Positions 1-64,000 of a stretch of DNA of 64,000 nucleotides are shown piece after piece. The notes beneath the pieces are model-generated. The model searched no databases and was not told the origin of the DNA. It saw only the letters and a program-made list of their open reading frames with translations. This DNA is from Pandoraea fibrosis (GTDB taxonomy: Bacteria; Pseudomonadota; Gammaproteobacteria; Burkholderiales; Burkholderiaceae), in the NCBI RefSeq assembly GCF_000807775.2, contig NZ_CP047385.1, positions 868,001 through 932,000 on the forward strand, written 5' to 3'. Within the stretch, counting starts at the first letter, position 1. Every line of letters starts with the position of its first letter. The translations under genes were made by a program, and so were the position numbers.

Positions 1-86
1 GTGACTCCATCGCGTGTGCTGCGCGAAGACAACCAAGACGTCTTGACGCATCCCCATGAAAGCGGGGAGAGGAGCTGGAAAGAAAG

Positions 87-983
87 ATGGACCGACTTGA
101 GCAATACCGAATCTTCGTCAAGGTAGCCGAGCTGGGCAGCTTCATAAAGACAGCCCAACTTCTGGAGATTCCGCGCGCTTCAATCTCGGCCGGTGTGCAG
201 CAATTGGAAACTGCGCTGGGGGCAAGGCTACTGCATCGGACCACGCGAAGCGTTTCGGTGACGCCGGACGGCGCTCAAGTGTTGGAGCGCGTGCGCAAAC
301 TGTTGGCGGATGCCGACGATATCGAGCAACTCTTCCACTCTCGTTCGCTACAGGTGTCCGGGCGCCTGAACATCGATGCGCCAAGCCGCATCGCCAGACG
401 TCTGATTGCCCCTGCTCTCCCAAGCCTTCTACGCACCTATCCCCGTTTACAGGTCGGACTCGGTTCAAGCGACCGAACCATCGATTTGATACAGGAAGGC
501 GTCGATTGTGCGGTACGGGTGGGAGCATCGCGCGACAGCAGCCTGGTAGTCAGGCCGTTGGGCCATATCGCCATGATCAACTGTGGCAGTCCTGACTACT
601 TGCGAGAATACGGCATGCCGCTCAGTCCTGAAGATCTTCGACAGGGACATTGGTGCGTGGGCTACTCGCCAGCGGCGGCAGGGACTGAAGCCCCGTGGGA
701 GGTTGCGGGACAATCGCTGGCGCTACAACTCCCTAGCCAGGTTATCGCCAACAACGTCGAGGGCTACATTGCATGCTGCGTCGCAGGTCTCGGCTTAATC
801 CAGATTCCTCGTTTCGACGTTCAGCACCTGATCGATGCTGGCAGCCTCATCGAAGTCATGCCACAGTTCCCGGCGGCGTCCATGCCCATTTCTCTGGTCT
901 ATCCGCATCGGAGACAGCGGTCGAATCGATTAATCGCGTTTATCGAATGGTTCGAATCGCTGATGAAGCAGCACCTTGAATAG
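87..983 (+). CDS. LysR-family transcriptional regulator
   Basis: A 298-residue LysR-type regulator of the usual family length. The N-terminal winged helix-turn-helix spans about residues 4-62 (recognition region around PRASISAGVQQLE) and is followed by a LysR substrate-binding domain (about 90-290). The ATG is preceded by a GGGAGAGGAG stretch at 65-74, about 12 bases away. LysR genes are often divergent from their target, which would then lie left of the window; the gene to the right converges with it. The effector cannot be told from sequence. The family call is firm; the target is unknown. Confidence 0.93.
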   Translation: MDRLEQYRIFVKVAELGSFIKTAQLLEIPRASISAGVQQLETALGARLLHRTTRSVSVTPDGAQVLERVRKLLADADDIEQLFHSRSLQVSGRLNIDAPSRIARRLIAPALPSLLRTYPRLQVGLGSSDRTIDLIQEGVDCAVRVGASRDSSLVVRPLGHIAMINCGSPDYLREYGMPLSPEDLRQGHWCVGYSPAAAGTEAPWEVAGQSLALQLPSQVIANNVEGYIACCVAGLGLIQIPRFDVQHLIDAGSLIEVMPQFPAASMPISLVYPHRRQRSNRLIAFIEWFESLMKQHLE

Positions 984-1014
984 CCGGCTCCACACGCGAT
1001 GACGCCCGCTCCAT

Positions 1015-1956
1015 TCATTGCGGACCCGTATCGCCCAAATCGCGGCTCGATTCCCGCCATACCACGCGATTGCGTCCTTCCTTCTTCGCACGATACAAAT
1101 GATCGTCTGCCGCCTTCAACAGGGCGGCAGCGGATTCGTCCGTGCCGGGTTGCAGCGTCGCCCCACCCAGGCTCACCGTGACCTGACCGGCGTGCGCAGC
1201 ATCGGACCATAGCAGCGGCAGCCGAGAGGTTGCCTCGCGCAGACGTTCGGCGAACCGCGCAGCACCTTCGGCCTCGGTGCCCGGCATCAGCACCACGAAC
1301 TCCTCTCCGCCATAGCGGGCTACCAGGTCCGTCGAGCGCACCATTTCGCGGGTCAGTATCGAGGCGACGCCCTGCAGCACCCGATCCCCCATTGCATGGC
1401 CTGCGCGATCATTGAATTCCTTGAAAAAATCGATGTCGAGAATCGCCACCGAAAGCGGGCGTCCTTCTCGCGCGGCGTGTGCCCATTCGGTCGCGTAACG
1501 GTCGTCGAAATAGCGCCGGTTCGCAATCTCGGTCAGCCCGTCGACGTTGGCCATCGTCTCGAGCATCCGACGCTGCCGGGCGAGTTGCAGGTGCAGGCGC
1601 ACGCGTGCGCGCACCACAGCGAGATTGAACGGCTTTGTGATGTAGTCGGAGGCACCTAGGGTCAGTCCGTTCTCTTCGTCTTCCGGCGTATCGAGGCCGG
1701 TAATGAAGACAACGGCAATCGCCGCCGTGTGTGGATCGCTCTTGAGCCGGCGCAATACGTCATACCCCGTTACCTCGGGCATCACGACGTCGAGCAGAAT
1801 CAGGTCCGGACGATGTTGTGCGGCAAGCGTCAGCGCCTGTTCGCCGTTTTTGGCGAGAATGACGGTGCAATCGGACTTCAGCAAATCCGTCAGTACCTGA
1901 CGGTTGATCGCCGCATCGTCCACCACCAGCACTTTTTGCATTTCAGTCTTGCTCAA
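1015..1956 (-). CDS. Response regulator with GGDEF domain (diguanylate cyclase)
   Basis: A 313-residue receiver-GGDEF protein predicted to make cyclic di-GMP when phosphorylated. The receiver (residues 7-122) has the acidic pair D13/D14, the phospho-acceptor D56 in [10 protein letters not shown], and K108 in YITKPF. The cyclase domain has an intact GGEEF active site at 216-220. An RxxD inhibitory site (R207-D210) lies exactly five residues before it, so product feedback inhibition is expected. The start codon lies inside the 3' end of the upstream hybrid kinase gene (14-base overlap), so the two are translationally coupled and probably form one phosphorelay. It converges with the LysR gene, leaving only 31 bases between them. 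Confidence 0.95.
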
Positions 1957-4831
1957 CAGACACCCCCCATTGAATTCCTGCCGCGACAGCTAGCGCTTCC
2001 AACTGCGCCAGCGCGCTCGCATATTCGACATCGATCACCGCACCGGCAATCTCGGCAAGTGCGTCATCAGACCACACGTTTCCCTTTGCCGCTTTCAAAT
2101 CCGATAACGCGTCGAGCGCACGGGCATCGTCCGCGCGCAGCAGCCCGGCGAGTCGCTTCACAAGCGGGATAAGCTCGGTGAGATCGGACGCCCCGGCGGC
2201 CACGGCAGTCGTCATGTCCATCTGTCTGAGACCATCGACGAACGCCGTCAGCGTGCCGGCCAAATCCGGCGTCAGGGCCAGTGCCTCTTCCTCGGCGCCC
2301 CGCCGCAATGCCCGTTCGACCTCACCGGCAAGCCATGACAGATTTCCCGCACCAAGGTAGGCGCAGGCCGACTTCAGGCCATGTGAGATAGATTCGATTT
2401 CGCCCAGGTCACGGCGCTCGGCCGCATCGAGCAGCGCCTGCGCAGACCGGGCGTGGTCCTCGCGGAAACTGTGAATAAGCTTGTACAACAGGGCGGGATT
2501 ATGATTGACCCGTTGCAGCGCTGCCTGCCAACTCACACCCGCGAGCTGCGGCAGCGGCTTCAATGGCGTCTGCCGCGGCAAACTTGCCGGGGAAGACGGG
2601 ACATCTGCCGCGGAGGATGCGTTCCGGATTGCCGATGGACGAACCCATGTCACCAGCACACGCAGCAACGCCTCGGGGTCGATCGGTTTCGCAATGTGGT
2701 CATTCATTCCCGCGTCGAGGCTCGCCTCGCGATCGCGCTCCATCGCGTGTGCGGTCATCGCCACGATCGGCAACGACTCGAAACCGGCCATTGCGCGAAT
2801 CGTGCGCGTCGCGCTCAACCCGTCCATGACCGGCATCTGGATATCCATCAGGACCAGATCGTATTGCGTAGTCTGCACCCGTGCGACAGCTTCACTGCCG
2901 TCCACGGCGACATCGACATGAACTGGCGTCTGCGCGAGAAACTCAAGCGCGACTTCCCGATTGATTTCGTTGTCCTCAACAAGCAACACCCTGGCACCGG
3001 CGAGATGCGAAAATTCGTCCGCCATCCCTGACGGAGACATTTCACGCACCTGAGCCGTTTCCGTTCGAGACGCCGCTGCCGGATACAAAGCACTCAACAA
3101 TGTGTCGTGCAACGTTGATGGACTGACCGGCTTGGACAAGACGCCATCGAGATGAACGCCGGTCGATTCCTCGATGACATCTTCGCGCGAGTACGCCGTC
3201 ACCATCAGCACCGCCGGAGTGGCAGCAATACGCGCGTCGCTACGAATGTAGCGTGTCGTCTCCACGCCATCCCACCCCGGCATGCGCCAGTCCATCAGTA
3301 CCAGGTCGATCGGCTTGCCTTCGCTGGACGCCACCACCAACGCATCGAGTGCAGCGACGCCGGACGAAGCCATGCTGACCTGCGCACCGAATGCCATCAC
3401 CATCTCGGCAAGGACTTCGCACGCCACTGCGTTGTCGTCGACGACCAACACCCGGCGCCCCTGCAATGACGGCACCTTGTGACGCTCCTGAGCATTTTCC
3501 TCGCGCCCGATTTCCAGGTCCACGGTGAAGGTAAAACGGCTGCCGGCGCCGGGCGTGCTCTGCACCTCGATGTCCCCGCCCATCAGTTCGACCAGTTGCT
3601 TGCTGATCGCAAGTCCCAGCCCGGTGCCACCGTACTGGCGGGTGATCGAGCCGTCCGCTTGCGAGAACATCTGAAAAAGCTTTGCCAGTTGAGCCTCGGT
3701 CATACCGATACCGGTATCCGCAACCGAGAATTGCAGCCTGGCGCGCTGCGCGTGCAGTGCCAGCAGATCGACGCTGACGACGATTTCCCCCTGGCGCGTA
3801 AACTTGGCAGCGTTCGTCCCGAGGTTGACGAGAATCTGACCGAGCCGCAGCGAATCGCCCATCAAGAGTGGCGGAATATCCTTGTCGACGCGAAACACCA
3901 CTTCGACACCGGTCGGCTCGGTCTTGAGCACGATCAAGCTCGACAGGTTGTCGAGAATATCCTGAAGTCGGAATGGCGCGTGCTCAAGGACAATCTTGCC
4001 CGCCTCGGCCTTCGAGAAATCGAGAATGTCATTGATGATACGAAGCAGGCTTTCCGCCGACGCGGCGATTTTCTCGACGTAGTTGCGTTGCTGCGGCGAA
4101 AGATCGGTCTTCAACACCAACCGGGTCATGCCAATGACGCCATTCATGGGTGTTCGTATCTCGTGACTCATGTTGGCGAGAAACTCGGACTTCATCCGCG
4201 ACGCCTCTTCTGCCGCTTCCTTCGCCTCACGCGTCGCCTGTTCGGCATGCTTTCGTTGCGTCACATCGAGCGCCGTCCAGACCGATCCTTTGCTCAAGTC
4301 GTTCGGGTCCAGCACTGCGCCGTGGTCTGCACACCAGATGGGCGTCCCGTCCTTGCGCACGAACTTTGCATCGCCCACGTGGACGCGCCCGCCAATCACC
4401 TCGTAGTCGCGCCCGGCTTCCTCCCACTCCTCGTCGGTGGCATAAAGAATACGCGTCGACTTGCCGACCGGTTCGCCCGCTTCGTAACCAAACAACTTCT
4501 CGAAGCCGCGATTGCATCGCACGATGACCCGGTCTTTGACAAAGCAGACGCTGACCGGCGTGTGATCCAGTACCGCCGTTTGCTCGAGAAGCGCTTGTTC
4601 GAGTTCCCCTCTCAACGAGGCCGCATCATCGAGCGCTGCGCTCGCCTGCCTCCGGGCGTCGGCCAGGGCAACTGCGAGTTTCTCGAGTTCGACTTCATGC
4701 TCCGATACCGTCGTTGTGAGTCGAACTGACCGGGCACGCTCGCGCCGAGTACGAAATACGGCCCAAACCGTCGCCGCCAGTAGTCCGCAGATCATTGGCC
4801 CCGGGTAGATCACCGCAATGAATTCCATCAT
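1943..4831 (-). CDS. Hybrid sensor histidine kinase (PAS-HisKA-HATPase-REC-REC-Hpt)
   Basis: Membrane-anchored phosphorelay kinase, 962 residues from the chosen ATG. In order: one N-terminal membrane helix (about 5-27), a short coiled coil, PAS (about 85-195), HisKA with catalytic H223 in SHEIRTP, HATPase ending in a [10 protein letters not shown] box, receiver 1 (D514), receiver 2 (D663), and an Hpt domain with H817 in [14 protein letters not shown]. The coding frame extends to a TTG at 4876, but GAGGA abuts that TTG directly. The ATG at 4831 places the membrane helix at the N-terminus, though it lacks a clear ribosome site, so the start is uncertain. There is little periplasmic sequence, so sensing is probably cytoplasmic via PAS. 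The Hpt output and the overlapping GGDEF response regulator suggest it controls cyclic di-GMP synthesis. Confidence 0.94.
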
Positions 4832-5075
4832 CGATCTGTTTATTTTCTGGTTACGTGAGACGTTGCTCTCATCCAATCCTCATGACACATGTCACGTTGA
4901 ATGCCGTGGATCGGCCGCGCTTCAAAAAACCATACACTCGAACAATACCGAGCAATCTATGACCCGAACCTAATTTTCACTAATTATCCAATAATTCGCG
5001 TCCATTTTTCCTTTGATTTTGGGCGCACAAATAGCATACTCATTCGAGATTCACAACGTGCTGTCGATGAAGCGT

Positions 5076-5093
5076 TTACCAATCACTTGGTAA
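5076..5093. repeat. Perfect inverted repeat, 7-base arms
   Basis: TTACCAA and TTGGTAA separated by TCAC. Its size and position upstream of the kinase operon suit a dimeric regulator site. This is inference from symmetry alone. Confidence 0.4.
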
Positions 5094-5116
5094 TACGAGG
5101 CAATTTTCGCAGGATA

Positions 5117-5153
5117 TTTGCTGGGCTTAATCAAATCGATTAAGCCCAGCAAA
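5117..5153. repeat. Perfect inverted repeat, 16-base arms, 5-base loop
   Basis: The arms 5117-5132 and 5138-5153 are perfectly complementary around the loop AAATC. The symmetry is too long for chance. Neither strand has a T-run after the stem, so it is not a canonical intrinsic terminator. It could be an RNA hairpin, a protein site or the remnant of a mobile palindrome. Confidence 0.7.
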
Positions 5154-5208
5154 AGAAGAGGGATGTCGAGGGATGAGGCGGACAAGCGGTGGGCTCAGCT
5201 TGCCATCG

Positions 5209-5249
5209 GCGGATATGTCAGCCGCTGGGGAGACTTGTGACATATCCGC
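5209..5249. repeat. Perfect inverted repeat, 12-base arms, 17-base spacer
   Basis: The arms 5209-5220 (GCGGATATGTCA) and 5238-5249 are exact complements. A partial further copy of the arm (GGATATG) occurs at 5261-5267. Function is unknown; it lies downstream of the SDR gene. Confidence 0.5.
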
Positions 5250-5264
5250 GTATTACCTGTGGAT

Positions 5265-5291
5265 ATGCCGGGATCGCGATCGTCCCGGCAT
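5265..5291 (-). terminator. Hairpin just after the SDR stop codon
   Basis: ATGCCGGGA (5265-5273) pairs with TCCCGGCAT (5283-5291), starting about 12 bases past the SDR stop on the minus strand. The stem is strong but there is no T-tract after it, so it may work as a 3' end stabiliser or a Rho-aided stop. Confidence 0.45.
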
Positions 5292-5302
5292 GATGACGGG
5301 GC

Positions 5303-6076
5303 TTACTTTGTCGTGTACCCGCCGTTGATCAAGATCGTCTGACCCGTGATCCACCAGCCATCGCTGACGAGATGCCGAATGAAGGGCACGACGTCCTCGA
5401 TGTCGGTCAATCCTGTCTTCGAGAACTTCGACAGTGCGGCAGCCGTCTTGTGATACGCGACCGCGTCCGTGCCTTCAGCGGGATAGAAGAACGGTGTGTC
5501 CATCGGACCGGGGCCGACGGCTGTCACCGAAATTCCGCGCTCGCCGAACTCTTTCGCGGCGGCCCGCGTGTAGTGCTCCACCGGCGCCTTCGTGCCCGCG
5601 TAAGCCGCATAGAATGGGGTGAACGCGCCGAGGAGCGACGTCACCAGCGTGACGACTTTGCCGTTGTCGTTCACATGACGACCGGCTTCTCGCAGAAAGA
5701 AAAATGCCGACTTCGAATTCACGGCAGTCATCTCGTCGTACTCTGCCTCGGTGATCTCCGTGAATGCCTTCTTCAAGACTTTGCCGACCGTGTTGATGGC
5801 AATGTCTGGCCGCCCGACTGCCGCGATCGCGTCAGTGAACAGTTTCTCGACAGCGCCCGCACTCGTCAGATCTGCCTGGATGGCGACGGCCTCTGCGCCC
5901 GCCTGCCGGATCGCTGCGACGGTCTCGTCCGCCGCCGCTTTCGTGCTGGGGCTGTTGTAGTGAATTACGACCGCTTTCGCACCGTGTGCTGCCAGGTCTC
6001 GCGCGATAAGGCCGCCAAGATTCTTTGCGCCGCCTGCAATCAGGACGGTCTTACCCTTGATGTCATGGTTCGCCAT
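5303..6076 (-). CDS. Short-chain dehydrogenase/reductase (SDR)
   Basis: Classical SDR of 257 residues, probably NAD(P)-dependent and cytoplasmic. The dinucleotide-binding glycine loop is GGAKNLGG (15-22). The active site includes S147, Y159 and K163 (YAGTK), and the usual NNAG motif appears as NTVG (95-98). The frame extends 13 codons upstream, but the ATG at 6076 has a good GGAGAAAGG ribosome site just before it and begins the normal SDR N-terminus (MANHDIKGKTVLIAGG). It is followed by a hairpin and apparently transcribed alone. The substrate cannot be predicted from the sequence. Confidence 0.92.
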   Translation of the reverse strand: MANHDIKGKTVLIAGGAKNLGGLIARDLAAHGAKAVVIHYNSPSTKAAADETVAAIRQAGAEAVAIQADLTSAGAVEKLFTDAIAAVGRPDIAINTVGKVLKKAFTEITEAEYDEMTAVNSKSAFFFLREAGRHVNDNGKVVTLVTSLLGAFTPFYAAYAGTKAPVEHYTRAAAKEFGERGISVTAVGPGPMDTPFFYPAEGTDAVAYHKTAAALSKFSKTGLTDIEDVVPFIRHLVSDGWWITGQTILINGGYTTK

Positions 6077-6237
6077 TGCCTTTCTCCAGTCCGATGGACC
6101 GCCCAATGCAGCCACCGCTGTCGTAAATCATATAGTTCAGCTTGGACGCAATAAAGCCTCCAAATCTGGATGCATTAACCAGAATCCGAGCCCAATGGAA
6201 ACGCTTCGACGGCAACGCTCAAGTTTGTGTGAAACGT

Positions 6238-6894
6238 TTAGGCGGTAGGCTGGGCGTCCACCAGCATGATCTCAATACGCTCCTTTCCCCGCCCTGTGTT
6301 CTTGCGCTTGAGTTTCACCGCACCAACCTCGCGAGTCGATTTTGGATGCGTGCCGCCACATGCCATCATCGCAAAGCCGTCGACTTTCCAGTATCTGCGC
6401 TGCGTTTGGATATCGCTGAAGCCGGTGAGAATAGGGAGGTCGCGCGTCGTCAAATTGCCCGCCTCCCATTCGATCTCGGGAAACAGCGGCGCCAGGCTGA
6501 CATCGCTCGCGAAGTCGATGCGCGCCTTGTCTTGTGCGATGTGGGCACCGATGCGCTCGATGCCCGGACGCAGCTGATAGACCAACTGCAAGACCATTTC
6601 TGCGGCGAAGTGCAGGCGCATGAGGCGATAGCGCCGTTCCCAGTCAATTTGCCATGTGGCGCGGTCCCCTACACGTAACGAATGGTCGTGCGGCAACGTA
6701 TAAACGATTCCCAGACCAAGCCTTTCGGCTTTGATCACCGGGTATCCGCCAAGGGAACCTTCGTCGCTTTCCTGGCCGCCGGAGAATGCAAAAAATATCG
6801 TCGACTCGACCTGGACGTGCTCACCGTCAACCTGACTGACGGCGGTATCTAGCGTTGTTTGGTAAGGTTCGTCCCAGAATATTTTTTGCGTCAC
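6238..6894 (-). CDS. AlaX-like alanyl-tRNA editing hydrolase
   Basis: A 218-residue protein resembling free-standing editing domains of alanyl-tRNA synthetase, which hydrolyse mischarged Ser- or Gly-tRNA(Ala). The C-terminal metal motif CGGTH (179-183) followed by a conserved EVG is intact, as is the N-terminal FFAFSGGQESDEG segment. The first metal motif, normally HxxxH, reads HFAAE (H95, E99), so one histidine is glutamate. From memory, a subgroup of Burkholderia homologues also has HFAAE, so this may be a subfamily trait. The start is a GTG with a weak ribosome site. It is on the same strand as the SDR gene but 161 bases away. Confidence 0.82.
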   Translation of the reverse strand: MTQKIFWDEPYQTTLDTAVSQVDGEHVQVESTIFFAFSGGQESDEGSLGGYPVIKAERLGLGIVYTLPHDHSLRVGDRATWQIDWERRYRLMRLHFAAEMVLQLVYQLRPGIERIGAHIAQDKARIDFASDVSLAPLFPEIEWEAGNLTTRDLPILTGFSDIQTQRRYWKVDGFAMMACGGTHPKSTREVGAVKLKRKNTGRGKERIEIMLVDAQPTA

Positions 6895-7114
6895 GATTCG
6901 ACCGATCCTGTTCTTTCCCGAAAAGGTTCACAGGGTAATCGAGCCGAATTCGAGTGGCTTGTACGATCTTGCGATCGGCATGCGCTTCGCATTGCAACAT
7001 CAACTGCGTGGTCCTCGCTCGCGGTAAGCGTTTTTATGGCGGCTTTCGACCCGAAAGGGACGTTTCGGAACTGCGGGCGTCGCGAACATCGAGCCCGAAA
7101 TGCCTCGAGACGGA

Positions 7115-7723
7115 TCATCGACGTTCCAGCAAAGACGTATTGTCTTGTCCCAAGATATCCCGAATCTGATCGTTTTCGAGCATAACCATACTACCCGCCG
7201 GAAGCAGAAGGGTTTGCATCAATATTGGCTTGAACGTTAGTAGCTGGAAAACATAGCCCCCCCTCAAGTTCTCCGGGCTGTTGTCCCCTTCGGTATAGCC
7301 GAAGAACCAGCCCGAGTCATCCTGTTGGGGTTCGATTCGCTCTGCGTACATCTGGCTCGCGTCGAAAACACCGTCGGCAAATATGATCTTGTCTTGGAAC
7401 GAGATATCCGTGGGAGCTACGCCTAGCATCTTGGTAAGCGCGCTCTGGGCGGCAAGAACACGCAGAAAAATGCTGACGTCGTCGCGTGTCTGCGCAAAAG
7501 GATTGTGGCCATAGTCCGGCTCGCAGATAACTACCTCGCCGTGTCGTTCGAGCAAGATCAGGAATGACCAACCGAACCGAATTCGCAGACCATCTGCAAG
7601 TACCATTCCATTTGCGTATTGCCGGTGTAGTTCATTGACAACGGCCTCCGCTGTCTGCTCCAGAGCACCGTCAAAATTTATGCGAACTCGTTTTTCGCCA
7701 AAAGGCCTGATAAGCGTTGCCAT
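7115..7723 (-). CDS. Probable immunity-like protein (Imm33/DUF2185-like C-terminus)
   Basis: A 202-residue soluble protein. The C-terminal part contains DSGWFFGYTEGD (about 136-147), then a hydrophobic segment and LLLPAGSMVMLE. That pattern of DSGW, an acidic GxE-like turn and a closing PxGS is what I associate with the DUF2185/Imm33 fold, found in polymorphic-toxin immunity proteins and also in housekeeping-like singletons. The N-terminal 120 residues are not recognised. The DNA is visibly more AT-rich than the core genes and the ribosome site is poor, both consistent with recent acquisition. No toxin gene is adjacent. The protein is likely real; the family call is tentative. Confidence 0.6.
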   Translation of the reverse strand: MATLIRPFGEKRVRINFDGALEQTAEAVVNELHRQYANGMVLADGLRIRFGWSFLILLERHGEVVICEPDYGHNPFAQTRDDVSIFLRVLAAQSALTKMLGVAPTDISFQDKIIFADGVFDASQMYAERIEPQQDDSGWFFGYTEGDNSPENLRGGYVFQLLTFKPILMQTLLLPAGSMVMLENDQIRDILGQDNTSLLERR

Positions 7724-8042
7724 ATATTCACAATTCAGTTCGATTTCTTTGCTTGGGAGAATCAGTGTTCGAACACTCGATCATTACGGTACGCACTTGG
7801 CCGACAACGGTAAAGTGCAATCATCTCGGCAATGCCCACTTCTGGCCGAAAACGGTCGTCGCTCCTGAGACTGTAGACACTCATTCCAATCTCCACGGGC
7901 AGCGCACGACGGCGTAGCTTACGGGATGCCCGATCTCGCTGAGCCGTTATCGGATCTATTGCTATTAGCAAGTCGCAAAATCAGCCCTCCGCAATCAACG
8001 TGTTAGAATCTTTGACTGATCAAACATTGATCCGTCCAAAAA
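7724..8042. other. Intergenic region between divergent genes
   Basis: About 320 bases, AT-richer than average, holding the promoters of the immunity-like gene (minus) and the drug-exporter gene (plus). No gene is supported. A segment at about 7838-7862 (TTCTGGCCGAAAACGGTCG) resembles the reverse complement of a segment at about 7038-7065, suggesting a small dispersed repeat. Confidence 0.5.
8018..8032. promoter_or_regulatory. Palindrome before the MFS/MarR operon, candidate MarR operator
   Basis: GATCAA-ACA-TTGATC, a perfect 6-3-6 inverted repeat ending 10 bases before the exporter start codon. MarR proteins bind such compact palindromes and the operon encodes one, so autoregulation is a reasonable inference. 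Confidence 0.5.
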
Positions 8043-9638
8043 ATGGCTCCCAGTCCCAGTACCCCGCATTCAGCGGGGCAGGTATTGCCGTTCCGGCAGT
8101 CGCTCGTGGCGATGCTCGGCCTTTGTTTCTGCACGATGATGGTGGCGCTCGACCAGACGGTCGTCGGTACGGCATTGCCAACCATCGTGGCGGAACTCAA
8201 GGGGTTCGAGTATTACGCGTGGGTCGCGACGTCGTATCTCCTTACCTCCGTCATCACTGTGCCGATCTTCGGCCGGCTTGGCGACTTTTACGGTCGTAAG
8301 CCGTTTGTCGTTGCCGCCATCGTGGTTTTCACCGCGGCGTCCGTCCTGTGCGGCGCCGCGAACAGCATGCCGTTCCTCGTCATCGCGCGCGCCTTGCAGG
8401 GCATCGGCGGCGGCATGCTCGTCGGCACCGCGTTTGCCTGCATCCCGGAATTGTTTCCCGATGCCCATGTGCGCCTGCGCTGGCAGGTGATGCTCAGTTC
8501 CGCATTCGGCATTGCCAATGCCATCGGCCCCTCGCTCGGTGGCTTCCTCACGGAAGGTTATGGCTGGCGCTCGGTGTTCTACGTCAACCTGCCGGTCGGT
8601 TTGCTCGGGCTCTGGTTCGTCGGCCGCCATTTGCCGCACATGCGCGCCGAAGGCCACGGCAAGGCGAGTCTCGACTGGCTCGGCGCACTCCTCATTACCG
8701 CCGCACTCGGCAGCCTGCAGATGCTTGTCGAATGGCTCCCCGCCGATGGCCTCTCGCGCGGCGTGGTGACGTTGTTCGTTGTGCTGATCGTCTCGTCATA
8801 CGCCCTCTATTGGTGGGAGAAGCGCACCTCGCATCCGATCCTGCCGTTCGAAATGTTCCGCGATAAGAGTCTGGCGTCGCTCTTCGTGCTGTCGGTCTTC
8901 GCAGGCTTTGCCATGTTCGGCGTGCTGTTCTACGCACCGTTGATGCTTCAGGGGGGCTTCGGGCTTTCGCCGCGTGAAACCGGTCTGCTCATCACGCCAA
9001 TGGTGGTGTGCATCACCGTGGGCAGTATCGTCAACGGCCGACTCATCACCCGTTTGCCGAACCCGAACGTCATGCTTTACGGTGGCTTCTTTTTGCTCGC
9101 GCTGGCCTGCGCAGGCGTCATCACCACGCATCGCGGCACGCCTCACGGACTGATCGCCGGCTATATGCTGCTTGCCGGTCTCGGCCTTGGCTTCGTGATG
9201 CCGAACCTCACCGTCTTCGCGCAGGAAGTCGCCGGACGCGCGCATCTCGGCATTGCGACCGCCCTCATGCAATCGCTGCGCATGATCGGCGGGATGCTCG
9301 GCACCGCTATCGTCGGCACACTCGTGAATCACAGCTACACCGCACGCGTGAAAGACGCGCTCGTCGCCAGCGAGGGCACACAGTGGACAGCCCAACTCTC
9401 CGATCCCCAGATTCTCGTGAACACTCAGGCACAGAACGACTTCATGATGACGCTTGCGCACATGGGGCAGAACGGTGCGCTGTTCATCGAGTCGGCACGC
9501 ATCTCGCTCGTCGCCGCCATTCATAACGGGCAGATGGTGTCGCTCGCGGCGGCGCTTGCCGGTCTTTGGTTCGTGCGGCGCGTGCCGCTCATTCGTCTGA
9601 CGCGCGGCGCAAAGCCGAAGGCGCCAGTCGGGGAGTGA
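8043..9638 (+). CDS. DHA2-family MFS drug efflux transporter
   Basis: A 531-residue inner-membrane proton-coupled exporter of the EmrB/QacA (14-helix) type. The N-terminal half has the DHA2 signature LDQTVVGTALPTI and motif A (GRLGDFYGRKPF) after helix 2. The FGIANAIGPSLGGFLTEGYGWR region carries the antiporter motif of helix 5. It lies 4 bases before a MarR gene and forms an operon with it. No membrane-fusion (EmrA) gene is adjacent, so it probably exports to the periplasm. The start has a weak ribosome site but the family N-terminus follows directly. Substrates are likely hydrophobic drugs; the specific one is unknown. Confidence 0.93.
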   Translation: MAPSPSTPHSAGQVLPFRQSLVAMLGLCFCTMMVALDQTVVGTALPTIVAELKGFEYYAWVATSYLLTSVITVPIFGRLGDFYGRKPFVVAAIVVFTAASVLCGAANSMPFLVIARALQGIGGGMLVGTAFACIPELFPDAHVRLRWQVMLSSAFGIANAIGPSLGGFLTEGYGWRSVFYVNLPVGLLGLWFVGRHLPHMRAEGHGKASLDWLGALLITAALGSLQMLVEWLPADGLSRGVVTLFVVLIVSSYALYWWEKRTSHPILPFEMFRDKSLASLFVLSVFAGFAMFGVLFYAPLMLQGGFGLSPRETGLLITPMVVCITVGSIVNGRLITRLPNPNVMLYGGFFLLALACAGVITTHRGTPHGLIAGYMLLAGLGLGFVMPNLTVFAQEVAGRAHLGIATALMQSLRMIGGMLGTAIVGTLVNHSYTARVKDALVASEGTQWTAQLSDPQILVNTQAQNDFMMTLAHMGQNGALFIESARISLVAAIHNGQMVSLAAALAGLWFVRRVPLIRLTRGAKPKAPVGE

Positions 9639-9642
9639 CGCG

Positions 9643-10200
9643 ATGCCTACGGCTCTCAAACGTAACGTCATCCAGCAGCTCAGCCTGACGTATCGGGCGA
9701 TGATGCTCGCGTTCGACGCGCAGGTCGGCCACCCGTTGCCGCGCTGGCGAATCATTCTCGCGCTGGCCGAACGTGGTACGTGTTCCCAAAAATTTCTGGC
9801 GGAACACTGCCGACTCGATCCCGCGTCGCTCACGCGTCAGTTACAGTCGATGGAGGCCCTCGGCTGGCTCTCGCGTGCAACCGATCCCGACGACAATCGC
9901 CTCACGAACGTCACGCTCACCGCCGCAGGCATGACCGTGTATGAAGAGGCGACACCGCGCCGCCAGGCCTTTTTCGACGACGCGCTCGAAGGGATGACGG
10001 CGGCCGACATCGCCACGCTGGAAAGCGCTTTGGGACATCTCGAGGCCCAGTTCAAGTCGGTGGCGACCCGGGCAAAGGCATCCGATCCGGCGGCGAAGCC
10101 GGGCGGGGAGCCGAAGCGCAGAAATGCGGCCGCTTCAGCCGATCAGACGGCACCGCCCGGCGCGGCACCCCGCAAGCGCGCGCCGCGAGGTCAGTCGTAA
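9643..10200 (+). CDS. MarR-family transcriptional regulator
   Basis: A 185-residue MarR regulator. Helices and wing of the DNA-binding domain lie at about 30-100, with recognition region LDPASLTRQLQSMEALGWL and the wing DPDDNRLTNVTLT typical of the family. A 40-residue basic, alanine- and proline-rich tail (about 145-185) is additional to the usual 140-150 residues and looks disordered. It is co-transcribed with the upstream exporter and most likely represses it, releasing on ligand binding. A terminator follows. Confidence 0.93.
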   Translation: MPTALKRNVIQQLSLTYRAMMLAFDAQVGHPLPRWRIILALAERGTCSQKFLAEHCRLDPASLTRQLQSMEALGWLSRATDPDDNRLTNVTLTAAGMTVYEEATPRRQAFFDDALEGMTAADIATLESALGHLEAQFKSVATRAKASDPAAKPGGEPKRRNAAASADQTAPPGAAPRKRAPRGQS

Positions 10201-10227
10201 GCTCTGGTTCGCCATGATTGCGATGTG

Positions 10228-10260
10228 ATGAAAAATCCGCCCCAAGGGCGGCTTTTTCAT
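10228..10260. terminator. Bidirectional intrinsic terminator
   Basis: ATGAAAAA at 10228-10235 pairs with TTTTTCAT at 10253-10260 around an inner CCGCCC/GGGCGG stem. It gives a T-run on both strands and so serves both the MarR operon and the convergent dehydratase gene. Confidence 0.88.
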
Positions 10261-10308
10261 GGTGGCGGCGCCGGCGAGATGTCTCGTTGTCTCGCTTTCA
10301 CCGGACGT

Positions 10309-11580
10309 TCAGAAGAACGTTTGCACGATGTCGACGACGTTGTAGTCACCGTCGACGATCGGCACATGACGCCATTTGTCGAACGTGAGGCACGGGTGCG
10401 AGATGTCGAACGCGATCATGTCGCCGACGCGAACATCGTCACCCGGTGCGATGCGCAGATAGGCATGCTGATCCATCATGCCGGTGATCTCCCAATGCGA
10501 GGGCGCGGCCCTCGGGGCATGGCTCTCGCCCGGGCGGAACTGCTGCGCGGGTTCCGGCATGCCGGCATCGAACGCCGCATCTCGCTTGCCCAGGGCGATG
10601 ATGGCGCGCTCCGGTTCGGGAATCGACTGCACATAGGCCCAGAGTTGCAGCGCCGGTTGCAGTTGCGAGCGCATCTGCTTCGCGATCGGGTTGCGCGTGG
10701 CGATCTGTGCTTGCGCTGCCTTGTAGATGCCAACGTCGTGCGTGAGATAGCAGCCGGGGCGCAACACCACGTCGAGCGGAGCCCCAACGTCCTTGTGCGC
10801 AAACTCGTCGGCAACCACGTCGTACCACGCCGAACCCGCGCCGGAGAGCACCGCCGGGCTACGCTCGATGCGACCCGACGCGATCAACTCGCGCGTGATG
10901 TTCACCGCCCGTTGCAGGAACGCGCGAATGTCCGCTTCGGTGCTGAGCACGCCTTCGTAGACTTCCACACCCGCGAGCTTGACGGCGTCGCGGTACTGCG
11001 TCAGCGCGTCGAGCACGGCTTGTTGTTGCGCGGCGTCGCGAACGCCGGTGCGTCCGCCCGTCACGCCGAGTTCGATCAACACTTGAATCGACTGGCCGCG
11101 CGCACGGAAGAACTCGCCAAGGTGAGCCACCGCAGCGGCCGAGTCCACCAGACAGAAGAACTCGAAATCGGGGTCTTTCAGCAGATCGGCGATCAGCGCC
11201 ATGTTGCGCTTGCCGACTAGCTGGTTCGCCATGAGGATGCGTCGCACCCCATGGTGATATGCCGCGTTGGTCTGGTGCGCGGTGGCGAGTGTGATGCCCC
11301 ACGCCCCACCGTCGAGCTGACGGCGGAACAGCTTCGGCGCCATCGTCGTTTTACCGTGCGGCGCGAGCTTTACGCCGTACTCATGCACGAAGCGCTGCAT
11401 CCACGCGAGGTTGTGACGGATCTTGTCTTCGTAGAGCACCGCCGTGGGCAGACTCAGATCTTCGTTGAGCAGATTCCAGCCCAGTCCTGCCGTGGCCGAC
11501 GGCGCAAGCGGGGCATTCAACGCACCGAGACCCTTGTTGAGGGTATCGATCATGCCATGTTGATAGTTTGTATCATTCAT
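10309..11580 (-). CDS. D-serine dehydratase-like / D-threonine aldolase-family PLP enzyme
   Basis: A 423-residue fold-type III (alanine racemase-like barrel) PLP enzyme. The PLP lysine is K77 in PHGKT, and a metal-site His/Cys pair of the eukaryotic-type D-serine dehydratase family is visible as H395 and C397 in SHPCLTF. Members deaminate D-serine or related D-amino acids, or cleave D-threonine; choosing between these needs assay. The ATG at 11580 has GTGGAGGA six bases upstream. It is divergent from an RpiR regulator, D-aminoacylase and RidA operon, supporting a role in D-amino-acid degradation: the deacylase frees the D-amino acid, this enzyme deaminates it, and RidA hydrolyses the enamine intermediate. 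Confidence 0.88.
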   Translation of the reverse strand: MNDTNYQHGMIDTLNKGLGALNAPLAPSATAGLGWNLLNEDLSLPTAVLYEDKIRHNLAWMQRFVHEYGVKLAPHGKTTMAPKLFRRQLDGGAWGITLATAHQTNAAYHHGVRRILMANQLVGKRNMALIADLLKDPDFEFFCLVDSAAAVAHLGEFFRARGQSIQVLIELGVTGGRTGVRDAAQQQAVLDALTQYRDAVKLAGVEVYEGVLSTEADIRAFLQRAVNITRELIASGRIERSPAVLSGAGSAWYDVVADEFAHKDVGAPLDVVLRPGCYLTHDVGIYKAAQAQIATRNPIAKQMRSQLQPALQLWAYVQSIPEPERAIIALGKRDAAFDAGMPEPAQQFRPGESHAPRAAPSHWEITGMMDQHAYLRIAPGDDVRVGDMIAFDISHPCLTFDKWRHVPIVDGDYNVVDIVQTFF

Positions 11581-11627
11581 TGAGAATCCTCCACGTGACG
11601 ATGCGCCAATAGCCGCCGGATGGCTCC

Positions 11628-11684
11628 TATAATAGCTTTGAATTACCAGCGTTTGACAATTTTGTTATAAAGTACCAAAAATTG
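11628..11684. promoter_or_regulatory. Divergent promoter/operator region with two small palindromes
   Basis: Between the dehydratase and RpiR genes lie ACAA-TT-TTGT (11656-11665) and CCAA-AAA-TTGG (11674-11684). A TTGTCA -35-like box and a TATTAT -10-like box (reverse complement of 11629-11634), 19 bases apart, face the dehydratase gene. This is a plausible site for the adjacent RpiR regulator; no direct proof. Confidence 0.4.
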
Positions 11685-11743
11685 GTGAATCTTTCAAAAA
11701 GGCGTCCCGGCGAATCGTCGCGGGAGCCACACAGACCCGGGAC

Positions 11744-12625
11744 ATGGCCGAAACCTTCGATATCGTGACGCGCGTTGCCGAACGCAGCGACGCCTTGAGC
11801 CAGGCGGAGCGCAAGGTCGCGCAGGTGGTGCTGGAAGATGTGGCGGGCGCGGCGGCCGCATCGATCAATGTGCTGGCGGAGCGCGCAGGGGTGAGCGAGG
11901 CGAGTGTGACGCGCTTCGCCAAGGCGATGGGCTGTCGCGACGTGCGCGATCTCAAGCTTCGTCTGGCACAGGCGGCCGTGGTCGGTCAGCGTTTTTTCGG
12001 CGCGAACGCGACCAATGGGCAAGACGGTTCGGGGCAGACCATAGACCGGATTGCCGACGATATTCAGACCACGTTGCAGGTGCATCGCGGCCTCATCAAG
12101 CCGGATGTTGTGCGGCGTGCGGCAGGGCGTCTGCTGTCGGCCCGCATGGTGTATGCCTTCGGCATGGGCGGTGGTTCGTCGCTGATGGCTGACGAGGCGC
12201 GTTACCGGCTGGTGCGTCTGGGGCGGCCGGTGGCGAGTTATCAGGACGCTGTGATGGCTCGTATGGTCGCCGGCACGCTCGGGCGCGACGACGTCGTGCT
12301 CGCGTTCTCTGTGAGTGGCCACACGCCCGAGCTGGTTTCGGCGTGCGAGATCGCGCGGGAGTACGGCGCACAAGTGGTGGCGATCACGGCGACGGGTTCG
12401 CCGCTTGCGGCGCTGGCCGACGAGGTGTTGCCGATCCGTGCGCTGGAAACGGATTTTATTTTCAAACCGTCGTCGTCGCGTTACGCGATGCTGCTGGCGA
12501 TGGACGTGCTGGCCACGGAACTGGCGTTGCTCGCCAAGCCGCAGAGCCAGGCGCTGTTGCGGCGTATCAAGTATGTGCTCGACACGCATCGGGGCGGCGG
12601 CGATCGCCAGCCTCTGGGAGACTGA
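11744..12625 (+). CDS. MurR/RpiR-family transcriptional regulator
   Basis: A 293-residue regulator with an N-terminal HTH_6 domain (about 1-80; LAERAGVSEASVTRFAKAMG is the DNA-binding helix pair) and a C-terminal SIS domain (about 125-260, with the FGMGGGSS and SVSGHTPE phosphosugar-type loops). RpiR proteins usually sense phosphosugars, but members also sit beside amino-sugar and D-amino-acid genes. The D-aminoacylase ATG begins one base after its stop, so they are co-transcribed. It probably controls this operon and the divergent dehydratase. Confidence 0.93.
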   Translation: MAETFDIVTRVAERSDALSQAERKVAQVVLEDVAGAAAASINVLAERAGVSEASVTRFAKAMGCRDVRDLKLRLAQAAVVGQRFFGANATNGQDGSGQTIDRIADDIQTTLQVHRGLIKPDVVRRAAGRLLSARMVYAFGMGGGSSLMADEARYRLVRLGRPVASYQDAVMARMVAGTLGRDDVVLAFSVSGHTPELVSACEIAREYGAQVVAITATGSPLAALADEVLPIRALETDFIFKPSSSRYAMLLAMDVLATELALLAKPQSQALLRRIKYVLDTHRGGGDRQPLGD

Positions 12626-12626
12626 T

Positions 12627-14117
12627 ATGACTGACTGCCTTGCGAACCGGACGGTCGACACCCTCATTACGAGCGTTCGTCTGGCGGACGGCTCCGGCGC
12701 GCCGATGACCGACGAGCGTTTCGACGTCGCCTTGCGCGACGGCCGTATCCATACGATTGCGCCGGCCGGCGCCTTGTCGGGCTGGCAGGCGGCGCAGCAG
12801 ATTCAGGGCGACGGACTCGTGCTGAGCCCTGGCTTCATCGACGTTCACACCCACGACGACACGAACGTCGTGCGCGCACCGGACATGACGCCAAAGCTCT
12901 CGCAGGGCGTGACGACCGTGGTGGTCGGCAACTGTGGCATCAGTGCGTCGCCGGTGACGCTCAAGGGCGATCCGCCCGACCCGATGAACCTGCTGGGCGA
13001 GGCCGATGCCTTCCGGTATCCGACCTTCGCCGCGTATGTCGACGCGCTTGAGAAGGCGCAGCCGGCAATCAATGTGGCCGCGTTAATCGGTCACACTGCC
13101 CTGCGCAACAATCATATGGACCGGCTTGATCGTCCCGCGACCGAAGCGGAGATCGAGGGCATGCGCGCGCAATTGCGCGAGGCGCTCGACCATGGCGCGT
13201 TAGGCCTGTCGACCGGTCTTGCCTATGCGAACGCCAATGCCGCGCCGACGGAGGAAGTGCTCGCGCTGGCCGAGCCGCTTGCCGAAGCCGGTGGGCTGTA
13301 TGCCACCCATTTGCGAACCGAATTTGCCGAGATTCTTGAAGCGCTCGACGAAGCCTTCCGCATCGGTCGTCATGCCCGCGTGCCAGTGGTCGTCTCGCAT
13401 CTGAAGTGTGCCGGCGTCGATAACTGGGGACGCAGCACGGAGATTCTCGAGGCGCTCGACAAGGCGCAGCGCTTCCAGCCCGTTGGCTGCGACTGCTATC
13501 CGTACACGGCCAGTTCGTCGACGCTCGATCTCAAACAGGTCACTGACGACTTCGACATTCTCGTGACGTGGTCGCAACCGCATCCCGAGCAAGGCGGCAA
13601 GCTACTCGCGACGATTGCCGGCGAGTGGGGCGTCGATCTGATGGAGGCCGCGAAGCGTCTGCAACCGGCAGGCGCCGTGTACCACTGCATGGAAGAGGAC
13701 GATGTGCGACGCATTCTGCGGCATCCGGCGACCGTGGTCGGCTCCGACGGGCTGCCGAACGATCCGTTGCCGCATCCGCGTCTGTGGGGCGCATTCCCAC
13801 GCGTCCTCGGTCGCTATAGCCGAGAGCAGCAATTGTTCCCGCTAGCCGAAGCCATCCACAAGATGACGGGCTTGTCGGCCGAGCGCTTCGGTCTGACGCA
13901 GCGCGGCTTCGTGCGCGAAGGTTACTGGGCCGATCTGGTGCTGTTCGATCCGGCCACCGTGGCCGACGCCGCCACGTTCACCGACCCGATGCAGCCGGCC
14001 TACGGCATTGCTGCCGTATGGGTCAACGGCGTGTTGTCGTGGCAGGATCGCGCGCCCACGCAGAATGCGCGCGCGGGACGTTTCGTGCGTCGCGGTACGC
14101 CGCAGCCGGTACTTTGA
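12627..14117 (+). CDS. D-aminoacylase (N-acyl-D-amino-acid deacylase)
   Basis: A 496-residue amidohydrolase-superfamily zinc enzyme that hydrolyses N-acyl-D-amino acids to the free D-amino acid. It shows the HxH metal motif H74/H76 in GFIDVHTHDD, the family-specific metal ligand C103 in VGNCGISASPV, later histidines in YATHLRTE and VVSHLKC, and the GSDGLPND segment with the catalytic-type aspartate. Length matches the family. The frame runs about 100 codons further upstream into the RpiR gene; the ATG at 12627 is preferred because CTGGGAG lies just before it and the family N-terminus follows. Its place beside a D-amino-acid deaminase and RidA is coherent. Confidence 0.93.
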   Translation: MTDCLANRTVDTLITSVRLADGSGAPMTDERFDVALRDGRIHTIAPAGALSGWQAAQQIQGDGLVLSPGFIDVHTHDDTNVVRAPDMTPKLSQGVTTVVVGNCGISASPVTLKGDPPDPMNLLGEADAFRYPTFAAYVDALEKAQPAINVAALIGHTALRNNHMDRLDRPATEAEIEGMRAQLREALDHGALGLSTGLAYANANAAPTEEVLALAEPLAEAGGLYATHLRTEFAEILEALDEAFRIGRHARVPVVVSHLKCAGVDNWGRSTEILEALDKAQRFQPVGCDCYPYTASSSTLDLKQVTDDFDILVTWSQPHPEQGGKLLATIAGEWGVDLMEAAKRLQPAGAVYHCMEEDDVRRILRHPATVVGSDGLPNDPLPHPRLWGAFPRVLGRYSREQQLFPLAEAIHKMTGLSAERFGLTQRGFVREGYWADLVLFDPATVADAATFTDPMQPAYGIAAVWVNGVLSWQDRAPTQNARAGRFVRRGTPQPVL

Positions 14118-14156
14118 ATTCATGTGGTTGAAGCCGTTTTGTCGAAAGGAGCGATG

Positions 14157-14549
14157 ATGAGCATCAAACGTTATGGCGTGGAAGGCGGGCAGGGCACGGG
14201 TGGCCAGCGCATGCCCTTTGCCCGCGCAACCGAAGCCGATGGCTTCCTGTTCGTGTCGGGGCAGACCCCGATGAAAGATGGCGAAGTGATCGATGGCGGC
14301 ATCGTCGCGCAGACGCATCAGGCCATCCAGAATATGCTCGCGATTCTCACGGAGGCCGGTTACGGCACCGAGCACGTGCTGCGTTGCGGTGTATGGCTGG
14401 ACGATCCGCGCGACTTCGCATCGTTCAACAAGGTGTTCAAGGAGTACTTCGGTGAGCACCCGCCCGCGCGCGCCTGCGTGGTGTCGAGTATGGTGATCGA
14501 CTGTAAGGTGGAAGTAGACTGCGTGGCGTACAAGAAGCCTGCGGCCTAG
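14157..14549 (+). CDS. RidA-family enamine/imine deaminase
   Basis: A 130-residue RidA (YjgF/YER057c/UK114) protein. Cytosolic trimers of this family hydrolyse reactive 2-aminoacrylate and related imines to 2-keto acids and ammonia. The catalytic arginine is present as R105 in PPARACVV. AAAGGAG sits five bases before the ATG at 14157, better than the adjacent ATG at 14154. As the third gene of the operon, it plausibly clears intermediates of the PLP deaminase encoded divergently. Confidence 0.93.
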   Translation: MSIKRYGVEGGQGTGGQRMPFARATEADGFLFVSGQTPMKDGEVIDGGIVAQTHQAIQNMLAILTEAGYGTEHVLRCGVWLDDPRDFASFNKVFKEYFGEHPPARACVVSSMVIDCKVEVDCVAYKKPAA

Positions 14550-14594
14550 GCTTATTGATTGCCTCATTGGCAAGTCCCCGGTACTGGTTTCACA

Positions 14595-14612
14595 AAGCCC
14601 GCGGTTGGGCTT
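14595..14612 (+). repeat. Leader hairpin A (paired with copy B at 15304)
   Basis: AAGCCC and GGGCTT separated by GCGGTT, upstream of the first small membrane-protein gene. A sequence-related element of the same 18-base length precedes the second paralogue, with a compensatory change in the stem. Confidence 0.5.
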
Positions 14613-14674
14613 CGATGGCACAGGATGGGAGAGGCGTGCAGGCTTGCGTTTCCTAACTTGTCAGGAGACGAACC

Positions 14675-15142
14675 GTGAGACTGGACTCAAACTCGACAAC
14701 GACCGCAGTACCTGCCACGACGCCGCAGTCCTCGATGGATGCCCATCTGGACGAACTGACCCGGGTCATCGACTTCCCGCTTGCGCCTGACGATGTCCGC
14801 CTTCACCGGCAAACGGAGCGCCCGGTGTGTCCGGCGGGATGTTCGACGATGTTGACGGGGTTGGCAGTGACGATTCTGGGCATCGCGGGCGTCGCCGGGG
14901 GCGCATATTTCGTTGTCGATGCCGCGACGACGGTTGACGATTCGTCGCTGGCGCAAAGCCAGACGAGGGCGAAATACAGTGCGGGCGGAGCACTCCTCGG
15001 ACTCGGGGTGTTGGCGGCCACGCTGGGCCTCTACCGCCTTGGCATCGGGTGGGAGAAGCGTAGCGCGATGGCCTCCGAACCACAGGATTCGCGTGTGGGC
15101 GAGCAGTTTGAAATGAAGGCGGGGACGCGAGAATACGCATGA
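14675..15142 (+). CDS. Small two-helix membrane protein, paralogue A (unknown function)
   Basis: A 155-residue protein starting at GTG, with GGAG at 14664-14667. It has a soluble N-terminal arm (1-55) and two predicted membrane helices (about 57-82 and 102-121) joined by a short polar loop, then a polar tail. It is paralogous to the protein encoded at 15384: both carry the block IDFPL-x-PDDVRL just before the first helix and the same helix spacing. I do not recognise a family. The pair precedes a SycD/LcrH-type chaperone gene, so they could be chaperone clients resembling small translocon proteins, but this is inference. A strong terminator follows, so this gene may be transcribed alone. Confidence 0.75.
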   Translation: MRLDSNSTTTAVPATTPQSSMDAHLDELTRVIDFPLAPDDVRLHRQTERPVCPAGCSTMLTGLAVTILGIAGVAGGAYFVVDAATTVDDSSLAQSQTRAKYSAGGALLGLGVLAATLGLYRLGIGWEKRSAMASEPQDSRVGEQFEMKAGTREYA

Positions 15143-15220
15143 TCTGCCGATGAGGCGGCGCCCGGTCCGATATCCCGTTGAGGAATGTCCGGTCGGGCGA
15201 GAGCGGGACTTCGAGGAAGC

Positions 15221-15248
15221 GGCCGACGATTTCGTCGGCCTTTTTTTT
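15221..15248 (+). terminator. Intrinsic terminator
   Basis: GGCCGACGA (15221-15229) pairs with TCGTCGGCC (15232-15240), followed by eight T residues. It ends the paralogue A transcript. Confidence 0.92.
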
Positions 15249-15303
15249 GCGTGTTTTCGCCTCACGCATTCACATTGACGGACACTTTGGTAACCGTTTC
15301 GCA

Positions 15304-15321
15304 AAGTCTGCGGTTTGACTT
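15304..15321 (+). repeat. Leader hairpin B (paired with copy A at 14595)
   Basis: AAGTC and GACTT around an 8-base loop, in the same relation to the paralogue B start as copy A is to paralogue A (63-80 bases). A C-G pair in A is a T-A pair here. Confidence 0.5.
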
Positions 15322-15383
15322 CGATGGCTGTCGATATCGGGTGCGCGCAGTCTTCAATCTCCCGATCAGAAAGGAGATGGACC

Positions 15384-15845
15384 GTGAGACCAGCGCCAAT
15401 ATCAGGTGCGACTGTGCAAGTGCCGTCGCATCGCCCGGCAGTCGAGGCTGCCGAGGACATGCAAGTCAACATCGATTTTCCGCTAACACCCGACGATGTG
15501 CGTTTGCGTTCCCGGAGGATGAGCCGGCTTGTCGACGCAGGATGCGGCGCTGGGCTGATAGGGATGACGAGTGTGGTGTTGGGGCTGGCAGGGCTCGTGA
15601 GCGCCGCATACATCTGTCTGGAGGCAGACGCGCAGGCGGATACTTCGGTCGCAGCGCACAATCGCCGATGGCTGGGCTATGGCTTCGGCGGGGGCATGGG
15701 ATTCGTGTCGTCGGTGGCGGTGACGTTCGGTCTCACTCAGGTGTGTCTGGCGTTGCGAAAGCGTCGCGAGGCCGCCCAGGAAATAGGGACGCTGAGCGTG
15801 CGAGCACGATTCGAAACCGGTGACTTCGGAGGACCTGCGGCGTGA
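15384..15845 (+). CDS. Small two-helix membrane protein, paralogue B (unknown function)
   Basis: A 153-residue paralogue of the product at 14675, from a GTG preceded by AAAGGAG (15370-15376). The frame is open further upstream, but the GTG is chosen because its context (ACCGTGAGAC) matches that of paralogue A. The IDFPLTPDDVRL block is at 30-41; the membrane helices are about 55-80 and 97-124, with a basic, RKRRE-containing tail after the second. Its stop overlaps the start of the SycD-like gene in a GTGA arrangement, so translation is coupled. The function is unrecognised. Confidence 0.75.
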   Translation: MRPAPISGATVQVPSHRPAVEAAEDMQVNIDFPLTPDDVRLRSRRMSRLVDAGCGAGLIGMTSVVLGLAGLVSAAYICLEADAQADTSVAAHNRRWLGYGFGGGMGFVSSVAVTFGLTQVCLALRKRREAAQEIGTLSVRARFETGDFGGPAA

Positions 15846-16363
15846 GCCTGTCTGAGATATCCCAAGACATGATGCCGTCCTCGCAGGACATCGCCAACGA
15901 GATCGATGTGGCCTTGGCTGCCGTGCGCGACGCCAACAAACAGCGCGAGGCCATGGGGATGCCACGTCCCGGCGCGTGGGACGCGATGCAATGCGACGCG
16001 GCGTATCGCTGCGGCTATGGGGCGTTCGAGCGCGGTGACTATGCACAGGCCATCGAATGCTTCGCCCCGCTGCTCTCGGCGTGTCCGCTCGAAGCCGACT
16101 ATGCGGTGGCGCTGGCGCTCTCGGTGTTACGGCATGGCGAACCGAAGGCCGCGCTGCCGCTGTTCATGGCGGCGGCATTGATGGACGAGGAGGCGCCCGG
16201 GCCGATGTATCGCGTTGGGGAATGTCTGATCGAGCTACAGCACTTCGAGGCGGCGCACCGCGCAATGACGGAGACGCTGAATCGATGCGCCGGTCAGCCG
16301 AAATATGCGAACGTAGGCAACGCCGCGCGTAAGTTGCTGCTCAAGGTCAGTTACCTGAGCTAG
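15842..16363 (+). CDS. SycD/LcrH-type TPR chaperone (type III secretion translocator chaperone family)
   Basis: A 173-residue all-helical protein with three tetratricopeptide-like repeats at about 50-150. The segment from YRCGYGAFERGDYAQAI through AALMDEEAPGPMYRVGECL closely follows the SycD/LcrH/IpgC pattern (Y..A...G.Y..A, then MD...P..P...AECL), the class II chaperones of type III secretion translocators. It starts at a GTG overlapping the previous stop by four bases. No secretion apparatus, ATPase or needle gene lies in the window, so it is an orphan or serves an apparatus elsewhere. A generic TPR protein is the alternative. Confidence 0.75.
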   Translation: MSLSEISQDMMPSSQDIANEIDVALAAVRDANKQREAMGMPRPGAWDAMQCDAAYRCGYGAFERGDYAQAIECFAPLLSACPLEADYAVALALSVLRHGEPKAALPLFMAAALMDEEAPGPMYRVGECLIELQHFEAAHRAMTETLNRCAGQPKYANVGNAARKLLLKVSYLS

Positions 16364-16393
16364 TCGGTAGACACACGTTATGTGGGTGGATTT

Positions 16394-16422
16394 GGCGACG
16401 GGGCTCACCCGTCGCCTTTTTT
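16394..16422 (+). terminator. Intrinsic terminator
   Basis: GGCGACGGG (16394-16402) pairs with CCCGTCGCC (16408-16416), followed by six T residues. It ends the paralogue B/chaperone transcript. Confidence 0.92.
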
Positions 16423-16455
16423 ATGGGGCGCGATTGACGTCGCGATCCCCGCACA

Positions 16456-17283
16456 TCACTGACGCGCGGTGCGCGCGTTGTCCGGCATCGGCAGCGTGAA
16501 GTTGGTGCGAAACGGGTTGATGTCCAGCCCACCGCGTCGCGTGTAGCGGGCATACACGGCCAACTGGCTCGGTTTGCACTGGCGAAGGATGTCCATGAAA
16601 ATGCCTTCCACGCACTGCTCGTGAAAACCGGTATGACGCCGGTACGAAATCACGTATTTGAGCAGGCCTTCCTGATCGATCGGCGGTCCGACGTAGCGAA
16701 TCTGCAGACTGCCCCAGTCGGGTTGCCCCGTCACCGGGCAGTTGGACTTGAGCAGGTTCGACACCAGTGTCTCGTCCACATGAGGTTCGCCCTCGGCGGC
16801 CTTGAGCAACGTGGCGTCGGGGGTATAGACATCCGTTTCGATGTCGAGTCGGTCGACGAGCAGGCCGTCGAGTTCGTCGAGTTCGAGCTTGTCGAAGGCG
16901 CCCGGTTCGACGAGGCGCACCTGCACGGGGGCCCCGGCCGCTTCCGACAGGTCTTGTTGGATCAGCGCACGTGCGGCGTCGACGTTGGCCAGCTTGGTCT
17001 GGGCGAACGACCCGAGGTACAGCTTGAACGACTTCGATTCGATGATGTTCGGCGAGTCGGCCGGCACGATGGCGGTGAGCAGTGCGATCTGCGGCTTGCC
17101 CTTTTCGCCCAGCCACGAGAGTTCGTAGCCGTTCCAGATGTCTGCGCCGAAGAACGGCAGGGCATCGGGCACGCCGATGGCCGCGCGCGCCGGGGCGCGT
17201 GCGATCGGGAAGAGCAACGACGGTGTGTATTGCTCGGTGTAGGCAACTTCTTTGCCCAGCGGAGATTGGTCAGGCGTTGTCAT
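16456..17283 (-). CDS. queF: NADPH-dependent 7-cyano-7-deazaguanine reductase
   Basis: QueF, 275 residues, of the long two-domain type. It reduces preQ0 to preQ1 in queuosine tRNA-modification biosynthesis, in the cytosol. The QueF motif ESKSFKLYL is at 82-90, and the catalytic C182 and D189 lie in [13 protein letters not shown], matching the E. coli enzyme pattern. It overlaps the 3' end of the upstream 5'-nucleotidase gene by 14 bases, so they are co-expressed. No other que gene is in the window. Confidence 0.97.
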
Positions 17284-18199
17284 GATTGGCTATGCCACTG
17301 ATGACGTGTCCGGTCGGGCTGACCCGCGCGGCGGACTCGCAGTGGCGTGTTTGGTCGTCGAAGAAGAAATCGGGCTCGAACTCGCGCAGGAAGGTGCCTT
17401 TGTCCAGCCCGCCCAGAAACATCGCCTCGTCGATGTCGATTTTCCAGTCCATCAGTGTGCGAATGGCGCGCTCATGTGCCGGGGCGGAGCGTGCGGTCAC
17501 GAGCGCCGTGCGGATCTTGACCGGCACTTCGTGGCCCGCGAGCGTCTGCAATCGATGCAGCGCCAGCAGCAGCGGTTTGAACGGACCCGGCGGCAGCGGC
17601 GTTGCGGCGCGTTCGATTTCATGTTGCTGGAACGCGTCGAGGCCGTTGCTTTGGAAGATCCGTTCGGCTTCATCGGAGAAGAGCACCGCGTCGCCGTCGA
17701 AGGCGATGCGGATTTCGTCGGGATGAAGCTCCGCCTTTTTGGCCGAATCGGGATACACGCGTGCTGCCGGAAAGCCGGCGGCAAGGGCGCCGCGTACATC
17801 GCGCTCGTTGGCCGACAGAAACAGGTGGGCGCCCAGGGCGTTGAGATAGCCGAACGGATCGCGCCCGCGCGTGAACACGCCGCGCTCGATCTTGAGGTCG
17901 ACCTGACGCGCCGAGCGAAACACGCGCATGCCGCTCACGGGATCGTTGCGCGAGAGCACGACGACCTCGACGCGATGCTTGTCTTCGCTACCTTCGTTGA
18001 AGGCGAGCAACTTCTTCACGAGCGGGAACGCCACACCGACACGCGCAGGTACGTCGAGGCGTTCGAGCTGGTAGCGCATGTACGACTTGTCGTCGCCATG
18101 CGCCACGCCGGTCTCGTACACGCGGTTCTCTTCTTCGAAGTCGAACAGCGCGCGCGAGGATATCGCGACAACGAGTTTGTTCTCGAGCGAGATCGGCAT
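17270..18199 (-). CDS. 5'-nucleotidase (cytosolic cN-I-like family)
   Basis: A 309-residue protein of the bacterial 5'-nucleotidase family related to eukaryotic cN-I, expected to dephosphorylate nucleoside monophosphates. Recognisable segments are the N-terminal [17 protein letters not shown], the [16 protein letters not shown] acidic motif (about 168-183) and [14 protein letters not shown] near the end. It is cytoplasmic, with no signal peptide. It is coupled to queF through a 14-base overlap. Substrate preference cannot be predicted. Confidence 0.88.
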
Positions 18200-18256
18200 G
18201 GTGGCGATGGCGTCCTGTCGTGAGCGGGTGGAGGGCGGTGTCTGCGCGGTTCCCGC

Positions 18257-19786
18257 TTACGCGAGGAACAGCTTGTAGACGGGGTTGTCGCTTTCGTCCC
18301 AGTAAGGATAGCCGAGCGTGGCGAGGAAGTCGCGGAACGCGGCTTTCTCGTTGTCCGGTACCTGCATGCCGACCAGGATGTTGCTGTAGTCGGCCCCCTG
18401 ATTCCGGTAATGGAACAGGCTGATATTCCAGTTCGGGCTCATGGCCGAGAGGAATTTCATCAACGCGCCCGGACGCTCGGGGAATTCGAAACGGAACAGC
18501 ACTTCGTTGCTGGCGAGCGCCGAGCGGCCACCGACCATGTAGCGGATGTGCTGCTTGGACAGTTCGTCGTTGGACAGATCGAGCGTGGGGAAGCCGTGGC
18601 GCTCGAAGCCGGCCTTGATGCGTTCGCCTTCGTCGCGGTTATGCATCTGGATACCCACGAAGATGTGGGCGTTGGACGCTTCGCTAATTCGGTAGTTGAA
18701 CTCGGTCACATTGCGGCTGCCCACCACTTCGGTAAAGCGCTTGAAGCTGCCGCGCGCCTCGGGAATGGTCACGGCAAACACAGCTTCGCGCGCCTCGCCG
18801 ACTTCGGCGCGCTCGGCCACGAAGCGCAGGCGGTCGAAGTTCATGTTCGCGCCGGAGGTGATCGCCACGAGCGTTTCGCCCTTGAGCTTTTCACGTTCGC
18901 TGTAGAGCTTGGCGCCCGCGACGGACAGCGCGCCCGACGGCTCGAGCACGCTGCGGGTGTCCTGGAAGACGTCTTTGATGGCGGCGCAGAGTTGATCGGT
19001 GTCCACGCGCACGACTTCGTCGAGATACGCTTCGCACAGGCGGAAGGTTTCCGCACCGACGTATTTCACGGCAGTGCCGTCGGCGAAGAGGCCTACGTCG
19101 CTCAGCAGCACGCGCTCGCCGGCGTGGATGGATTGCGCCATGGCGTCGGAGTCGACCGATTGCACGCCGATGACTTTGATCTCGGGGCGCACGGCTTTGA
19201 CGTAGGCGGCGACACCGGCGGCGAGACCGCCACCGCCGATGGGCACGAAGATGGCATGCAGCGGACCCTGATGCTGGCGCAGCACTTCCATGGCGATGGT
19301 GCCCTGACCGGCAATGACATCGGGATCGTCGAACGGCGGCACGAAGGTGAGGCCGCGTTCTTCCTGCAAGGTCATGGCGTGGGCGTAGGCGTCGCTGTAC
19401 GAGTCGCCGGCGAGCACGACTTCGACGGCGCGGCCGCCATGGGTTCTGACGGCGTCGATCTTGACCTGCGGGGTGGTGACCGGCATGACGATGACGGCCT
19501 TGCAGCCCAGACGCGCCGCCGAGTACGCCACGCCCTGGGCATGGTTGCCAGCCGACGCGGTGAGCACGCCGCGCTCGCGCTCGGCGTCGCTCAGATTGGC
19601 CATCTTGTTGTACGCGCCCCGAATCTTGAAGGAGAACACCGTCTGGTTGTCTTCGCGCTTCAGATAAATTCGATTGTGCAGCCGCATGGAGAGCGTGCGC
19701 GCCAATTCGAGTTCGCTTTCTTTGGCGACGTCGTAGACTTTTGCGGTCAGGATCTTCTTCAGATAGTCGGGAGCTGCGTCGGACAT
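18257..19786 (-). CDS. ilvA: Threonine ammonia-lyase (biosynthetic threonine deaminase)
   Basis: IlvA, 509 residues, converts L-threonine to 2-oxobutanoate, the first step of isoleucine synthesis. The fold-type II catalytic domain (1-330) has PLP lysine K54 in FSFKIRGAYNKM and the glycine loop GGGGLAAGVA. The C-terminal region (about 330-509) contains two ACT-like repeats, the allosteric domain that binds isoleucine and valine, so this is the feedback-regulated form. It stands alone on the minus strand with about 120 bases upstream. Confidence 0.97.
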   Translation of the reverse strand: MSDAAPDYLKKILTAKVYDVAKESELELARTLSMRLHNRIYLKREDNQTVFSFKIRGAYNKMANLSDAERERGVLTASAGNHAQGVAYSAARLGCKAVIVMPVTTPQVKIDAVRTHGGRAVEVVLAGDSYSDAYAHAMTLQEERGLTFVPPFDDPDVIAGQGTIAMEVLRQHQGPLHAIFVPIGGGGLAAGVAAYVKAVRPEIKVIGVQSVDSDAMAQSIHAGERVLLSDVGLFADGTAVKYVGAETFRLCEAYLDEVVRVDTDQLCAAIKDVFQDTRSVLEPSGALSVAGAKLYSEREKLKGETLVAITSGANMNFDRLRFVAERAEVGEAREAVFAVTIPEARGSFKRFTEVVGSRNVTEFNYRISEASNAHIFVGIQMHNRDEGERIKAGFERHGFPTLDLSNDELSKQHIRYMVGGRSALASNEVLFRFEFPERPGALMKFLSAMSPNWNISLFHYRNQGADYSNILVGMQVPDNEKAAFRDFLATLGYPYWDESDNPVYKLFLA

Positions 19787-19906
19787 GATTTAAGGCTTCT
19801 TCAGGTTAGGCACATCAAGGAACAAAAGGACAATGATAGACCAGCACGTCCGCCAGGGCGGTCGCGCTTGTCTCTCGGGAAAATACGGGAAAGGGGAGTG
19901 CGCGCC

Positions 19907-20527
19907 CTAGCGAAGGTCGTCTGGGGTGTCGATGTCGCGCACGATTCCGGCGTCGTCGACATCGACGATCGTAATGTGCTCGCTAATCAACAGGTCGCGC
20001 GCGCCAATGTCGCCATCGAGGGCGGCCAGACGCGAGGTAAAGGCAGAACCAAACGCGACGGGATGGCCGCGTTGTCCCTGATAGCTCGGCGCAACGATGG
20101 CTTCGGGCGAGGTGAGCCCGTTGGTGATCGCGCGCAGGGTGTTCGGGTGGATGTAGGGCATATCGGCCAGCGCAACGAGCCAGCCGTCGAGATGTTCGAG
20201 CCCGGCGGGCGGGGCTTCGTTGATGCCGGACTGGATGCCGGCGGCGAGCGTCGCACCCATGCCGCGCTTGGTGGCGTGGCTCATGACGACTTCACAACCG
20301 GCCTGCAACAGCACGTTTTCCAATTCCGCCGAATCCGGACGCACCACGGCAATGACGCGCGGCAACACCGCCAGCAGCGAGTGGGCGCTGGCGAGGGCAA
20401 CGGGTCGGTTCAGGGGATCTCCGGGCAGCGGCGCGAGCAGCTTGTTCCGGCGCCCAGCCGCATCGAAGCGGGTACCGAGTCCGCCTGCCAGTAGAATGGC
20501 CACGGGCGGCGTCAGGGGTCGGGTCAT
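19907..20527 (-). CDS. MocA/MobA-like nucleotidyltransferase (molybdenum cofactor cytidylyltransferase)
   Basis: A 206-residue GT-A-fold nucleotidyltransferase. The N-terminal LLAGGLGTRFDAAGRRNKLL motif binds the nucleotide, and LVALADMPYI (about 117-126) holds the metal aspartate. The sequence is closer to MocA than to MobA, implying transfer of CMP to molybdopterin to give the MCD cofactor. It lies about 3 kb from the Mo-hydroxylase genes at 21479-24177, which need MCD, but in a separate transcription unit. Alternatives are another sugar or cofactor nucleotidyltransferase. Confidence 0.8.
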   Translation of the reverse strand: MTRPLTPPVAILLAGGLGTRFDAAGRRNKLLAPLPGDPLNRPVALASAHSLLAVLPRVIAVVRPDSAELENVLLQAGCEVVMSHATKRGMGATLAAGIQSGINEAPPAGLEHLDGWLVALADMPYIHPNTLRAITNGLTSPEAIVAPSYQGQRGHPVAFGSAFTSRLAALDGDIGARDLLISEHITIVDVDDAGIVRDIDTPDDLR

Positions 20528-20596
20528 GGTCTCGCATTATGCGCCAGACTTTTTGTTTCTGCCAAACAACGCGTGCTCGCGAGTGTCGACGTTGTG

Positions 20597-20612
20597 CCGA
20601 CCGTCCGGTCGG
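20597..20612. promoter_or_regulatory. Palindrome upstream of the YqaA-like gene
   Basis: CCGACC-GTCC-GGTCGG, shaped like a TetR-family operator half-site pair. Which regulator binds, if any, is unknown. Confidence 0.3.
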
Positions 20613-20670
20613 TCATGGACGGCGGGATTCGCCCCGCTTTTCGATTCGTTCTGATTTTTTCCGGAGTTGC

Positions 20671-21285
20671 ATGGAGTCGTTCATCACCTGGCTGCTCGGC
20701 GTGCTCGCACTGCCCGGCATCGGACTGCCAGCCATTTTTCTGGTGTCGTTTCTGTCCGCCACGCTGCTGCCCATGGGCTCGGAGCCCGCGCTGTTCGGCT
20801 ACGTGTCGCTCAATCCGCATATGTTCTGGCCCGCCATCGTCGTGGCCAGCGTGGGTAATACCGCCGGCGGCATGCTCGACTGGTGGATGGGCTTCGCCGC
20901 ACGACGCGCTTTCGTGCGCCTCAAGGCCCGCCGGCGAGCCCATGCCCGCGCTGCCGCACTGAACGGCGGTGGGGGCGTTGTGCCGACGGTTTCTGATGGG
21001 GACGAGAGTCAGCGCGCCCAAGGCAAGGCGCCGATGAGCGAACGCTATCACCGATGGATGCGCCGCTTCGGTCCGCCCCTTCTGCTCCTCTCATGGCTTC
21101 CCGTCGTCGGCGACCCCCTCTGCACCCTCGCCGGATGGCTTCGCCTCTCCTGGCGTGCCTGCCTCTTCTATATCGCCATCGGGAAGACGCTTCGGTATAT
21201 CGCCATCACCTATCTCATGCTGCGCGTGCCTGAGTCGTTCTGGCAGGGGATTTTTGCCCCCTTCAAGCATCTGCTCGTCGGGTAG
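20671..21285 (+). CDS. YqaA/DedA-like inner-membrane protein
   Basis: A 204-residue membrane protein with VTT/SNARE-associated (DedA superfamily) features: an N-terminal hydrophobic region ending LPMGSEPALFGYV, the GNTAGGMLDWWMGF motif, and C-terminal helices around GDPLCTLAGWLRL and RYIAITYLML. Such proteins are implicated in lipid carrier or envelope homeostasis. An alanine- and glycine-rich polar insert of about 40 residues (90-130) interrupts the usual YqaA layout. The ATG at 20671 has CCGGAG just upstream, preferred over the longer frame. Confidence 0.83.
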   Translation: MESFITWLLGVLALPGIGLPAIFLVSFLSATLLPMGSEPALFGYVSLNPHMFWPAIVVASVGNTAGGMLDWWMGFAARRAFVRLKARRRAHARAAALNGGGGVVPTVSDGDESQRAQGKAPMSERYHRWMRRFGPPLLLLSWLPVVGDPLCTLAGWLRLSWRACLFYIAIGKTLRYIAITYLMLRVPESFWQGIFAPFKHLLVG

Positions 21286-21349
21286 GGCTTATCGTTCGAC
21301 TGCCGCTTCCTTCCTTTTCTTAACCCCACGGTTCTGCCCAAAGCCCCAG

Positions 21350-21424
21350 AGGCGGGACCGGGGCCCCTTTCCGCCTCTCAGACATAAACCCAACTCGCTG
21401 CAGAAAGGGGCCCCGGTCCCGCCT
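21350..21424. repeat. Long perfect inverted repeat (22-base arms)
   Basis: The arms 21350-21371 and 21403-21424 are exact reverse complements, separated by 31 bases, and each contains GGGGCCCC. It lies between two convergent genes and could end both transcripts as a hairpin, though no long T-run follows. A dispersed palindromic (REP-like) element is the alternative. Confidence 0.75.
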
Positions 21425-21478
21425 ACCATCAGGTTTTCTCAGGAACCCCCTTCCTTCTTTCTTTTTTGCTGAGTTCTC

Positions 21479-23701
21479 TTACGCCTGCGTGACTTCGAAC
21501 GGCAACGCCCGCTGGCGCTTGCCAGTCAACGCGAATAGCGCATTGGCATACGCCGGCGCCAACGGCGGCAAACCCGGTTCACCCATGCCCGTCGGTGCAT
21601 CGCCGGAACTCACCACATGGACGCTAATCGCCGGCATGTCCGTCAACCGCGCCACCGTGTACTGATGGAAGTTGCTCTGCTCCACCGCACCATCCTTCAA
21701 CGTGATGGCCGCGCCGGCTAACGTCGTACCCAATCCCATTAACGCCGCACCCTCCACCTGTGCCGCTACCGTCAACGGATTGACCGCGAAATTGCAATGC
21801 ACCCCCGCCGTCGCACTCACCAATCGCGGAGACCCATTTCGCATTTCCGCAACCACCACATACGCCACCACGGAATCGAAGGACTCATGCACCGCTACGC
21901 CCCACGCTTGTCCCTGCGGTAATTTGGTCTTGCCATATCCAGAACGCTCGACCGCCAACGCCAAGGCCTCACGATGCCGCGGATGCTTGTCCCCCATCAA
22001 CGCATATCGATACGCCACCGGGTCCTGTCCCGCATTCTTTGCCAATTCGTCAACCAGTGTCTCCATGACGAACGCCGTGTGCGTGTTGCCCACGGAACGC
22101 CACCACAGGACCGGTACGTTGACCTGCGGACTATGCAAGGTCAGACGCAACGGCACCGCGTACGGGGTGCCCGATACGCCTTCCACACTCGTCGCGTCGA
22201 TGCCGTTCTTGACCATCATTTTTTCGAACGGCGTGCCCTGCAAAATCGATTGGCCCACGATGGTGTGGTTCCACGCCAGAACGTTGCCCTTGGCATCCAG
22301 ACCGATCTCGGCACGATGCACATACATCGGGCGGTAGTAGCCGCCATGAATGTCGTCTTCTCGGCTCCAGATGACTTTGACCGGCTCCCGGTGCCCCGCC
22401 CGACGCCACGCTTTCGCCACCTGTGCGGCCTCGACACCATAGTCGGACGTCGGCACCGCGCGACGGCCGAAACCACCCCCGGCCATTAACGTGTGCAGCT
22501 TGACTTGCTCCGGCTTCAGATCGAGCGTGCGCGCCATGGCCGCCTGGTCGACGGTCTGGAACTGTGTGCCCGTCCACACTTCCGCCCCTTTGTCTGTGAG
22601 CTGTACGGTGCAATTCAACGGCTCCATCGGGGCATGGGCCAGATACGGGAAGCTGTATTCGGCGACGAGCGTTTTCGGCGCGCCCTTGAGTTTGGAGATG
22701 TCGGCATCGATAGCGACAGTCCCCGGTGTCTTGGCCATTTCCTTGAATTTGGCCAGTTGCGCGGTGGTGTCGACGTGCTCGACACCGCTGGTGTCCCACG
22801 TGGCATTCAACGCGTCGCGCCCGGTCTTGGCCTGCCAGTAGCCATCGGCAATCACGGCCACGGCGGTGCCGCCCCGGTCGTCGGGAATCTCCAGCACGTC
22901 GCGCACACCCTTGATCGCGCGCGCCGCTTTGGCGTCAAAGCTCTTTACCTTTGCACCGAATACCGGCGGACGTGCCACGACCGCCACTTTGAGGTTCGGC
23001 AGCTTGAAGTCCATGCCGTACATGGGCACGCCGGTCGACTTGGCGCGCGCGTCGAGCCGGCCGGTCGGCTTGCCGAGCAGACGGAACGCGGACGGATCTT
23101 TCAGGGCGACGTCGGCCGGCACCGGCAGCGCTTGCGCCCGCGCAGCGAGGCTGCCGTAGGTGGCGCGCTGGCCATTGGGGCCCAGGACGACGCCGTTTTC
23201 GGTGCGCAGTTGCGACGCAGGGACTTTCCACTGCTGTGCGGCAGCGGCGATGAGCATGGCGCGGGCCGATGCCCCGATGCGCCGGTACTGAAGCCACGAG
23301 TGCGCAACGGACCCGGAGCCCCCCGTCATCTGAATGCCGAATAACGGGTCTTTGTAGACGTCGGCCGCAGGCGCCAATTCGCTTCGTACTTTGGACCAGT
23401 CGCAATCGAGTTCTTCGGCGACGAGCATGGGCAGTGCGGTCTGCACGCCCTGTCCGAAGTCGAGTCGGTTGACCTGAATGGTGACGGTGTCGTCCGGCGC
23501 AATGCGCACGAACGCCGACGGCACGACGGGGGTGGCCGCCGCGCCCTGCGCGCTGGCGGAGCGCATGGCGCCCGGGAGCGACATTTCGAGCATCAGGCCG
23601 CCCGCCGCCATCGCCGACGTTTTGAGAAACGCTCGGCGTGACACGCCGGCAAAGTCGCCCACGGCAACGCCGGGACGCTGGGAAAAACGAAGTCCACGCA
23701 T
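21479..23701 (-). CDS. Mo-hydroxylase large subunit, isoquinoline 1-oxidoreductase beta type (xanthine dehydrogenase family)
   Basis: A 740-residue molybdopterin-binding subunit. A twin-arginine signal is present (SRRAFLKTSAMAAGG, about 23-37), so the folded complex is probably exported to the periplasm. The aldehyde oxidase/xanthine dehydrogenase cofactor domains follow, with the GGGFGRR loop and the C-terminal GMGEPGLPPLAPA segment carrying the expected active-site glutamate. The frame extends 63 codons upstream across the small-subunit gene, but the ATG at 23701 has GAGGAGACAACC before it and starts just before the Tat motif. It is in an operon with the 2Fe-2S subunit, 17 bases apart. The substrate (aldehyde or N-heterocycle) is unknown. 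Confidence 0.92.
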   Translation of the reverse strand: MRGLRFSQRPGVAVGDFAGVSRRAFLKTSAMAAGGLMLEMSLPGAMRSASAQGAAATPVVPSAFVRIAPDDTVTIQVNRLDFGQGVQTALPMLVAEELDCDWSKVRSELAPAADVYKDPLFGIQMTGGSGSVAHSWLQYRRIGASARAMLIAAAAQQWKVPASQLRTENGVVLGPNGQRATYGSLAARAQALPVPADVALKDPSAFRLLGKPTGRLDARAKSTGVPMYGMDFKLPNLKVAVVARPPVFGAKVKSFDAKAARAIKGVRDVLEIPDDRGGTAVAVIADGYWQAKTGRDALNATWDTSGVEHVDTTAQLAKFKEMAKTPGTVAIDADISKLKGAPKTLVAEYSFPYLAHAPMEPLNCTVQLTDKGAEVWTGTQFQTVDQAAMARTLDLKPEQVKLHTLMAGGGFGRRAVPTSDYGVEAAQVAKAWRRAGHREPVKVIWSREDDIHGGYYRPMYVHRAEIGLDAKGNVLAWNHTIVGQSILQGTPFEKMMVKNGIDATSVEGVSGTPYAVPLRLTLHSPQVNVPVLWWRSVGNTHTAFVMETLVDELAKNAGQDPVAYRYALMGDKHPRHREALALAVERSGYGKTKLPQGQAWGVAVHESFDSVVAYVVVAEMRNGSPRLVSATAGVHCNFAVNPLTVAAQVEGAALMGLGTTLAGAAITLKDGAVEQSNFHQYTVARLTDMPAISVHVVSSGDAPTGMGEPGLPPLAPAYANALFALTGKRQRALPFEVTQA

Positions 23702-23718
23702 GGTGTTGTCTCCTCGCC

Positions 23719-24177
23719 TCAGGCCAGCGACGCCGCAGCGTCTTTGATCGCCGCCCGAATGCGGGCATAGGTGCCGCAGCGGCAGATATTGCCCGCCATG
23801 GCCGCGTCGATCTGCTCGTCGTTGGGCTGTTTGTTCTCGCGCAGCAAGGCCGCGGCAGACATGATCTGGCCGCTCTGACAGTAGCCGCACTGGGGCACGT
23901 CGTGCTTGACCCAGGCGTCCTGCACGGCGCGCCCGACGGGGTCCGCGCCGACGTTTTCAATGGTGGTGACTTTTTTGCCCGCAACCGCAGAGATCGGGGT
24001 AATGCAGCTCCGGATGGGCGCGCCGTCCAGATGCACGGTGCAAGCGCCGCACAGCGCCATGCCGCAACCGAACTTGGTGCCGGTCATGTTGAGCGCATCG
24101 CGCAGGGTCCAGAGCAGGGGAGTGGCAGGGTCGACGTCGACCTGCACGGGGCGGCCGTTCAGTTGAAACGAAACCAT
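23719..24177 (-). CDS. Mo-hydroxylase 2Fe-2S subunit (isoquinoline 1-oxidoreductase alpha type)
   Basis: A 152-residue electron-transfer subunit with two [2Fe-2S] clusters. The plant-ferredoxin-type N-terminal cluster ligands lie in [18 protein letters not shown] plus a later cysteine, and the helical C-terminal cluster ligands in [11 protein letters not shown] and ICRCGTY. The start at 24177 is preferred over a longer frame because AAGAGG precedes it and [10 protein letters not shown] is the usual N-terminus. It lacks its own signal and is presumably carried out with the Tat-signal large subunit. First gene of the two-gene operon. No cytochrome c electron acceptor gene is adjacent. Confidence 0.94.
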
Positions 24178-24753
24178 AGAGACACCTCTTGACGGGTGGA
24201 TGGATCGGGGGAACCGGCCCAACATACTCCCATTCGTTGGAAATTTCAGCCCAGAAATGCTTCATAAATCGTTGTATATAAAAGGATATAGCGCTATTCG
24301 CACGCGGCGGGTTTGTCTTGAAATATTCAAGGGCGGGGCCGTCGTGGAGGTGATGTCAACGTGGCGATGAACCTGCCGGGGCGCCGCAAAAGAGGGGAAG
24401 CATGCGCGGCGAGGGGGAATTCGGCGCGGCGCCGACGTGTTGCGGTGCAATGAAGTACAATTCGGCCTACATTCCCCTACCAACACTTTCCAAGCCGGAA
24501 GAAAGATCTGGGCATGCGCACCAACTGCCTCACCCCTCTGTGCTTCTGCTCGATGACTGGACACGATTCGTCATCGACGTCTTCGCACGGCAGTCGTCGA
24601 TCTCGTTGACCGCAGATCGTCTGTTGCCGACGCGCGCGCACCTGTCGCGTGAGCCGTCGGCATCCCCAGCGCATACCCGATTTTGACTTTCGGCGCGTCC
24701 CGCGAGACGAACGCCGACGGCGGATGCACCGCCGCACTGACGAGCCCGACAAG
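24178..24753. other. Intergenic region between divergent oxidoreductase genes
   Basis: About 575 bases with the promoters of the Mo-hydroxylase operon (minus) and the large FAD oxidoreductase (plus). It has an AT-rich patch at about 24235-24300 and a 6-3-6 palindrome, CTTGAA-ATA-TTCAAG, at 24317-24331. A TACAAT -10-like box sits at 24456-24461. No convincing gene; open frames here have no ribosome site or recognisable product. Confidence 0.5.
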
Positions 24754-27700
24754 ATGAACGCACCCTTGCCTGCCTTCGAGCCGCACGACGCAAAGCATGC
24801 CGTAGCCGCAAATCCCCCGCGACTGCGCGAGATTCCCTACAACTACACGTCGTTTTCGGACCGCGAAATCGTCATGCGCCTGCTCGGCGCCGACGCCTGG
24901 GCCATCCTCGATGAACTCCGCGCTGAGCGCCGCACGGGCCGTTCGGCCCGCATGCTGTATGAAGTGCTCGGCGACATCTGGGTGGTTCGCCGCAATCCCT
25001 ATCTGCAAGACGACCTGCTCGACAATCCGAAACGTCGCAAGCTGCTGATCGATGCACTCGATCACCGCCTGAACGAGATCGATAAGCGTCGTCGTGCCGA
25101 TGTGGCCGAACACGCCGATGCGACGGGCCGCGAACGCGCCGCCCGCGTCGAGCAACTGGAAGCGGCTGCGCGCCGCGCCGTGGCGGACTTCGCCGCCGAG
25201 TTCGACAAGATGGCCGAACTGCGCCGTCGCGCGAAGAAGGTGCTCGGCCGCACGACCGCTCACGACAACATCAAGTTCGACGGCCTGTCGCGTGTCTCGC
25301 ACGTGACGGACGCCACCGACTGGCGCGTGGAGTACCCGTTCGTTGTGCTGACGCCGGATACCGAAGCCGAAATGGCGGCGCTGGTGAAGGGCTGCTTCGA
25401 ACTGGGGCTGACGGTGATCCCGCGCGGAGGTGGCACCGGCTACACCGGCGGCGCGATTCCGCTCACGCCGTTCTCGGCCGTCATCAATACGGAAAAGCTC
25501 GAGCAGCTCGACGAGGTCGAGTACTCGGCATTGCCGGGTGTCGACAAGCCGGTGCCGACGATTTTCTCGGGCGCCGGTGTGGTGACCCGTCGTGTCGCCG
25601 AAGCGGCCGAGCGCGCCGGGCTGGTCTTCGCCGTTGACCCGACCTCGATCGATGCGTCGTGCATTGGCGGCAACGTGGCCATGAACGCCGGCGGCAAGAA
25701 GGCCGTGCTGTGGGGGACCGCGCTCGATAACCTTGCGTGGTGGCGCATGGTCGACCCGCAAGGTAACTGGCTCGAAGTCACGCGCCACGATCACAACCTC
25801 GGCAAGATTCACGACATTCCGGTCGCCCGCTTCGAACTGAAGTGGTACGACGGCAATCAGGCGCCCGGCGCCGTGCTGCTCAAGACGGAAATGCTGGAGA
25901 TCGAGGGCAAGCGCTTCCGCAAGGAAGGTCTCGGCAAGGACGTCACGGACAAGTTCCTGGCGGGGCTGCCCGGCATCCAGAAGGAAGGCTGTGACGGTCT
26001 GATCACGAGTGCGCGCTGGATTCTGCACAAGATGCCCGCGCATACGCGCACGGTCTGTCTCGAGTTCTTCGGTCAGGCGAAGGAAGCGATTCCGAGCATC
26101 GTCGAGATCAAGGACTACATGTTCGCGCAGACGGCCGCAGGCGGGGCGATTCTGGCCGGCCTGGAGCATCTGGACGAACGCTATCTGCGCGCCGTGGGCT
26201 ATGCCACGAAGTCGAAGCGCAACGCTTTCCCGAAGATGGTGCTGATCGGCGATATCGTCGGTGACGACGACAACGCTGTTGCACAGGCGACCTCGGAAGT
26301 CATTCGCATGGCGAACGGCAAGAGCGGCGAAGGCTTCGTCGCCGTGTCAGCCGAAGCCCGCAAGAAATTCTGGCTCGACCGGTCGCGTACCGCCGCCATC
26401 GCACGCCATACCAACGCCTTCAAGATCAATGAAGACGTGGTGATCCCGCTGCCGCGCATGGGCGAGTACACGGATCACATCGAACGCATCAATATCGAGT
26501 TGTCGCTCAAGAACAAGCTGCAATTGGTCGACGCGCTCGAAACGTTCTTCGAAGCGGGCAACCTGCCGCTGGGCAAGACCGACGACGCAAACGAGATTCC
26601 GTCGGCCGAACTGCTCGAAGACCGCGTGCAAACGGCCCTCACGCTGCTGCGCGACGTGCGCGCACGCTGGGTGTTCCTGCGCGATCACTTCGAGCTGCCG
26701 CTGGCCGAGGCGATTCCGCTGCTCAATCGTCACGGCATTCGCGACATGAATGTGGCGCTGAACGACCGTATGAACAAGCATCCGGAAACGCGTCTCATCG
26801 ATCTGCTTCAGGATCGTACCGTTCGCGTGTCGTGGAAGCAGGAGATTCGTGCCGAACTGCGCCAGATCTTCATGGGCGGCGAATTCAAGCCGATCCTCGA
26901 CGAAGCGCAAGCCATTCACAAGCGCGTGCTGCACGGCCGCGTGTTCGTCGCGCTGCACATGCACGCCGGCGACGGCAATGTGCATACGAACATTCCGGTG
27001 AACTCGGATAACTACGAGATGCTCCAGGATGCGCACAAGGCCGTGGCTCGCATCATGAACATCGCGCGCTCGCTCGACGGTGTGATCTCGGGCGAACACG
27101 GCATCGGCATCACGAAGCTGGAGTTCCTGACGGAAGCCGAGATCGGTGAATTCCGCGCCTACAAGCAACGCGTGGACCCGGAAGGCCGCTTCAACAAGGG
27201 CAAGCTGCTCGACATGCCCGATCTGCCCGCCGATTTGCGCAACGCCTATACGCCCAGCTTCGGGCTGATGGGCTACGAGTCGCTCATCATGCAGCAGTCG
27301 GACATCGGTGCGATCGCCGACAGCGTGAAGGACTGCCTGCGCTGCGGCAAGTGCAAGCCGGTGTGCGCGACGCACGTGCCGCGCGCGAACCTGCTGTACA
27401 GCCCGCGTAACAAGATTCTCGCGACCTCGCTGCTCATCGAGGCGTTCCTGTATGAGGAGCAGACGCGCCGCGGTGTGTCGATCAAGCACTGGGACGAGTT
27501 CAACGACGTGGCCGATCACTGCACGGTCTGCCACAAGTGCGTGACGCCGTGCCCGGTGAAGATCGACTTCGGCGACGTGACGATGAACATGCGCAATTTG
27601 CTGCGCAAGATGGGGAAGAAGAAATTCAACCCGGGCGCGGCCGCCGGCATGTTCTTCCTGAACGCCACCAATCCGGAGACGATCAACATCACCCGCAAGG

Positions 27701-28749
27701 TGATGATCGACTGGGGTTACAAGGCGCAGCGCTTTGGCGCTGACATCTTCAAGAAGATCGCGAAGAAGCAGACGGCGCGTCCGCCTGCGACGGTGGGCAA
27801 ACCGCCGCTGCGCGAGGAAGTGATTCACTTCGTCAACAAGAAGATGCCGGGCAACCTGCCGAAGAAGACGGCGCGCGCGCTGCTCGACATCGAAGACAAC
27901 AAGGTCGTGCCGATCATCCGTAATCCGAAGGCCACCACGGTGGATTCGGAAGCGGTGTTCTACTTCCCGGGCTGCGGCTCGGAGCGTCTGTTCTCGCAGG
28001 TCGGGCTGGCCACACAAGCCATGCTCTGGCATGTGGGCGTGCAAACGGTGCTGCCACCGGGTTATCTCTGTTGCGGCTATCCGCAGCGCGGCTCGGGGCA
28101 GGGCGAGAAGGCCGAGAAGATCGTGACGGACAACCGCGTGTTGTTCCATCGCATGGCGAACACGCTGAACTATCTCGATATCAAGACCGTGGTCGTGTCG
28201 TGCGGCACTTGCTACGATCAGCTCGCGGGCTATGAATTCGAGAAGATCTTCCCCGGCTGCCGCATTGTCGACATTCACGAATATCTGCTCGAGAAGAACG
28301 TGAAGCTCGAAGGCGTGAACGGTACGCGCTACATGTATCACGATCCGTGCCACACGCCGATCAAGATGATGGACCCGGTCAAGCTCGTCAACCAGTTGAT
28401 GGGCAGCGAGAACGACGGCTACAAGATCGAGAAGAACGATCGCTGCTGTGGCGAATCGGGTACGCTGGCGGTCACGCGCCCCGACATCTCGACGCAGATC
28501 CGCTTCCGCAAGGAAGAGGAAATGCGCAAGGGCGCTGCGAAGTTGCGCGCCGACGGCAAGGTCGACGATGTGAAGATCCTCACGAGCTGCCCGTCGTGCC
28601 TGCAAGGGCTGTCGCGCTACAACGAAGACGCTAACGTCACGGCCGACTACATCGTCGTCGAGATCGCCAAGCATGTGCTGGGCGACGAGTGGCTGGTGGA
28701 TTATGTCAAGGATGCGAACAACGGCGGCATCGAACGCGTGCTGGTCTGA
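24754..28749 (+). CDS. Giant FAD/FMN-binding and 4Fe-4S oxidoreductase (DUF3683, GlcD/GlpC-like fusion)
   Basis: A 1331-residue fusion. The N-terminus (about 1-165) matches DUF3683. A GlcD-like FAD-binding domain (PCMH type, [16 protein letters not shown]) and its C-terminal substrate domain, ending with the [16 protein letters not shown] and [14 protein letters not shown] motifs, follow to about 810. A ferredoxin-like domain has two clusters: [11 protein letters not shown] from about 860 and [11 protein letters not shown] from about 923. Two CCG domains of the GlpC/heterodisulfide reductase type end the protein (CCGYPQRG and DRCCGESG). It is probably a D-lactate or 2-hydroxyacid dehydrogenase feeding the quinone pool. 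The chosen ATG matches Burkholderia homologues as I remember them; its ribosome site is weak. Confidence 0.93.
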
Positions 28750-28801
28750 TGCACCTCTCAGGGACGCGGCCGATGCCTGACCGACGGACCACGGAGGTGG
28801 C

Positions 28802-30490
28802 ATGGAGGTAGTCTACACAGCACTCATCCTGCTGTTCGTGGTGGCGCTGACCGGCGTGCTGGTCAGCTTCATCCGCTTTTTGCCGGTACCGCTCATTCAG
28901 ATTGCCGTGGGCGCCGCGCTCGCTTATCCGGGCGCGGGGCTGCACATCGATCTCGACCCCGAGATATTCTTCCTGCTGTTCATCCCGCCGCTGCTCTTCG
29001 CCGACGGCTGGCGCATGCCGAAACGTGAGTTCTGGCATCTGCGCGTGCCGATCATCGCAATGGCGCTCGGTCTCGTGATTTTCACCGTGCTCGGCGTGGG
29101 CTATTTCATCCACTGGATGATTCCGTCGATTCCGCTCGCCGTGGCGTTCGCGCTTGGCGGCGTGCTCTCGCCGACCGACGCGGTGGCCGTCTCGGCCCTC
29201 ACCGGACGCATGCGCATGCCCACACGGCTCATGCATGTGCTCGAGGGCGAGGCGATGATGAACGACGCGTCGGGGCTCGTCGTCTTCAAGTTCGCGCTCG
29301 TCGCGGCCACCACGGGGCTGTTTTCCATCGGCAGCGCGACCTTCTCGTTCTTCGTGATCGCGCTGGGCGGACTGCTGGCCGGCTGGGCCGTGACGTGGCT
29401 CTTCACGCAATTCCATCGCCGCGTGATGGACGCGACCACGGAAGAACCCGCGACGGTCGTGCTGCTCCTGCTGCTCATGCCGTTCGCCGCCTATCTGCTG
29501 GCCGAACACTTCGGTTTTTCGGGCATTCTCGCGGCCGTGGCCGCCGGCATGACGGTCAGCTCGACCGATCTGCTCAACTCCCGCACCGCCACGCGTATTC
29601 TCGGCAACGGCGTGTGGTCGATGCTCGAATTCGTGTTCAACGGCGCCGTGTTCGTTCTGCTGGGGCTGCAATTGCCGGACATCGTGCGCGCCGCGCTGCG
29701 ACCGAGCGAACATCTGTGGGGAACGCTCGCGAATCTCGGCGAACTGATGTTCTATGTCGGCGCAATTTCCGCGGTGCTCATCGTGCTGCGCTTTTGCTGG
29801 GTGTGGGTGGCGTGGCGGGTGATGTACTTCCTGGGCATGCGACGCGGTGAAATCACGATGAAGCCCGGCATGCGCTTTACCGGCGTGACGGCGCTCTCGG
29901 GCGTGCGCGGTGCGGTGACGCTGGCCGGCGCGCTCTCGGTGCCGCTGGCATTGCCGGGCGGGGCACCGTTCCCGGGGCGCGATCTGTTGATCTTTCTGGC
30001 TGCCGGGGTGATTCTGCTGTCGCTGATCGGCGGCAGCCTCGGTTTGCCGGTGCTGTTGCGCGGTGTGCGCTGGCCGGTCGAAGAGGCGCGCAATCGTGAA
30101 ATGGGCGAGGCGCGATTGGCCGCCTCGGAAGCGGCGATTCGCGCCGTCGAGTCGTTGCAGAAGGTGATTGCGAAGTCGGGTGACGAACTCGATACCGCGG
30201 TGTGCGCCGAAGCGGCCGCGCGCGTGATGGGGCGCTATCGCCGAACGCTGAACGCGGCGACGGCCACTGACGAGATGCGCGAGCGGGCGGTACGCGAGGT
30301 CGAAGTCGAGCGACGCCTGCGCGCGGCAGCGCTGCAGGCCGAGCGGGTGGAACTGTCTCGTCTGCGTATTACCCATCGCATCAACGACGAAACGCTGCGC
30401 GAGTTGCTCAGCGAGATCGATTTCGCCGAACTCGCGCTCGGATCGGTCGACCCGGCCACCGGCAAACGAAAGAAAAGCAGGAAGCACTGA
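28802..30490 (+). CDS. CPA1-family Na+/H+ antiporter
   Basis: A 562-residue cation:proton antiporter. About 12 hydrophobic helices fill residues 1-430, including the LSPTDAVAVSAL and EGEAMMNDASGLVVFKFA segments with the transport aspartates typical of the NhaP/YjcE group. A polar cytoplasmic tail of about 130 residues (430-562), rich in charged helices, follows. GGAGG lies four bases before the ATG. It lies 52 bases after the FAD oxidoreductase gene and is possibly co-transcribed. Role: pH and sodium homeostasis in the inner membrane. Confidence 0.93.
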   Translation: MEVVYTALILLFVVALTGVLVSFIRFLPVPLIQIAVGAALAYPGAGLHIDLDPEIFFLLFIPPLLFADGWRMPKREFWHLRVPIIAMALGLVIFTVLGVGYFIHWMIPSIPLAVAFALGGVLSPTDAVAVSALTGRMRMPTRLMHVLEGEAMMNDASGLVVFKFALVAATTGLFSIGSATFSFFVIALGGLLAGWAVTWLFTQFHRRVMDATTEEPATVVLLLLLMPFAAYLLAEHFGFSGILAAVAAGMTVSSTDLLNSRTATRILGNGVWSMLEFVFNGAVFVLLGLQLPDIVRAALRPSEHLWGTLANLGELMFYVGAISAVLIVLRFCWVWVAWRVMYFLGMRRGEITMKPGMRFTGVTALSGVRGAVTLAGALSVPLALPGGAPFPGRDLLIFLAAGVILLSLIGGSLGLPVLLRGVRWPVEEARNREMGEARLAASEAAIRAVESLQKVIAKSGDELDTAVCAEAAARVMGRYRRTLNAATATDEMRERAVREVEVERRLRAAALQAERVELSRLRITHRINDETLRELLSEIDFAELALGSVDPATGKRKKSRKH

Positions 30491-30555
30491 CGCGCACCGT
30501 TGCCGGGCAATGCATCGGCGCTGGCGCACGGCAGGCAAACCAAGGGAGAAGGATC

Positions 30556-30993
30556 ATGGAATGTCCGTTTTGCACGGGGGATGGCGGCGACGTCGTGTGG
30601 CGCGACCCGGTGCTGCGCGTGGTGCTCGCGAACGAGAACGGCTATCCGGGCTTCGCGCGGGTCATCTGGCATGCCCACGTCGCCGAGATGAGCGATCTGC
30701 CCGAAGCGGCGCGCGAGCATGTCATGCGTGTGGTGTTTGGCGTCGAGACCGCGCAGCGCACGGTCATGTCGCCGGACAAGGTCAATGTGGCCAGCCTGGG
30801 CAATATGGTGCCGCACGTGCATTGGCATGTGATTCCGCGCTATCGGGACGACGTCCATTTCCCCGGATCGGTCTGGAGCGCACCGCAACGCGAGGTGCCG
30901 CAGGCGCTCCTCGCCGAGCGCGCGGCCTGGATGCCCGCGTTGCGCGAGGCTATCGTGGCAGAATTGGACCGCATTCCGGCGTGGCCGGCATGA
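30556..30993 (+). CDS. HIT-family nucleotide hydrolase/transferase
   Basis: A 145-residue histidine-triad protein with the motif HVHWHVIPR (about 87-95). It acts on nucleotide conjugates, probably as a hydrolase. The N-terminal CPFC pair may bind metal. It is preceded by an AGGGAGAAGGA ribosome site. It is on the same strand as the antiporter gene, 65 bases downstream. Confidence 0.92.
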   Translation: MECPFCTGDGGDVVWRDPVLRVVLANENGYPGFARVIWHAHVAEMSDLPEAAREHVMRVVFGVETAQRTVMSPDKVNVASLGNMVPHVHWHVIPRYRDDVHFPGSVWSAPQREVPQALLAERAAWMPALREAIVAELDRIPAWPA

Positions 30994-31037
30994 CCGTTGA
31001 GACCTGAGCAGCTATACTGCCGGCCGATGTGCCGCAT

Positions 31038-31051
31038 GTCGGTATACCGAC
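31038..31051. promoter_or_regulatory. 14-base perfect palindrome upstream of the DUF971 gene
   Basis: GTCGGTATACCGAC is fully self-complementary and ends 21 bases before the start codon. A TATACT -10-like box is at 31013-31018, so the palindrome would overlap the transcript start: an operator by position, not proven. Confidence 0.45.
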
Positions 31052-31072
31052 CGATTTTTCTGGAGCAAGACC

Positions 31073-31486
31073 ATGGCTGGGCTGGAGAAAGACACGCCGA
31101 TTCCCGTTTCCCTGACGCTGCATCGTGCATCAAAGGTGCTGGAACTTGGTTACGAAGACGGCAAACACTACCGCCTGCCGTTCGAATTGCTGCGCGTACT
31201 CTCGCCGTCGGCGGAAGTGCGTGGTCACGGACCAGGGCAGGAAACGCTGCAAACCGGCAAGCGTGACGTCACGCTGAACGGCCTCGAGCCGATCGGCAAC
31301 TACGCGGTGCGCCCGGTCTTTTCGGACGGTCACGACACCGGCATCTATTCGTGGGATTACCTCTACGAGCTGTGCGTGCGTCAGGACGCACTGTGGCAGG
31401 AATACCTGGACAAGCTCGCGGCGGCGGGTGTCGATCGCGACACGCCGATGCCGTCGCCCGCTGCCGGTGGCTGCCACCACCATTGA
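31073..31486 (+). CDS. DUF971 (GBBH-like N-terminal domain) protein
   Basis: A 137-residue protein of the DUF971 family, related to the N-terminal domain of gamma-butyrobetaine hydroxylase. The core is LHRASKVLELGYEDGKHYRLPFELLRVLSPSAEV, then NYAVRPVFSDGHDTGIYSWDYLYEL. The tail ends in GGCHHH, a likely metal-binding end. DUF971 proteins are often linked to iron-sulfur or ubiquinone genes. Here the gene lies 57 bases before ubiE, suggesting co-expression. Biochemical role unknown. Confidence 0.9.
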   Translation: MAGLEKDTPIPVSLTLHRASKVLELGYEDGKHYRLPFELLRVLSPSAEVRGHGPGQETLQTGKRDVTLNGLEPIGNYAVRPVFSDGHDTGIYSWDYLYELCVRQDALWQEYLDKLAAAGVDRDTPMPSPAAGGCHHH

Positions 31487-31543
31487 GGCCCCGGCGGTGC
31501 GCACGCCTGAGTGTGCGCCCGCTTACATGATTTGGAGATTGCA

Positions 31544-32278
31544 ATGGGCCAACAGACCCACTTCGGTTATGAAACCGTCGACGAGAAGGAAAAGGCCGGC
31601 AAGGTGGCCGAGGTGTTCCACTCGGTCGCCAGCAAGTACGACATCATGAACGACCTGATGTCGGGCGGCCTGCACCGGATCTGGAAGGCCTTCACGATCG
31701 GCCGCGCCGCCGTGCGTCCCGGCTTCAAGGTGCTCGACATTGCCGGTGGCACCGGCGACCTTTCCAAGGCGTTTGCCCGCGCGGCCGGCCCGACCGGCGA
31801 AGTCTGGCTCACGGACATCAACGAATCGATGCTGCGCGTGGGCCGCGATCGTCTGCTCGATGCCGGCATCGTCACCCCGGCCCTGCTGTGCGACGCCGAG
31901 AAGCTGCCGTTCCCGTCGAACTATTTCGATGTAGTGACCGTGGCCTTCGGCCTGCGCAATATGACGCACAAGGACGCCGCCCTCGCGGAGATGCGCCGGG
32001 TCATCAAGCCGGGCGGCAAGGTGATGGTGCTGGAATTCTCGAAGGTCTGGCAGCCGCTGGAAAAGGCATACGACGCCTATTCGTTCAAGGTGCTGCCGTG
32101 GCTCGGTTCGCGCATTGCGGGCGACGCCGAAAGCTACCGCTATCTGGCCGAGTCGATCCGCATGCACCCGGACCAGGAAACGCTCAAGACAATGATGGAA
32201 GAGGTCGGTCTGGAGCGTGTGGAATATCACAACCTGACAGCCGGCGTGGTCGCGCTGCATATCGGACGCAAATTCTGA
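31544..32278 (+). CDS. ubiE: Ubiquinone/menaquinone biosynthesis C-methyltransferase UbiE
   Basis: UbiE, 244 residues, transfers methyl from SAM to C2 of the ubiquinone precursor (demethoxyubiquinol). The SAM-binding motif I is [14 protein letters not shown]; the later [20 protein letters not shown] and EFSKVW segments are family signatures. The frame extends 11 codons upstream, but the ATG at 31544 has GGAG seven bases before it and starts the usual [13 protein letters not shown]-terminus. It heads a ubi cluster, although a terminator follows at 32321. Confidence 0.97.
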
Positions 32279-32320
32279 CGCGTCGGAAAACTAAGTACTC
32301 ACTTACCTGATTCGGCCCAG

Positions 32321-32360
32321 CGCCCCGGTTGGCAGAAAAAATCTGCACCGGGGCGTTTCT
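32321..32360 (+). terminator. Intrinsic terminator after ubiE
   Basis: CGCCCCGGT (32321-32329) pairs with ACCGGGGCG (32347-32355), with an inner GCAGA/TCTGC stem, then TTTCT. The octamer CTAAGTAC occurs on both sides (32291 and 32361). Confidence 0.8.
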
Positions 32361-32374
32361 CTAAGTACAAGCTA

Positions 32375-32392
32375 ATTCTGCTATGGCAGAAT
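32375..32392. promoter_or_regulatory. Inverted repeat upstream of the Tim44-like gene
   Basis: ATTCTGC-TATG-GCAGAAT, perfect 7-base arms, about 107 bases before the Tim44-like start. It could be an operator or an RNA hairpin. Confidence 0.35.
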
Positions 32393-32498
32393 CGGCCGTC
32401 ACCTCATCCGGTTTCAACACGTAAAAAAGTGCTGAACCATTCGAGTTGACGCATGTCAGTAGACAGCAACCTATAAACTCCACGGAGAGACCAGAACG

Positions 32499-33476
32499 AT
32501 GTTCCAGTTCCTGAAAAACAAGCTGTTGTTGGGCGTGGTGGCCGGCGTATTGGCGGTCGGCATGACGATCGCGGACGCCGATGCCAAACGCGTTGGCGGC
32601 GGCCGGAGCATCGGCAAGCAGTCCAACACCGTGACGCAACGCCAGCAAACGCCGCAACAACCGAACCAGGCCGCACCGGGTGCTGCACCGCAGCAAGCCG
32701 CGCCGGCAGCCGCAGGTGCGGGAGCGGCAGGGGCCGCCGCCGCCAAGCCGGCCAATCGCTGGCTCGGCCCGATCGCCGGTCTGGCCGCGGGTCTCGGCAT
32801 CGCCGCGCTGCTGTCGCACTTCGGTATGGGCGGCGCCTTCGCAAGCATGATGGCCAACGTCATCATCATTGCGCTGATCGCGTTCGCTGCCATGTGGCTG
32901 ATCCGCCGTTTCCGCGGCAATAAGTCGCAGTCGCAGACGCCGGCCTATGCAGGCGCAGGCAACGACGCGTCGAACAACTCCCTGCGTCAGTCGTGGGATA
33001 GCCAGCAGCAGCCGTCGTCGCAACCGGCATCGTCGGCCCAACCGTCGCTGTCGGCCGTGCCGGCAGCCGCGGCGGGCGCCGCCGCTGTTGCCGAGCCGTT
33101 CGGTGTGCCGGCGGGCTTCGACGCCGAAGGCTTCCTGCGCAGCGCCAAGGTGTACTTCAACCGTCTGCAAGCCGCATGGGACAAGGGCGATCAAGCCGAT
33201 ATCAACGAGTTCACCACGCCGCAGATGTTCGCGGAAATCAAGATGGACCTCGAAGAGCGCGGCAAGTCGACCAACCGTACTGACGTCGTGCAACTCGACG
33301 CCGAACTGCTCGGTATCGAGCAAACGGCGACCGAGTACATGGCAAGCGTTCGCTTCTCGGGCTTGATCCGCGAAGCCGAAGGTGCCCCGGCCGAGCCGTT
33401 CAATGAAGTGTGGAACCTGACCAAGCCGGTCGCCGGTAGCGGTGGTTGGGTCCTCGCGGGAATTCAGCAGCTCTAA
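32499..33476 (+). CDS. Tim44-like domain membrane-associated protein
   Basis: A 325-residue protein. Residues 1-30 form a signal peptide or signal anchor (LLLGVVAGVLAVGMTIADADA, with an AxA-like end). A glutamine/alanine/proline-rich low-complexity stretch (40-75) follows, then hydrophobic segments at about 88-135 including a glycine-rich helix, a second low-complexity linker, and a C-terminal Tim44-like domain (about 200-325). The mitochondrial Tim44 domain binds membranes and the import channel; bacterial roles are poorly defined. It lies between ubiE and ubiJ-ubiB but has its own terminators on both sides. Confidence 0.9.
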   Translation: MFQFLKNKLLLGVVAGVLAVGMTIADADAKRVGGGRSIGKQSNTVTQRQQTPQQPNQAAPGAAPQQAAPAAAGAGAAGAAAAKPANRWLGPIAGLAAGLGIAALLSHFGMGGAFASMMANVIIIALIAFAAMWLIRRFRGNKSQSQTPAYAGAGNDASNNSLRQSWDSQQQPSSQPASSAQPSLSAVPAAAAGAAAVAEPFGVPAGFDAEGFLRSAKVYFNRLQAAWDKGDQADINEFTTPQMFAEIKMDLEERGKSTNRTDVVQLDAELLGIEQTATEYMASVRFSGLIREAEGAPAEPFNEVWNLTKPVAGSGGWVLAGIQQL

Positions 33477-33513
33477 GCCTCGCGCCGTTTTTGCCGTAAC
33501 CTGCCTTACAATG

Positions 33514-33550
33514 AGAGCCCGCGTTTGAAGCGCGGGCTCTTTTGTTTTTG
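33514..33550 (+). terminator. Intrinsic terminator after the Tim44-like gene
   Basis: AGAGCCCGCG (33514-33523) pairs with CGCGGGCTCT (33531-33540), followed by TTTGTTTTT. Its presence argues against a ubiJ start at the very beginning of that open frame. Confidence 0.9.
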
Positions 33551-33622
33551 CCGTCCGCAATGCATCGTTGGGCGGCGTCTTTCGGTGCGACCGGTGCTCA
33601 GCGCCGGCCGGCCGCCAAGCTC

Positions 33623-34258
33623 ATGACCGTAGCCGCCAAAGCCTTTGCCGCCACCGTGAATCATCTGCTCGCCCGCGAACCGTGGGCGCGCGAGCGTTTG
33701 CGCCATCATATCGGTGCGTCTGCCCGGCTTGCGATGTCAGCCATCGACCTGCGCCTGCGCGTGGGCGATGACGGTTACCTCGCCGCCGCCGAATCGGACC
33801 TGCCTTGCGACGTCAGCATCTCGGTGCCCCCGGCGGCGCTCGCCGATTTCGCGGGCGGCGGTCAGGCCGCTGTCATGCGTCACGTCAAGATCGAAGGCGA
33901 TGCCGAGTTCGCCAATACCGTGTCGTATCTTGCCCAGCATTTGCGCTGGGAGGCCGCCGAAGACCTGAGCAAGGTGATCGGCGACGCTGCCGCGCATCGG
34001 GTGACGCAAACCGGCAAGGCCGTCGTCGCCAGCGCACGCCGCACGGGCGACACGCTGGCCCGCTCGCTCGCCGATTACCTCGTGGAAGAGAATCCGCTGC
34101 TCGTGGCGCGTGTGCGCCTCGATGCGATGCGCACCGACATCAGCACGTTGCGCGACGACCTCGCGCGTCTGGAGAAACGCATCGAAAAGCTCGAACGCCA
34201 GAAGGGCCCGCGCGACGGCACCGCCGTCCCGGCATCCCGCACTCAGGGAGGCCGCTGA
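33623..34258 (+). CDS. ubiJ: Ubiquinone biosynthesis accessory factor UbiJ (SCP2 domain)
   Basis: UbiJ-like protein, 211 residues from the chosen ATG. An SCP2-type lipid-binding domain covers about residues 10-110, and a C-terminal coiled coil (DDLARLEKRIEKLERQ) lies near the end. UbiJ binds ubiquinone intermediates and helps assemble the Ubi enzyme complex. The open frame reaches 33542, within a terminator's T-run; ATGs at 33560 and 33623 are possible. I prefer 33623 because MTVAAKAFAATVNHLLARE resembles the start of Burkholderia homologues as I remember them. ubiB follows after 3 bases. Confidence 0.88.
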   Translation: MTVAAKAFAATVNHLLAREPWARERLRHHIGASARLAMSAIDLRLRVGDDGYLAAAESDLPCDVSISVPPAALADFAGGGQAAVMRHVKIEGDAEFANTVSYLAQHLRWEAAEDLSKVIGDAAAHRVTQTGKAVVASARRTGDTLARSLADYLVEENPLLVARVRLDAMRTDISTLRDDLARLEKRIEKLERQKGPRDGTAVPASRTQGGR

Positions 34259-34261
34259 CCG

Positions 34262-35821
34262 ATGCGTCTTCTGCGCCTGATCAAGATATTTTTCGTCTGC
34301 TATCGATACGGGCTCGACGAGCTGGTGCTCTCGAGCATTCCCCATCCCTTCGCGCGTGGGGTGTTGCGCGTGCTGTCGTTCGGCCGCAGCGGGCTGAAGG
34401 CGCCACGAGGCGAGCGCTTGCGCCTCGCCCTCGAATCGCTGGGGCCGATCTTCGTGAAGTTCGGGCAGGTGCTCTCGACGCGCCGCGATCTGATGCCGCC
34501 CGACATCGCGCAGGAACTGGCGCGCTTGCAGGATCAGGTGCCGCCGTTCGACCCCGAGGTGGCGCGCGCTGCCATCGAGCGTTCGCTGGGGCATCCGCTT
34601 GAAGACGTGTTCGTGGAATTCGAACGCTCGCCGGTCGCGAGCGCGTCGATTGCCCAGGTGCACTTCGCGCGCATTCGCGATGGCGAACACGCAGGCAAGC
34701 AAGTCGCGGTCAAGGTGTTGCGTCCGAACATGCTTGGCGTGATCGACAGCGATCTCGCCCTGATGCGGGATCTGGCGGGGTGGGTGGAGCGTCTGTGGCC
34801 GGATGGCAAGCGCCTGAAGCCGCGTGAGGTGGTCGCCGAATTCGACAAATATCTGCACGACGAACTCGACCTCATGCGCGAAGCCGCCAACGCGGCGCAG
34901 CTTCGTCGCAACTTCATCGACTCCGGCATGCTGATGGTGCCGGAGATCTACTGGGAGTTCAGCTCCAGCTTCGTTCTCGTGATGGAGCGCATGCACGGCG
35001 TGCCGATCAGTCAGATCGAAGTGCTGCGCGAGGCGGGCGTCGATCTGAAGAAGCTCGCCCGCGAGGGTGTCGAAATATTCTTCACGCAGTTCCTGCGCGA
35101 CGGCTTTTTCCACGCCGACATGCACCCGGGCAATATTCTCGTGAGTCTCGACCCCGCAACGTTCGGCCGTTACATCGCGCTGGATTGCGGCATCGTCGGC
35201 GCGCTGTCCGAATTCGACAAGAATTATCTGGCACAGAACTTCCTCGCCTTCTTCCGTCGCGATTACCACCGGGTGGCGTCGTTGCATCTGGAGTCGGGCT
35301 GGGTGCCGCCGGACACGCGCGTGGAAGAGCTGGAAGGGGCGATTCGCGCCGTGTGCGAGCCGTACTTCGACCGGCCGCTCAAGGAAATCTCGCTGGGACT
35401 GGTGCTCATGCGCTTGTTCCAGACGTCGCGCCGCTTCAACGTCGAGATTCAGCCGCAACTCGTGCTGCTGCAAAAGACGCTGCTCAATATCGAAGGACTT
35501 GGGCGTCAGCTCGATCCGGATCTGGATTTGTGGAAGACGGCCAAGCCGTTCCTCGAGCGCTGGATGGCCGAGCAGATCGGCCCGCGCGGCTGGCTTGAGC
35601 GACTGAAGGCCGAGGTGCCGCAGTGGAGCAAGACGATGCCGCAACTGCCGCGTCTCATCCATCAGGCGCTGGCCGCCCATGCTCGTCCGCAGGACGACAC
35701 GCTCCTGCTCGCCTTGTTGCAGGAGCAACGCCGCACGAACCGGCTGCTGACGGGCGCGTTTTGTCTGGTGGGCGGGATCGCCATCGGCGTGCTGACGGCG
35801 TTTGTCTGGCTCTATCGCTGA
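34262..35821 (+). CDS. ubiB: Ubiquinone biosynthesis regulatory protein kinase UbiB
   Basis: UbiB, 519 residues, atypical ABC1/ADCK-family kinase-like ATPase needed for ubiquinone synthesis. The family-specific KxGQ motif is seen in [11 protein letters not shown], the ATP lysine in VAVKVLRP and the catalytic-loop analogue in [12 protein letters not shown]-terminal membrane helix (about 495-517, [20 protein letters not shown]) anchors it to the inner membrane. It is translated from an ATG 3 bases after ubiJ. Confidence 0.97.
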
Positions 35822-35841
35822 TTCTTGGACAGGAGCCGACT

Positions 35842-36528
35842 GTGACCGTCGCCCGGATGATTCATGTCACACCCGCCGCACCTCGCGGCGATGACCGCCC
35901 GGAGGCGGGCGGTGCGCCAGCGCCTGCATCGGCGCCGTCCTTTGCCCATCGAGATTCGTCTCGGGCCGAATTCTGGGACGAGCGGTTCGCGAACGCCTTC
36001 ATGCCCTGGGATGCCGCTGGCGTGCCTCAGGCGTTGCGCGACTTCGTGACTGCCGAGGGCGCACCGCGTGCCACGCTGATTCCGGGCTGCGGCGCGGCAT
36101 ACGAAGCGGCGTGGCTCGACGCGCAAGGCTGGCCGGTGCGCGCCATCGACTTCTCGCCGGTGGCGGTGGAATCGGCGCAGGTCCAACTGGGCTCGCGGGC
36201 GTCGCTCGTCGAACAGGCCGATTTCTTCACTTACACTCCGCCGTTTGCGCTCGACGTGGTCTACGAGCGGGCGTTTCTTTGCGCCTTGCCCCGCACGTTG
36301 TGGCAGGACTACGCGCGCCGCATGGCGCAACTGCTGCCGCAAGGGGCGCGTCTGGCCGGGTTCTTCTTCCTCAAGGACACACCGAAAGGCCCACCGTTCG
36401 GGATCACGCCTGAGGCCCTCGACGGGTTGCTGGCTCAAGACTTCGTCTGCGAGGCCAATCGTCTGGTGGACGACTCCGTGCCGGTCTTTGCCGGCGCCGA
36501 ACACTGGATGGTCTGGCGTCGTCGCTGA
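35842..36528 (+). CDS. TPMT-family SAM-dependent methyltransferase
   Basis: A 228-residue thiopurine S-methyltransferase-like enzyme. The hallmark WDERF and PWD segments precede SAM motif I, LIPGCGAAYEAAWLDAQG, and then VRAIDFSP. The frame is open far upstream into ubiB, but the GTG at 35842 has AGGAG six bases before it and lies 20 bases after the ubiB stop. Bacterial members methylate sulfur, selenium or tellurium compounds or halides. Substrate not predicted. Probably the last gene of the ubiJ-ubiB operon. Confidence 0.88.
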   Translation: MTVARMIHVTPAAPRGDDRPEAGGAPAPASAPSFAHRDSSRAEFWDERFANAFMPWDAAGVPQALRDFVTAEGAPRATLIPGCGAAYEAAWLDAQGWPVRAIDFSPVAVESAQVQLGSRASLVEQADFFTYTPPFALDVVYERAFLCALPRTLWQDYARRMAQLLPQGARLAGFFFLKDTPKGPPFGITPEALDGLLAQDFVCEANRLVDDSVPVFAGAEHWMVWRRR

Positions 36529-36901
36529 TCCGCAATCTGTCGTCACGGCGCGTCAGCTGGCGCGAGACGCTGACGCCAACTGCCGGTAAGTCGTCTCAGA
36601 CACTGGGCATTTCCCGATATTTGCCACGATCCACGCAGAGAATTGTGATTTTTTCCCCGGGCGTCTCTCACGCCGCTATAATCGGCCGAAAATTTTTTCG
36701 CCAGGTGGCAAAAACGGGCGCCCCCGAGCGCTGAATCGCATCAGCCCCGTCATGCACGACCTGATTTTCTGTTGCCCGGAAGGCTGCGGCCCACGGCTCG
36801 GTATCGTTAGCTCGCGCGGCGGCTTCATGCGGCCGGATCACGCCCGCTGCTGACGCCGCCCTGTCATGACCGTCGCCCTGGGGCTTGGCTGGGGCCGCGT
36901 T
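36529..36901. other. Intergenic leader of the symporter gene
   Basis: About 370 bases. A TATAAT box is at 36677-36682, without a clear -35, and would give a leader of over 200 bases. A 33-codon frame at 36752-36853 encodes a cysteine-rich peptide (Cys 7, 8, 12, 33), but it has no ribosome site. I recognise no riboswitch. Confidence 0.45.
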
Positions 36902-38347
36902 ATGCTGATCTGGTTTGTCATTCTGTATTGGGTCATTTCGGTGGCCATCGGGCTGTTGGCCGCCCTCAAGGTCCGCAATACCAAAGATTTCACTGTCGCT
37001 GGCCGTCGTCTGCCCTACGGCATGGTCGTGGCCGTTGTGTTCGCCACCTGGTTCGGCTCGGAAGCGGTGCTCGGCATTCCCGCGACCTTCATCGGCGAAG
37101 GGCTGCGCGGCGTGGTCGCCGACCCGTTCGGCTCGTCGATGTGCCTGGTCCTCGTGGGCATGTTCTTCGCCCGCAAGCTGTATCGCATGAACCTCATGAC
37201 GATCGGCGACTTCTACAAGCTCAAGTACAACCGCACGGTCGAAGTGGTGACGAGTATCGCCATCGTGATTTCGTACCTCGGCTGGGTCGGAGCGCAGATC
37301 AAGGCGCTGGGCCTCGTGTTTCACACGGTGTCGGGCGGTGCGATGTCGGAGCCGACGGGCATGATCATCGGCGCGATTTCGGTGCTGGCCTACACGCTGC
37401 TCGGCGGCATGATCTCGGTGGCGGTCACCGACTTCATCCAGATGATCATCATCGTCGTGGGGCTGGTGTACATCGCCGTGGTCGTCTCGGGCATGGTGCC
37501 GGGCGGGGCGAGCGCCGTAATTGCCCACGCGTCGGAGGCCGGCAAGTTCGTATTCCTGCCGGAGATGAACCCGGCGGACGTATTAGCGTTTATCGCGGCG
37601 GGCGTCACCATGATGTTCGGGTCGATTCCCCAGCAGGACGTGTTCCAGCGCGTCATGTCGTCCAAGTCGGAGAACATCGCGGTCTCGGGGTCGGTGACCG
37701 GTGGCGTGCTGTACTTCTTCTTCACGTTCATCCCGATTTTCCTCGCGTACTCGGCTCTGCTGATCGCGCCGTCGATGGTACAGAAGTACATAGGCACCGA
37801 TCCGCAGCAGATCCTGCCGCAGTTGGTGCTGACCAGCGTGCCGATCGTCGCGCAGGTGATGTTCTTCGGCGCGCTCCTCTCGGCGATCAAGAGCTGTGCC
37901 TCGGCCACGCTGCTGGCGCCGTCGGTGACATTTGCCGAGAACATCATTCGTCCGATGCTCAAGGGGCAGATCGATGACAAGCATCTGCTGCGCCTCATGC
38001 GTATCGTCGTGCTGTGCTTCACCGCGCTGGTGCTGGTGTACGCGCTGAACTCGAAGGCTTCGATCTTCCAGATGGTCGAAAGCGCCTACAAGGTCACGCT
38101 AGTGTGCTGCTTCGTGCCGCTCGCCTTCGGCCTGTACTGGAAGCGGTCGAGTTCGCTGGGTGGCACGCTTGCCGTGTTCTGCGGGCTGGTCGTCTGGATC
38201 GGCTGCGAGGCCCTGGCGCCCGAAGCGCTGGTGCCGCCGCAACTGGCCGGTCTGCTGGCGTCGATCTCCGGCATGGTGGTCGGCTCGCTTCTGCAACCCG
38301 CGTCGGAACGTGGCCAGCCCCCCGAGCAGCGAATTTCGACGATCTGA
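36902..38347 (+). CDS. Sodium:solute symporter family transporter
   Basis: A 481-residue member of the SSS family (PutP/PanF-like) with about 12-13 membrane helices. Recognisable segments are the N-terminal FTVAGRRLPYG, ATWFGSEAVLGIPATF, the GDFYKLKYNRTVE cytoplasmic loop and MMFGSIPQQDVFQRVMSSKS. The frame begins at 36866, but the ATG at 36902 (MLIWFVILYWVISVAIG) is the usual family start. It would take up an organic solute with Na+; which solute is not predictable. Confidence 0.92.
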   Translation: MLIWFVILYWVISVAIGLLAALKVRNTKDFTVAGRRLPYGMVVAVVFATWFGSEAVLGIPATFIGEGLRGVVADPFGSSMCLVLVGMFFARKLYRMNLMTIGDFYKLKYNRTVEVVTSIAIVISYLGWVGAQIKALGLVFHTVSGGAMSEPTGMIIGAISVLAYTLLGGMISVAVTDFIQMIIIVVGLVYIAVVVSGMVPGGASAVIAHASEAGKFVFLPEMNPADVLAFIAAGVTMMFGSIPQQDVFQRVMSSKSENIAVSGSVTGGVLYFFFTFIPIFLAYSALLIAPSMVQKYIGTDPQQILPQLVLTSVPIVAQVMFFGALLSAIKSCASATLLAPSVTFAENIIRPMLKGQIDDKHLLRLMRIVVLCFTALVLVYALNSKASIFQMVESAYKVTLVCCFVPLAFGLYWKRSSSLGGTLAVFCGLVVWIGCEALAPEALVPPQLAGLLASISGMVVGSLLQPASERGQPPEQRISTI

Positions 38348-38359
38348 CGACCTCAGGCA

Positions 38360-38401
38360 ACGGGAAGCACGCCCGCCACGCCAAGCGCGGGCACTTCCCG
38401 T
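38360..38401 (+). terminator. Hairpin after the symporter gene
   Basis: ACGGGAAG (38360-38367) pairs with CTTCCCGT (38394-38401), with an inner GCCCGC/GCGGGC stem. Only TCTTG follows, so termination may be weak. Confidence 0.6.
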
Positions 38402-38447
38402 CTTGATCTTGCACGGCCACAGCCCCATATATCTCCGACAAATCCCG

Positions 38448-38481
38448 AAAGCCTTGTGAAGCGGTTATAATTCAAGGCTTT
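38448..38481 (+). promoter_or_regulatory. Promoter -10 inside an inverted repeat, upstream of fmdB-DUF502-aspS
   Basis: AAAGCCTTG (38448-38456) and CAAGGCTTT (38473-38481) are perfect complements enclosing TATAAT (38466-38471). No good -35 is seen. The layout suggests a repressor site over the -10 box or a hairpin at the transcript start. Confidence 0.5.
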
Positions 38482-38507
38482 GCGCGCCTTTTTCCGTCGG
38501 AAGAATC

Positions 38508-38852
38508 ATGCCTATCTACGCCTATCGTTGCGAAACATGCGGTTTCGCCAAGGATGTGCTGCAAAAAATGAGCGATGAACCGCTCTCCCAATGCCCGGAA
38601 TGCGGCAAGGACTCGTTTCGCAAGCAGGTGACTGCTGCCGGGTTCCAGCTCAAGGGATCGGGATGGTATGTGACCGACTTCCGCGGCGGATCGGGGGGCG
38701 CAAGTGCGCCGGCAGCCGGTGCCGGTGGTGCCGCAGGTTCGGCGCCGGCGCCAGCCGCGTCGTCGGGCGAGAGCGCCTCGTCGGCATCGTCCGGCGGTGA
38801 ATCGTCGGGCACCCCGGCGGCAAGCTGTGGCGGCGGTTGCGCCTGCCACTGA
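38508..38852 (+). CDS. FmdB-family zinc-ribbon protein
   Basis: A 114-residue protein. The N-terminal zinc ribbon has CETC (about 9-12) and CPEC (about 29-32), the FmdB putative regulatory domain pattern. The C-terminal half (about 65-110) is glycine/serine/alanine low complexity and ends in CGGGCACH, a further possible metal site. It is first in a cluster with DUF502 and aspS, an arrangement common in betaproteobacteria. Role unproven; probably regulatory or metal-binding. Confidence 0.92.
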   Translation: MPIYAYRCETCGFAKDVLQKMSDEPLSQCPECGKDSFRKQVTAAGFQLKGSGWYVTDFRGGSGGASAPAAGAGGAAGSAPAPAASSGESASSASSGGESSGTPAASCGGGCACH

Positions 38853-38981
38853 GCAATACAAGACAGCGCACGTCAAGCCTGGCGGTCTGGCGTGCGATAG
38901 TACCGAATCAGCACCGAGCGCCTGGCGCTGTCGTTCCCCTGCTGACACACCCCGTAGCCGCCAATATTCGCGAGTCCTGCC

Positions 38982-39626
38982 ATGAGCGTTAAGAAACCCG
39001 CGCTGAAGACGATTTTCCTCACCGGCCTGCTGGTGCTGGTGCCGCTCGCCATCACGCTGTGGGTGCTGGGCCTGATCATCGGTACGATGGATCAGACCTT
39101 GCTGTTGCTGCCGGACGATTGGCAGCCGTCGCATCTCATCGGCATGCGCGTGCCGGGCTTTGGCGTGGTGGTCACGCTGGCGTTCGTTTTCGTCGTCGGT
39201 CTTCTGGCGCATAATTTCATTGGCCAGAAGCTGGTCGGCTGGTGGGAAGCCGTGCTGACGCGCATTCCCATCGTTGGACCATTGTACGGTAGCGTCAAGC
39301 AGGTGTCCGACACGCTGCTCTCGAGCAGCGGCAATGCGTTTCGCAAGGCGTTGCTGGTGCGTTACCCGCACGCGGACTCCTGGACCATCGCTTTCCTGAC
39401 CGGCGCGCCGGGCGGCGATGTAGTCAATCACTTGCAGGGCGAGTATGTGAGCGTCTATGTCCCGACGACGCCGAACCCGACGTCAGGCTTCTTCCTGATG
39501 ATGCGGGCGAGCGACGTTGTCGAACTCGACATGTCGGTCGACGCGGCCCTCAAGTACATCGTATCGATGGGCGTGGTGGCGCCCGCCCACAACCCGCGCC
39601 AGCAACGTCCCGGTCCGCTCCTTTGA
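38982..39626 (+). CDS. DUF502-family inner-membrane protein
   Basis: A 214-residue protein with two strong membrane helices (about 9-33 and 60-80) and the family block [24 protein letters not shown], then a C-terminal soluble domain with [18 protein letters not shown]. The family is widespread, related to plant COV1-like proteins, and has no firm bacterial function. It lies between fmdB and aspS and is probably co-transcribed. Confidence 0.93.
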
Positions 39627-39673
39627 GCCATCGGGAATCGCCGGCGCCATTTTTTGAAAATCGGAACAGCAAA

Positions 39674-41476
39674 ATGTCCATGCGTACCTCCTACTGCGGT
39701 CTGGTGACCGAGCAACAACTGGGCCAAACGGTCAAGCTTTGTGGCTGGGTCAATCGCCGCCGTGATCACGGCGGGGTCATCTTCATCGACCTGCGCGATC
39801 GCGAGGGTCTGGTGCAGGTCGTGTGCGATCCGGACCGCGCGGAGATGTTCAAGGCCGCCGAAGGCCTGCGCAATGAGTTCTGCGTGCAGATCACGGGCCT
39901 CGTGCGCAGCCGTCCGGCCGGCACCGAGAACGCCAACCTGACGAGCGGCAAGATCGAAGTGCTGTGCCACGAGCTGGAAGTGCTCAACCCGTCGGTCACG
40001 CCCCCGTTCCAGCTCGACGACGAAAACCTGTCGGAAACCACGCGCCTCACGCATCGCGTGCTCGATCTGCGTCGTCCGCAGATGCAATACAACCTGCGCC
40101 TGCGCTACAAGGTGGCGATGGAAGTGCGCAAGTATCTGGACGCGCAAGGCTTCATCGACATCGAAACGCCGATGCTCACGAAGAGCACGCCGGAAGGTGC
40201 GCGCGATTATCTGGTGCCCTCGCGTGTGAACGCCGGCATGTTCTTCGCGTTGCCGCAGTCGCCGCAGCTCTTCAAGCAATTGCTGATGGTGGCCGGCTTC
40301 GATCGCTACTACCAGATCACCAAGTGCTTCCGCGACGAAGACCTGCGCGCTGACCGTCAGCCGGAATTCACGCAGATCGACTGCGAAACCTCGTTCCTCT
40401 CGGAGCAGGAAATCCGCGATCTGTTCGAGAACATGATCCGCCACGTCTTCAAGGAAGCGATCAACGTGGATCTGGACGCCAAGGTGCCGGTCATGGAGTA
40501 CGCGGAGGCGATGCGTCGCTTCGGCTCGGACAAGCCCGATCTGCGCGTGAAGCTCGAGTTCACCGAGCTGACCGACGTGATGGGCGACGTCGACTTCAAG
40601 GTGTTCTCGGTGCCGGCCACGACCGAAGGCGGCCGTGTGGTTGCGCTGCGCGTGCCGGGCGGTGCCGAGATCTCGCGTAGCGAAATCGACGCCTACACCG
40701 ACTTCGTGAAGATCTACGGCGCGAAGGGTCTGGCCTGGATCAAGGTCAACGAAGTGGCCAAGGGGCGCGATGGTCTGCAAAGCCCGATCGTCAAGAACCT
40801 GCACGATGCCGCCATTGCTTCGATCCTTGAGCGCACCGGCGCGCAAGATGGCGACATCATCTTCTTCGGCGCCGACAAGGAAAAGGTCGTCAACGACGGT
40901 ATCGGCGCCTTGCGTCTGAAGATCGGTCACTCGGAATTCGGCAAGAGCCACGGCCTGTTCGAAGCCGGCTGGCGTGCGCTGTGGGTCGTCGACTTCCCGA
41001 TGTTCGAATACGACGAGGAAGATGCCCGCTGGGTCGCCTGCCACCATCCGTTCACGAGCCCGAAGGACGAGCACATCGACTACCTCGAGACCGATCCGGG
41101 CAAGTGCCTGGCAAAGGCCTACGACATGGTGCTCAACGGCTGGGAAATCGGTGGCGGTTCGGTCCGTATCTTCCAGGAAGAAGTGCAGAGCAAGGTGTTC
41201 CGCGCACTCAAGCTGGGTGAGGAAGAAGCCCGTGCGAAGTTCGGCTTCCTGCTCGACGCACTGCAATACGGTGCGCCCCCGCATGGCGGTATCGCGTTCG
41301 GTCTGGATCGCGTCGTCACGATGATGGCCGGCGCCGATTCGATTCGCGACGTGATCGCGTTCCCGAAGACGCAACGTGCGCAGGATCTGCTCACGCAAGC
41401 GCCGTCGCCGGTGGACGAGCGTCAACTGCGCGACCTGCACATCCGTCTGCGTCAACCGGAAGCGCCGAAGGCCTGA
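39674..41476 (+). CDS. aspS: Aspartyl-tRNA synthetase
   Basis: AspRS, 600 residues, bacterial class IIb type. An N-terminal OB-fold anticodon domain ([21 protein letters not shown]) precedes the catalytic core with motif 2 ([18 protein letters not shown]), the bacterial GAD insertion (about 290-430), and motif 3 (GGIAFGLDR). Start taken at the ATG at 39674; an in-frame ATG follows two codons later. Length is normal. It may be non-discriminating if GatCAB is present elsewhere; the sequence here cannot tell. Confidence 0.98.
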
Positions 41477-41520
41477 CGGTAGTGTGACGGCATCGGCGAG
41501 CGCCGATGTGCTGGCTTCGA

Positions 41521-41551
41521 ACCCCCTCTGTCGAAAGGCGAGGGGGTTTTT
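41521..41551 (+). terminator. Intrinsic terminator after aspS
   Basis: ACCCCCTC (41521-41528) pairs with GAGGGGGT (41540-41547), followed by TTTTGTTTTT. Confidence 0.9.
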
Positions 41552-41768
41552 GTTTTTGGGACGTGACGATCTTTGTCGGGACCCAAACGATCAGGCGACC
41601 CGGCGATCGGGCAACGCGGCGACACAGTGTTGTCCGGCCGTTTGGACCGATGCGTGGCATTACCGCAACGAAACGGACTCATTGCCCATTACAATGAGGC
41701 GCTCAAGCCGGTTTGCCGTCATGGGTTTGCCGTTGTTCACGAGTCGATTTCAAGCTACTGCCGCCTGC

Positions 41769-42233
41769 ATGAAACCCTTCAAGATTCCCGAATCCGTGCT
41801 CGTCGTGATCTATACGCCAGCGCTCGACGTTCTGCTCATCGAGCGTGCCGATGCCGAGAATTTCTGGCAGTCGGTCACCGGCAGCAAGGATCGGCTCGAC
41901 GAGCCGCTGGTCGAGACGGCAGCGCGCGAGGTCTTCGAAGAGACCGGCATCCGTGTTGCAGACGGCACGGCGGTGCCCACGACAGCCCTGACCGACTGGC
42001 AGCATGAGATTCAGTACAACATCTACCCGCAATGGGCGCATCGCTACGCGCCAGGCGTCACCCGCAATACGGAGCATTGGTTCGGCTTGTGCGTGCCGGA
42101 GAATACGGCCGTGACACTTGCGCCGCGCGAGCACGTCGCCTACGCATGGCTGCCGTGGGAAGCGGCTGCCGCGCGCTGTTTTTCACCTTCGAACGGTGAC
42201 GCCATCCGGCAGTTACCGTTGCGCGTGCGCTAA
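41769..42233 (+). CDS. nudB: Dihydroneopterin triphosphate diphosphatase (Nudix)
   Basis: A 154-residue Nudix hydrolase matching NudB, which removes pyrophosphate from dihydroneopterin triphosphate in folate synthesis. The Nudix box runs from GSKDRLDE to REVFEETGI with all catalytic glutamates present. The frame is open far upstream through the aspS end and terminator; MKPFKIPESVLVVIYT at 41769 is the family N-terminus, though its ribosome site is weak. clsB follows after 18 bases. Confidence 0.9.
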   Translation: MKPFKIPESVLVVIYTPALDVLLIERADAENFWQSVTGSKDRLDEPLVETAAREVFEETGIRVADGTAVPTTALTDWQHEIQYNIYPQWAHRYAPGVTRNTEHWFGLCVPENTAVTLAPREHVAYAWLPWEAAAARCFSPSNGDAIRQLPLRVR

Positions 42234-42251
42234 TCGCTGCATCGCGCGCCG

Positions 42252-43409
42252 ATGAGCAAGTATCTTCCGTTCTCCCACGATAACGATCTGACGCTGCTCT
42301 ATCTCGGTCAGAACTACTTCACTGCGCTCGTCGCGGCGATCGACAACGCGAAACGCGACGTCGTGCTCGAAACGTACATCTTCGAGGCCGACGACGTTGG
42401 GGCGAATGTTTCCGCCGCGCTGCAACGCGCCGCACAGCGCGGCGTTGCGGTGCGCGTGATTACCGACGGTATCGGCACGAGCCGTCGTCTGCCATGGTTC
42501 GCCGATTGGCGCGAGAGCGGGGTTCAGCATCGCATCTACAATCCGCGTCTGTTCGGCAAGTTCGGTTTCTCGCGCACGCATCGCAAGCTGGCGATCGTCG
42601 ATCACGACGTGGCCTTCGTCGGTGGTATCAACATCATCGACGACTTCAACGGCGGGGGCGGCACCCGCATGAGCGATCCGCGCTGGGACTTTGCCGTGCA
42701 ATGTCGCGGCCCCATCGTTGCTGAGATCGCCGTCGCGTTTCACATACAGTGGCTGCGTCTCGCGCCGGGATATCTGGGCACGCCGTTTCGTCATCGGCGT
42801 CGCGGGCTGCGAGGACGATTGCACGCCCCATACGCCGGTCAGGCCGCCTTCGTGGCGCGCGACAATCTGCACAATCGCCGCGCGGTCGAAAAGGCCTATC
42901 TGATGGCGTTGGGCCGCGCACGTCACGAGGTCTGGCTCGCGAATCCCTACTTCGTGCCGGGCCGGCGGCTGCGACGCGCGTTGACGCAGGCAGCCAGACG
43001 CGGTGTGTCGGTGCATCTGCTGATCGGCCGCAAGGAATTCCGTCTGCTCGACACCGCGGTGCCCTGGCTCTATGCCAAGCTGCTCGACGCGGGCGTGCGC
43101 ATTGGCGAGTACGACATGCGGCAATTGCATGGCAAGGTGGCCGTGGTCGACGATGTGTGGGCAACGGTCGGCTCGTCCAATCTCGACGCGTTGTCCTTGT
43201 TCCTGAACCACGAAGCGAACGTCGTCGTGCTCGACGACCCGATGGTGATCCAGTTGCGCGATCACATCCGCAAGGCCTTTGCAGAGGCGCGTCTGATCGA
43301 CCCGGAGCGCTACGGAGAACGTTCGCGCTGGCGGCGCTTTCGTCAGTGGACGGCCTACCGCCTCTACCGCCTCGTGATGAAAGTGCTCACGCGCGGCAAA
43401 TACGACTGA
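42252..43409 (+). CDS. clsB: Cardiolipin synthase B-like phospholipase D-family enzyme
   Basis: A 385-residue phosphatidyltransferase with two HKD motifs: SRTHRKLAIVDHDVAFVGG (about 112-130) and LHGKVAVVDDVWATVGSSN (about 293-311). It lacks N-terminal membrane helices, as in ClsB. It would make cardiolipin from phosphatidylglycerol at the inner membrane. The C-terminus is strongly basic. Together with nudB it forms a short two-gene unit. Confidence 0.92.
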   Translation: MSKYLPFSHDNDLTLLYLGQNYFTALVAAIDNAKRDVVLETYIFEADDVGANVSAALQRAAQRGVAVRVITDGIGTSRRLPWFADWRESGVQHRIYNPRLFGKFGFSRTHRKLAIVDHDVAFVGGINIIDDFNGGGGTRMSDPRWDFAVQCRGPIVAEIAVAFHIQWLRLAPGYLGTPFRHRRRGLRGRLHAPYAGQAAFVARDNLHNRRAVEKAYLMALGRARHEVWLANPYFVPGRRLRRALTQAARRGVSVHLLIGRKEFRLLDTAVPWLYAKLLDAGVRIGEYDMRQLHGKVAVVDDVWATVGSSNLDALSLFLNHEANVVVLDDPMVIQLRDHIRKAFAEARLIDPERYGERSRWRRFRQWTAYRLYRLVMKVLTRGKYD

Positions 43410-43496
43410 TTCCCGACCGGCGGCCGGACACCTCCCACAGACCCGAACACCCGGCCGGCCCTTGTGCCGCCGGGGTCGACGCCGTTCCTGCCATCA

Positions 43497-43511
43497 ATAC
43501 CGATTAGGTAT
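43497..43511. promoter_or_regulatory. Palindrome upstream of the tetR gene
   Basis: ATACC-GATTA-GGTAT, perfect 5-base arms, in the AT-rich promoter region of the TetR/beta-oxidation block. A second, wider pair, GCATCG/CGATGC, lies at 43585-43614. Either could be the TetR operator. Confidence 0.35.
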
Positions 43512-43621
43512 TCCGATCTAATAAATTCCTTGTTCGCCCATGGGCGTCACCCAATAATAGGACGGCCGTTCGATTTTTTGGTTAGCATCGGGGAACGGAT
43601 AACGATAGCGATGCCATACAC

Positions 43622-44215
43622 ATGCGAAAGGGTGAACAGACACGTGCCGCGATCCTGAATGCCGCGCTGGAACTGGCGGGGCGGGATGGACTCGAGGGGC
43701 TGACGATCGGCTTGCTGGCCGACCGTATGCAAATGAGCAAAAGCGGTGTCTTCGCGCACTTCGGATCGCGCGAAGACTTGCAGATCGAAGTGCTGATGGA
43801 ATACCACCGGCGCTTCGAGGAAGAGGTGTTCGCTCCCAGCATGGACGCGCCACGCGGTCTGCCGCGACTCAGAGCGCTGGTGGACCGCTGGATGGACAAG
43901 CGCATTCGCGAAGTGACGACGGGTTGCATCTACATCAGCGGTGCGGTCGAGTATGACGATCGCGCGGCCAGCCCGGTGCGCGAAGCCTTGGTGAAGAGTG
44001 TGCGGTTGTGGCGATCGGCCCTGCTGCGCGCTATCACGCAAGCGAAGGAGGAGGGGCATCTGCGTGCGGACACCGATCCGCGTCTGATGCTTTTTGAAAT
44101 GTACAGCCTGACACTCGGCCTGCATCACGACGCGCGCTTCCTTCGGGAACCCGGCGCCGTCGACATGACCCGGGTGGCACTGGAAAAACTGATTTCGTCT
44201 TATCAGCGCGGGTGA
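43622..44215 (+). CDS. TetR-family transcriptional regulator of the beta-oxidation genes
   Basis: A 197-residue TetR/AcrR regulator. The HTH lies at about 5-50 (LTIGLLADRMQMSKSGVFAHFGSREDL). The C-terminal ligand domain (about 80-190) has the TetR_C layout with an aromatic-rich end. It sits 48 bases upstream of the acyl-CoA dehydrogenase gene on the same strand, so it probably controls it and autoregulates, with an acyl-CoA or fatty acid as likely ligand (inference from context). Confidence 0.93.
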   Translation: MRKGEQTRAAILNAALELAGRDGLEGLTIGLLADRMQMSKSGVFAHFGSREDLQIEVLMEYHRRFEEEVFAPSMDAPRGLPRLRALVDRWMDKRIREVTTGCIYISGAVEYDDRAASPVREALVKSVRLWRSALLRAITQAKEEGHLRADTDPRLMLFEMYSLTLGLHHDARFLREPGAVDMTRVALEKLISSYQRG

Positions 44216-44263
44216 GGCGCGAGCCGTCCGCGATTCAATTCGAAGTGTTCGGAGGAGTAGGTC

Positions 44264-46051
44264 ATGGGACAGTACAACGCGCCACTGCGCGACATGCAAT
44301 TCGTCATGCACGAGCTGCTGGGCGTGGAAAACGAATTGAAGGCATTGCCGAAGCATGCGGACATCGATGCCGATACCATCAATCAGGTGCTGGAAGAAGC
44401 CGGCAAATTCTGTAGCGAGGTGGTCTTCCCGCTGAATCAGGTGGGCGATCGCGAAGGCTGCAAGTACGAGGGCGACGGTGTCGTCACGACGCCGACCGGT
44501 TTCAAGCAAGCCTACCAGCAATACGTCGAGGCGGGCTGGCCCGCGCTGGCGTGCGATCCCGAGTTTGGCGGGCAAGGCCTGCCGCAGGTCATCAACAATG
44601 CCCTGTACGAAATGCTCAACTCGGCCAATCAGGCATGGACGATGTATCCCGGCCTGTCGCACGGCGCCTACGAGTGCCTGCATGCGCACGGCACCCCCGA
44701 GCAACAAGCGACCTATCTGCCGAAGATCGTGTCCGGCGAGTGGACCGGTACGATGTGCCTGACCGAGCCGCACTGCGGCACCGATCTGGGCATGCTGCGC
44801 ACGAAGGCCGAGCCGAATGGCGACAATTCCTACGCCATCTCCGGCACCAAGATCTTCATCTCCGCTGGCGAGCACGACATGGCCGCCAACATCGTTCACC
44901 TTGTGCTGGCCCGTTTGCCCGACGCCCCGCCGGGAACGAAGGGCATCTCGCTGTTCGTCGTGCCGAAGTTCATTCCCGACGCGAACGGCGCACCGGGTGA
45001 GCGCAACGGTATCAAGTGCGGCTCCATCGAACACAAGATGGGCATTCACGGCAATGCCACCTGCGTGATGAACCTCGATGGCGCCAAGGGTTGGCTCGTC
45101 GGCGAACCGAACAAGGGCCTGAACGCCATGTTCGTGATGATGAACGCCGCACGTCAGGGCGTGGGCATGCAGGGTCTGGGGCTGACGGAAGTCGCGTATC
45201 AGAACTCGCTGGTGTATGCGAAGGAGCGCATTCAGATGCGCTCGCTCACCGGCCCGAAGGCACCGGACAAGCCGGCCGATCCGATCATCGTGCACCCGGA
45301 CGTGCGCCGCATGCTGCTCACGCAGAAGGCCTATGTGGAAGGGGGGCGTGCGTTCTCGTACTGGACCGCGCTGCACATCGACAAGGAACTGTCGCACGGC
45401 GACGAAGCCGAGCGTAAGGAGGCCGCCGATCTGGTCGCGCTGCTCACGCCGATCATCAAGGCCTTCCTGACCGACAACGCGTTCGAGTGCACCAACCACG
45501 CGATGCAGATCTACGGTGGCCATGGCTTCATCTCCGAGTGGGGCATGGAACAGTATGTGCGTGACGCGCGCATCAACATGATCTACGAAGGCACCAATTC
45601 GATTCAGGCACTCGACTTGCTGGGCCGCAAGGTGCTTGGCGACATGGGCGCGAAGCTCAAGAAGTTCGGCAAGCTCGTGCAGGACTTCGTCGAGGAGCAA
45701 GGCACGAAGGAAGAGATGCAGGAATTCGTCAATCCGCTCGCGGATATCGGCGACAAGGTTCAGAAGCTGACGATGGAAATCGGCATGAAAGCGATGGCCA
45801 ATCCGGACGAAGTGGGAGCCGCCTCCGTGCCGTATCAGCGCGTGGTCGGTCACCTCGTGTTCGCCTACTTCTGGGCACGTATGGCACGCATTGCGCTCGA
45901 CAAGCAAGGCAGCGGCGACAAGTTCTACGAATCGAAGCTCGCCACGGCGCGTTTCTATTTCGCCAAGTTGCTGCCGGAGACCGCGTCGCAAATTCGCATG
46001 GCCCGTGCCGGTGCGAAGACGCTGATGGAAGTCGACGTCGACCTGTTCTGA
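44264..46051 (+). CDS. Acyl-CoA dehydrogenase (595-residue, DmdC/FadE-like group)
   Basis: An FAD-dependent acyl-CoA dehydrogenase of the longer class with an extra C-terminal helical domain. The [17 protein letters not shown] FAD/substrate loop, the [18 protein letters not shown] segment and the [34 protein letters not shown] region (split in this listing) carry the family signatures. It catalyses the first, trans-2-enoyl-forming step of beta-oxidation. A GGAGGAG ribosome site precedes the ATG. First enzyme gene in the operon, 17 bases before the next. Confidence 0.95.
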   Translation: [595 protein letters not shown]

Positions 46052-46068
46052 GAGCGGAGGAGATCACC

Positions 46069-48513
46069 GTGAGTCAAACCAATAAACCCCTGGTCGTGCG
46101 CAAGGTTGCCGTGCTGGGCGCCGGCGTGATGGGCGCGCAGATTGCCGCTCACCTCGTCAACGCGAAAGTGCCCGTTGTCCTGTTCGATCTGCCGGCCAAG
46201 GAAGGCCCGAAGAACGGCATCGTCACGCGCGCCATCGACGGCCTGAAAAAGCTGAGCCCCGCGCCGTTCGCCGACAAGGCCGACGCGCAATACATCGAAA
46301 CGGCGAACTACGAAGACGACCTCGAGAAGCTCGCCGGCTGCGACGTGGTGATCGAGGCGATCGCCGAGCGCATGGACTGGAAGCATGACCTGTACAAGAA
46401 GGTCTCGCCGCATCTGGCCAAGCATGCCATCTTCGCATCGAACACGTCGGGTCTGTCGATCACCGAACTCTCGGAAGGCTTCGATGCCGACCTGAAGTCG
46501 CGCTTTTGCGGCGTGCACTTCTTCAACCCGCCGCGCTACATGCATCTGGTCGAGCTGATTCCGACCGCCACGACGGCGCCGGCGATTCTCGATCAACTCG
46601 AAACGTTCCTGACGTCCACGCTCGGCAAGGGCGTGGTGCGCGCGAAGGACACGCCGAACTTCATCGCCAACCGTGTCGGTGTCTTCTCGATTCTGGCGGT
46701 GTTCGCCGAAGCGCAGAAGTACGGCATCCCGTTCGATGTCGTCGACGACCTGACCGGCAGCAAGCTCGGCCGCGCGAAGTCGGCCACGTTCCGCACGGCC
46801 GATGTGGTCGGTCTGGACACGATGGCGCACGTCATCAAGACGATGCAGGACGGCCTCAAGGACGATCCGTTCGCACCGACATATGCGACGCCGCCCGTGC
46901 TCAAGGCGCTGGTAGAGAAGGGCGCGCTGGGCCAGAAGACCGGCGCCGGCTTCTACAAGAAGGAAGGCAAGGTCATCAAGGTGCTCGACCCGCAATCGGG
47001 CGAGTATGTCGAGTCGGGCAAGAAGGCCGACGAGATGGTCGTGCGCATTCTGAAGAAGGCGCCGGCCGAGCGACTCCGTTTGCTGCGCGAGTCGACCCAC
47101 CCGCAGGCCCAGTTCCTGTGGGCCGTGTTCCGCGACGTGTTCCACTACATCGGCGTGTATCTCGAGCAGATCGCCGACAACGCGCGCGACGTGGACTTCG
47201 CCATTCGCTGGGGCTTCGGCTGGAGTACCGGACCGTTCGAAGACTGGCAGGCCGCCGGCTGGAAGGAGATCGCGCAGTGGGTGCAGGAAGACATCGATGC
47301 CGGACACGCACTGTCGAAGGCACCGTTGCCCAAGTGGGTGACGAGCGGCAAGGTGGCCGAGGCGGGCGGTGTGCACACCGCTGAAGGCTCGTATGCGCCG
47401 GCCAGGGACGCCTTCGTGCCGCGCAGCACGCTGCCGGTGTATCAGCGTCAGGTGTTCCCGGCATCGCTCGTGGGCGACGCCAGCGCCGATCCGCGCAAGT
47501 TCGGCAAGACCATCGAAGAGAACGACGCCGTGCGTCTGTGGGTCGACGAAACCCCGGGTCAGGACGACGTGCTCATCGTCTCGTTCAAGTCGAAGATGAA
47601 CACCATCGGGCCGGCCGTCATCGACGGTCTGACCCGCGCCATCGATCTGGCCGAGCAGCAGTATCGCGGCGTGGTCGTGTGGCAGCCGACCTCGCTCAAG
47701 CTCGGCGCGCCGGGCGGCCCGTTCTCCGCCGGCGCCGATCTGGAAGCCGCCATGCCTGCGTTCATGATGGGCGGGGCCAAGGGGATCGAGCCGTTCATCA
47801 AGAAATTCCAGGACGGCATGATGCGCGTGAAGTATGCGCAGGTGCCGGTCGTCTCGGCGGTCTCCGGCATTGCGCTGGGCGGTGGCTGCGAACTGCTGCT
47901 GCATAGCGCCAAGCGCGTGGCGGCGCTCGAGAGCTACATCGGTCTCGTGGAAGTCGGCGTCGGCCTCGTGCCGGGCGGCGGTGGTCTGAAGGAAGCGGCG
48001 ATTCGTGCAGCGGAAGCGGCCAGCGCGGCGGGCAGCGTGCAGTACCTCCAGTTCGTGACCAAGTCGTTTACCAACGCCGCGATGGCGAAGGTCTCGGCTT
48101 CGGCACTCGATGCCCGCGAGATGGGATATCTGAAGCCGACCGACACGATCGTCTACAACGTGCACGAACTGCTGTCCGTGGCCCGCAACGAAGCCCGTGC
48201 GTTGGCCGTCTCCGGCTATCGTCCGCCGCTCAAGCCGGCAGGCATTCCGGTCGCCGGTCGGTCGGGCGTCTCGACGATCAAGGCGTCGCTGGTGAACATG
48301 CGCGACGGCAACTTCATTTCGGCGCACGACTTCCTCATTGCGTCTCGCATTGCCGAAGCGGTGTGCGGTGGCGACGTGGAGGCCGGCAGCCTCGTGAACG
48401 AAGAATGGCTGCTGGCGCTCGAGCGTCGTGCCTTCATCGAATTGCTGGGCACGTCGAAGACCCAGGAACGCATCATGGGCATGCTGCAAACCGGCAAGCC
48501 GGTGCGCAACTAA
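46069..48513 (+). CDS. Fused 3-hydroxyacyl-CoA dehydrogenase / enoyl-CoA hydratase (FadN-like order)
   Basis: An 814-residue bifunctional beta-oxidation enzyme from a GTG start with GGAGGAG upstream. The N-terminal NAD domain starts with VLGAGVMGAQIA, followed by the HCDH C-terminal domain (GVHFFNPPRYMHLVELIPT), then a C-terminal crotonase domain with the GAPGGPFSAGADLE oxyanion region and ALGGGCELLLH. Dehydrogenase-first order is the reverse of E. coli FadB and matches FadN/FadB2-type proteins. It lies between acyl-CoA dehydrogenase and thiolase genes, so the three encode a full oxidation cycle. Confidence 0.95.
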   Translation: MSQTNKPLVVRKVAVLGAGVMGAQIAAHLVNAKVPVVLFDLPAKEGPKNGIVTRAIDGLKKLSPAPFADKADAQYIETANYEDDLEKLAGCDVVIEAIAERMDWKHDLYKKVSPHLAKHAIFASNTSGLSITELSEGFDADLKSRFCGVHFFNPPRYMHLVELIPTATTAPAILDQLETFLTSTLGKGVVRAKDTPNFIANRVGVFSILAVFAEAQKYGIPFDVVDDLTGSKLGRAKSATFRTADVVGLDTMAHVIKTMQDGLKDDPFAPTYATPPVLKALVEKGALGQKTGAGFYKKEGKVIKVLDPQSGEYVESGKKADEMVVRILKKAPAERLRLLRESTHPQAQFLWAVFRDVFHYIGVYLEQIADNARDVDFAIRWGFGWSTGPFEDWQAAGWKEIAQWVQEDIDAGHALSKAPLPKWVTSGKVAEAGGVHTAEGSYAPARDAFVPRSTLPVYQRQVFPASLVGDASADPRKFGKTIEENDAVRLWVDETPGQDDVLIVSFKSKMNTIGPAVIDGLTRAIDLAEQQYRGVVVWQPTSLKLGAPGGPFSAGADLEAAMPAFMMGGAKGIEPFIKKFQDGMMRVKYAQVPVVSAVSGIALGGGCELLLHSAKRVAALESYIGLVEVGVGLVPGGGGLKEAAIRAAEAASAAGSVQYLQFVTKSFTNAAMAKVSASALDAREMGYLKPTDTIVYNVHELLSVARNEARALAVSGYRPPLKPAGIPVAGRSGVSTIKASLVNMRDGNFISAHDFLIASRIAEAVCGGDVEAGSLVNEEWLLALERRAFIELLGTSKTQERIMGMLQTGKPVRN

Positions 48514-48530
48514 GCCGATCGGAGACTGAC

Positions 48531-49730
48531 ATGAGCAAACAACTGCAAGACGCCTATATCGTTGCCGCCACGCGTGCACCGATCGGCAAGGCACCCAAGG
48601 GCAGCTACAAGAACACCCGTCCGGACGATCTGCTCGCGACCATCCTCAAGAGCACGCTCGCGCAGGTGCCGGATCTCGATCCGAAGGTAATCGAAGACGC
48701 GATCATCGGTTGCGCGATTCCCGAAGCCCAGCAAGGCCTGAACGTGGCGCGTATCGGTGCGCTGCTCTCCGGTCTGCCGAATACGGTGGGCGGCGTGACC
48801 GTCAACCGTTTCTGCGCCTCGGGTCTGACGGCGCTCGCCATGGCCGCCGACCGCATTCGTGTGGGCGAAGCCGACGCGATGTTCGCAGGCGGGATTGAGA
48901 GCATGAGCATGGTGCCGATGATGGGCAACACGCCGTCGCTCTCGCCGTCGATCTTCGAGCGCGACGAGAACGTGGGTATCGCCTACGGCATGGGGCTGAC
49001 CGCCGAGAAGGTGGCGCAGCAGTGGGGCGTGACGCGCGAAGCGCAGGACGCTTTCGCGCTGGCGTCGCACCAGAAGGCCATCAAGGCTCAGCAAAGCGGC
49101 GAGTTCACCAACGAGATCACGCCGATCGAGATCGTCGAGCGATTCCCGAATCTGGCCACCGGTGAAGTGTCGATCAAGACGCGCACGCTCTCGCTTGACG
49201 AAGGCCCGCGCCCCGATACGTCGCTCGAAGGGTTGGCCAAGCTGCGCCCGGTGTTTGCGAACAAGGGCTCGGTCACGGCAGGCAATAGCTCGCAGACGTC
49301 GGATGGCGCGGGTGCGCTGCTCGTCGTCAGCGAGAAGATCCTCAAGCAATTCAATCTCACGCCGCTGGCCCGTTTCGTGTCGTTCGCCGTGCGAGGCGTG
49401 CCGCCCGAGATCATGGGCATTGGTCCGAAGGAAGCCATTCCGGCCGCGCTGCGCGCCGCGGGCCTCACGCAGGACCAGATGGACTGGATCGAACTGAACG
49501 AAGCCTTCGCGGCGCAGGCACTGGCCGTCATCAAGGATCTGGACCTCGATACCAGCAAGGTCAACCCGATGGGCGGCGCGATTGCTCTGGGTCACCCGCT
49601 GGGCGCGACAGGTGCGGTTCGGGCAGCGACCGTGGTGCACGCGCTGCGCCGTCACAACCTGAAGTACGGCATGGTGACGATGTGCGTGGGTACCGGCATG
49701 GGCGCTGCGGGGATTCTGGAGCGCATGTAA
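48531..49730 (+). CDS. fadA: Acetyl-CoA C-acyltransferase (thiolase)
   Basis: A 399-residue degradative thiolase that releases acetyl-CoA. The nucleophile is C95 in NRFCASGLTA; the C-terminal HPLGATGA and CVGTGMGAAG motifs supply the second histidine and cysteine. The frame is open upstream inside the previous gene, but the ATG at 48531 follows GGAG and starts the normal N-terminus. Last gene before a terminator. Confidence 0.96.
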   Translation: MSKQLQDAYIVAATRAPIGKAPKGSYKNTRPDDLLATILKSTLAQVPDLDPKVIEDAIIGCAIPEAQQGLNVARIGALLSGLPNTVGGVTVNRFCASGLTALAMAADRIRVGEADAMFAGGIESMSMVPMMGNTPSLSPSIFERDENVGIAYGMGLTAEKVAQQWGVTREAQDAFALASHQKAIKAQQSGEFTNEITPIEIVERFPNLATGEVSIKTRTLSLDEGPRPDTSLEGLAKLRPVFANKGSVTAGNSSQTSDGAGALLVVSEKILKQFNLTPLARFVSFAVRGVPPEIMGIGPKEAIPAALRAAGLTQDQMDWIELNEAFAAQALAVIKDLDLDTSKVNPMGGAIALGHPLGATGAVRAATVVHALRRHNLKYGMVTMCVGTGMGAAGILERM

Positions 49731-49800
49731 GGGCAGACGTCGTCGGCCGTTGGCGGATATTGGGCAGACTTCCGGCAGATTGGCAGACGACGGCTCGGAG

Positions 49801-49845
49801 CGCCGGGGTGCGGTTTCGCGAATGCGTGGCCGCCCCCGGCGTTTT
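49801..49845 (+). terminator. Intrinsic terminator after the thiolase gene
   Basis: CGCCGGGG (49801-49808) pairs with CCCCGGCG (49834-49841), extended by GCGG/CCGC, then TTTT. Confidence 0.75.
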
Positions 49846-49940
49846 CATCGATAGCGGACGATGATCCGGCCTGACCGGATGGTCGAATTGAGGGATCGAC
49901 GGACTCACCGATTCCCGGCAACTCCGAGGAGACAGAAGCG

Positions 49941-50708
49941 ATGGAAGACGTATTGGTGCAGCGTCAGGGCGCCGTGCAGGTGCTGACGTTCAACCGGGCG
50001 CACAAGAAAAACGCGATTACTGCGGCCATGTATCAGGCCGTCGCCGAGGGCATTGCCGAAGCGGAGGCCGATCCGTCGTTGCGCGTGATCCTGATTCAGG
50101 GGCAGCCAGAGGCCTTCTCGGCGGGCAACGACCTCGAGGATTTCCTGAAGCACCCGCCGAAGGACGACGACGCGCCTGTGTTCCAGTTCCTGCGGGCAAT
50201 CAGTCAGGCGACCAAGCCGATTGTGGCGGCCGTGGCGGGCAATGCGGTCGGCGTCGGCACGACGATGCTGCTGCATTGCGACGTGGTGTATGCCGCGGAC
50301 ACGGCGCGTTTCTCGTTGCCATTCTCGCAACTGGCGCTGTGTCCGGAGGCGGCGTCGAGCTGGCTGCTGCCGCGCGTGGCGGGCTACCAGCGTGCTGCCG
50401 AGAAGTTGCTCTTCGGTGAGCCGTTCGACGTGAACGAGGCGGTAGCGATGGGTTTCGTCAATCGCATCGTGCCGGCGGCCGAACTGGCGGAGTATGCGGC
50501 GAAGCGCGCCGCACAATTGGCGGCCATGCCGGCGGGATCGCTGCGCGTAACCAAGCAGTTGATGAAGGGCGATAGCGCGCGCGACATTCAGGAGCGCATT
50601 CGCGACGAAGCGCTCGAGTTCGGCAAACGGCTGGTGTCGCCCGAAGCGCGCGAAGCCTTCACGGCCTTCTTCGAGAAGCGCAAGCCGGACTTCAGCCAGT
50701 TCTCGTAA
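49941..50708 (+). CDS. Enoyl-CoA hydratase/isomerase
   Basis: A 255-residue crotonase-family enzyme. The oxyanion-hole segments are EAFSAGNDLEDF (about 54-65) and AGNAVGVGTTMLLHCD (about 99-114). The catalytic glutamate positions read less like a canonical hydratase (LPFSQLALCPEAASS), so it may be an isomerase or act on unusual acyl-CoAs. GGAGACAG precedes the ATG. It lies downstream of the beta-oxidation operon but after a terminator. Confidence 0.9.
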   Translation: MEDVLVQRQGAVQVLTFNRAHKKNAITAAMYQAVAEGIAEAEADPSLRVILIQGQPEAFSAGNDLEDFLKHPPKDDDAPVFQFLRAISQATKPIVAAVAGNAVGVGTTMLLHCDVVYAADTARFSLPFSQLALCPEAASSWLLPRVAGYQRAAEKLLFGEPFDVNEAVAMGFVNRIVPAAELAEYAAKRAAQLAAMPAGSLRVTKQLMKGDSARDIQERIRDEALEFGKRLVSPEAREAFTAFFEKRKPDFSQFS

Positions 50709-50767
50709 CGCGCATCAGAGGGACTGCCGCTGCTGGCGTCATCGACGCACGGGCGGGTCAAAACACG

Positions 50768-50804
50768 AACGCCGCACGCCTCGTCCCGCGAGGCGTGCGG
50801 CGTT
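50768..50804. terminator. Strong hairpin between convergent genes
   Basis: 16-base perfect arms, 50768-50783 and 50789-50804, with loop TCCCG. It lies between the hydratase (plus) and thioesterase (minus) stops and probably ends both, although the T-run is short. Confidence 0.75.
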
Positions 50805-50820
50805 TGCCGTTGACGGGGGC

Positions 50821-51240
50821 TCAGCTTGGCGTTTCGAGCTTGGGCAGCGCGCGCGGACGGCGGTTTTCGTCGGTCGCCACATAGGTCACCGTCGCTTCGG
50901 TGACTTTGACGATCTCATGCGACAGGCGCATGCGCTGTGCGTATGCCTCGACGTAGACGGTGATCGACGTGTTGCCCGTCTTCGTGATCTTGGCGTAGAA
51001 GCTCAGCAGATCGCCGACGAACACGGGCTGCTTGAACAGGAACGAGTTGACGGCGATGGTGGCCACGCGGCCGTTGGCGCGCTGCGCAGCGGGGATCGAA
51101 CCGGCAATGTCGACCTGCGCCATGATCCAGCCGCCGAACACGTCGCCATGGGCATTGGCATCGGCAGGCATTGGCATGACACGCAACGCCAGTTCTTCTT
51201 TTTCGGGCAGCGCCGTGAGGGCAGGGGTCGGGATACTCAT
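50821..51240 (-). CDS. Acyl-CoA thioesterase (YciA-like hotdog)
   Basis: A 139-residue hotdog-fold thioesterase. The segment MPADANAHGDVFGGWIMAQVDIAG (given here as landmark, residues about 22-45) has the conserved N-x-x-G-D-x-FGG pattern with the catalytic aspartate of YciA/BACH enzymes. It hydrolyses acyl-CoA in the cytosol. Convergent to the beta-oxidation genes, it may balance free CoA. Start ATG at 51240. Confidence 0.92.
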   Translation of the reverse strand: MSIPTPALTALPEKEELALRVMPMPADANAHGDVFGGWIMAQVDIAGSIPAAQRANGRVATIAVNSFLFKQPVFVGDLLSFYAKITKTGNTSITVYVEAYAQRMRLSHEIVKVTEATVTYVATDENRRPRALPKLETPS

Positions 51241-51443
51241 GAGATTCCTTGCGTGAGCCGGAAAAGCCGGAAACAGCGGGGAAGATGGGAATCGCAGGCG
51301 ACACCCGTCATTCCGAGGCCCGCCTCAGGCGGGAGGGCCGCCCGGCGTCGGCTCAGCATGAGACGCCGGGTTCTGCGAAAATACGCCATCGACGATTTTA
51401 GCGGAAAGCCCTCTCGCGAGCCGGACGCCGCCCCAACCCCATC

Positions 51444-53348
51444 ATGAGACGTTTCACTCCGGCCGAGCCTGCGCCGGTGGCCCCCGGCGCCCGCAAGCCT
51501 TCTCGCGGCGACTGGCAAGTCATCAAGTCGCTGTTTCCCTATTTGCTCGAATTCCGTGGACGCGTGGCGCTGGCCCTGTCGTGCCTCGTGCTCGCCAAGG
51601 TGGCCAACCTGGGCGTGCCCATCATCATGAAGCACATCGTCGACGCGCTCGGCCCGGTGGCGGCGCTCTCGGCCACGGCCCGCGCCACGGGCGATGCGAG
51701 TCTGATCGTCGTCGGCAGTCTCGGCCTGCTGGTCATCGCCTACGGGATCGTGCGCCTGTCCACGTCGCTTTTCACCGAGCTGCGGGAAATTCTGTTCTCG
51801 AAGGTGACGGAGAGTGCGGTGCGGCAAATCGCGCTCAAGGTGTTTCGTCACCTGCACGCGTTGTCGTTGCGCTTTCATCTGGAGCGCCAGACAGGCGGGA
51901 TGAGCCGCGATATCGAGCGTGGCACGCGAGGCATCCAGTCGATGATCTCGTATTCGCTCTACAGCATTCTGCCGACGCTCATCGAAGTGGCGCTCGTGCT
52001 CGGTTTCTTTGTCGTGCGTTACGACGCCTTCTACGCCATCGTCACGCTCATCGCGCTCGCGTTCTACATCGTGTTCACGGTGAAGGTCACGGAGTGGCGC
52101 ACGCACTTCCGGCGCACGATGAACGAACTCGACTCGAAGGCCAATGCCCGCGCCATCGATTCGCTCATCAACTACGAGACGGTGAAGTATTTCGGAAACG
52201 AAGCGTTCGAGACCCAGCGTTACGACGAGAACCTCAAGCGCTATCGTGCGGCGGCGATTCGCTCGCAGAACTCGCTCTCGGTGTTGAACTTCGGGCAGCA
52301 GGTCATCATCGCGACCGGGCTGATCGCGATTCTCTGGCATGCCACGCAAGGTGTGATGAGCGGGCGCATGACGCTCGGCGATCTGGTGCTCGTCAACACG
52401 TTCATGCTGCAGCTCTACATTCCGCTGAACTTTCTCGGGGTGATCTATCGCGAACTCAAGCAGGCGATGACGGACATGGACCGCATGTTCACACTGCTCG
52501 ACGTGAACCGCGAAGTGGCCGATCCGCCGGGCGCACCACCGCTCGTCTGTCGCGGCAGCACGGTGCGCTTCGAGCATGTGAATTTTGGCTACGAGACGTC
52601 GCGCCAGATTCTGCACGACGTTGATTTCACGGTGGCTGCGGGCACGACCACGGCAGTCGTCGGTCACAGCGGCTCGGGGAAATCGACGCTCTCGCGCCTG
52701 CTGTTCCGCTTCTATGACGTTGGCTTCCCCGGAGTGCCCGCCGGGCGCATCACCATCGACGCCCAGGACATTCGCGACGTGACGCAGGATTCGCTGCGTG
52801 CGGCCATCGGCATCGTGCCGCAGGACACCGTGCTGTTCAACGACACCATCTACTACAACATTGCCTACGGCAATCCGTCGGCATCGCGCGAGCAGGTCAT
52901 TGCGGCAGCGCGTGCGGCGCATATCCACGACTTCATCGAAAGCCTGCCGGCCGGTTACGAGTCGATGGTCGGCGAGCGTGGCCTCAAGCTCTCCGGGGGC
53001 GAGAAGCAGCGCGTGGCGATTGCCCGCACCATCCTCAAGAATCCGCACATTCTGATTTTCGACGAGGCGACCTCGGCGCTGGACTCGCGCTCGGAACAGG
53101 CGATCCAGTCCGAGTTGCGCAGCATCGCCCGCGAGCGCACCACGCTCGTCATCGCGCACCGCCTCTCGACGGTCGTGCACGCGGCGCAGATCATCGTGCT
53201 CGACAAGGGCCGCATTGTGGAGCGTGGCACGCACGACGAGTTGCTGCGTGCCGAAGGGCTTTACGCGCAGATGTGGGCGTTGCAGCAGCAACGGCGTGGC
53301 GGAGAGGGGGATGCCGAGGCATCGCATTTCGCGACGGTCGTGTCCTGA
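51444..53348 (+). CDS. Atm1-type ABC transporter (fused permease-ATPase)
   Basis: A 634-residue half-transporter with six membrane helices (about 35-340) and a C-terminal ATPase. Walker A GHSGSGKST is at 407-415, signature LSGGEKQR at 516-523, and Walker B ILIFDEATSALD shortly after. The sequence resembles the Atm1/HMT1/ABCB7 group, which in proteobacteria exports glutathione-conjugated metals or thiols; INYETVKYFGNE in the membrane domain is typical of that group. It acts as a homodimer. Single gene. Confidence 0.93.
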   Translation: MRRFTPAEPAPVAPGARKPSRGDWQVIKSLFPYLLEFRGRVALALSCLVLAKVANLGVPIIMKHIVDALGPVAALSATARATGDASLIVVGSLGLLVIAYGIVRLSTSLFTELREILFSKVTESAVRQIALKVFRHLHALSLRFHLERQTGGMSRDIERGTRGIQSMISYSLYSILPTLIEVALVLGFFVVRYDAFYAIVTLIALAFYIVFTVKVTEWRTHFRRTMNELDSKANARAIDSLINYETVKYFGNEAFETQRYDENLKRYRAAAIRSQNSLSVLNFGQQVIIATGLIAILWHATQGVMSGRMTLGDLVLVNTFMLQLYIPLNFLGVIYRELKQAMTDMDRMFTLLDVNREVADPPGAPPLVCRGSTVRFEHVNFGYETSRQILHDVDFTVAAGTTTAVVGHSGSGKSTLSRLLFRFYDVGFPGVPAGRITIDAQDIRDVTQDSLRAAIGIVPQDTVLFNDTIYYNIAYGNPSASREQVIAAARAAHIHDFIESLPAGYESMVGERGLKLSGGEKQRVAIARTILKNPHILIFDEATSALDSRSEQAIQSELRSIARERTTLVIAHRLSTVVHAAQIIVLDKGRIVERGTHDELLRAEGLYAQMWALQQQRRGGEGDAEASHFATVVS

Positions 53349-53481
53349 GCAGCGGCGGGCCGGCGGCGGGTAGAGGGACGGGCAGGGCGCCGGGTGGCCA
53401 CGGACGATGGGCGCGGGCCTGTCATCCGGGCGGGCGATTGAGTAGACTAGCGCGCTGAGATCGCCGACGCCGGAGCGCCGC

Positions 53482-54438
53482 ATGGAAATCAAATGGCTCG
53501 AGGACTTCGTGTCGCTCGCCAAGACGAACAGTTTCAGCCGTTCGGCCGAGTTGCGCCATGTGACGCAGCCGGCGTTCTCGCGCCGCATCCAGTCGCTCGA
53601 GGCGTGGCTTGGCAGCGAACTCATCGACCGCTCTAGCTACCCAACGCGCCTGACCCCGGCCGGTGAGGTGTTCTACGAGCAGGCGCTCGCCTTGCTCTCT
53701 CAGGCGCAGGAAGCCCGCGCGCTGTTGCGCGAGCAGCGCTCAGCCGATCATTCGGTACTCGATTTTGCAGTGCCGCACACGCTGTCGATGACGTTCTTCC
53801 CGCGTTGGCTCAAGACGCTGGAAAAACGCATGGGCCTGTTGCGCAGCCGTCTGCGTGCGCTCAATGTGCACGACGCTGCCATGTCGCTCACCGATGGCGG
53901 CTGTGACCTGCTGATGTGCTATTACCACCCGAGCCAGCCACTGCAACTCGACGCGTCACGCTACGAGATGATCGTGCTCGGCAGCGAGCGCTTCAGCCCC
54001 TACAGCGCCCCGACGGCGCAAAAGCGCGCCCGGTTCAAGCTGCCCGGCACACCCGAGGCGCCGGTGCCTTATCTCGCCTACACCTCGAATGCCTACCTGG
54101 GGCGGATGGCCGATCTGCTCGCCGGGGATGCCTCGAGTTCGCCCTACCTCGACAAGGTGTACGAGACGGATATGGCCGAAGCCCTCAAGGCCATGGTGCT
54201 GGCCGGGCATGGCGTGGCGTTTCTGCCGGAAAGCGCCGTGGTCGATTCGGTCGCACGCGGCGAACTGATCGATCTCGCCCCGCCGGGCAAGGCGGCCGCG
54301 CCGTGGCATCTGGACATGGAAATCCGGCTGTACCGGGACCGCCTGGCCTATACCGACGCCAGCAACCGTCGCGAGCGCACCAAGCGCGACGTCGTCGAAG
54401 CGTTCTGGCAGGCCGTGCGCGATCAGGTCAAAGGCTGA
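53482..54438 (+). CDS. LysR-family regulator (HypT-like)
   Basis: A 318-residue LysR protein. The DNA-binding domain (MEIKWLEDFVSLAKTNSFS, then AELRHVTQPAFSRRIQSLE) resembles E. coli HypT/YjiE, a hypochlorite-responsive regulator. The C-terminal substrate-binding domain fills about 90-300. It lies 287 bases upstream of gdhA on the same strand, so a role in glutamate metabolism is an alternative suggested by context. The effector is unknown. Confidence 0.92.
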   Translation: MEIKWLEDFVSLAKTNSFSRSAELRHVTQPAFSRRIQSLEAWLGSELIDRSSYPTRLTPAGEVFYEQALALLSQAQEARALLREQRSADHSVLDFAVPHTLSMTFFPRWLKTLEKRMGLLRSRLRALNVHDAAMSLTDGGCDLLMCYYHPSQPLQLDASRYEMIVLGSERFSPYSAPTAQKRARFKLPGTPEAPVPYLAYTSNAYLGRMADLLAGDASSSPYLDKVYETDMAEALKAMVLAGHGVAFLPESAVVDSVARGELIDLAPPGKAAAPWHLDMEIRLYRDRLAYTDASNRRERTKRDVVEAFWQAVRDQVKG

Positions 54439-54591
54439 CGCTGTTTCGGCGCAACAGCCCGGCAACGGGGCATTTCCCACCATTGCCGGGGAAAGACCTG
54501 TCCCAAAGTAGGGTCTCGCAAGGCCCTGGGAATTCGCAGGGGTTCGCAGGCATTCGCGTGGCATAAGGGCGAAATAGCCGTCAGGTCAAAA

Positions 54592-54610
54592 CTATGCATG
54601 AAATGCATAG
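54592..54610. promoter_or_regulatory. Perfect palindrome upstream of gdhA
   Basis: CTATGCAT-GAA-ATGCATAG, 8-base arms, followed at once by another ATGCAT. It lies about 115 bases before the gdhA start and shares the GCAT...ATGC core with the palindrome upstream of gltI. Confidence 0.5.
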
Positions 54611-54725
54611 ATGCATGTTTATTCGGCATTGGATTGTTCTTTGCGGTTCTTTGTAAAGTGCCAGCCATTCGTGTCGCAAGCACGGTATGTGCGTGCGGCG
54701 CCGATTGAAGCCGGAGAATCCAACA

Positions 54726-56012
54726 ATGTCGCAAACGTCACATGCCTTGCCCTCCTACCTCGACGCCGAGCACCTCGGCCCGTGGGGTAACTACCTCCAG
54801 CAGGTTGACCGTGTCACCCCCTATCTGGGCACGCTCTCGCGCTGGGTCGAAACGCTCAAGCGCCCGAAGCGCATTCTGATCGTCGACTGCCCGATCGAAC
54901 TCGATAACGGCACCATCGCCCATTTCGAGGGCTATCGTGTCCAGCACAACACCTCGCGCGGCCCCGGCAAGGGCGGCGTGCGCTTCCACCAGGACGTTAC
55001 GCTCTCCGAAGTCATGGCCCTGTCGGCCTGGATGTCGGTCAAGAACGCCGCCGTGAACGTGCCGTATGGCGGCGCCAAGGGCGGTATCCGTGTCGACCCG
55101 CGCAAGCTCTCGCGCGGCGAACTCGAGCGCCTGACGCGTCGTTACACCAGCGAAATCAACATCATCATCGGGCCGACGAAGGACATTCCGGCACCGGACG
55201 TCAACACCAATGAGCAGATCATGGCGTGGATGATGGATACCTACTCGATGAACGAGGGTTCCACGGCCACGGGCGTCGTCACCGGCAAGCCGATCTCGCT
55301 GGGTGGTTCGCTGGGCCGCCGTGAAGCGACCGGCCGCGGTGTGTTCGTGGTGAGCTGCGAAGCGGCCCGCCGTCTGGGCATGGACGTGCGCGGCGCGCGG
55401 GTGATCGTGCAGGGCTTCGGCAACGTGGGCGGTATCGCTGCCCGCCTGTTCCATGAGGCCGGCGCCCATGTCATCGGCGTGCAAGATCACACCGGCACGA
55501 TCTACAAGTCGGACGGCCTCGATGTGGCGAATCTGCTCAAGCACGTTGCCGAGACTGGCGGTGTGGGCGGTTTCCCGGCAGCCGAGACCATCAAGGACGA
55601 TGAATTCTGGTCGCTCGACTGCGAATTCCTGATCCCGGCGGCACTGGAAAACCAGATTACCGAGAAAAACGCCGACAAGATCCGTGCGAAAGTCGTGGTC
55701 GAGGGCGCCAATGGCCCGACGACGACGGCCGCCGACGACATTCTGCGCAGCAAGAACATTCTTGTCGTGCCGGACGTGGTGGCCAACGCCGGTGGCGTGA
55801 CCGTCTCGTATTTCGAGTGGGTTCAGGACTTCTCGAGCTTCTTCTGGACCGAGGAAGAGATCAATCACCGCCTGGAGCGCATCATGCGCGAGGCGTTCGA
55901 TGGTGTGTGGAATGTGGCGCAGGAACACAAGGTTTCGCTGCGTACCGCTGCATTCATCGTGGCGTGTACCCGTATCCTGCAAGCCCGTGAGATGCGCGGC
56001 CTGTACCCCTGA
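54726..56012 (+). CDS. gdhA: Glutamate dehydrogenase
   Basis: A 428-residue hexameric Glu/Leu/Phe/Val dehydrogenase interconverting glutamate and 2-oxoglutarate plus ammonia. The substrate site includes [10 protein letters not shown] and the catalytic lysine region [12 protein letters not shown]; the Rossmann motif is VQGFGNVGG. Length and sequence suggest the NAD-linked type, but coenzyme use is not certain. The ATG at 54726 (after GGAG) is preferred over the slightly longer frame. The gltIJKL importer genes lie directly downstream, linking uptake and oxidation of glutamate. Confidence 0.95.
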
Positions 56013-56039
56013 TCGGCGGTGCTGTCGAGCTAAGTAGTA

Positions 56040-56057
56040 ATACGCATTAATGCGTAT
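56040..56057. promoter_or_regulatory. 18-base perfect palindrome between gdhA and gltI
   Basis: ATACGCATTAATGCGTAT is fully self-complementary. It lies about 120 bases before the gltI start, a typical operator size and place. A half-site GCAT/ATGC core is shared with 54592-54610. Confidence 0.55.
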
Positions 56058-56062
56058 AAACA

Positions 56063-56111
56063 GAATGTTCGGGGCGATTTACGTCAAAAAAGACGTACGT
56101 TCCGGACATTC
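56063..56111 (+). repeat. Hairpin with nested inverted repeat
   Basis: GAATGTTCGG (56063-56072) pairs with CCGGACATTC (56102-56111) with one G-U, enclosing TACGTC-AAAAAA-GACGTA (56080-56097). It may be the gdhA 3' hairpin or part of the gltI control region. Confidence 0.5.
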
Positions 56112-56137
56112 GAGAATAAAAAAATGGGCAAATGCAG

Positions 56138-56146
56138 TGCTAAAAT
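56138..56146 (+). promoter_or_regulatory. Candidate extended -10 promoter for gltI
   Basis: TGC-TAAAAT, about 30 bases before the gltI start codon. No good -35 is present, as is common for extended -10 promoters. Confidence 0.4.
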
Positions 56147-56176
56147 GCATTCGTTTTGTGCCAAGGAGACCAAGGA

Positions 56177-57085
56177 ATGACCCTCTCGAAAATTGCGTTG
56201 GCGATGTGCTGTGTGGGCCTGATGGCAGGTGCTGCTCAGGCGCAAGAAAGCGGTACCCTCAAAAAAATCAAGGACACAGGCATTATCTCGCTGGGAAACC
56301 GCGAGTCGTCGATCCCGTTCTCTTTCTATGACAACAACCACAATGTCGTCGGCTATGCCAACGATGTGGCCATGGCGATCGTTGCCGAAGTCAAGAAGGA
56401 ACTGAAGCTGCCGAAGCTGGATGCCAAGCAGACCCCGATCACGTCGCAGAACCGCATTCCGCTGGTTCAGAACGGCACGATCGATATCGAGTGCGGTTCG
56501 ACCACGAACAACGCCGATCGTCAGAAGCAGGCTGCGTTCTCGAACACGTTCTTCATCATCGGCACGCGTCTGCTGGCGAAGAACAGCTCGGGCATCAAGG
56601 ATTTTGCTGACCTGAAGGGCAAGAACGTCGTGACCACGGCGGGTACGACCTCCGAGCGTCTGCTGCGCGAGATGAACCAGAAAGAAAACCTGGGCATGAA
56701 CATCATCAGCGCCAAGGACCATGGCGAAGCCGCGATTACGCTGCACTCGGGCCGTGCCGTTGCGTTCATGATGGATGACGCCCTGCTCGCCGGTGAGCGT
56801 GCCAAGTTCAAGGACGCCAAGGACTACAGCATTGTCGGCAAGCCGCAATCGTACGAAGCCTACGGCTGCATGATGCGCAAGGACGATCCGGCCTTCAAGA
56901 AGCTGGTCGACAAGGCCGTTGCGGACTACCAGAAGTCGGGTCAGGCACAAAAGGACTACGCCAAGTGGTTCCAACAGCCGATTCCGGCACTCGGTGGCGT
57001 GAACATGGACTTCCCGCCGTCGGCCGAAATGGCCTCCCTGTGGAAGTCGCCGAACGACAATGCTGACGTTCAGGGCGCCAAGTAA
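56177..57085 (+). CDS. gltI: Glutamate/aspartate ABC transporter substrate-binding protein
   Basis: A 302-residue periplasmic binding protein. Signal peptide 1-22 (hydrophobic core CCVGLMAGAA, cleavage after AQA). The type II binding-protein fold includes GVISL-like start DTGIISLGNRESSIPFS and IECGSTTNNADRQKQAAFS, characteristic of GltI, which binds glutamate and aspartate. The ATG at 56177 follows AAGGAGACC. A terminator separates it from the permease genes, which would leave the binding protein in excess. Confidence 0.95.
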   Translation: MTLSKIALAMCCVGLMAGAAQAQESGTLKKIKDTGIISLGNRESSIPFSFYDNNHNVVGYANDVAMAIVAEVKKELKLPKLDAKQTPITSQNRIPLVQNGTIDIECGSTTNNADRQKQAAFSNTFFIIGTRLLAKNSSGIKDFADLKGKNVVTTAGTTSERLLREMNQKENLGMNIISAKDHGEAAITLHSGRAVAFMMDDALLAGERAKFKDAKDYSIVGKPQSYEAYGCMMRKDDPAFKKLVDKAVADYQKSGQAQKDYAKWFQQPIPALGGVNMDFPPSAEMASLWKSPNDNADVQGAK

Positions 57086-57131
57086 GCCTCACGGCTTGCT
57101 GGATCGCTGAGCACCGTCAGTGCGTAATGCC

Positions 57132-57165
57132 GAAGCGGAAGGAGTCAATCCTTCCGCTTCTTTTT
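57132..57165 (+). terminator. Terminator between gltI and gltJ (likely attenuating)
   Basis: GAAGCGGAAGGA (57132-57143) pairs with TCCTTCCGCTTC (57149-57160), then five T residues. Because the gltJKL genes follow 28 bases later with no obvious new promoter, partial readthrough is likely. Confidence 0.85.
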
Positions 57166-57193
57166 AAGCAAGACAAGTAGAAAAGGGGAGATC

Positions 57194-57934
57194 ATGGCTC
57201 TCGGTCTCGATTTCAGTTTTTTCTTCCAGCCGGTTGCCACCGGTGAGGGCACGACCTACTTCGGGTGGTTGCTCTCAGGCTTCAAGCTCACGCTTGCGGT
57301 CGGCCTCGGCGGCTGGATCATTGCGCTAATCGTGGGCTCCATGCTCGGCGTGATGCGTACCGTTCCCAACAAATGGATTTCCGGCTTCGCGGCAGGGTAC
57401 GTGGAGCTATTCCGGAACATCCCACTGCTCGTGCAGTTGTTCTTCTGGTACTACGTGGCGCCCGACTTTTTGCCCGAAGGGGTGCGTCAGTGGTTGTTTG
57501 CGCTCAATCCGGCCAATGTTTCGCTGCTGACCGGCGTGGTCGGCCTGGGGCTCTTTACGGCAGCCCGGGTATGCGAGCAGGTGCGCTCCGGTATCAATTC
57601 GCTGCCCAAGGGACAGAAGAATGCCGGCTTGGCCATGGGACTCACGCTGCCGCAGACGTATCGTTTCGTGCTGCTGCCGGTGGCCTTCCGCGTGGTGATT
57701 CCGCCAATCACCTCGGAATTCGTCAACATCTTCAAGAACTCGGCCGTGATCTCGACCGTGAACCTGCTCGAACTCACGGGGCAAGGCAAGCAGCTCATCG
57801 ATTACACGGCGCATAGCTACGAGTCGTTCATCGCTGTGACGATCGCGTACATGATCATCAACATCGTCGTGCTCACGTTCATGCGTTGGCTCGAATCGAA
57901 GACCCGCCTGCCGGGCTACATCGGGGGCAAATAA
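57194..57934 (+). CDS. gltJ: Glutamate/aspartate ABC transporter permease GltJ
   Basis: A 246-residue inner-membrane permease of the His/Glu/Gln/Arg family. N-terminal [20 protein letters not shown] is typical of GltJ, and the cytoplasmic EAA-like loop lies around [30 protein letters not shown] precedes the ATG. Its stop shares one base with the gltK start (TAATG). Confidence 0.95.
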
Positions 57935-58614
57935 TGGGTGAAATCTTCGCTTGGGGCGGTGCCATCGACGCGATGCCGCTGCTCATCAAGGGCATGATCA
58001 CCACGCTGCAGGTCACGGCGCTCGCCGTGGTCGTGGGCATCGTCTGGGGCACATTGCTCGCGATGATGCGCCTGTCCGGTGTGACGGTGCTGAAGTGGTT
58101 CGCGGATCTGTACGTGAACGTGTTTCGCTCGATCCCGCTGCTGATGGTGCTGCTGTGGTTCTTCTTGATCGTGCCGCAGGTGCTGCGTTCGTTGCTCGAC
58201 GTGCCGCCGACATGGGACATCCGGATGGTCTCGGCACTCGTGGCCTTCTCGCTGTTTGAAGCGGCGTATTATTCGGAAATTATTCGTGCGGGTATCCAGA
58301 GCGTGTCGCGCGGGCAGTTGTCCGCCGCCTCCGCACTGGGCATGTCGTACTGGCAGGCGATGGGTCTTGTGGTGCTGCCGCAGGCGTTCCGCAACATGGT
58401 GCCGCTGCTGCTCACGCAAGGCATCATTCTGTTCCAGGATACGTCGCTCGTGTACGCGATCGCCTTGTCCGACTTCTTCGGCATGGCGTATCAGGTGGGC
58501 CAGCGGGACGGTACGCTACCCGCGATGATTGTGTTTGCCGGAACGGTCTACTTCGTGATCTGCTTCTCGGTTTCGATGTTGGTTAAACGTCTTCAAAAGA
58601 GGTTGGCGAAATGA
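57934..58614 (+). CDS. gltK: Glutamate/aspartate ABC transporter permease GltK
   Basis: A 226-residue partner permease. The EAA-like loop is around [20 protein letters not shown], contacting GltL. The coding frame reaches further upstream within gltJ, but the ATG at 57934 overlaps the gltJ stop and begins the family N-terminus. The stop overlaps the gltL start (ATGA). Confidence 0.95.
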
Positions 58615-59336
58615 TTACCCTTAAAAACGTCTCCAAGTGGTACGGCCAGTTCCAGGTGCTCACGGACTGCTCCACTGAAGTCAAGAAGGGTGAAGTCGTG
58701 GTGGTGTGCGGCCCGTCGGGTTCGGGCAAGTCCACGCTCATCAAGACCGTCAATGGTCTGGAGCCGATCCAGCAAGGCGAGATCATTGTCGACGGCACCT
58801 CGGTTGCAGACCCGAAGACGAACCTCGCCAAGCTGCGCTCGCGCGTCGGCATGGTGTTCCAGCACTTCGAACTGTTCCCGCACCTGTCGATCACCGAAAA
58901 CCTGACGCTCGCCCAGATCAAGGTGCTTGGCCGCAGCAAGGAAGCCGCGCGTGACAAGGGCCTGAAGTTGCTCGAACGCGTGGGCCTGAAGGCGCATGCG
59001 CACAAGTTCCCTGGCCAGCTCTCGGGCGGTCAGCAACAACGTGTCGCCATCGCCCGTGCGCTGTGCATGGACCCGATCGCCATGTTGTTCGACGAGCCGA
59101 CCTCGGCGCTCGATCCGGAAATGATCAATGAAGTGCTCGACGTGATGGTCGAACTGGCTCACGAAGGCATGACCATGATGGTGGTCACGCACGAAATGGG
59201 CTTCGCCAAGAAGGTCGCGAACCGCGTGATCTTCATGGATCAGGGCATCATCGTCGAAGACGACAAGAAGGACGAGTTCTTCGCGAATCCGAAGTCGGAC
59301 CGCGCCAAGGACTTCCTGGCCAAGATCCTGCACTGA
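58611..59336 (+). CDS. gltL: Glutamate/aspartate ABC transporter ATPase GltL
   Basis: A 241-residue polar amino-acid ABC ATPase. Walker [10 protein letters not shown] is at 34-42, signature LSGGQQQR, Walker [15 protein letters not shown], then the switch histidine in VVTHEMGFA. It energises GltJK. Last gene of the operon, translated from an ATG overlapping gltK by four bases. Confidence 0.96.
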
Positions 59337-59360
59337 TTCCGGTCGGTCGCAGGAACGAAA

Positions 59361-59388
59361 AAAGCGTGCCTTCGGGCACGCTTTTTTT
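59361..59388. terminator. Intrinsic terminator, TTCG loop, bidirectional
   Basis: AAAGCGTGCC-TTCG-GGCACGCTTT followed by a T-run, with an A-run on the other side. It ends gltIJKL and the convergent amidotransferase gene. Confidence 0.92.
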
Positions 59389-59439
59389 ATGGCCGCCGCA
59401 AACGCAGACCGTCTGCAAGGCGTTTGTGCGCCGCAGCGC

Positions 59440-60270
59440 TTACTGGCAGGCGGTGTTCTGCGCGTTACGCAGGCGCACGGCTTCGGGGATGGGCACCACG
59501 GTGCGCAGTGACGGTGCGCCCTTCTCGAAGAGGATCAATTCGCCTGGCTCGAAGGTCGTCCAGACTTCGTTATCCGTGAGCGGCGCGGTAGCGATCACCG
59601 CAACGCGATCGGCCGGCGTGGTGAACTTCGCGAAATCGATTTCCCAGTCGGCATCGATCAGATGCGCCTTCGTGAACGGCCATTGGCGGGCGATGAAATG
59701 CAGTCGCGTCGAGCAGTGGGCGATCAGGGCCTGGCCATTCGAGAGCACGAAGTTGAACACGCCATGACGCGTGATCGTGCGCGTAATGTCTTCAACGGCA
59801 TGGAATAGCTCGTCGAGTGGCGGCTGCGAACCGGGGAAGCGCTTGCGCAGGCCCTGCATGATGTCGCAGAAGGCGCGCTCGCTGTCCGTCGTCCCTACTG
59901 GTTGATAGACGCCCGAGAGAAACGGGTCGTAATCGTGCAGATCGCCGTTGTGCGCAAAGATCCAGTGACGCCCCCACAGCTCGCGCTGGAACGGGTGGCA
60001 GTTCTCCAGTTCAACGATGCCTTGGGTCGCTTTGCGGATATGGGCGATGACGTTTTTCGATTTGATGGGGTATTTCTTCACCAATTCGGCGATGGGCGAG
60101 TTTGCCGCCGCCTGATGGTCGATGAACAGGCGGCAGGCCTTGTCCTCGAAGAACGCAATACCCCAGCCGTCAGCATGGTGATCCGTGCCGCCCCCACGCG
60201 CCGCGAAACCGGTAAATGAGAACGTAATATCGGTCGGTTCCGCGCAATTCATTGCGAGCAGTTGGCACAT
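59440..60270 (-). CDS. Class II glutamine amidotransferase (YafJ-like)
   Basis: A 276-residue N-terminal nucleophile hydrolase. After Met removal the catalytic residue is C2 (MCQLLAMNC). Further glutaminase-site segments are ADGWGIAFFED, IAHIRKATQG and WIFAHNGDL. The frame runs 55 codons further upstream, but the start at 60270 is fixed by the need for C2. No synthetase domain is fused, so the acceptor substrate is unknown. It lies divergent from pyrC. Confidence 0.92.
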   Translation of the reverse strand: MCQLLAMNCAEPTDITFSFTGFAARGGGTDHHADGWGIAFFEDKACRLFIDHQAAANSPIAELVKKYPIKSKNVIAHIRKATQGIVELENCHPFQRELWGRHWIFAHNGDLHDYDPFLSGVYQPVGTTDSERAFCDIMQGLRKRFPGSQPPLDELFHAVEDITRTITRHGVFNFVLSNGQALIAHCSTRLHFIARQWPFTKAHLIDADWEIDFAKFTTPADRVAVIATAPLTDNEVWTTFEPGELILFEKGAPSLRTVVPIPEAVRLRNAQNTACQ

Positions 60271-60470
60271 GGACGGGTAAATCGAAGATTGGCCGCGCAC
60301 GTCGTGTCTGAGCGCCGCTGCCGTTACAATATGGGGTTGCACAAGCATAGCACCGGCCCCTGTGCACGTACATTCCCGCCCACGAAGTCCGTCGCGCCCA
60401 CGCGTCACCACGCCGCCGCGCAGGCACGGTTTCACGGGCCAGCAGCCTCCCGAGCCCCCGGAAAACGCCC

Positions 60471-61508
60471 ATGACCACAGAACTCACAATCACTCGTCCC
60501 GACGACTGGCACTTGCACGTGCGCGATGGCGCCGTGCTCAAGAGCGTGCTTCCCGACACCGCGCGCCAGTTCGGCCGCGCGATCATCATGCCCAACCTCA
60601 AGCCGCCGGTCACCACGACCGAACACGCCGCCGCGTATCGCGAGCGCATTCTTGCGGCGCGTCCGGTCGGTAATACGTTCGAGCCGCTCATGACCCTGTA
60701 CCTGACCGACAACACGCCGGCCGACGAGATCCGTCGCGCCAAGGCGTCGGGCTTCGTGCACGGCGTGAAGCTGTATCCGGCGGGCGCGACGACGAATTCC
60801 GACGCGGGCGTGACCGATCTGGCCAAGTGCCGCGGCGCGCTCGAAGCGATGCAGGAGGTCGGCATGCCGCTGCTCGTGCACGGCGAGGTGACGAGTTCCG
60901 ACATCGATATCTTCGATCGTGAAAAGATCTTCATCGACCGCGTGATGTCGCCGCTGCGCCGCGATTTCCCGGGTCTGAAGGTCGTGTTCGAGCACATCAC
61001 GACGAAGGATGCCGCCGAATATGTCGCGCAAGCCGACGGCCCCATCGCCGCGACGATTACCGCGCATCACCTGCTGTATAACCGCAACGCCATCTTCACC
61101 GGGGGCATTCGCCCGCACTACTACTGCCTGCCCGTGCTCAAGCGCGAGACGCATCGCGAGGCGCTCGTCAAGGCGGCAACCTCGGGCAGCCCTCGTTTCT
61201 TCCTGGGTACCGACAGCGCCCCGCACGCGCGCGGCGTGAAGGAAGCGGCCTGTGGCTGCGCCGGCTGCTATACGGCGCTGCATGCGGTCGAGCTGTACGC
61301 CGAGGCGTTCGACAAGGCCGACGCGCTCGACAAGTTCGAAGGGTTCGCCAGCTTCCACGGTCCGGACTTCTATGAACTGCCGCGCAACGCCGACAAGATC
61401 ACGCTTGTGCGCGAAGACTGGGAACTGCCGGCAGAACTGCCGATGGGCGACGAGACCGTTGTGCCGCTGCGCGCCGGTGAAGTCATCGGCTGGAAGCTCA
61501 AGGGGTGA
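60471..61508 (+). CDS. pyrC: Dihydroorotase
   Basis: PyrC, 345 residues, class II (E. coli-like) dihydroorotase of de novo pyrimidine synthesis. The metal site includes H14 and H16 (WHLHVRDG), the carbamylated K100 ([13 protein letters not shown]), and later histidines in VHGEV and [14 protein letters not shown] holds the catalytic aspartate. A TACAAT -10-like box at 60325-60330 may drive it. Its stop overlaps the start of the DUF3025 gene (GTGA). Confidence 0.97.
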
Positions 61509-62359
61509 GGGTGGCGGGCGCCAAGGCACCTTGGGTGTCCGCGCCTTCCGGTCTGCCGGAGATCGACTGGCGGGCGCCGTGGTTCGACGCCGTATCGGCG
61601 CGAGGCCAGGCCGCATTGGCGGGGAGCGACTGGCGCGAGGCGCTCTCGGCGCAGGCGGCGGCGATGGGGCTGGTGAGCGGACAGGGGCGGGCGCTTCGCT
61701 TCGTTGCACAGGAGGATCTGCCCGACGCCACGGCCTACGAGGCGTTTATCGCGGCCACGGGCGGCGTGCCGACGCGCCAGAACCTGCATGACTTCTTCAA
61801 CGCGCTGATCTGGTTGACCTATCCGCGCGGCAAGGCGGCGCTCAACGCGCGTCAGGCGGTGGCGATTGCGGCCGAAGGTGTGCAGGCGACACGCGGCGCC
61901 ACCCGCGACGCCGCGACGGTGTTCGATGAGAATGCCATCCTTTTCGCGTGCAGTGATGCCGCGCTCGGACACGCATTGCGGGCTTTCGACTGGCATACGC
62001 TGTTCGTGGCGCGGCGCGCCGACTGGGGCCGTGTCTGCGAGGTCCAGCCTTTCGGGCATGCGTTGCTGGAAAAGCTTGTCGCACCGTACAAATCGGTGAC
62101 GGCACACGCCTGGATCGTGGACGTTCCCCCCGCCTATTTCCGCTGGACGCCGCCCGAGCGCCGGGCCTGGCTTGACGTCCGGATTGCACCGACGCTCGTC
62201 GATGCCGCGTGGACCACCCGTGACTTCGCGCCGTTGCCCGTGCTCGGCATTCCGGGCTGGTGTCCGGCGAACGACGACCCGTCTTACTATCTGGACCGGT
62301 CGGTATTCCGGCCGGGACGTCGGCAAAAGGGTGAGGCGCCGAGCCGAAGTCGGGGGTGA
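61505..62359 (+). CDS. DUF3025 family protein
   Basis: A 284-residue soluble protein of the DUF3025 family. Recognisable core: [25 protein letters not shown], here residues about 90-114, followed by [12 protein letters not shown] and the C-terminal [14 protein letters not shown]. No known function. It starts at a GTG overlapping the pyrC stop by four bases, so it is translationally coupled, an arrangement usual in Burkholderiales. Confidence 0.9.
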
Positions 62360-62418
62360 AGTGGTGAGGCGGCACGATGCCGGCATGCCGTTCGGACGGG
62401 CGACGATGGCGCCTCGCG

Positions 62419-62427
62419 TGATACACT
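62419..62427 (+). promoter_or_regulatory. Extended -10 promoter of rnpB
   Basis: TGA-TACACT, placed to start transcription at about 62434-62435, the 5' end of the RNase P RNA. Confidence 0.5.
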
Positions 62428-62434
62428 TCGGCCC

Positions 62435-62846
<412 letters not shown>

Positions 62847-62858
62847 CCCAATAAGACA

Positions 62859-62885
62859 CAAAAGGCTCCCGGTGGGAGCCTTTTG
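62859..62885. terminator. Bidirectional terminator of rnpB and the OsmC gene
   Basis: CAAAAGGCTCCC (62859-62870) pairs with GGGAGCCTTTTG (62874-62885). The A and T runs on either side make it usable in both directions. Confidence 0.88.
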
Positions 62886-62916
62886 CGTTTCCGGCACTAC
62901 CGCCGACCGACCGGTC

Positions 62917-63339
62917 TCAGCCTTCGACAATCTCGACGCTGTGCGTGAGTTCTGCCGTCTTGGCGAGCATGATCGACGCGGAGCAGTACTTGTCGTGCGA
63001 GAGCGTGACGGCGCGCTCCACGGTGGCCGGGTTCAGATTGCGGCCCGTGACCGTGAAGTGGAAGTGAATCTTGGTGAAGACCTTGGGGTCTTCGCTCGCG
63101 CGCTCGGCCTTGAGCGTAACGCTGCAATCCTTCACTTCGGCGCGACTCTTCTTGAGAATGAGCACCACGTCGTAGGCGGTGCAACCGCCGGTGCCGACCA
63201 GCAGCATTTCCATCGGGCGCGGTGCCTGATTGTGGCCGCCGCCTTCCGGCGCGCCGTCCATCGCGACGATGTGGCCGCTACCCGTTTGCGCGACGAAGGC
63301 CATGCCATCCTGGCCCATCCAACTCACCTTGCATTCCAT
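62917..63339 (-). CDS. OsmC/YhfA-family protein
   Basis: A 140-residue OsmC-fold protein, closer to YhfA than to OsmC itself. The two conserved redox cysteines are C53 (GTGGCTAYDVV) and C119 (DKYCSAS). Members reduce organic hydroperoxides or have unknown roles. The frame extends 30 codons upstream, but MECKVSWMGQ at 63339 is the family start. Monocistronic; the terminator is shared with rnpB. Confidence 0.92.
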   Translation of the reverse strand: MECKVSWMGQDGMAFVAQTGSGHIVAMDGAPEGGGHNQAPRPMEMLLVGTGGCTAYDVVLILKKSRAEVKDCSVTLKAERASEDPKVFTKIHFHFTVTGRNLNPATVERAVTLSHDKYCSASIMLAKTAELTHSVEIVEG

Positions 63340-63644
63340 ATTTCGAAACCCCGATATCCCGTTCAAGCAAAAATTGTAGCGGCTTCCGCAAACCTGCGTA
63401 CGATGCCGCCCGCGAACCTCGGAAGCCATCCCGAATGGCTCTGGTTGCTGCGTCGCAATATTGGCGCTTTTTTGATCGGGTTTTCAGAGGGATAAACCCT
63501 AAATTTGGGGCGGGGGCTCTAGATCGATGAACGGGGAGTGCGTCTTTTTTCTTGTAATTCGTTGATTTTATTGAAAATAGTGAAGCATTGCTTATTGTGT
63601 GTGCATTTCATATTGTGGTGTTGTATTTCGCACTATAAATTTTC

Positions 63645-63673
63645 TTGCGTCGCACAATCTGATTTGCTAGACT
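63645..63673 (+). promoter_or_regulatory. Promoter of the candidate small RNA
   Basis: TTGCGT (63645-63650), a 17-base spacer, then TAGACT (63668-63673) preceded by TGC, an extended -10. Predicted start at about 63680. It lies at the end of an AT-rich block (63540-63660). Confidence 0.6.
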
Positions 63674-63679
63674 TCAGTC

Positions 63680-63776
63680 ATTGGTTGTTGTGCTTCACAG
63701 CAATCCTGCAAGTGTCTCCTCCACCCTCCTCCTTTGGTGGATTTAACCCGGACCCATGAGGTTCGGGTTTTTTTTT
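63680..63776 (+). ncRNA. Candidate small regulatory RNA with two CUCCUCC anti-Shine-Dalgarno motifs
   Basis: A predicted RNA of about 97 nucleotides. Hairpin 1: 63683-63692 with 63696-63705. Motif 1, CUCCUCC, at 63716-63722. Hairpin 2: CCACC 63721-63725 with GGTGG 63736-63740, displaying a second CUCCUCC (63726-63732) in its loop. Terminator hairpin 63745-63769 ends in nine U. No protein gene on this strand lies between rnpB, which has its own terminator, and this terminator, so a dedicated transcript is required. C-rich loops complementary to ribosome-binding sites occur in several known sRNAs. The design also recalls the Rfam betaproteobacterial toxic small RNA class, an assignment I cannot confirm here. 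Confidence 0.72.
63745..63776 (+). terminator. Intrinsic terminator with nine-T tail
   Basis: AACCCGGACC (63745-63754) pairs with GGTTCGGGTT (63760-63769, one G-U), loop CATGA, then T at 63768-63776. Directional: the other strand has no T-run. Confidence 0.93.
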
Positions 63777-63832
63777 GTCCCGCCGGAATCGCGGTTTACT
63801 TGGGGCGGTTTACCGGTAGGTGCTTTTTTCTG

Positions 63833-63872
63833 TATAATCAACGGCTTTTCCGGAAATGCCCACGGAAAAAGC
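63833..63872 (+). promoter_or_regulatory. rplM promoter and leader hairpin
   Basis: TATAAT at 63833-63838, with a weak TTTACC -35 at 63809-63814. The new transcript would begin with a hairpin, GCTTTTCCG (63844-63852) with CGGAAAAAGC (63863-63872, one bulge), within a leader of about 145 bases. L13 regulates its own leader in E. coli, so a similar role is possible here (inference). Confidence 0.6.
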
Positions 63873-63990
63873 ATCAGGGAGAGCCTGCAAGCACAGGACT
63901 GCGCCATGCGACGCAAATCGTAAGGACGCGGCCGGCAGACAAGCAGGAAGTTGGTGTTAATGGGGCAAATGCATTTTATTTGGATCGATC

Positions 63991-64000
63991 ATGAAGACGT
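63991..64000 (+). CDS. rplM: Ribosomal protein L13 (start only)
   Basis: Only the first three codons (Met-Lys-Thr) fall in the window. The call rests on MKT being the L13 start in Burkholderia relatives, the usual OsmC-rplM order, and the long promoter-leader upstream. The remainder lies beyond the window, so this is inference. Confidence 0.6.

Follow-up and report, generated by a model that had tools for sequence, protein, structure and literature searches.

A predicted small RNA gene of the known family RF02278 between an osmC-family gene and rplM in Pandoraea fibrosis

We have analysed a stretch of 64,000 nucleotides of the Pandoraea fibrosis genome (contig NZ_CP047385.1, positions 868,001 to 932,000), hereafter the window, which very probably encodes a small RNA in the gap between a gene of the osmC family and rplM. 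The features at this locus, in window coordinates, are the following:

62437..62846, + strand: rnpB, the class A RNase P RNA (RF00010), upstream neighbour
62917..63339, - strand: gene of the osmC family (PF02566), divergent neighbour
63645..63673, + strand: sigma-70-type promoter with an extended -10 (TTGCGT-17-TAGACT), coordinates verified; many relatives have similar boxes at a distance that matches
63680..63776, + strand: predicted primary transcript of about 97 nt, its start deduced from the -10 box and ATTGG-type starts in orthologues
63683..63705, + strand: 5' hairpin (folding), the leader part probably removed by processing
63713..63776, + strand: RF02278 core (cmscan match), the probable processed short form, a double-hairpin RNA
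63713..63722, + strand: seed UGUCUCCUCC, with UGUCUCC unpaired and UCC in the stem (folding and orthologue comparison)
63720..63741, + strand: first hairpin, UCCACC/GGUGGA, with CUCCUCC (63726-63732) as its loop (folding)
63745..63776, + strand: intrinsic terminator, hairpin and U tract with nine T (scan, folding and covarying pairs)
63990..64000, + strand: start of rplM (PF00572), which continues past the window

The open reading frame after rplM stands in the place of rpsI and, from its sequence, we take it to be rpsI. 3' of rnpB, at 62862-62890, there is a GGCTCCC-GGT-GGGAGCC hairpin followed by TTTTG, unlisted in the terminator scan, which by eye is probably the rnpB terminator. Ahead of rplM, in the region 63809-63989, a promoter-like site (TTTACC-18-TATAAT, 63809-63838) would give a leader of about 145 nt, the fold of which is little better than shuffles (z -0.85).

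The promoter of the small RNA comprises TTGCGT at 63645-63650, a 17-base spacer, and TGC ahead of TAGACT at 63668-63673; it is not listed by a consensus promoter scan, the same scan that does find the terminator. When folded, the 97-nt RNA forms all three hairpins at -34.4 kcal/mol (z -4.17), and none of 200 shuffled sequences did as well. CTCCTCC occurs on the + strand of the window only twice, at 63716 and 63726, and on the - strand three times, none of them paired within 20 bases. A preliminary description of this DNA had given coordinates for the promoter, the hairpin arms, both CTCCTCC motifs and the terminator, and every one of them was correct; its reading of the locus as the gene of a small RNA that ends at a terminator and carries motifs complementary to ribosome-binding sites is backed by predicted structure, family match and conservation. 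The hairpin with a CUCCUCC loop, described with a CCACC/GGTGG stem, also stands, but its stem is longer, UCCACC/GGUGGA, and thus the 3' half of the first CUCCUCC lies in the stem. Folding leaves 63713-63719 unpaired and places 63720-63722 within this stem, the unpaired probability in the 97-nt RNA being 0.97-0.99 at 63716-63719 and 0.16, 0.02 and 0.01 at 63720-63722. Hence, of the two motifs that had been called exposed, in the predicted fold only the second is wholly so, held entirely in the loop, while the first is half exposed.

A cmscan against Rfam, the check that the preliminary description had proposed, matched window positions 63713-63776 (+) to the full length of RF02278 (Betaproteobacteria_toxic_sRNA), scoring 70.3 bits where the gathering score is 50. 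The RNA is therefore a local copy of a known family and, contrary to what had been claimed, not new; the class of sRNAs toxic to E. coli that was named alongside that claim is RF02278 itself, and the RNA belongs there. Toxicity to E. coli upon cloning is reported for this family in work cited in excerpts of PMC4603805 and PMC5688073. We saw no structural difference from the family: the window copy shares the two hairpins, the second of them in the predicted fold being the terminator with its U tract, together with the UGUCUCCUCC 5' end, and its pyrimidine motif complementary to ribosome-binding sites is predicted to be unpaired in UGUCUCC and in the loop, the last UCC of the first motif being paired. 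The host is betaproteobacterial, as the family name implies, and the closest named loci with an identical RplM, among the matches listed, are by record title all Pandoraea; at one of these (L247) OsmC is identical to that of the window too.

Four copies of RF02278 exceed the cut-off in this genome, with 70.3, 70.2, 54.9 and 50.1 bits. Over the same cut-off, the family is found in 84 of 100 genomes of the same taxonomic family (own genome included) and in none of 14 control genomes; in a reduced genome of the same genus (G010, 1.2 Mb), rplM is present and RF02278 gave no match. The weakest copy of the four (50.1 bits; L004:1501-1561, - strand) has a 16S rRNA gene about 500 bases away. A search for plasmid and phage copies of the RNA gave no match at the limits used, and among the papers listed by a literature search there was none on this RNA in Pandoraea.

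Five other Rfam models, namely NmsRb, anti-hemB, ncS16, suhB and SorY, match the same stretch, all under their gathering scores; the RNA is a member neither of NmsRb (RF02877, 32.7 against 52) nor of anti-hemB (RF02837, 29.1 against 49.5). Such weak matches to several models could be expected of an unrelated new sRNA whose CUCCUCC motifs resemble those of anti-Shine-Dalgarno sRNAs by convergence. However, RF02278 matches in full length at 20 bits above its gathering score, and the same locus is found in most relatives examined, which makes such a convergence exceedingly improbable.

The relation to rplM was followed in the genomes of the family, where rplM was found in 99 of 100 and 1.3 kb upstream of it was taken from all 99, one yielding 41 bases only. 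The RNA was searched for with a regular expression and then, on the 22 misses, with a covariance model (R1) built from the 77 orthologues that the expression had found. It lies within 1.3 kb upstream of rplM and on the same strand in 79 of the 98 assessable genomes (own included), 77 found by the expression and two by R1, at 42.4 bits (L140) and, weakly, at 29.3 bits (L073), both in genomes that the Rfam model did not list. The 20 genomes with no RNA upstream of rplM include one cut by a contig end (L147), and 16 of the 19 assessable ones are of 2.8 Mb or less. Family matches lie further upstream on the same strand in G085 and G013, at 7.5 and 3.8 kb from rplM, and G036 (5.0 Mb) holds two family matches in its genome, although the sequence read ahead of rplM contains none. 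An exact-pattern scan of named loci gave, among the 120 matches listed, 66 with rplM within 1.5 kb downstream, 59 of which have a divergent osmC upstream, and 45 with no rplM downstream though at least 1 kb was read, nine more being too short. In 34 of those 45 loci, again among the matches listed, a divergent osmC is found no further than 2.5 kb away, in most cases at about 1.2 kb. By record title or general classification, the 45 are Alcaligenaceae taxa, except for L224 (Trinickia) and L263 (a Burkholderiaceae MAG).

A position on the same strand upstream of rplM, as in those 79 of 98 genomes, is also what one would expect if the terminator were part of a cis element or attenuator of rplM and not of an independent gene. 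Yet rplM owns the promoter-like site mentioned above, anywhere between 150 and 925 nt separate the sRNA end from rplM across 77 genomes, and at the 45 loci no rplM was found downstream. Moreover, ncS27 of Burkholderia cenocepacia, the putative counterpart discussed below, is reported in excerpts of PMC5688073 as a discrete RNA of 92 nt, with a 3' end confirmed by RACE, which is processed to a short form and is longer than its paralogues. We therefore judge an attenuator very unlikely and continue with an independent small RNA gene. Because no rplM was found within 1.5 kb downstream at 45 of the 120 matches listed, the link with rplM is positional, and a tie to growth through the ribosomal-gene neighbour, as the preliminary description had suggested, is not supported.

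Within the RNA, the better-conserved part is the seed UGUCUCCUCC and not the loop. The seed in the form GTCTCCTCCA is present in 77 of 77 orthologues found by the regular expression, an invariance that is partly by construction since the expression itself requires GTCTCCTC; the two found by the model have one mismatch in the seed (L140) or no motif (L073). The loop keeps CCTCC in 64 of the 77 and TCCTCC in 58, alternatives including CCCAAACATAGG and CCCTTCTTTGG. In all 77, stem 1 and a later stem of at least 6 pairs fold. Of the covariation in the stems and the invariance of both motifs, which had been proposed as checks, the former is seen mostly in the terminator; UCCUCC is missing from the loop in 19 of 77 orthologues. 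Over 61 sequences, 89.4% of cells are paired against 84.7% in shuffled alignments, and both sides have changed in 70 cells, compared with 29.6; no shuffle out of 500 equalled the alignment in cells paired, in cells changed on both sides or in score, and slid versions were surpassed as well, whereas the count of pairs in which both sides have changed, 7 against 5.5 in shuffles (59 of 500), is not beyond the shuffles. Pairing is understated for some terminators, which stand one column out of register in the MAFFT alignment (A1). The first stem hardly varies, 4 of its 6 pairs never doing so, and hence gives little covariation evidence; one of its pairs changes on both sides, in two sequences. These two, L106 and L113, are of one genus, the pair being U-G in one of them and U-A in the second; the loop of their hairpin 1 is much longer and without CUCCUCC, and seed and stem are kept.

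The leader and promoter differ in many relatives; 36 of the 77 orthologues fit the pattern in which a -10-like box is followed by an ATTGG-type start 29-40 nt ahead of the seed. All 38 sequences with an ATTGG-type motif fold there with at least 6 pairs, not always into the same hairpin, as judged from single-sequence folds because the alignment of the 5' hairpin (A2) is too gappy for pair counts. Several orthologues have no such 5' leader. In four of the seven genomes of one genus (L075, L086, L118 and L119), a TATACT box stands directly ahead of the UGUCUCC seed, for which reason the 5' hairpin seems, from sequence comparison, to be dispensable; a stricter script that also requires a -35 box confirmed only L086 of the four.

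According to the excerpts of PMC5688073, overexpression of ncS27 leads to attenuated growth and an antisense construct to increased growth. Together with the CCUCCU motifs, the attenuated growth would agree with a general inhibitor that imitates the tail of 16S rRNA, is coupled to ribosome synthesis and slows translation as a whole. However, UGUCUCCUCC is better conserved than the loop, the linkage to rplM is not universal, the effects of ncS27 are reported on particular substrates (excerpts of the review PMC10987360), and in published work that included E. coli BL21 growth was only modestly impaired upon entering stationary phase. We hold a general inhibitor to be unlikely, and a broad shutdown of translation is not supported. 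The wording of the preliminary description, that the RNA represses translation broadly, is too wide because the relatives in the literature affect sets of genes for transport, metabolism and regulators (PMC5688073, PMC11722255, in excerpt).

Returning to a specific repressor, the closest described relatives appear to be ncS27 and, via osmC and coq7, S17 of Bordetella, to both of which the window RNA would correspond. ncS27 lies between BCAL3348a and BCAL3349 (PMC4603805), and BCAL3348 counts among the ribosomal protein genes whose short 5' UTRs may regulate in cis (PMC5688073). As far as these excerpts go, ncS27 and the window RNA are both RF02278, with a ribosomal protein gene, BCAL3348, at the ncS27 locus, and differ in length, 92 nt against about 97 nt predicted. 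In other Burkholderia species, among the matches listed, the RNA lies between osmC and the gene of ribosomal protein L13, which is consistent with the neighbours of ncS27. The distance from seed to rplM is 277 nt in the window and, at the 18 Burkholderia-titled loci with rplM among the matches listed, 640-747 nt in 14 and 239-317 nt in four. S17 is placed between BP3151 (glycosyltransferase) and BP3152 (coq7) in Bordetella pertussis (PMC11722255, in excerpt). Read gene by gene at one locus, the Bordetella hinzii copy has the order osmC, coq7, sRNA and a glycosyltransferase family 4 gene, thus combining the neighbours of S17 with the osmC that is common to the window. The 33-base core UGUCUCCUCCACCCUCCUCCUUUGGUGGAUUUA is identical in B. 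hinzii and the window, an identity that is partly by selection as 29 of the 33 bases are fixed by the search pattern. Further likenesses to S17 as described in excerpt are the osmC side of the locus, the nine-T terminator and the reported cleavage context GU/GU, present at 63712-63715; in contrast, the primary S17 RNA is of 190 nt, and its neighbours are coq7 and a glycosyltransferase gene instead of rplM. Since B. cenocepacia and B. pertussis are not among the compared loci, the links with ncS27 and S17 rest on the papers and on congeners. It is rather probable that ncS27 and S17 are one ancestral osmC-linked gene of Burkholderiales, the shared osmC being what points to a single gene, in which selection would hold the seed UGUCUCCUCC and leave the anti-Shine-Dalgarno motif of the loop, the leader hairpin and the promoter position free, with some species in one genus perhaps starting at the mature 5' end and so bypassing processing. 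The sibling sRNAs NmsRA and NmsRB of Neisseria are alike in action, repressing metabolic genes via anti-Shine-Dalgarno sequences (PMC5362039, in excerpt).

Candidate targets were sought as GGAGGAGACN0-10ATG, which has 18 sites in the genome, against none for the backwards control. Two sites are antisense to sRNA copies, and 12 of the other 16 have an open frame of at least 100 codons. Ten of these 12 head genes with Pfam domains, five of them transporters: three MFS, an ABC permease, an ABC binding protein, two aldehyde dehydrogenases, a biotin carboxylase, a hydrolase and a glycosyltransferase. The remaining two are an internal ATG of a chemotaxis-receptor frame (L277) and a frame without a Pfam domain (L275). 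AGAC is the commonest tail of GGAGG, with 16 sites, no other tail exceeding 10. The remaining 66 distinct GGAGGRRRY sites served as control, 33 of them with an open frame of at least 100 codons, all scanned for Pfam domains; the two arms were read differently, by the nearest ATG at GGAGGAGAC sites and by the longest-frame ATG in the control. Transporters make up 5 of 12 at GGAGGAGAC starts against 4 of 33 in the control (L308, L318, L323 and L347; p 0.043). The control rises to 5 of 33 if an exopolysaccharide exporter (L336) is counted (p 0.10), to 7 of 33 if three internal matches (L301, L303 and L315) are counted instead (p 0.25) and to 8 of 33 with both (p 0.28), and thus the excess is not significant on every count, p moving from 0.043 to 0.28. 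As a sign of targets this is weak, and GGAGAC may be no more than a favoured ribosome-binding context.

With membership in the family, the predicted structure, a conserved locus and seed, and candidate sites as our observations, it is very likely that the RNA is the local orthologue of the RF02278 double-hairpin RNA (ncS27 and, by locus, S17), repressing through pairing of its seed at ribosome-binding sites. For a relative, such pairing is reported in PMC11722255 (in excerpt), where a deletion was followed by RNA-seq and a lacZ reporter was used. By analogy with the relatives, from which transcription, processing, Hfq, repression and expression conditions are carried over, the sigma-70 promoter would start an RNA of about 97 nt at about 63680, and processing near 63713 would remove the 5' hairpin and leave a stable RNA of about 64 nt. 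The 5' UGUCUCC(UCC) of this form, aided by the pyrimidine loop and probably by Hfq, would pair with GGAGGAGAC-like ribosome-binding sites and, under nutrient shortage, keep transport, catabolic and some regulator genes from being translated. Levels of ncS27 itself are reported to rise in biofilm, in stationary phase, under starvation and on glucose medium (excerpts of PMC5688073). Most likely, then, the RNA would silence genes for nutrient uptake and breakdown by masking their ribosome-binding sites.

Taken together, the gene had been described rightly in its anatomy, and its kind is already known. What is otherwise an ordinary annotation places a characterised metabolic-control RNA in this genome and joins by locus two RNAs that were named separately, NcS27 and S17. 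Moreover, it suggests which motif is protected by selection, and thus which bases experimenters should mutate first.
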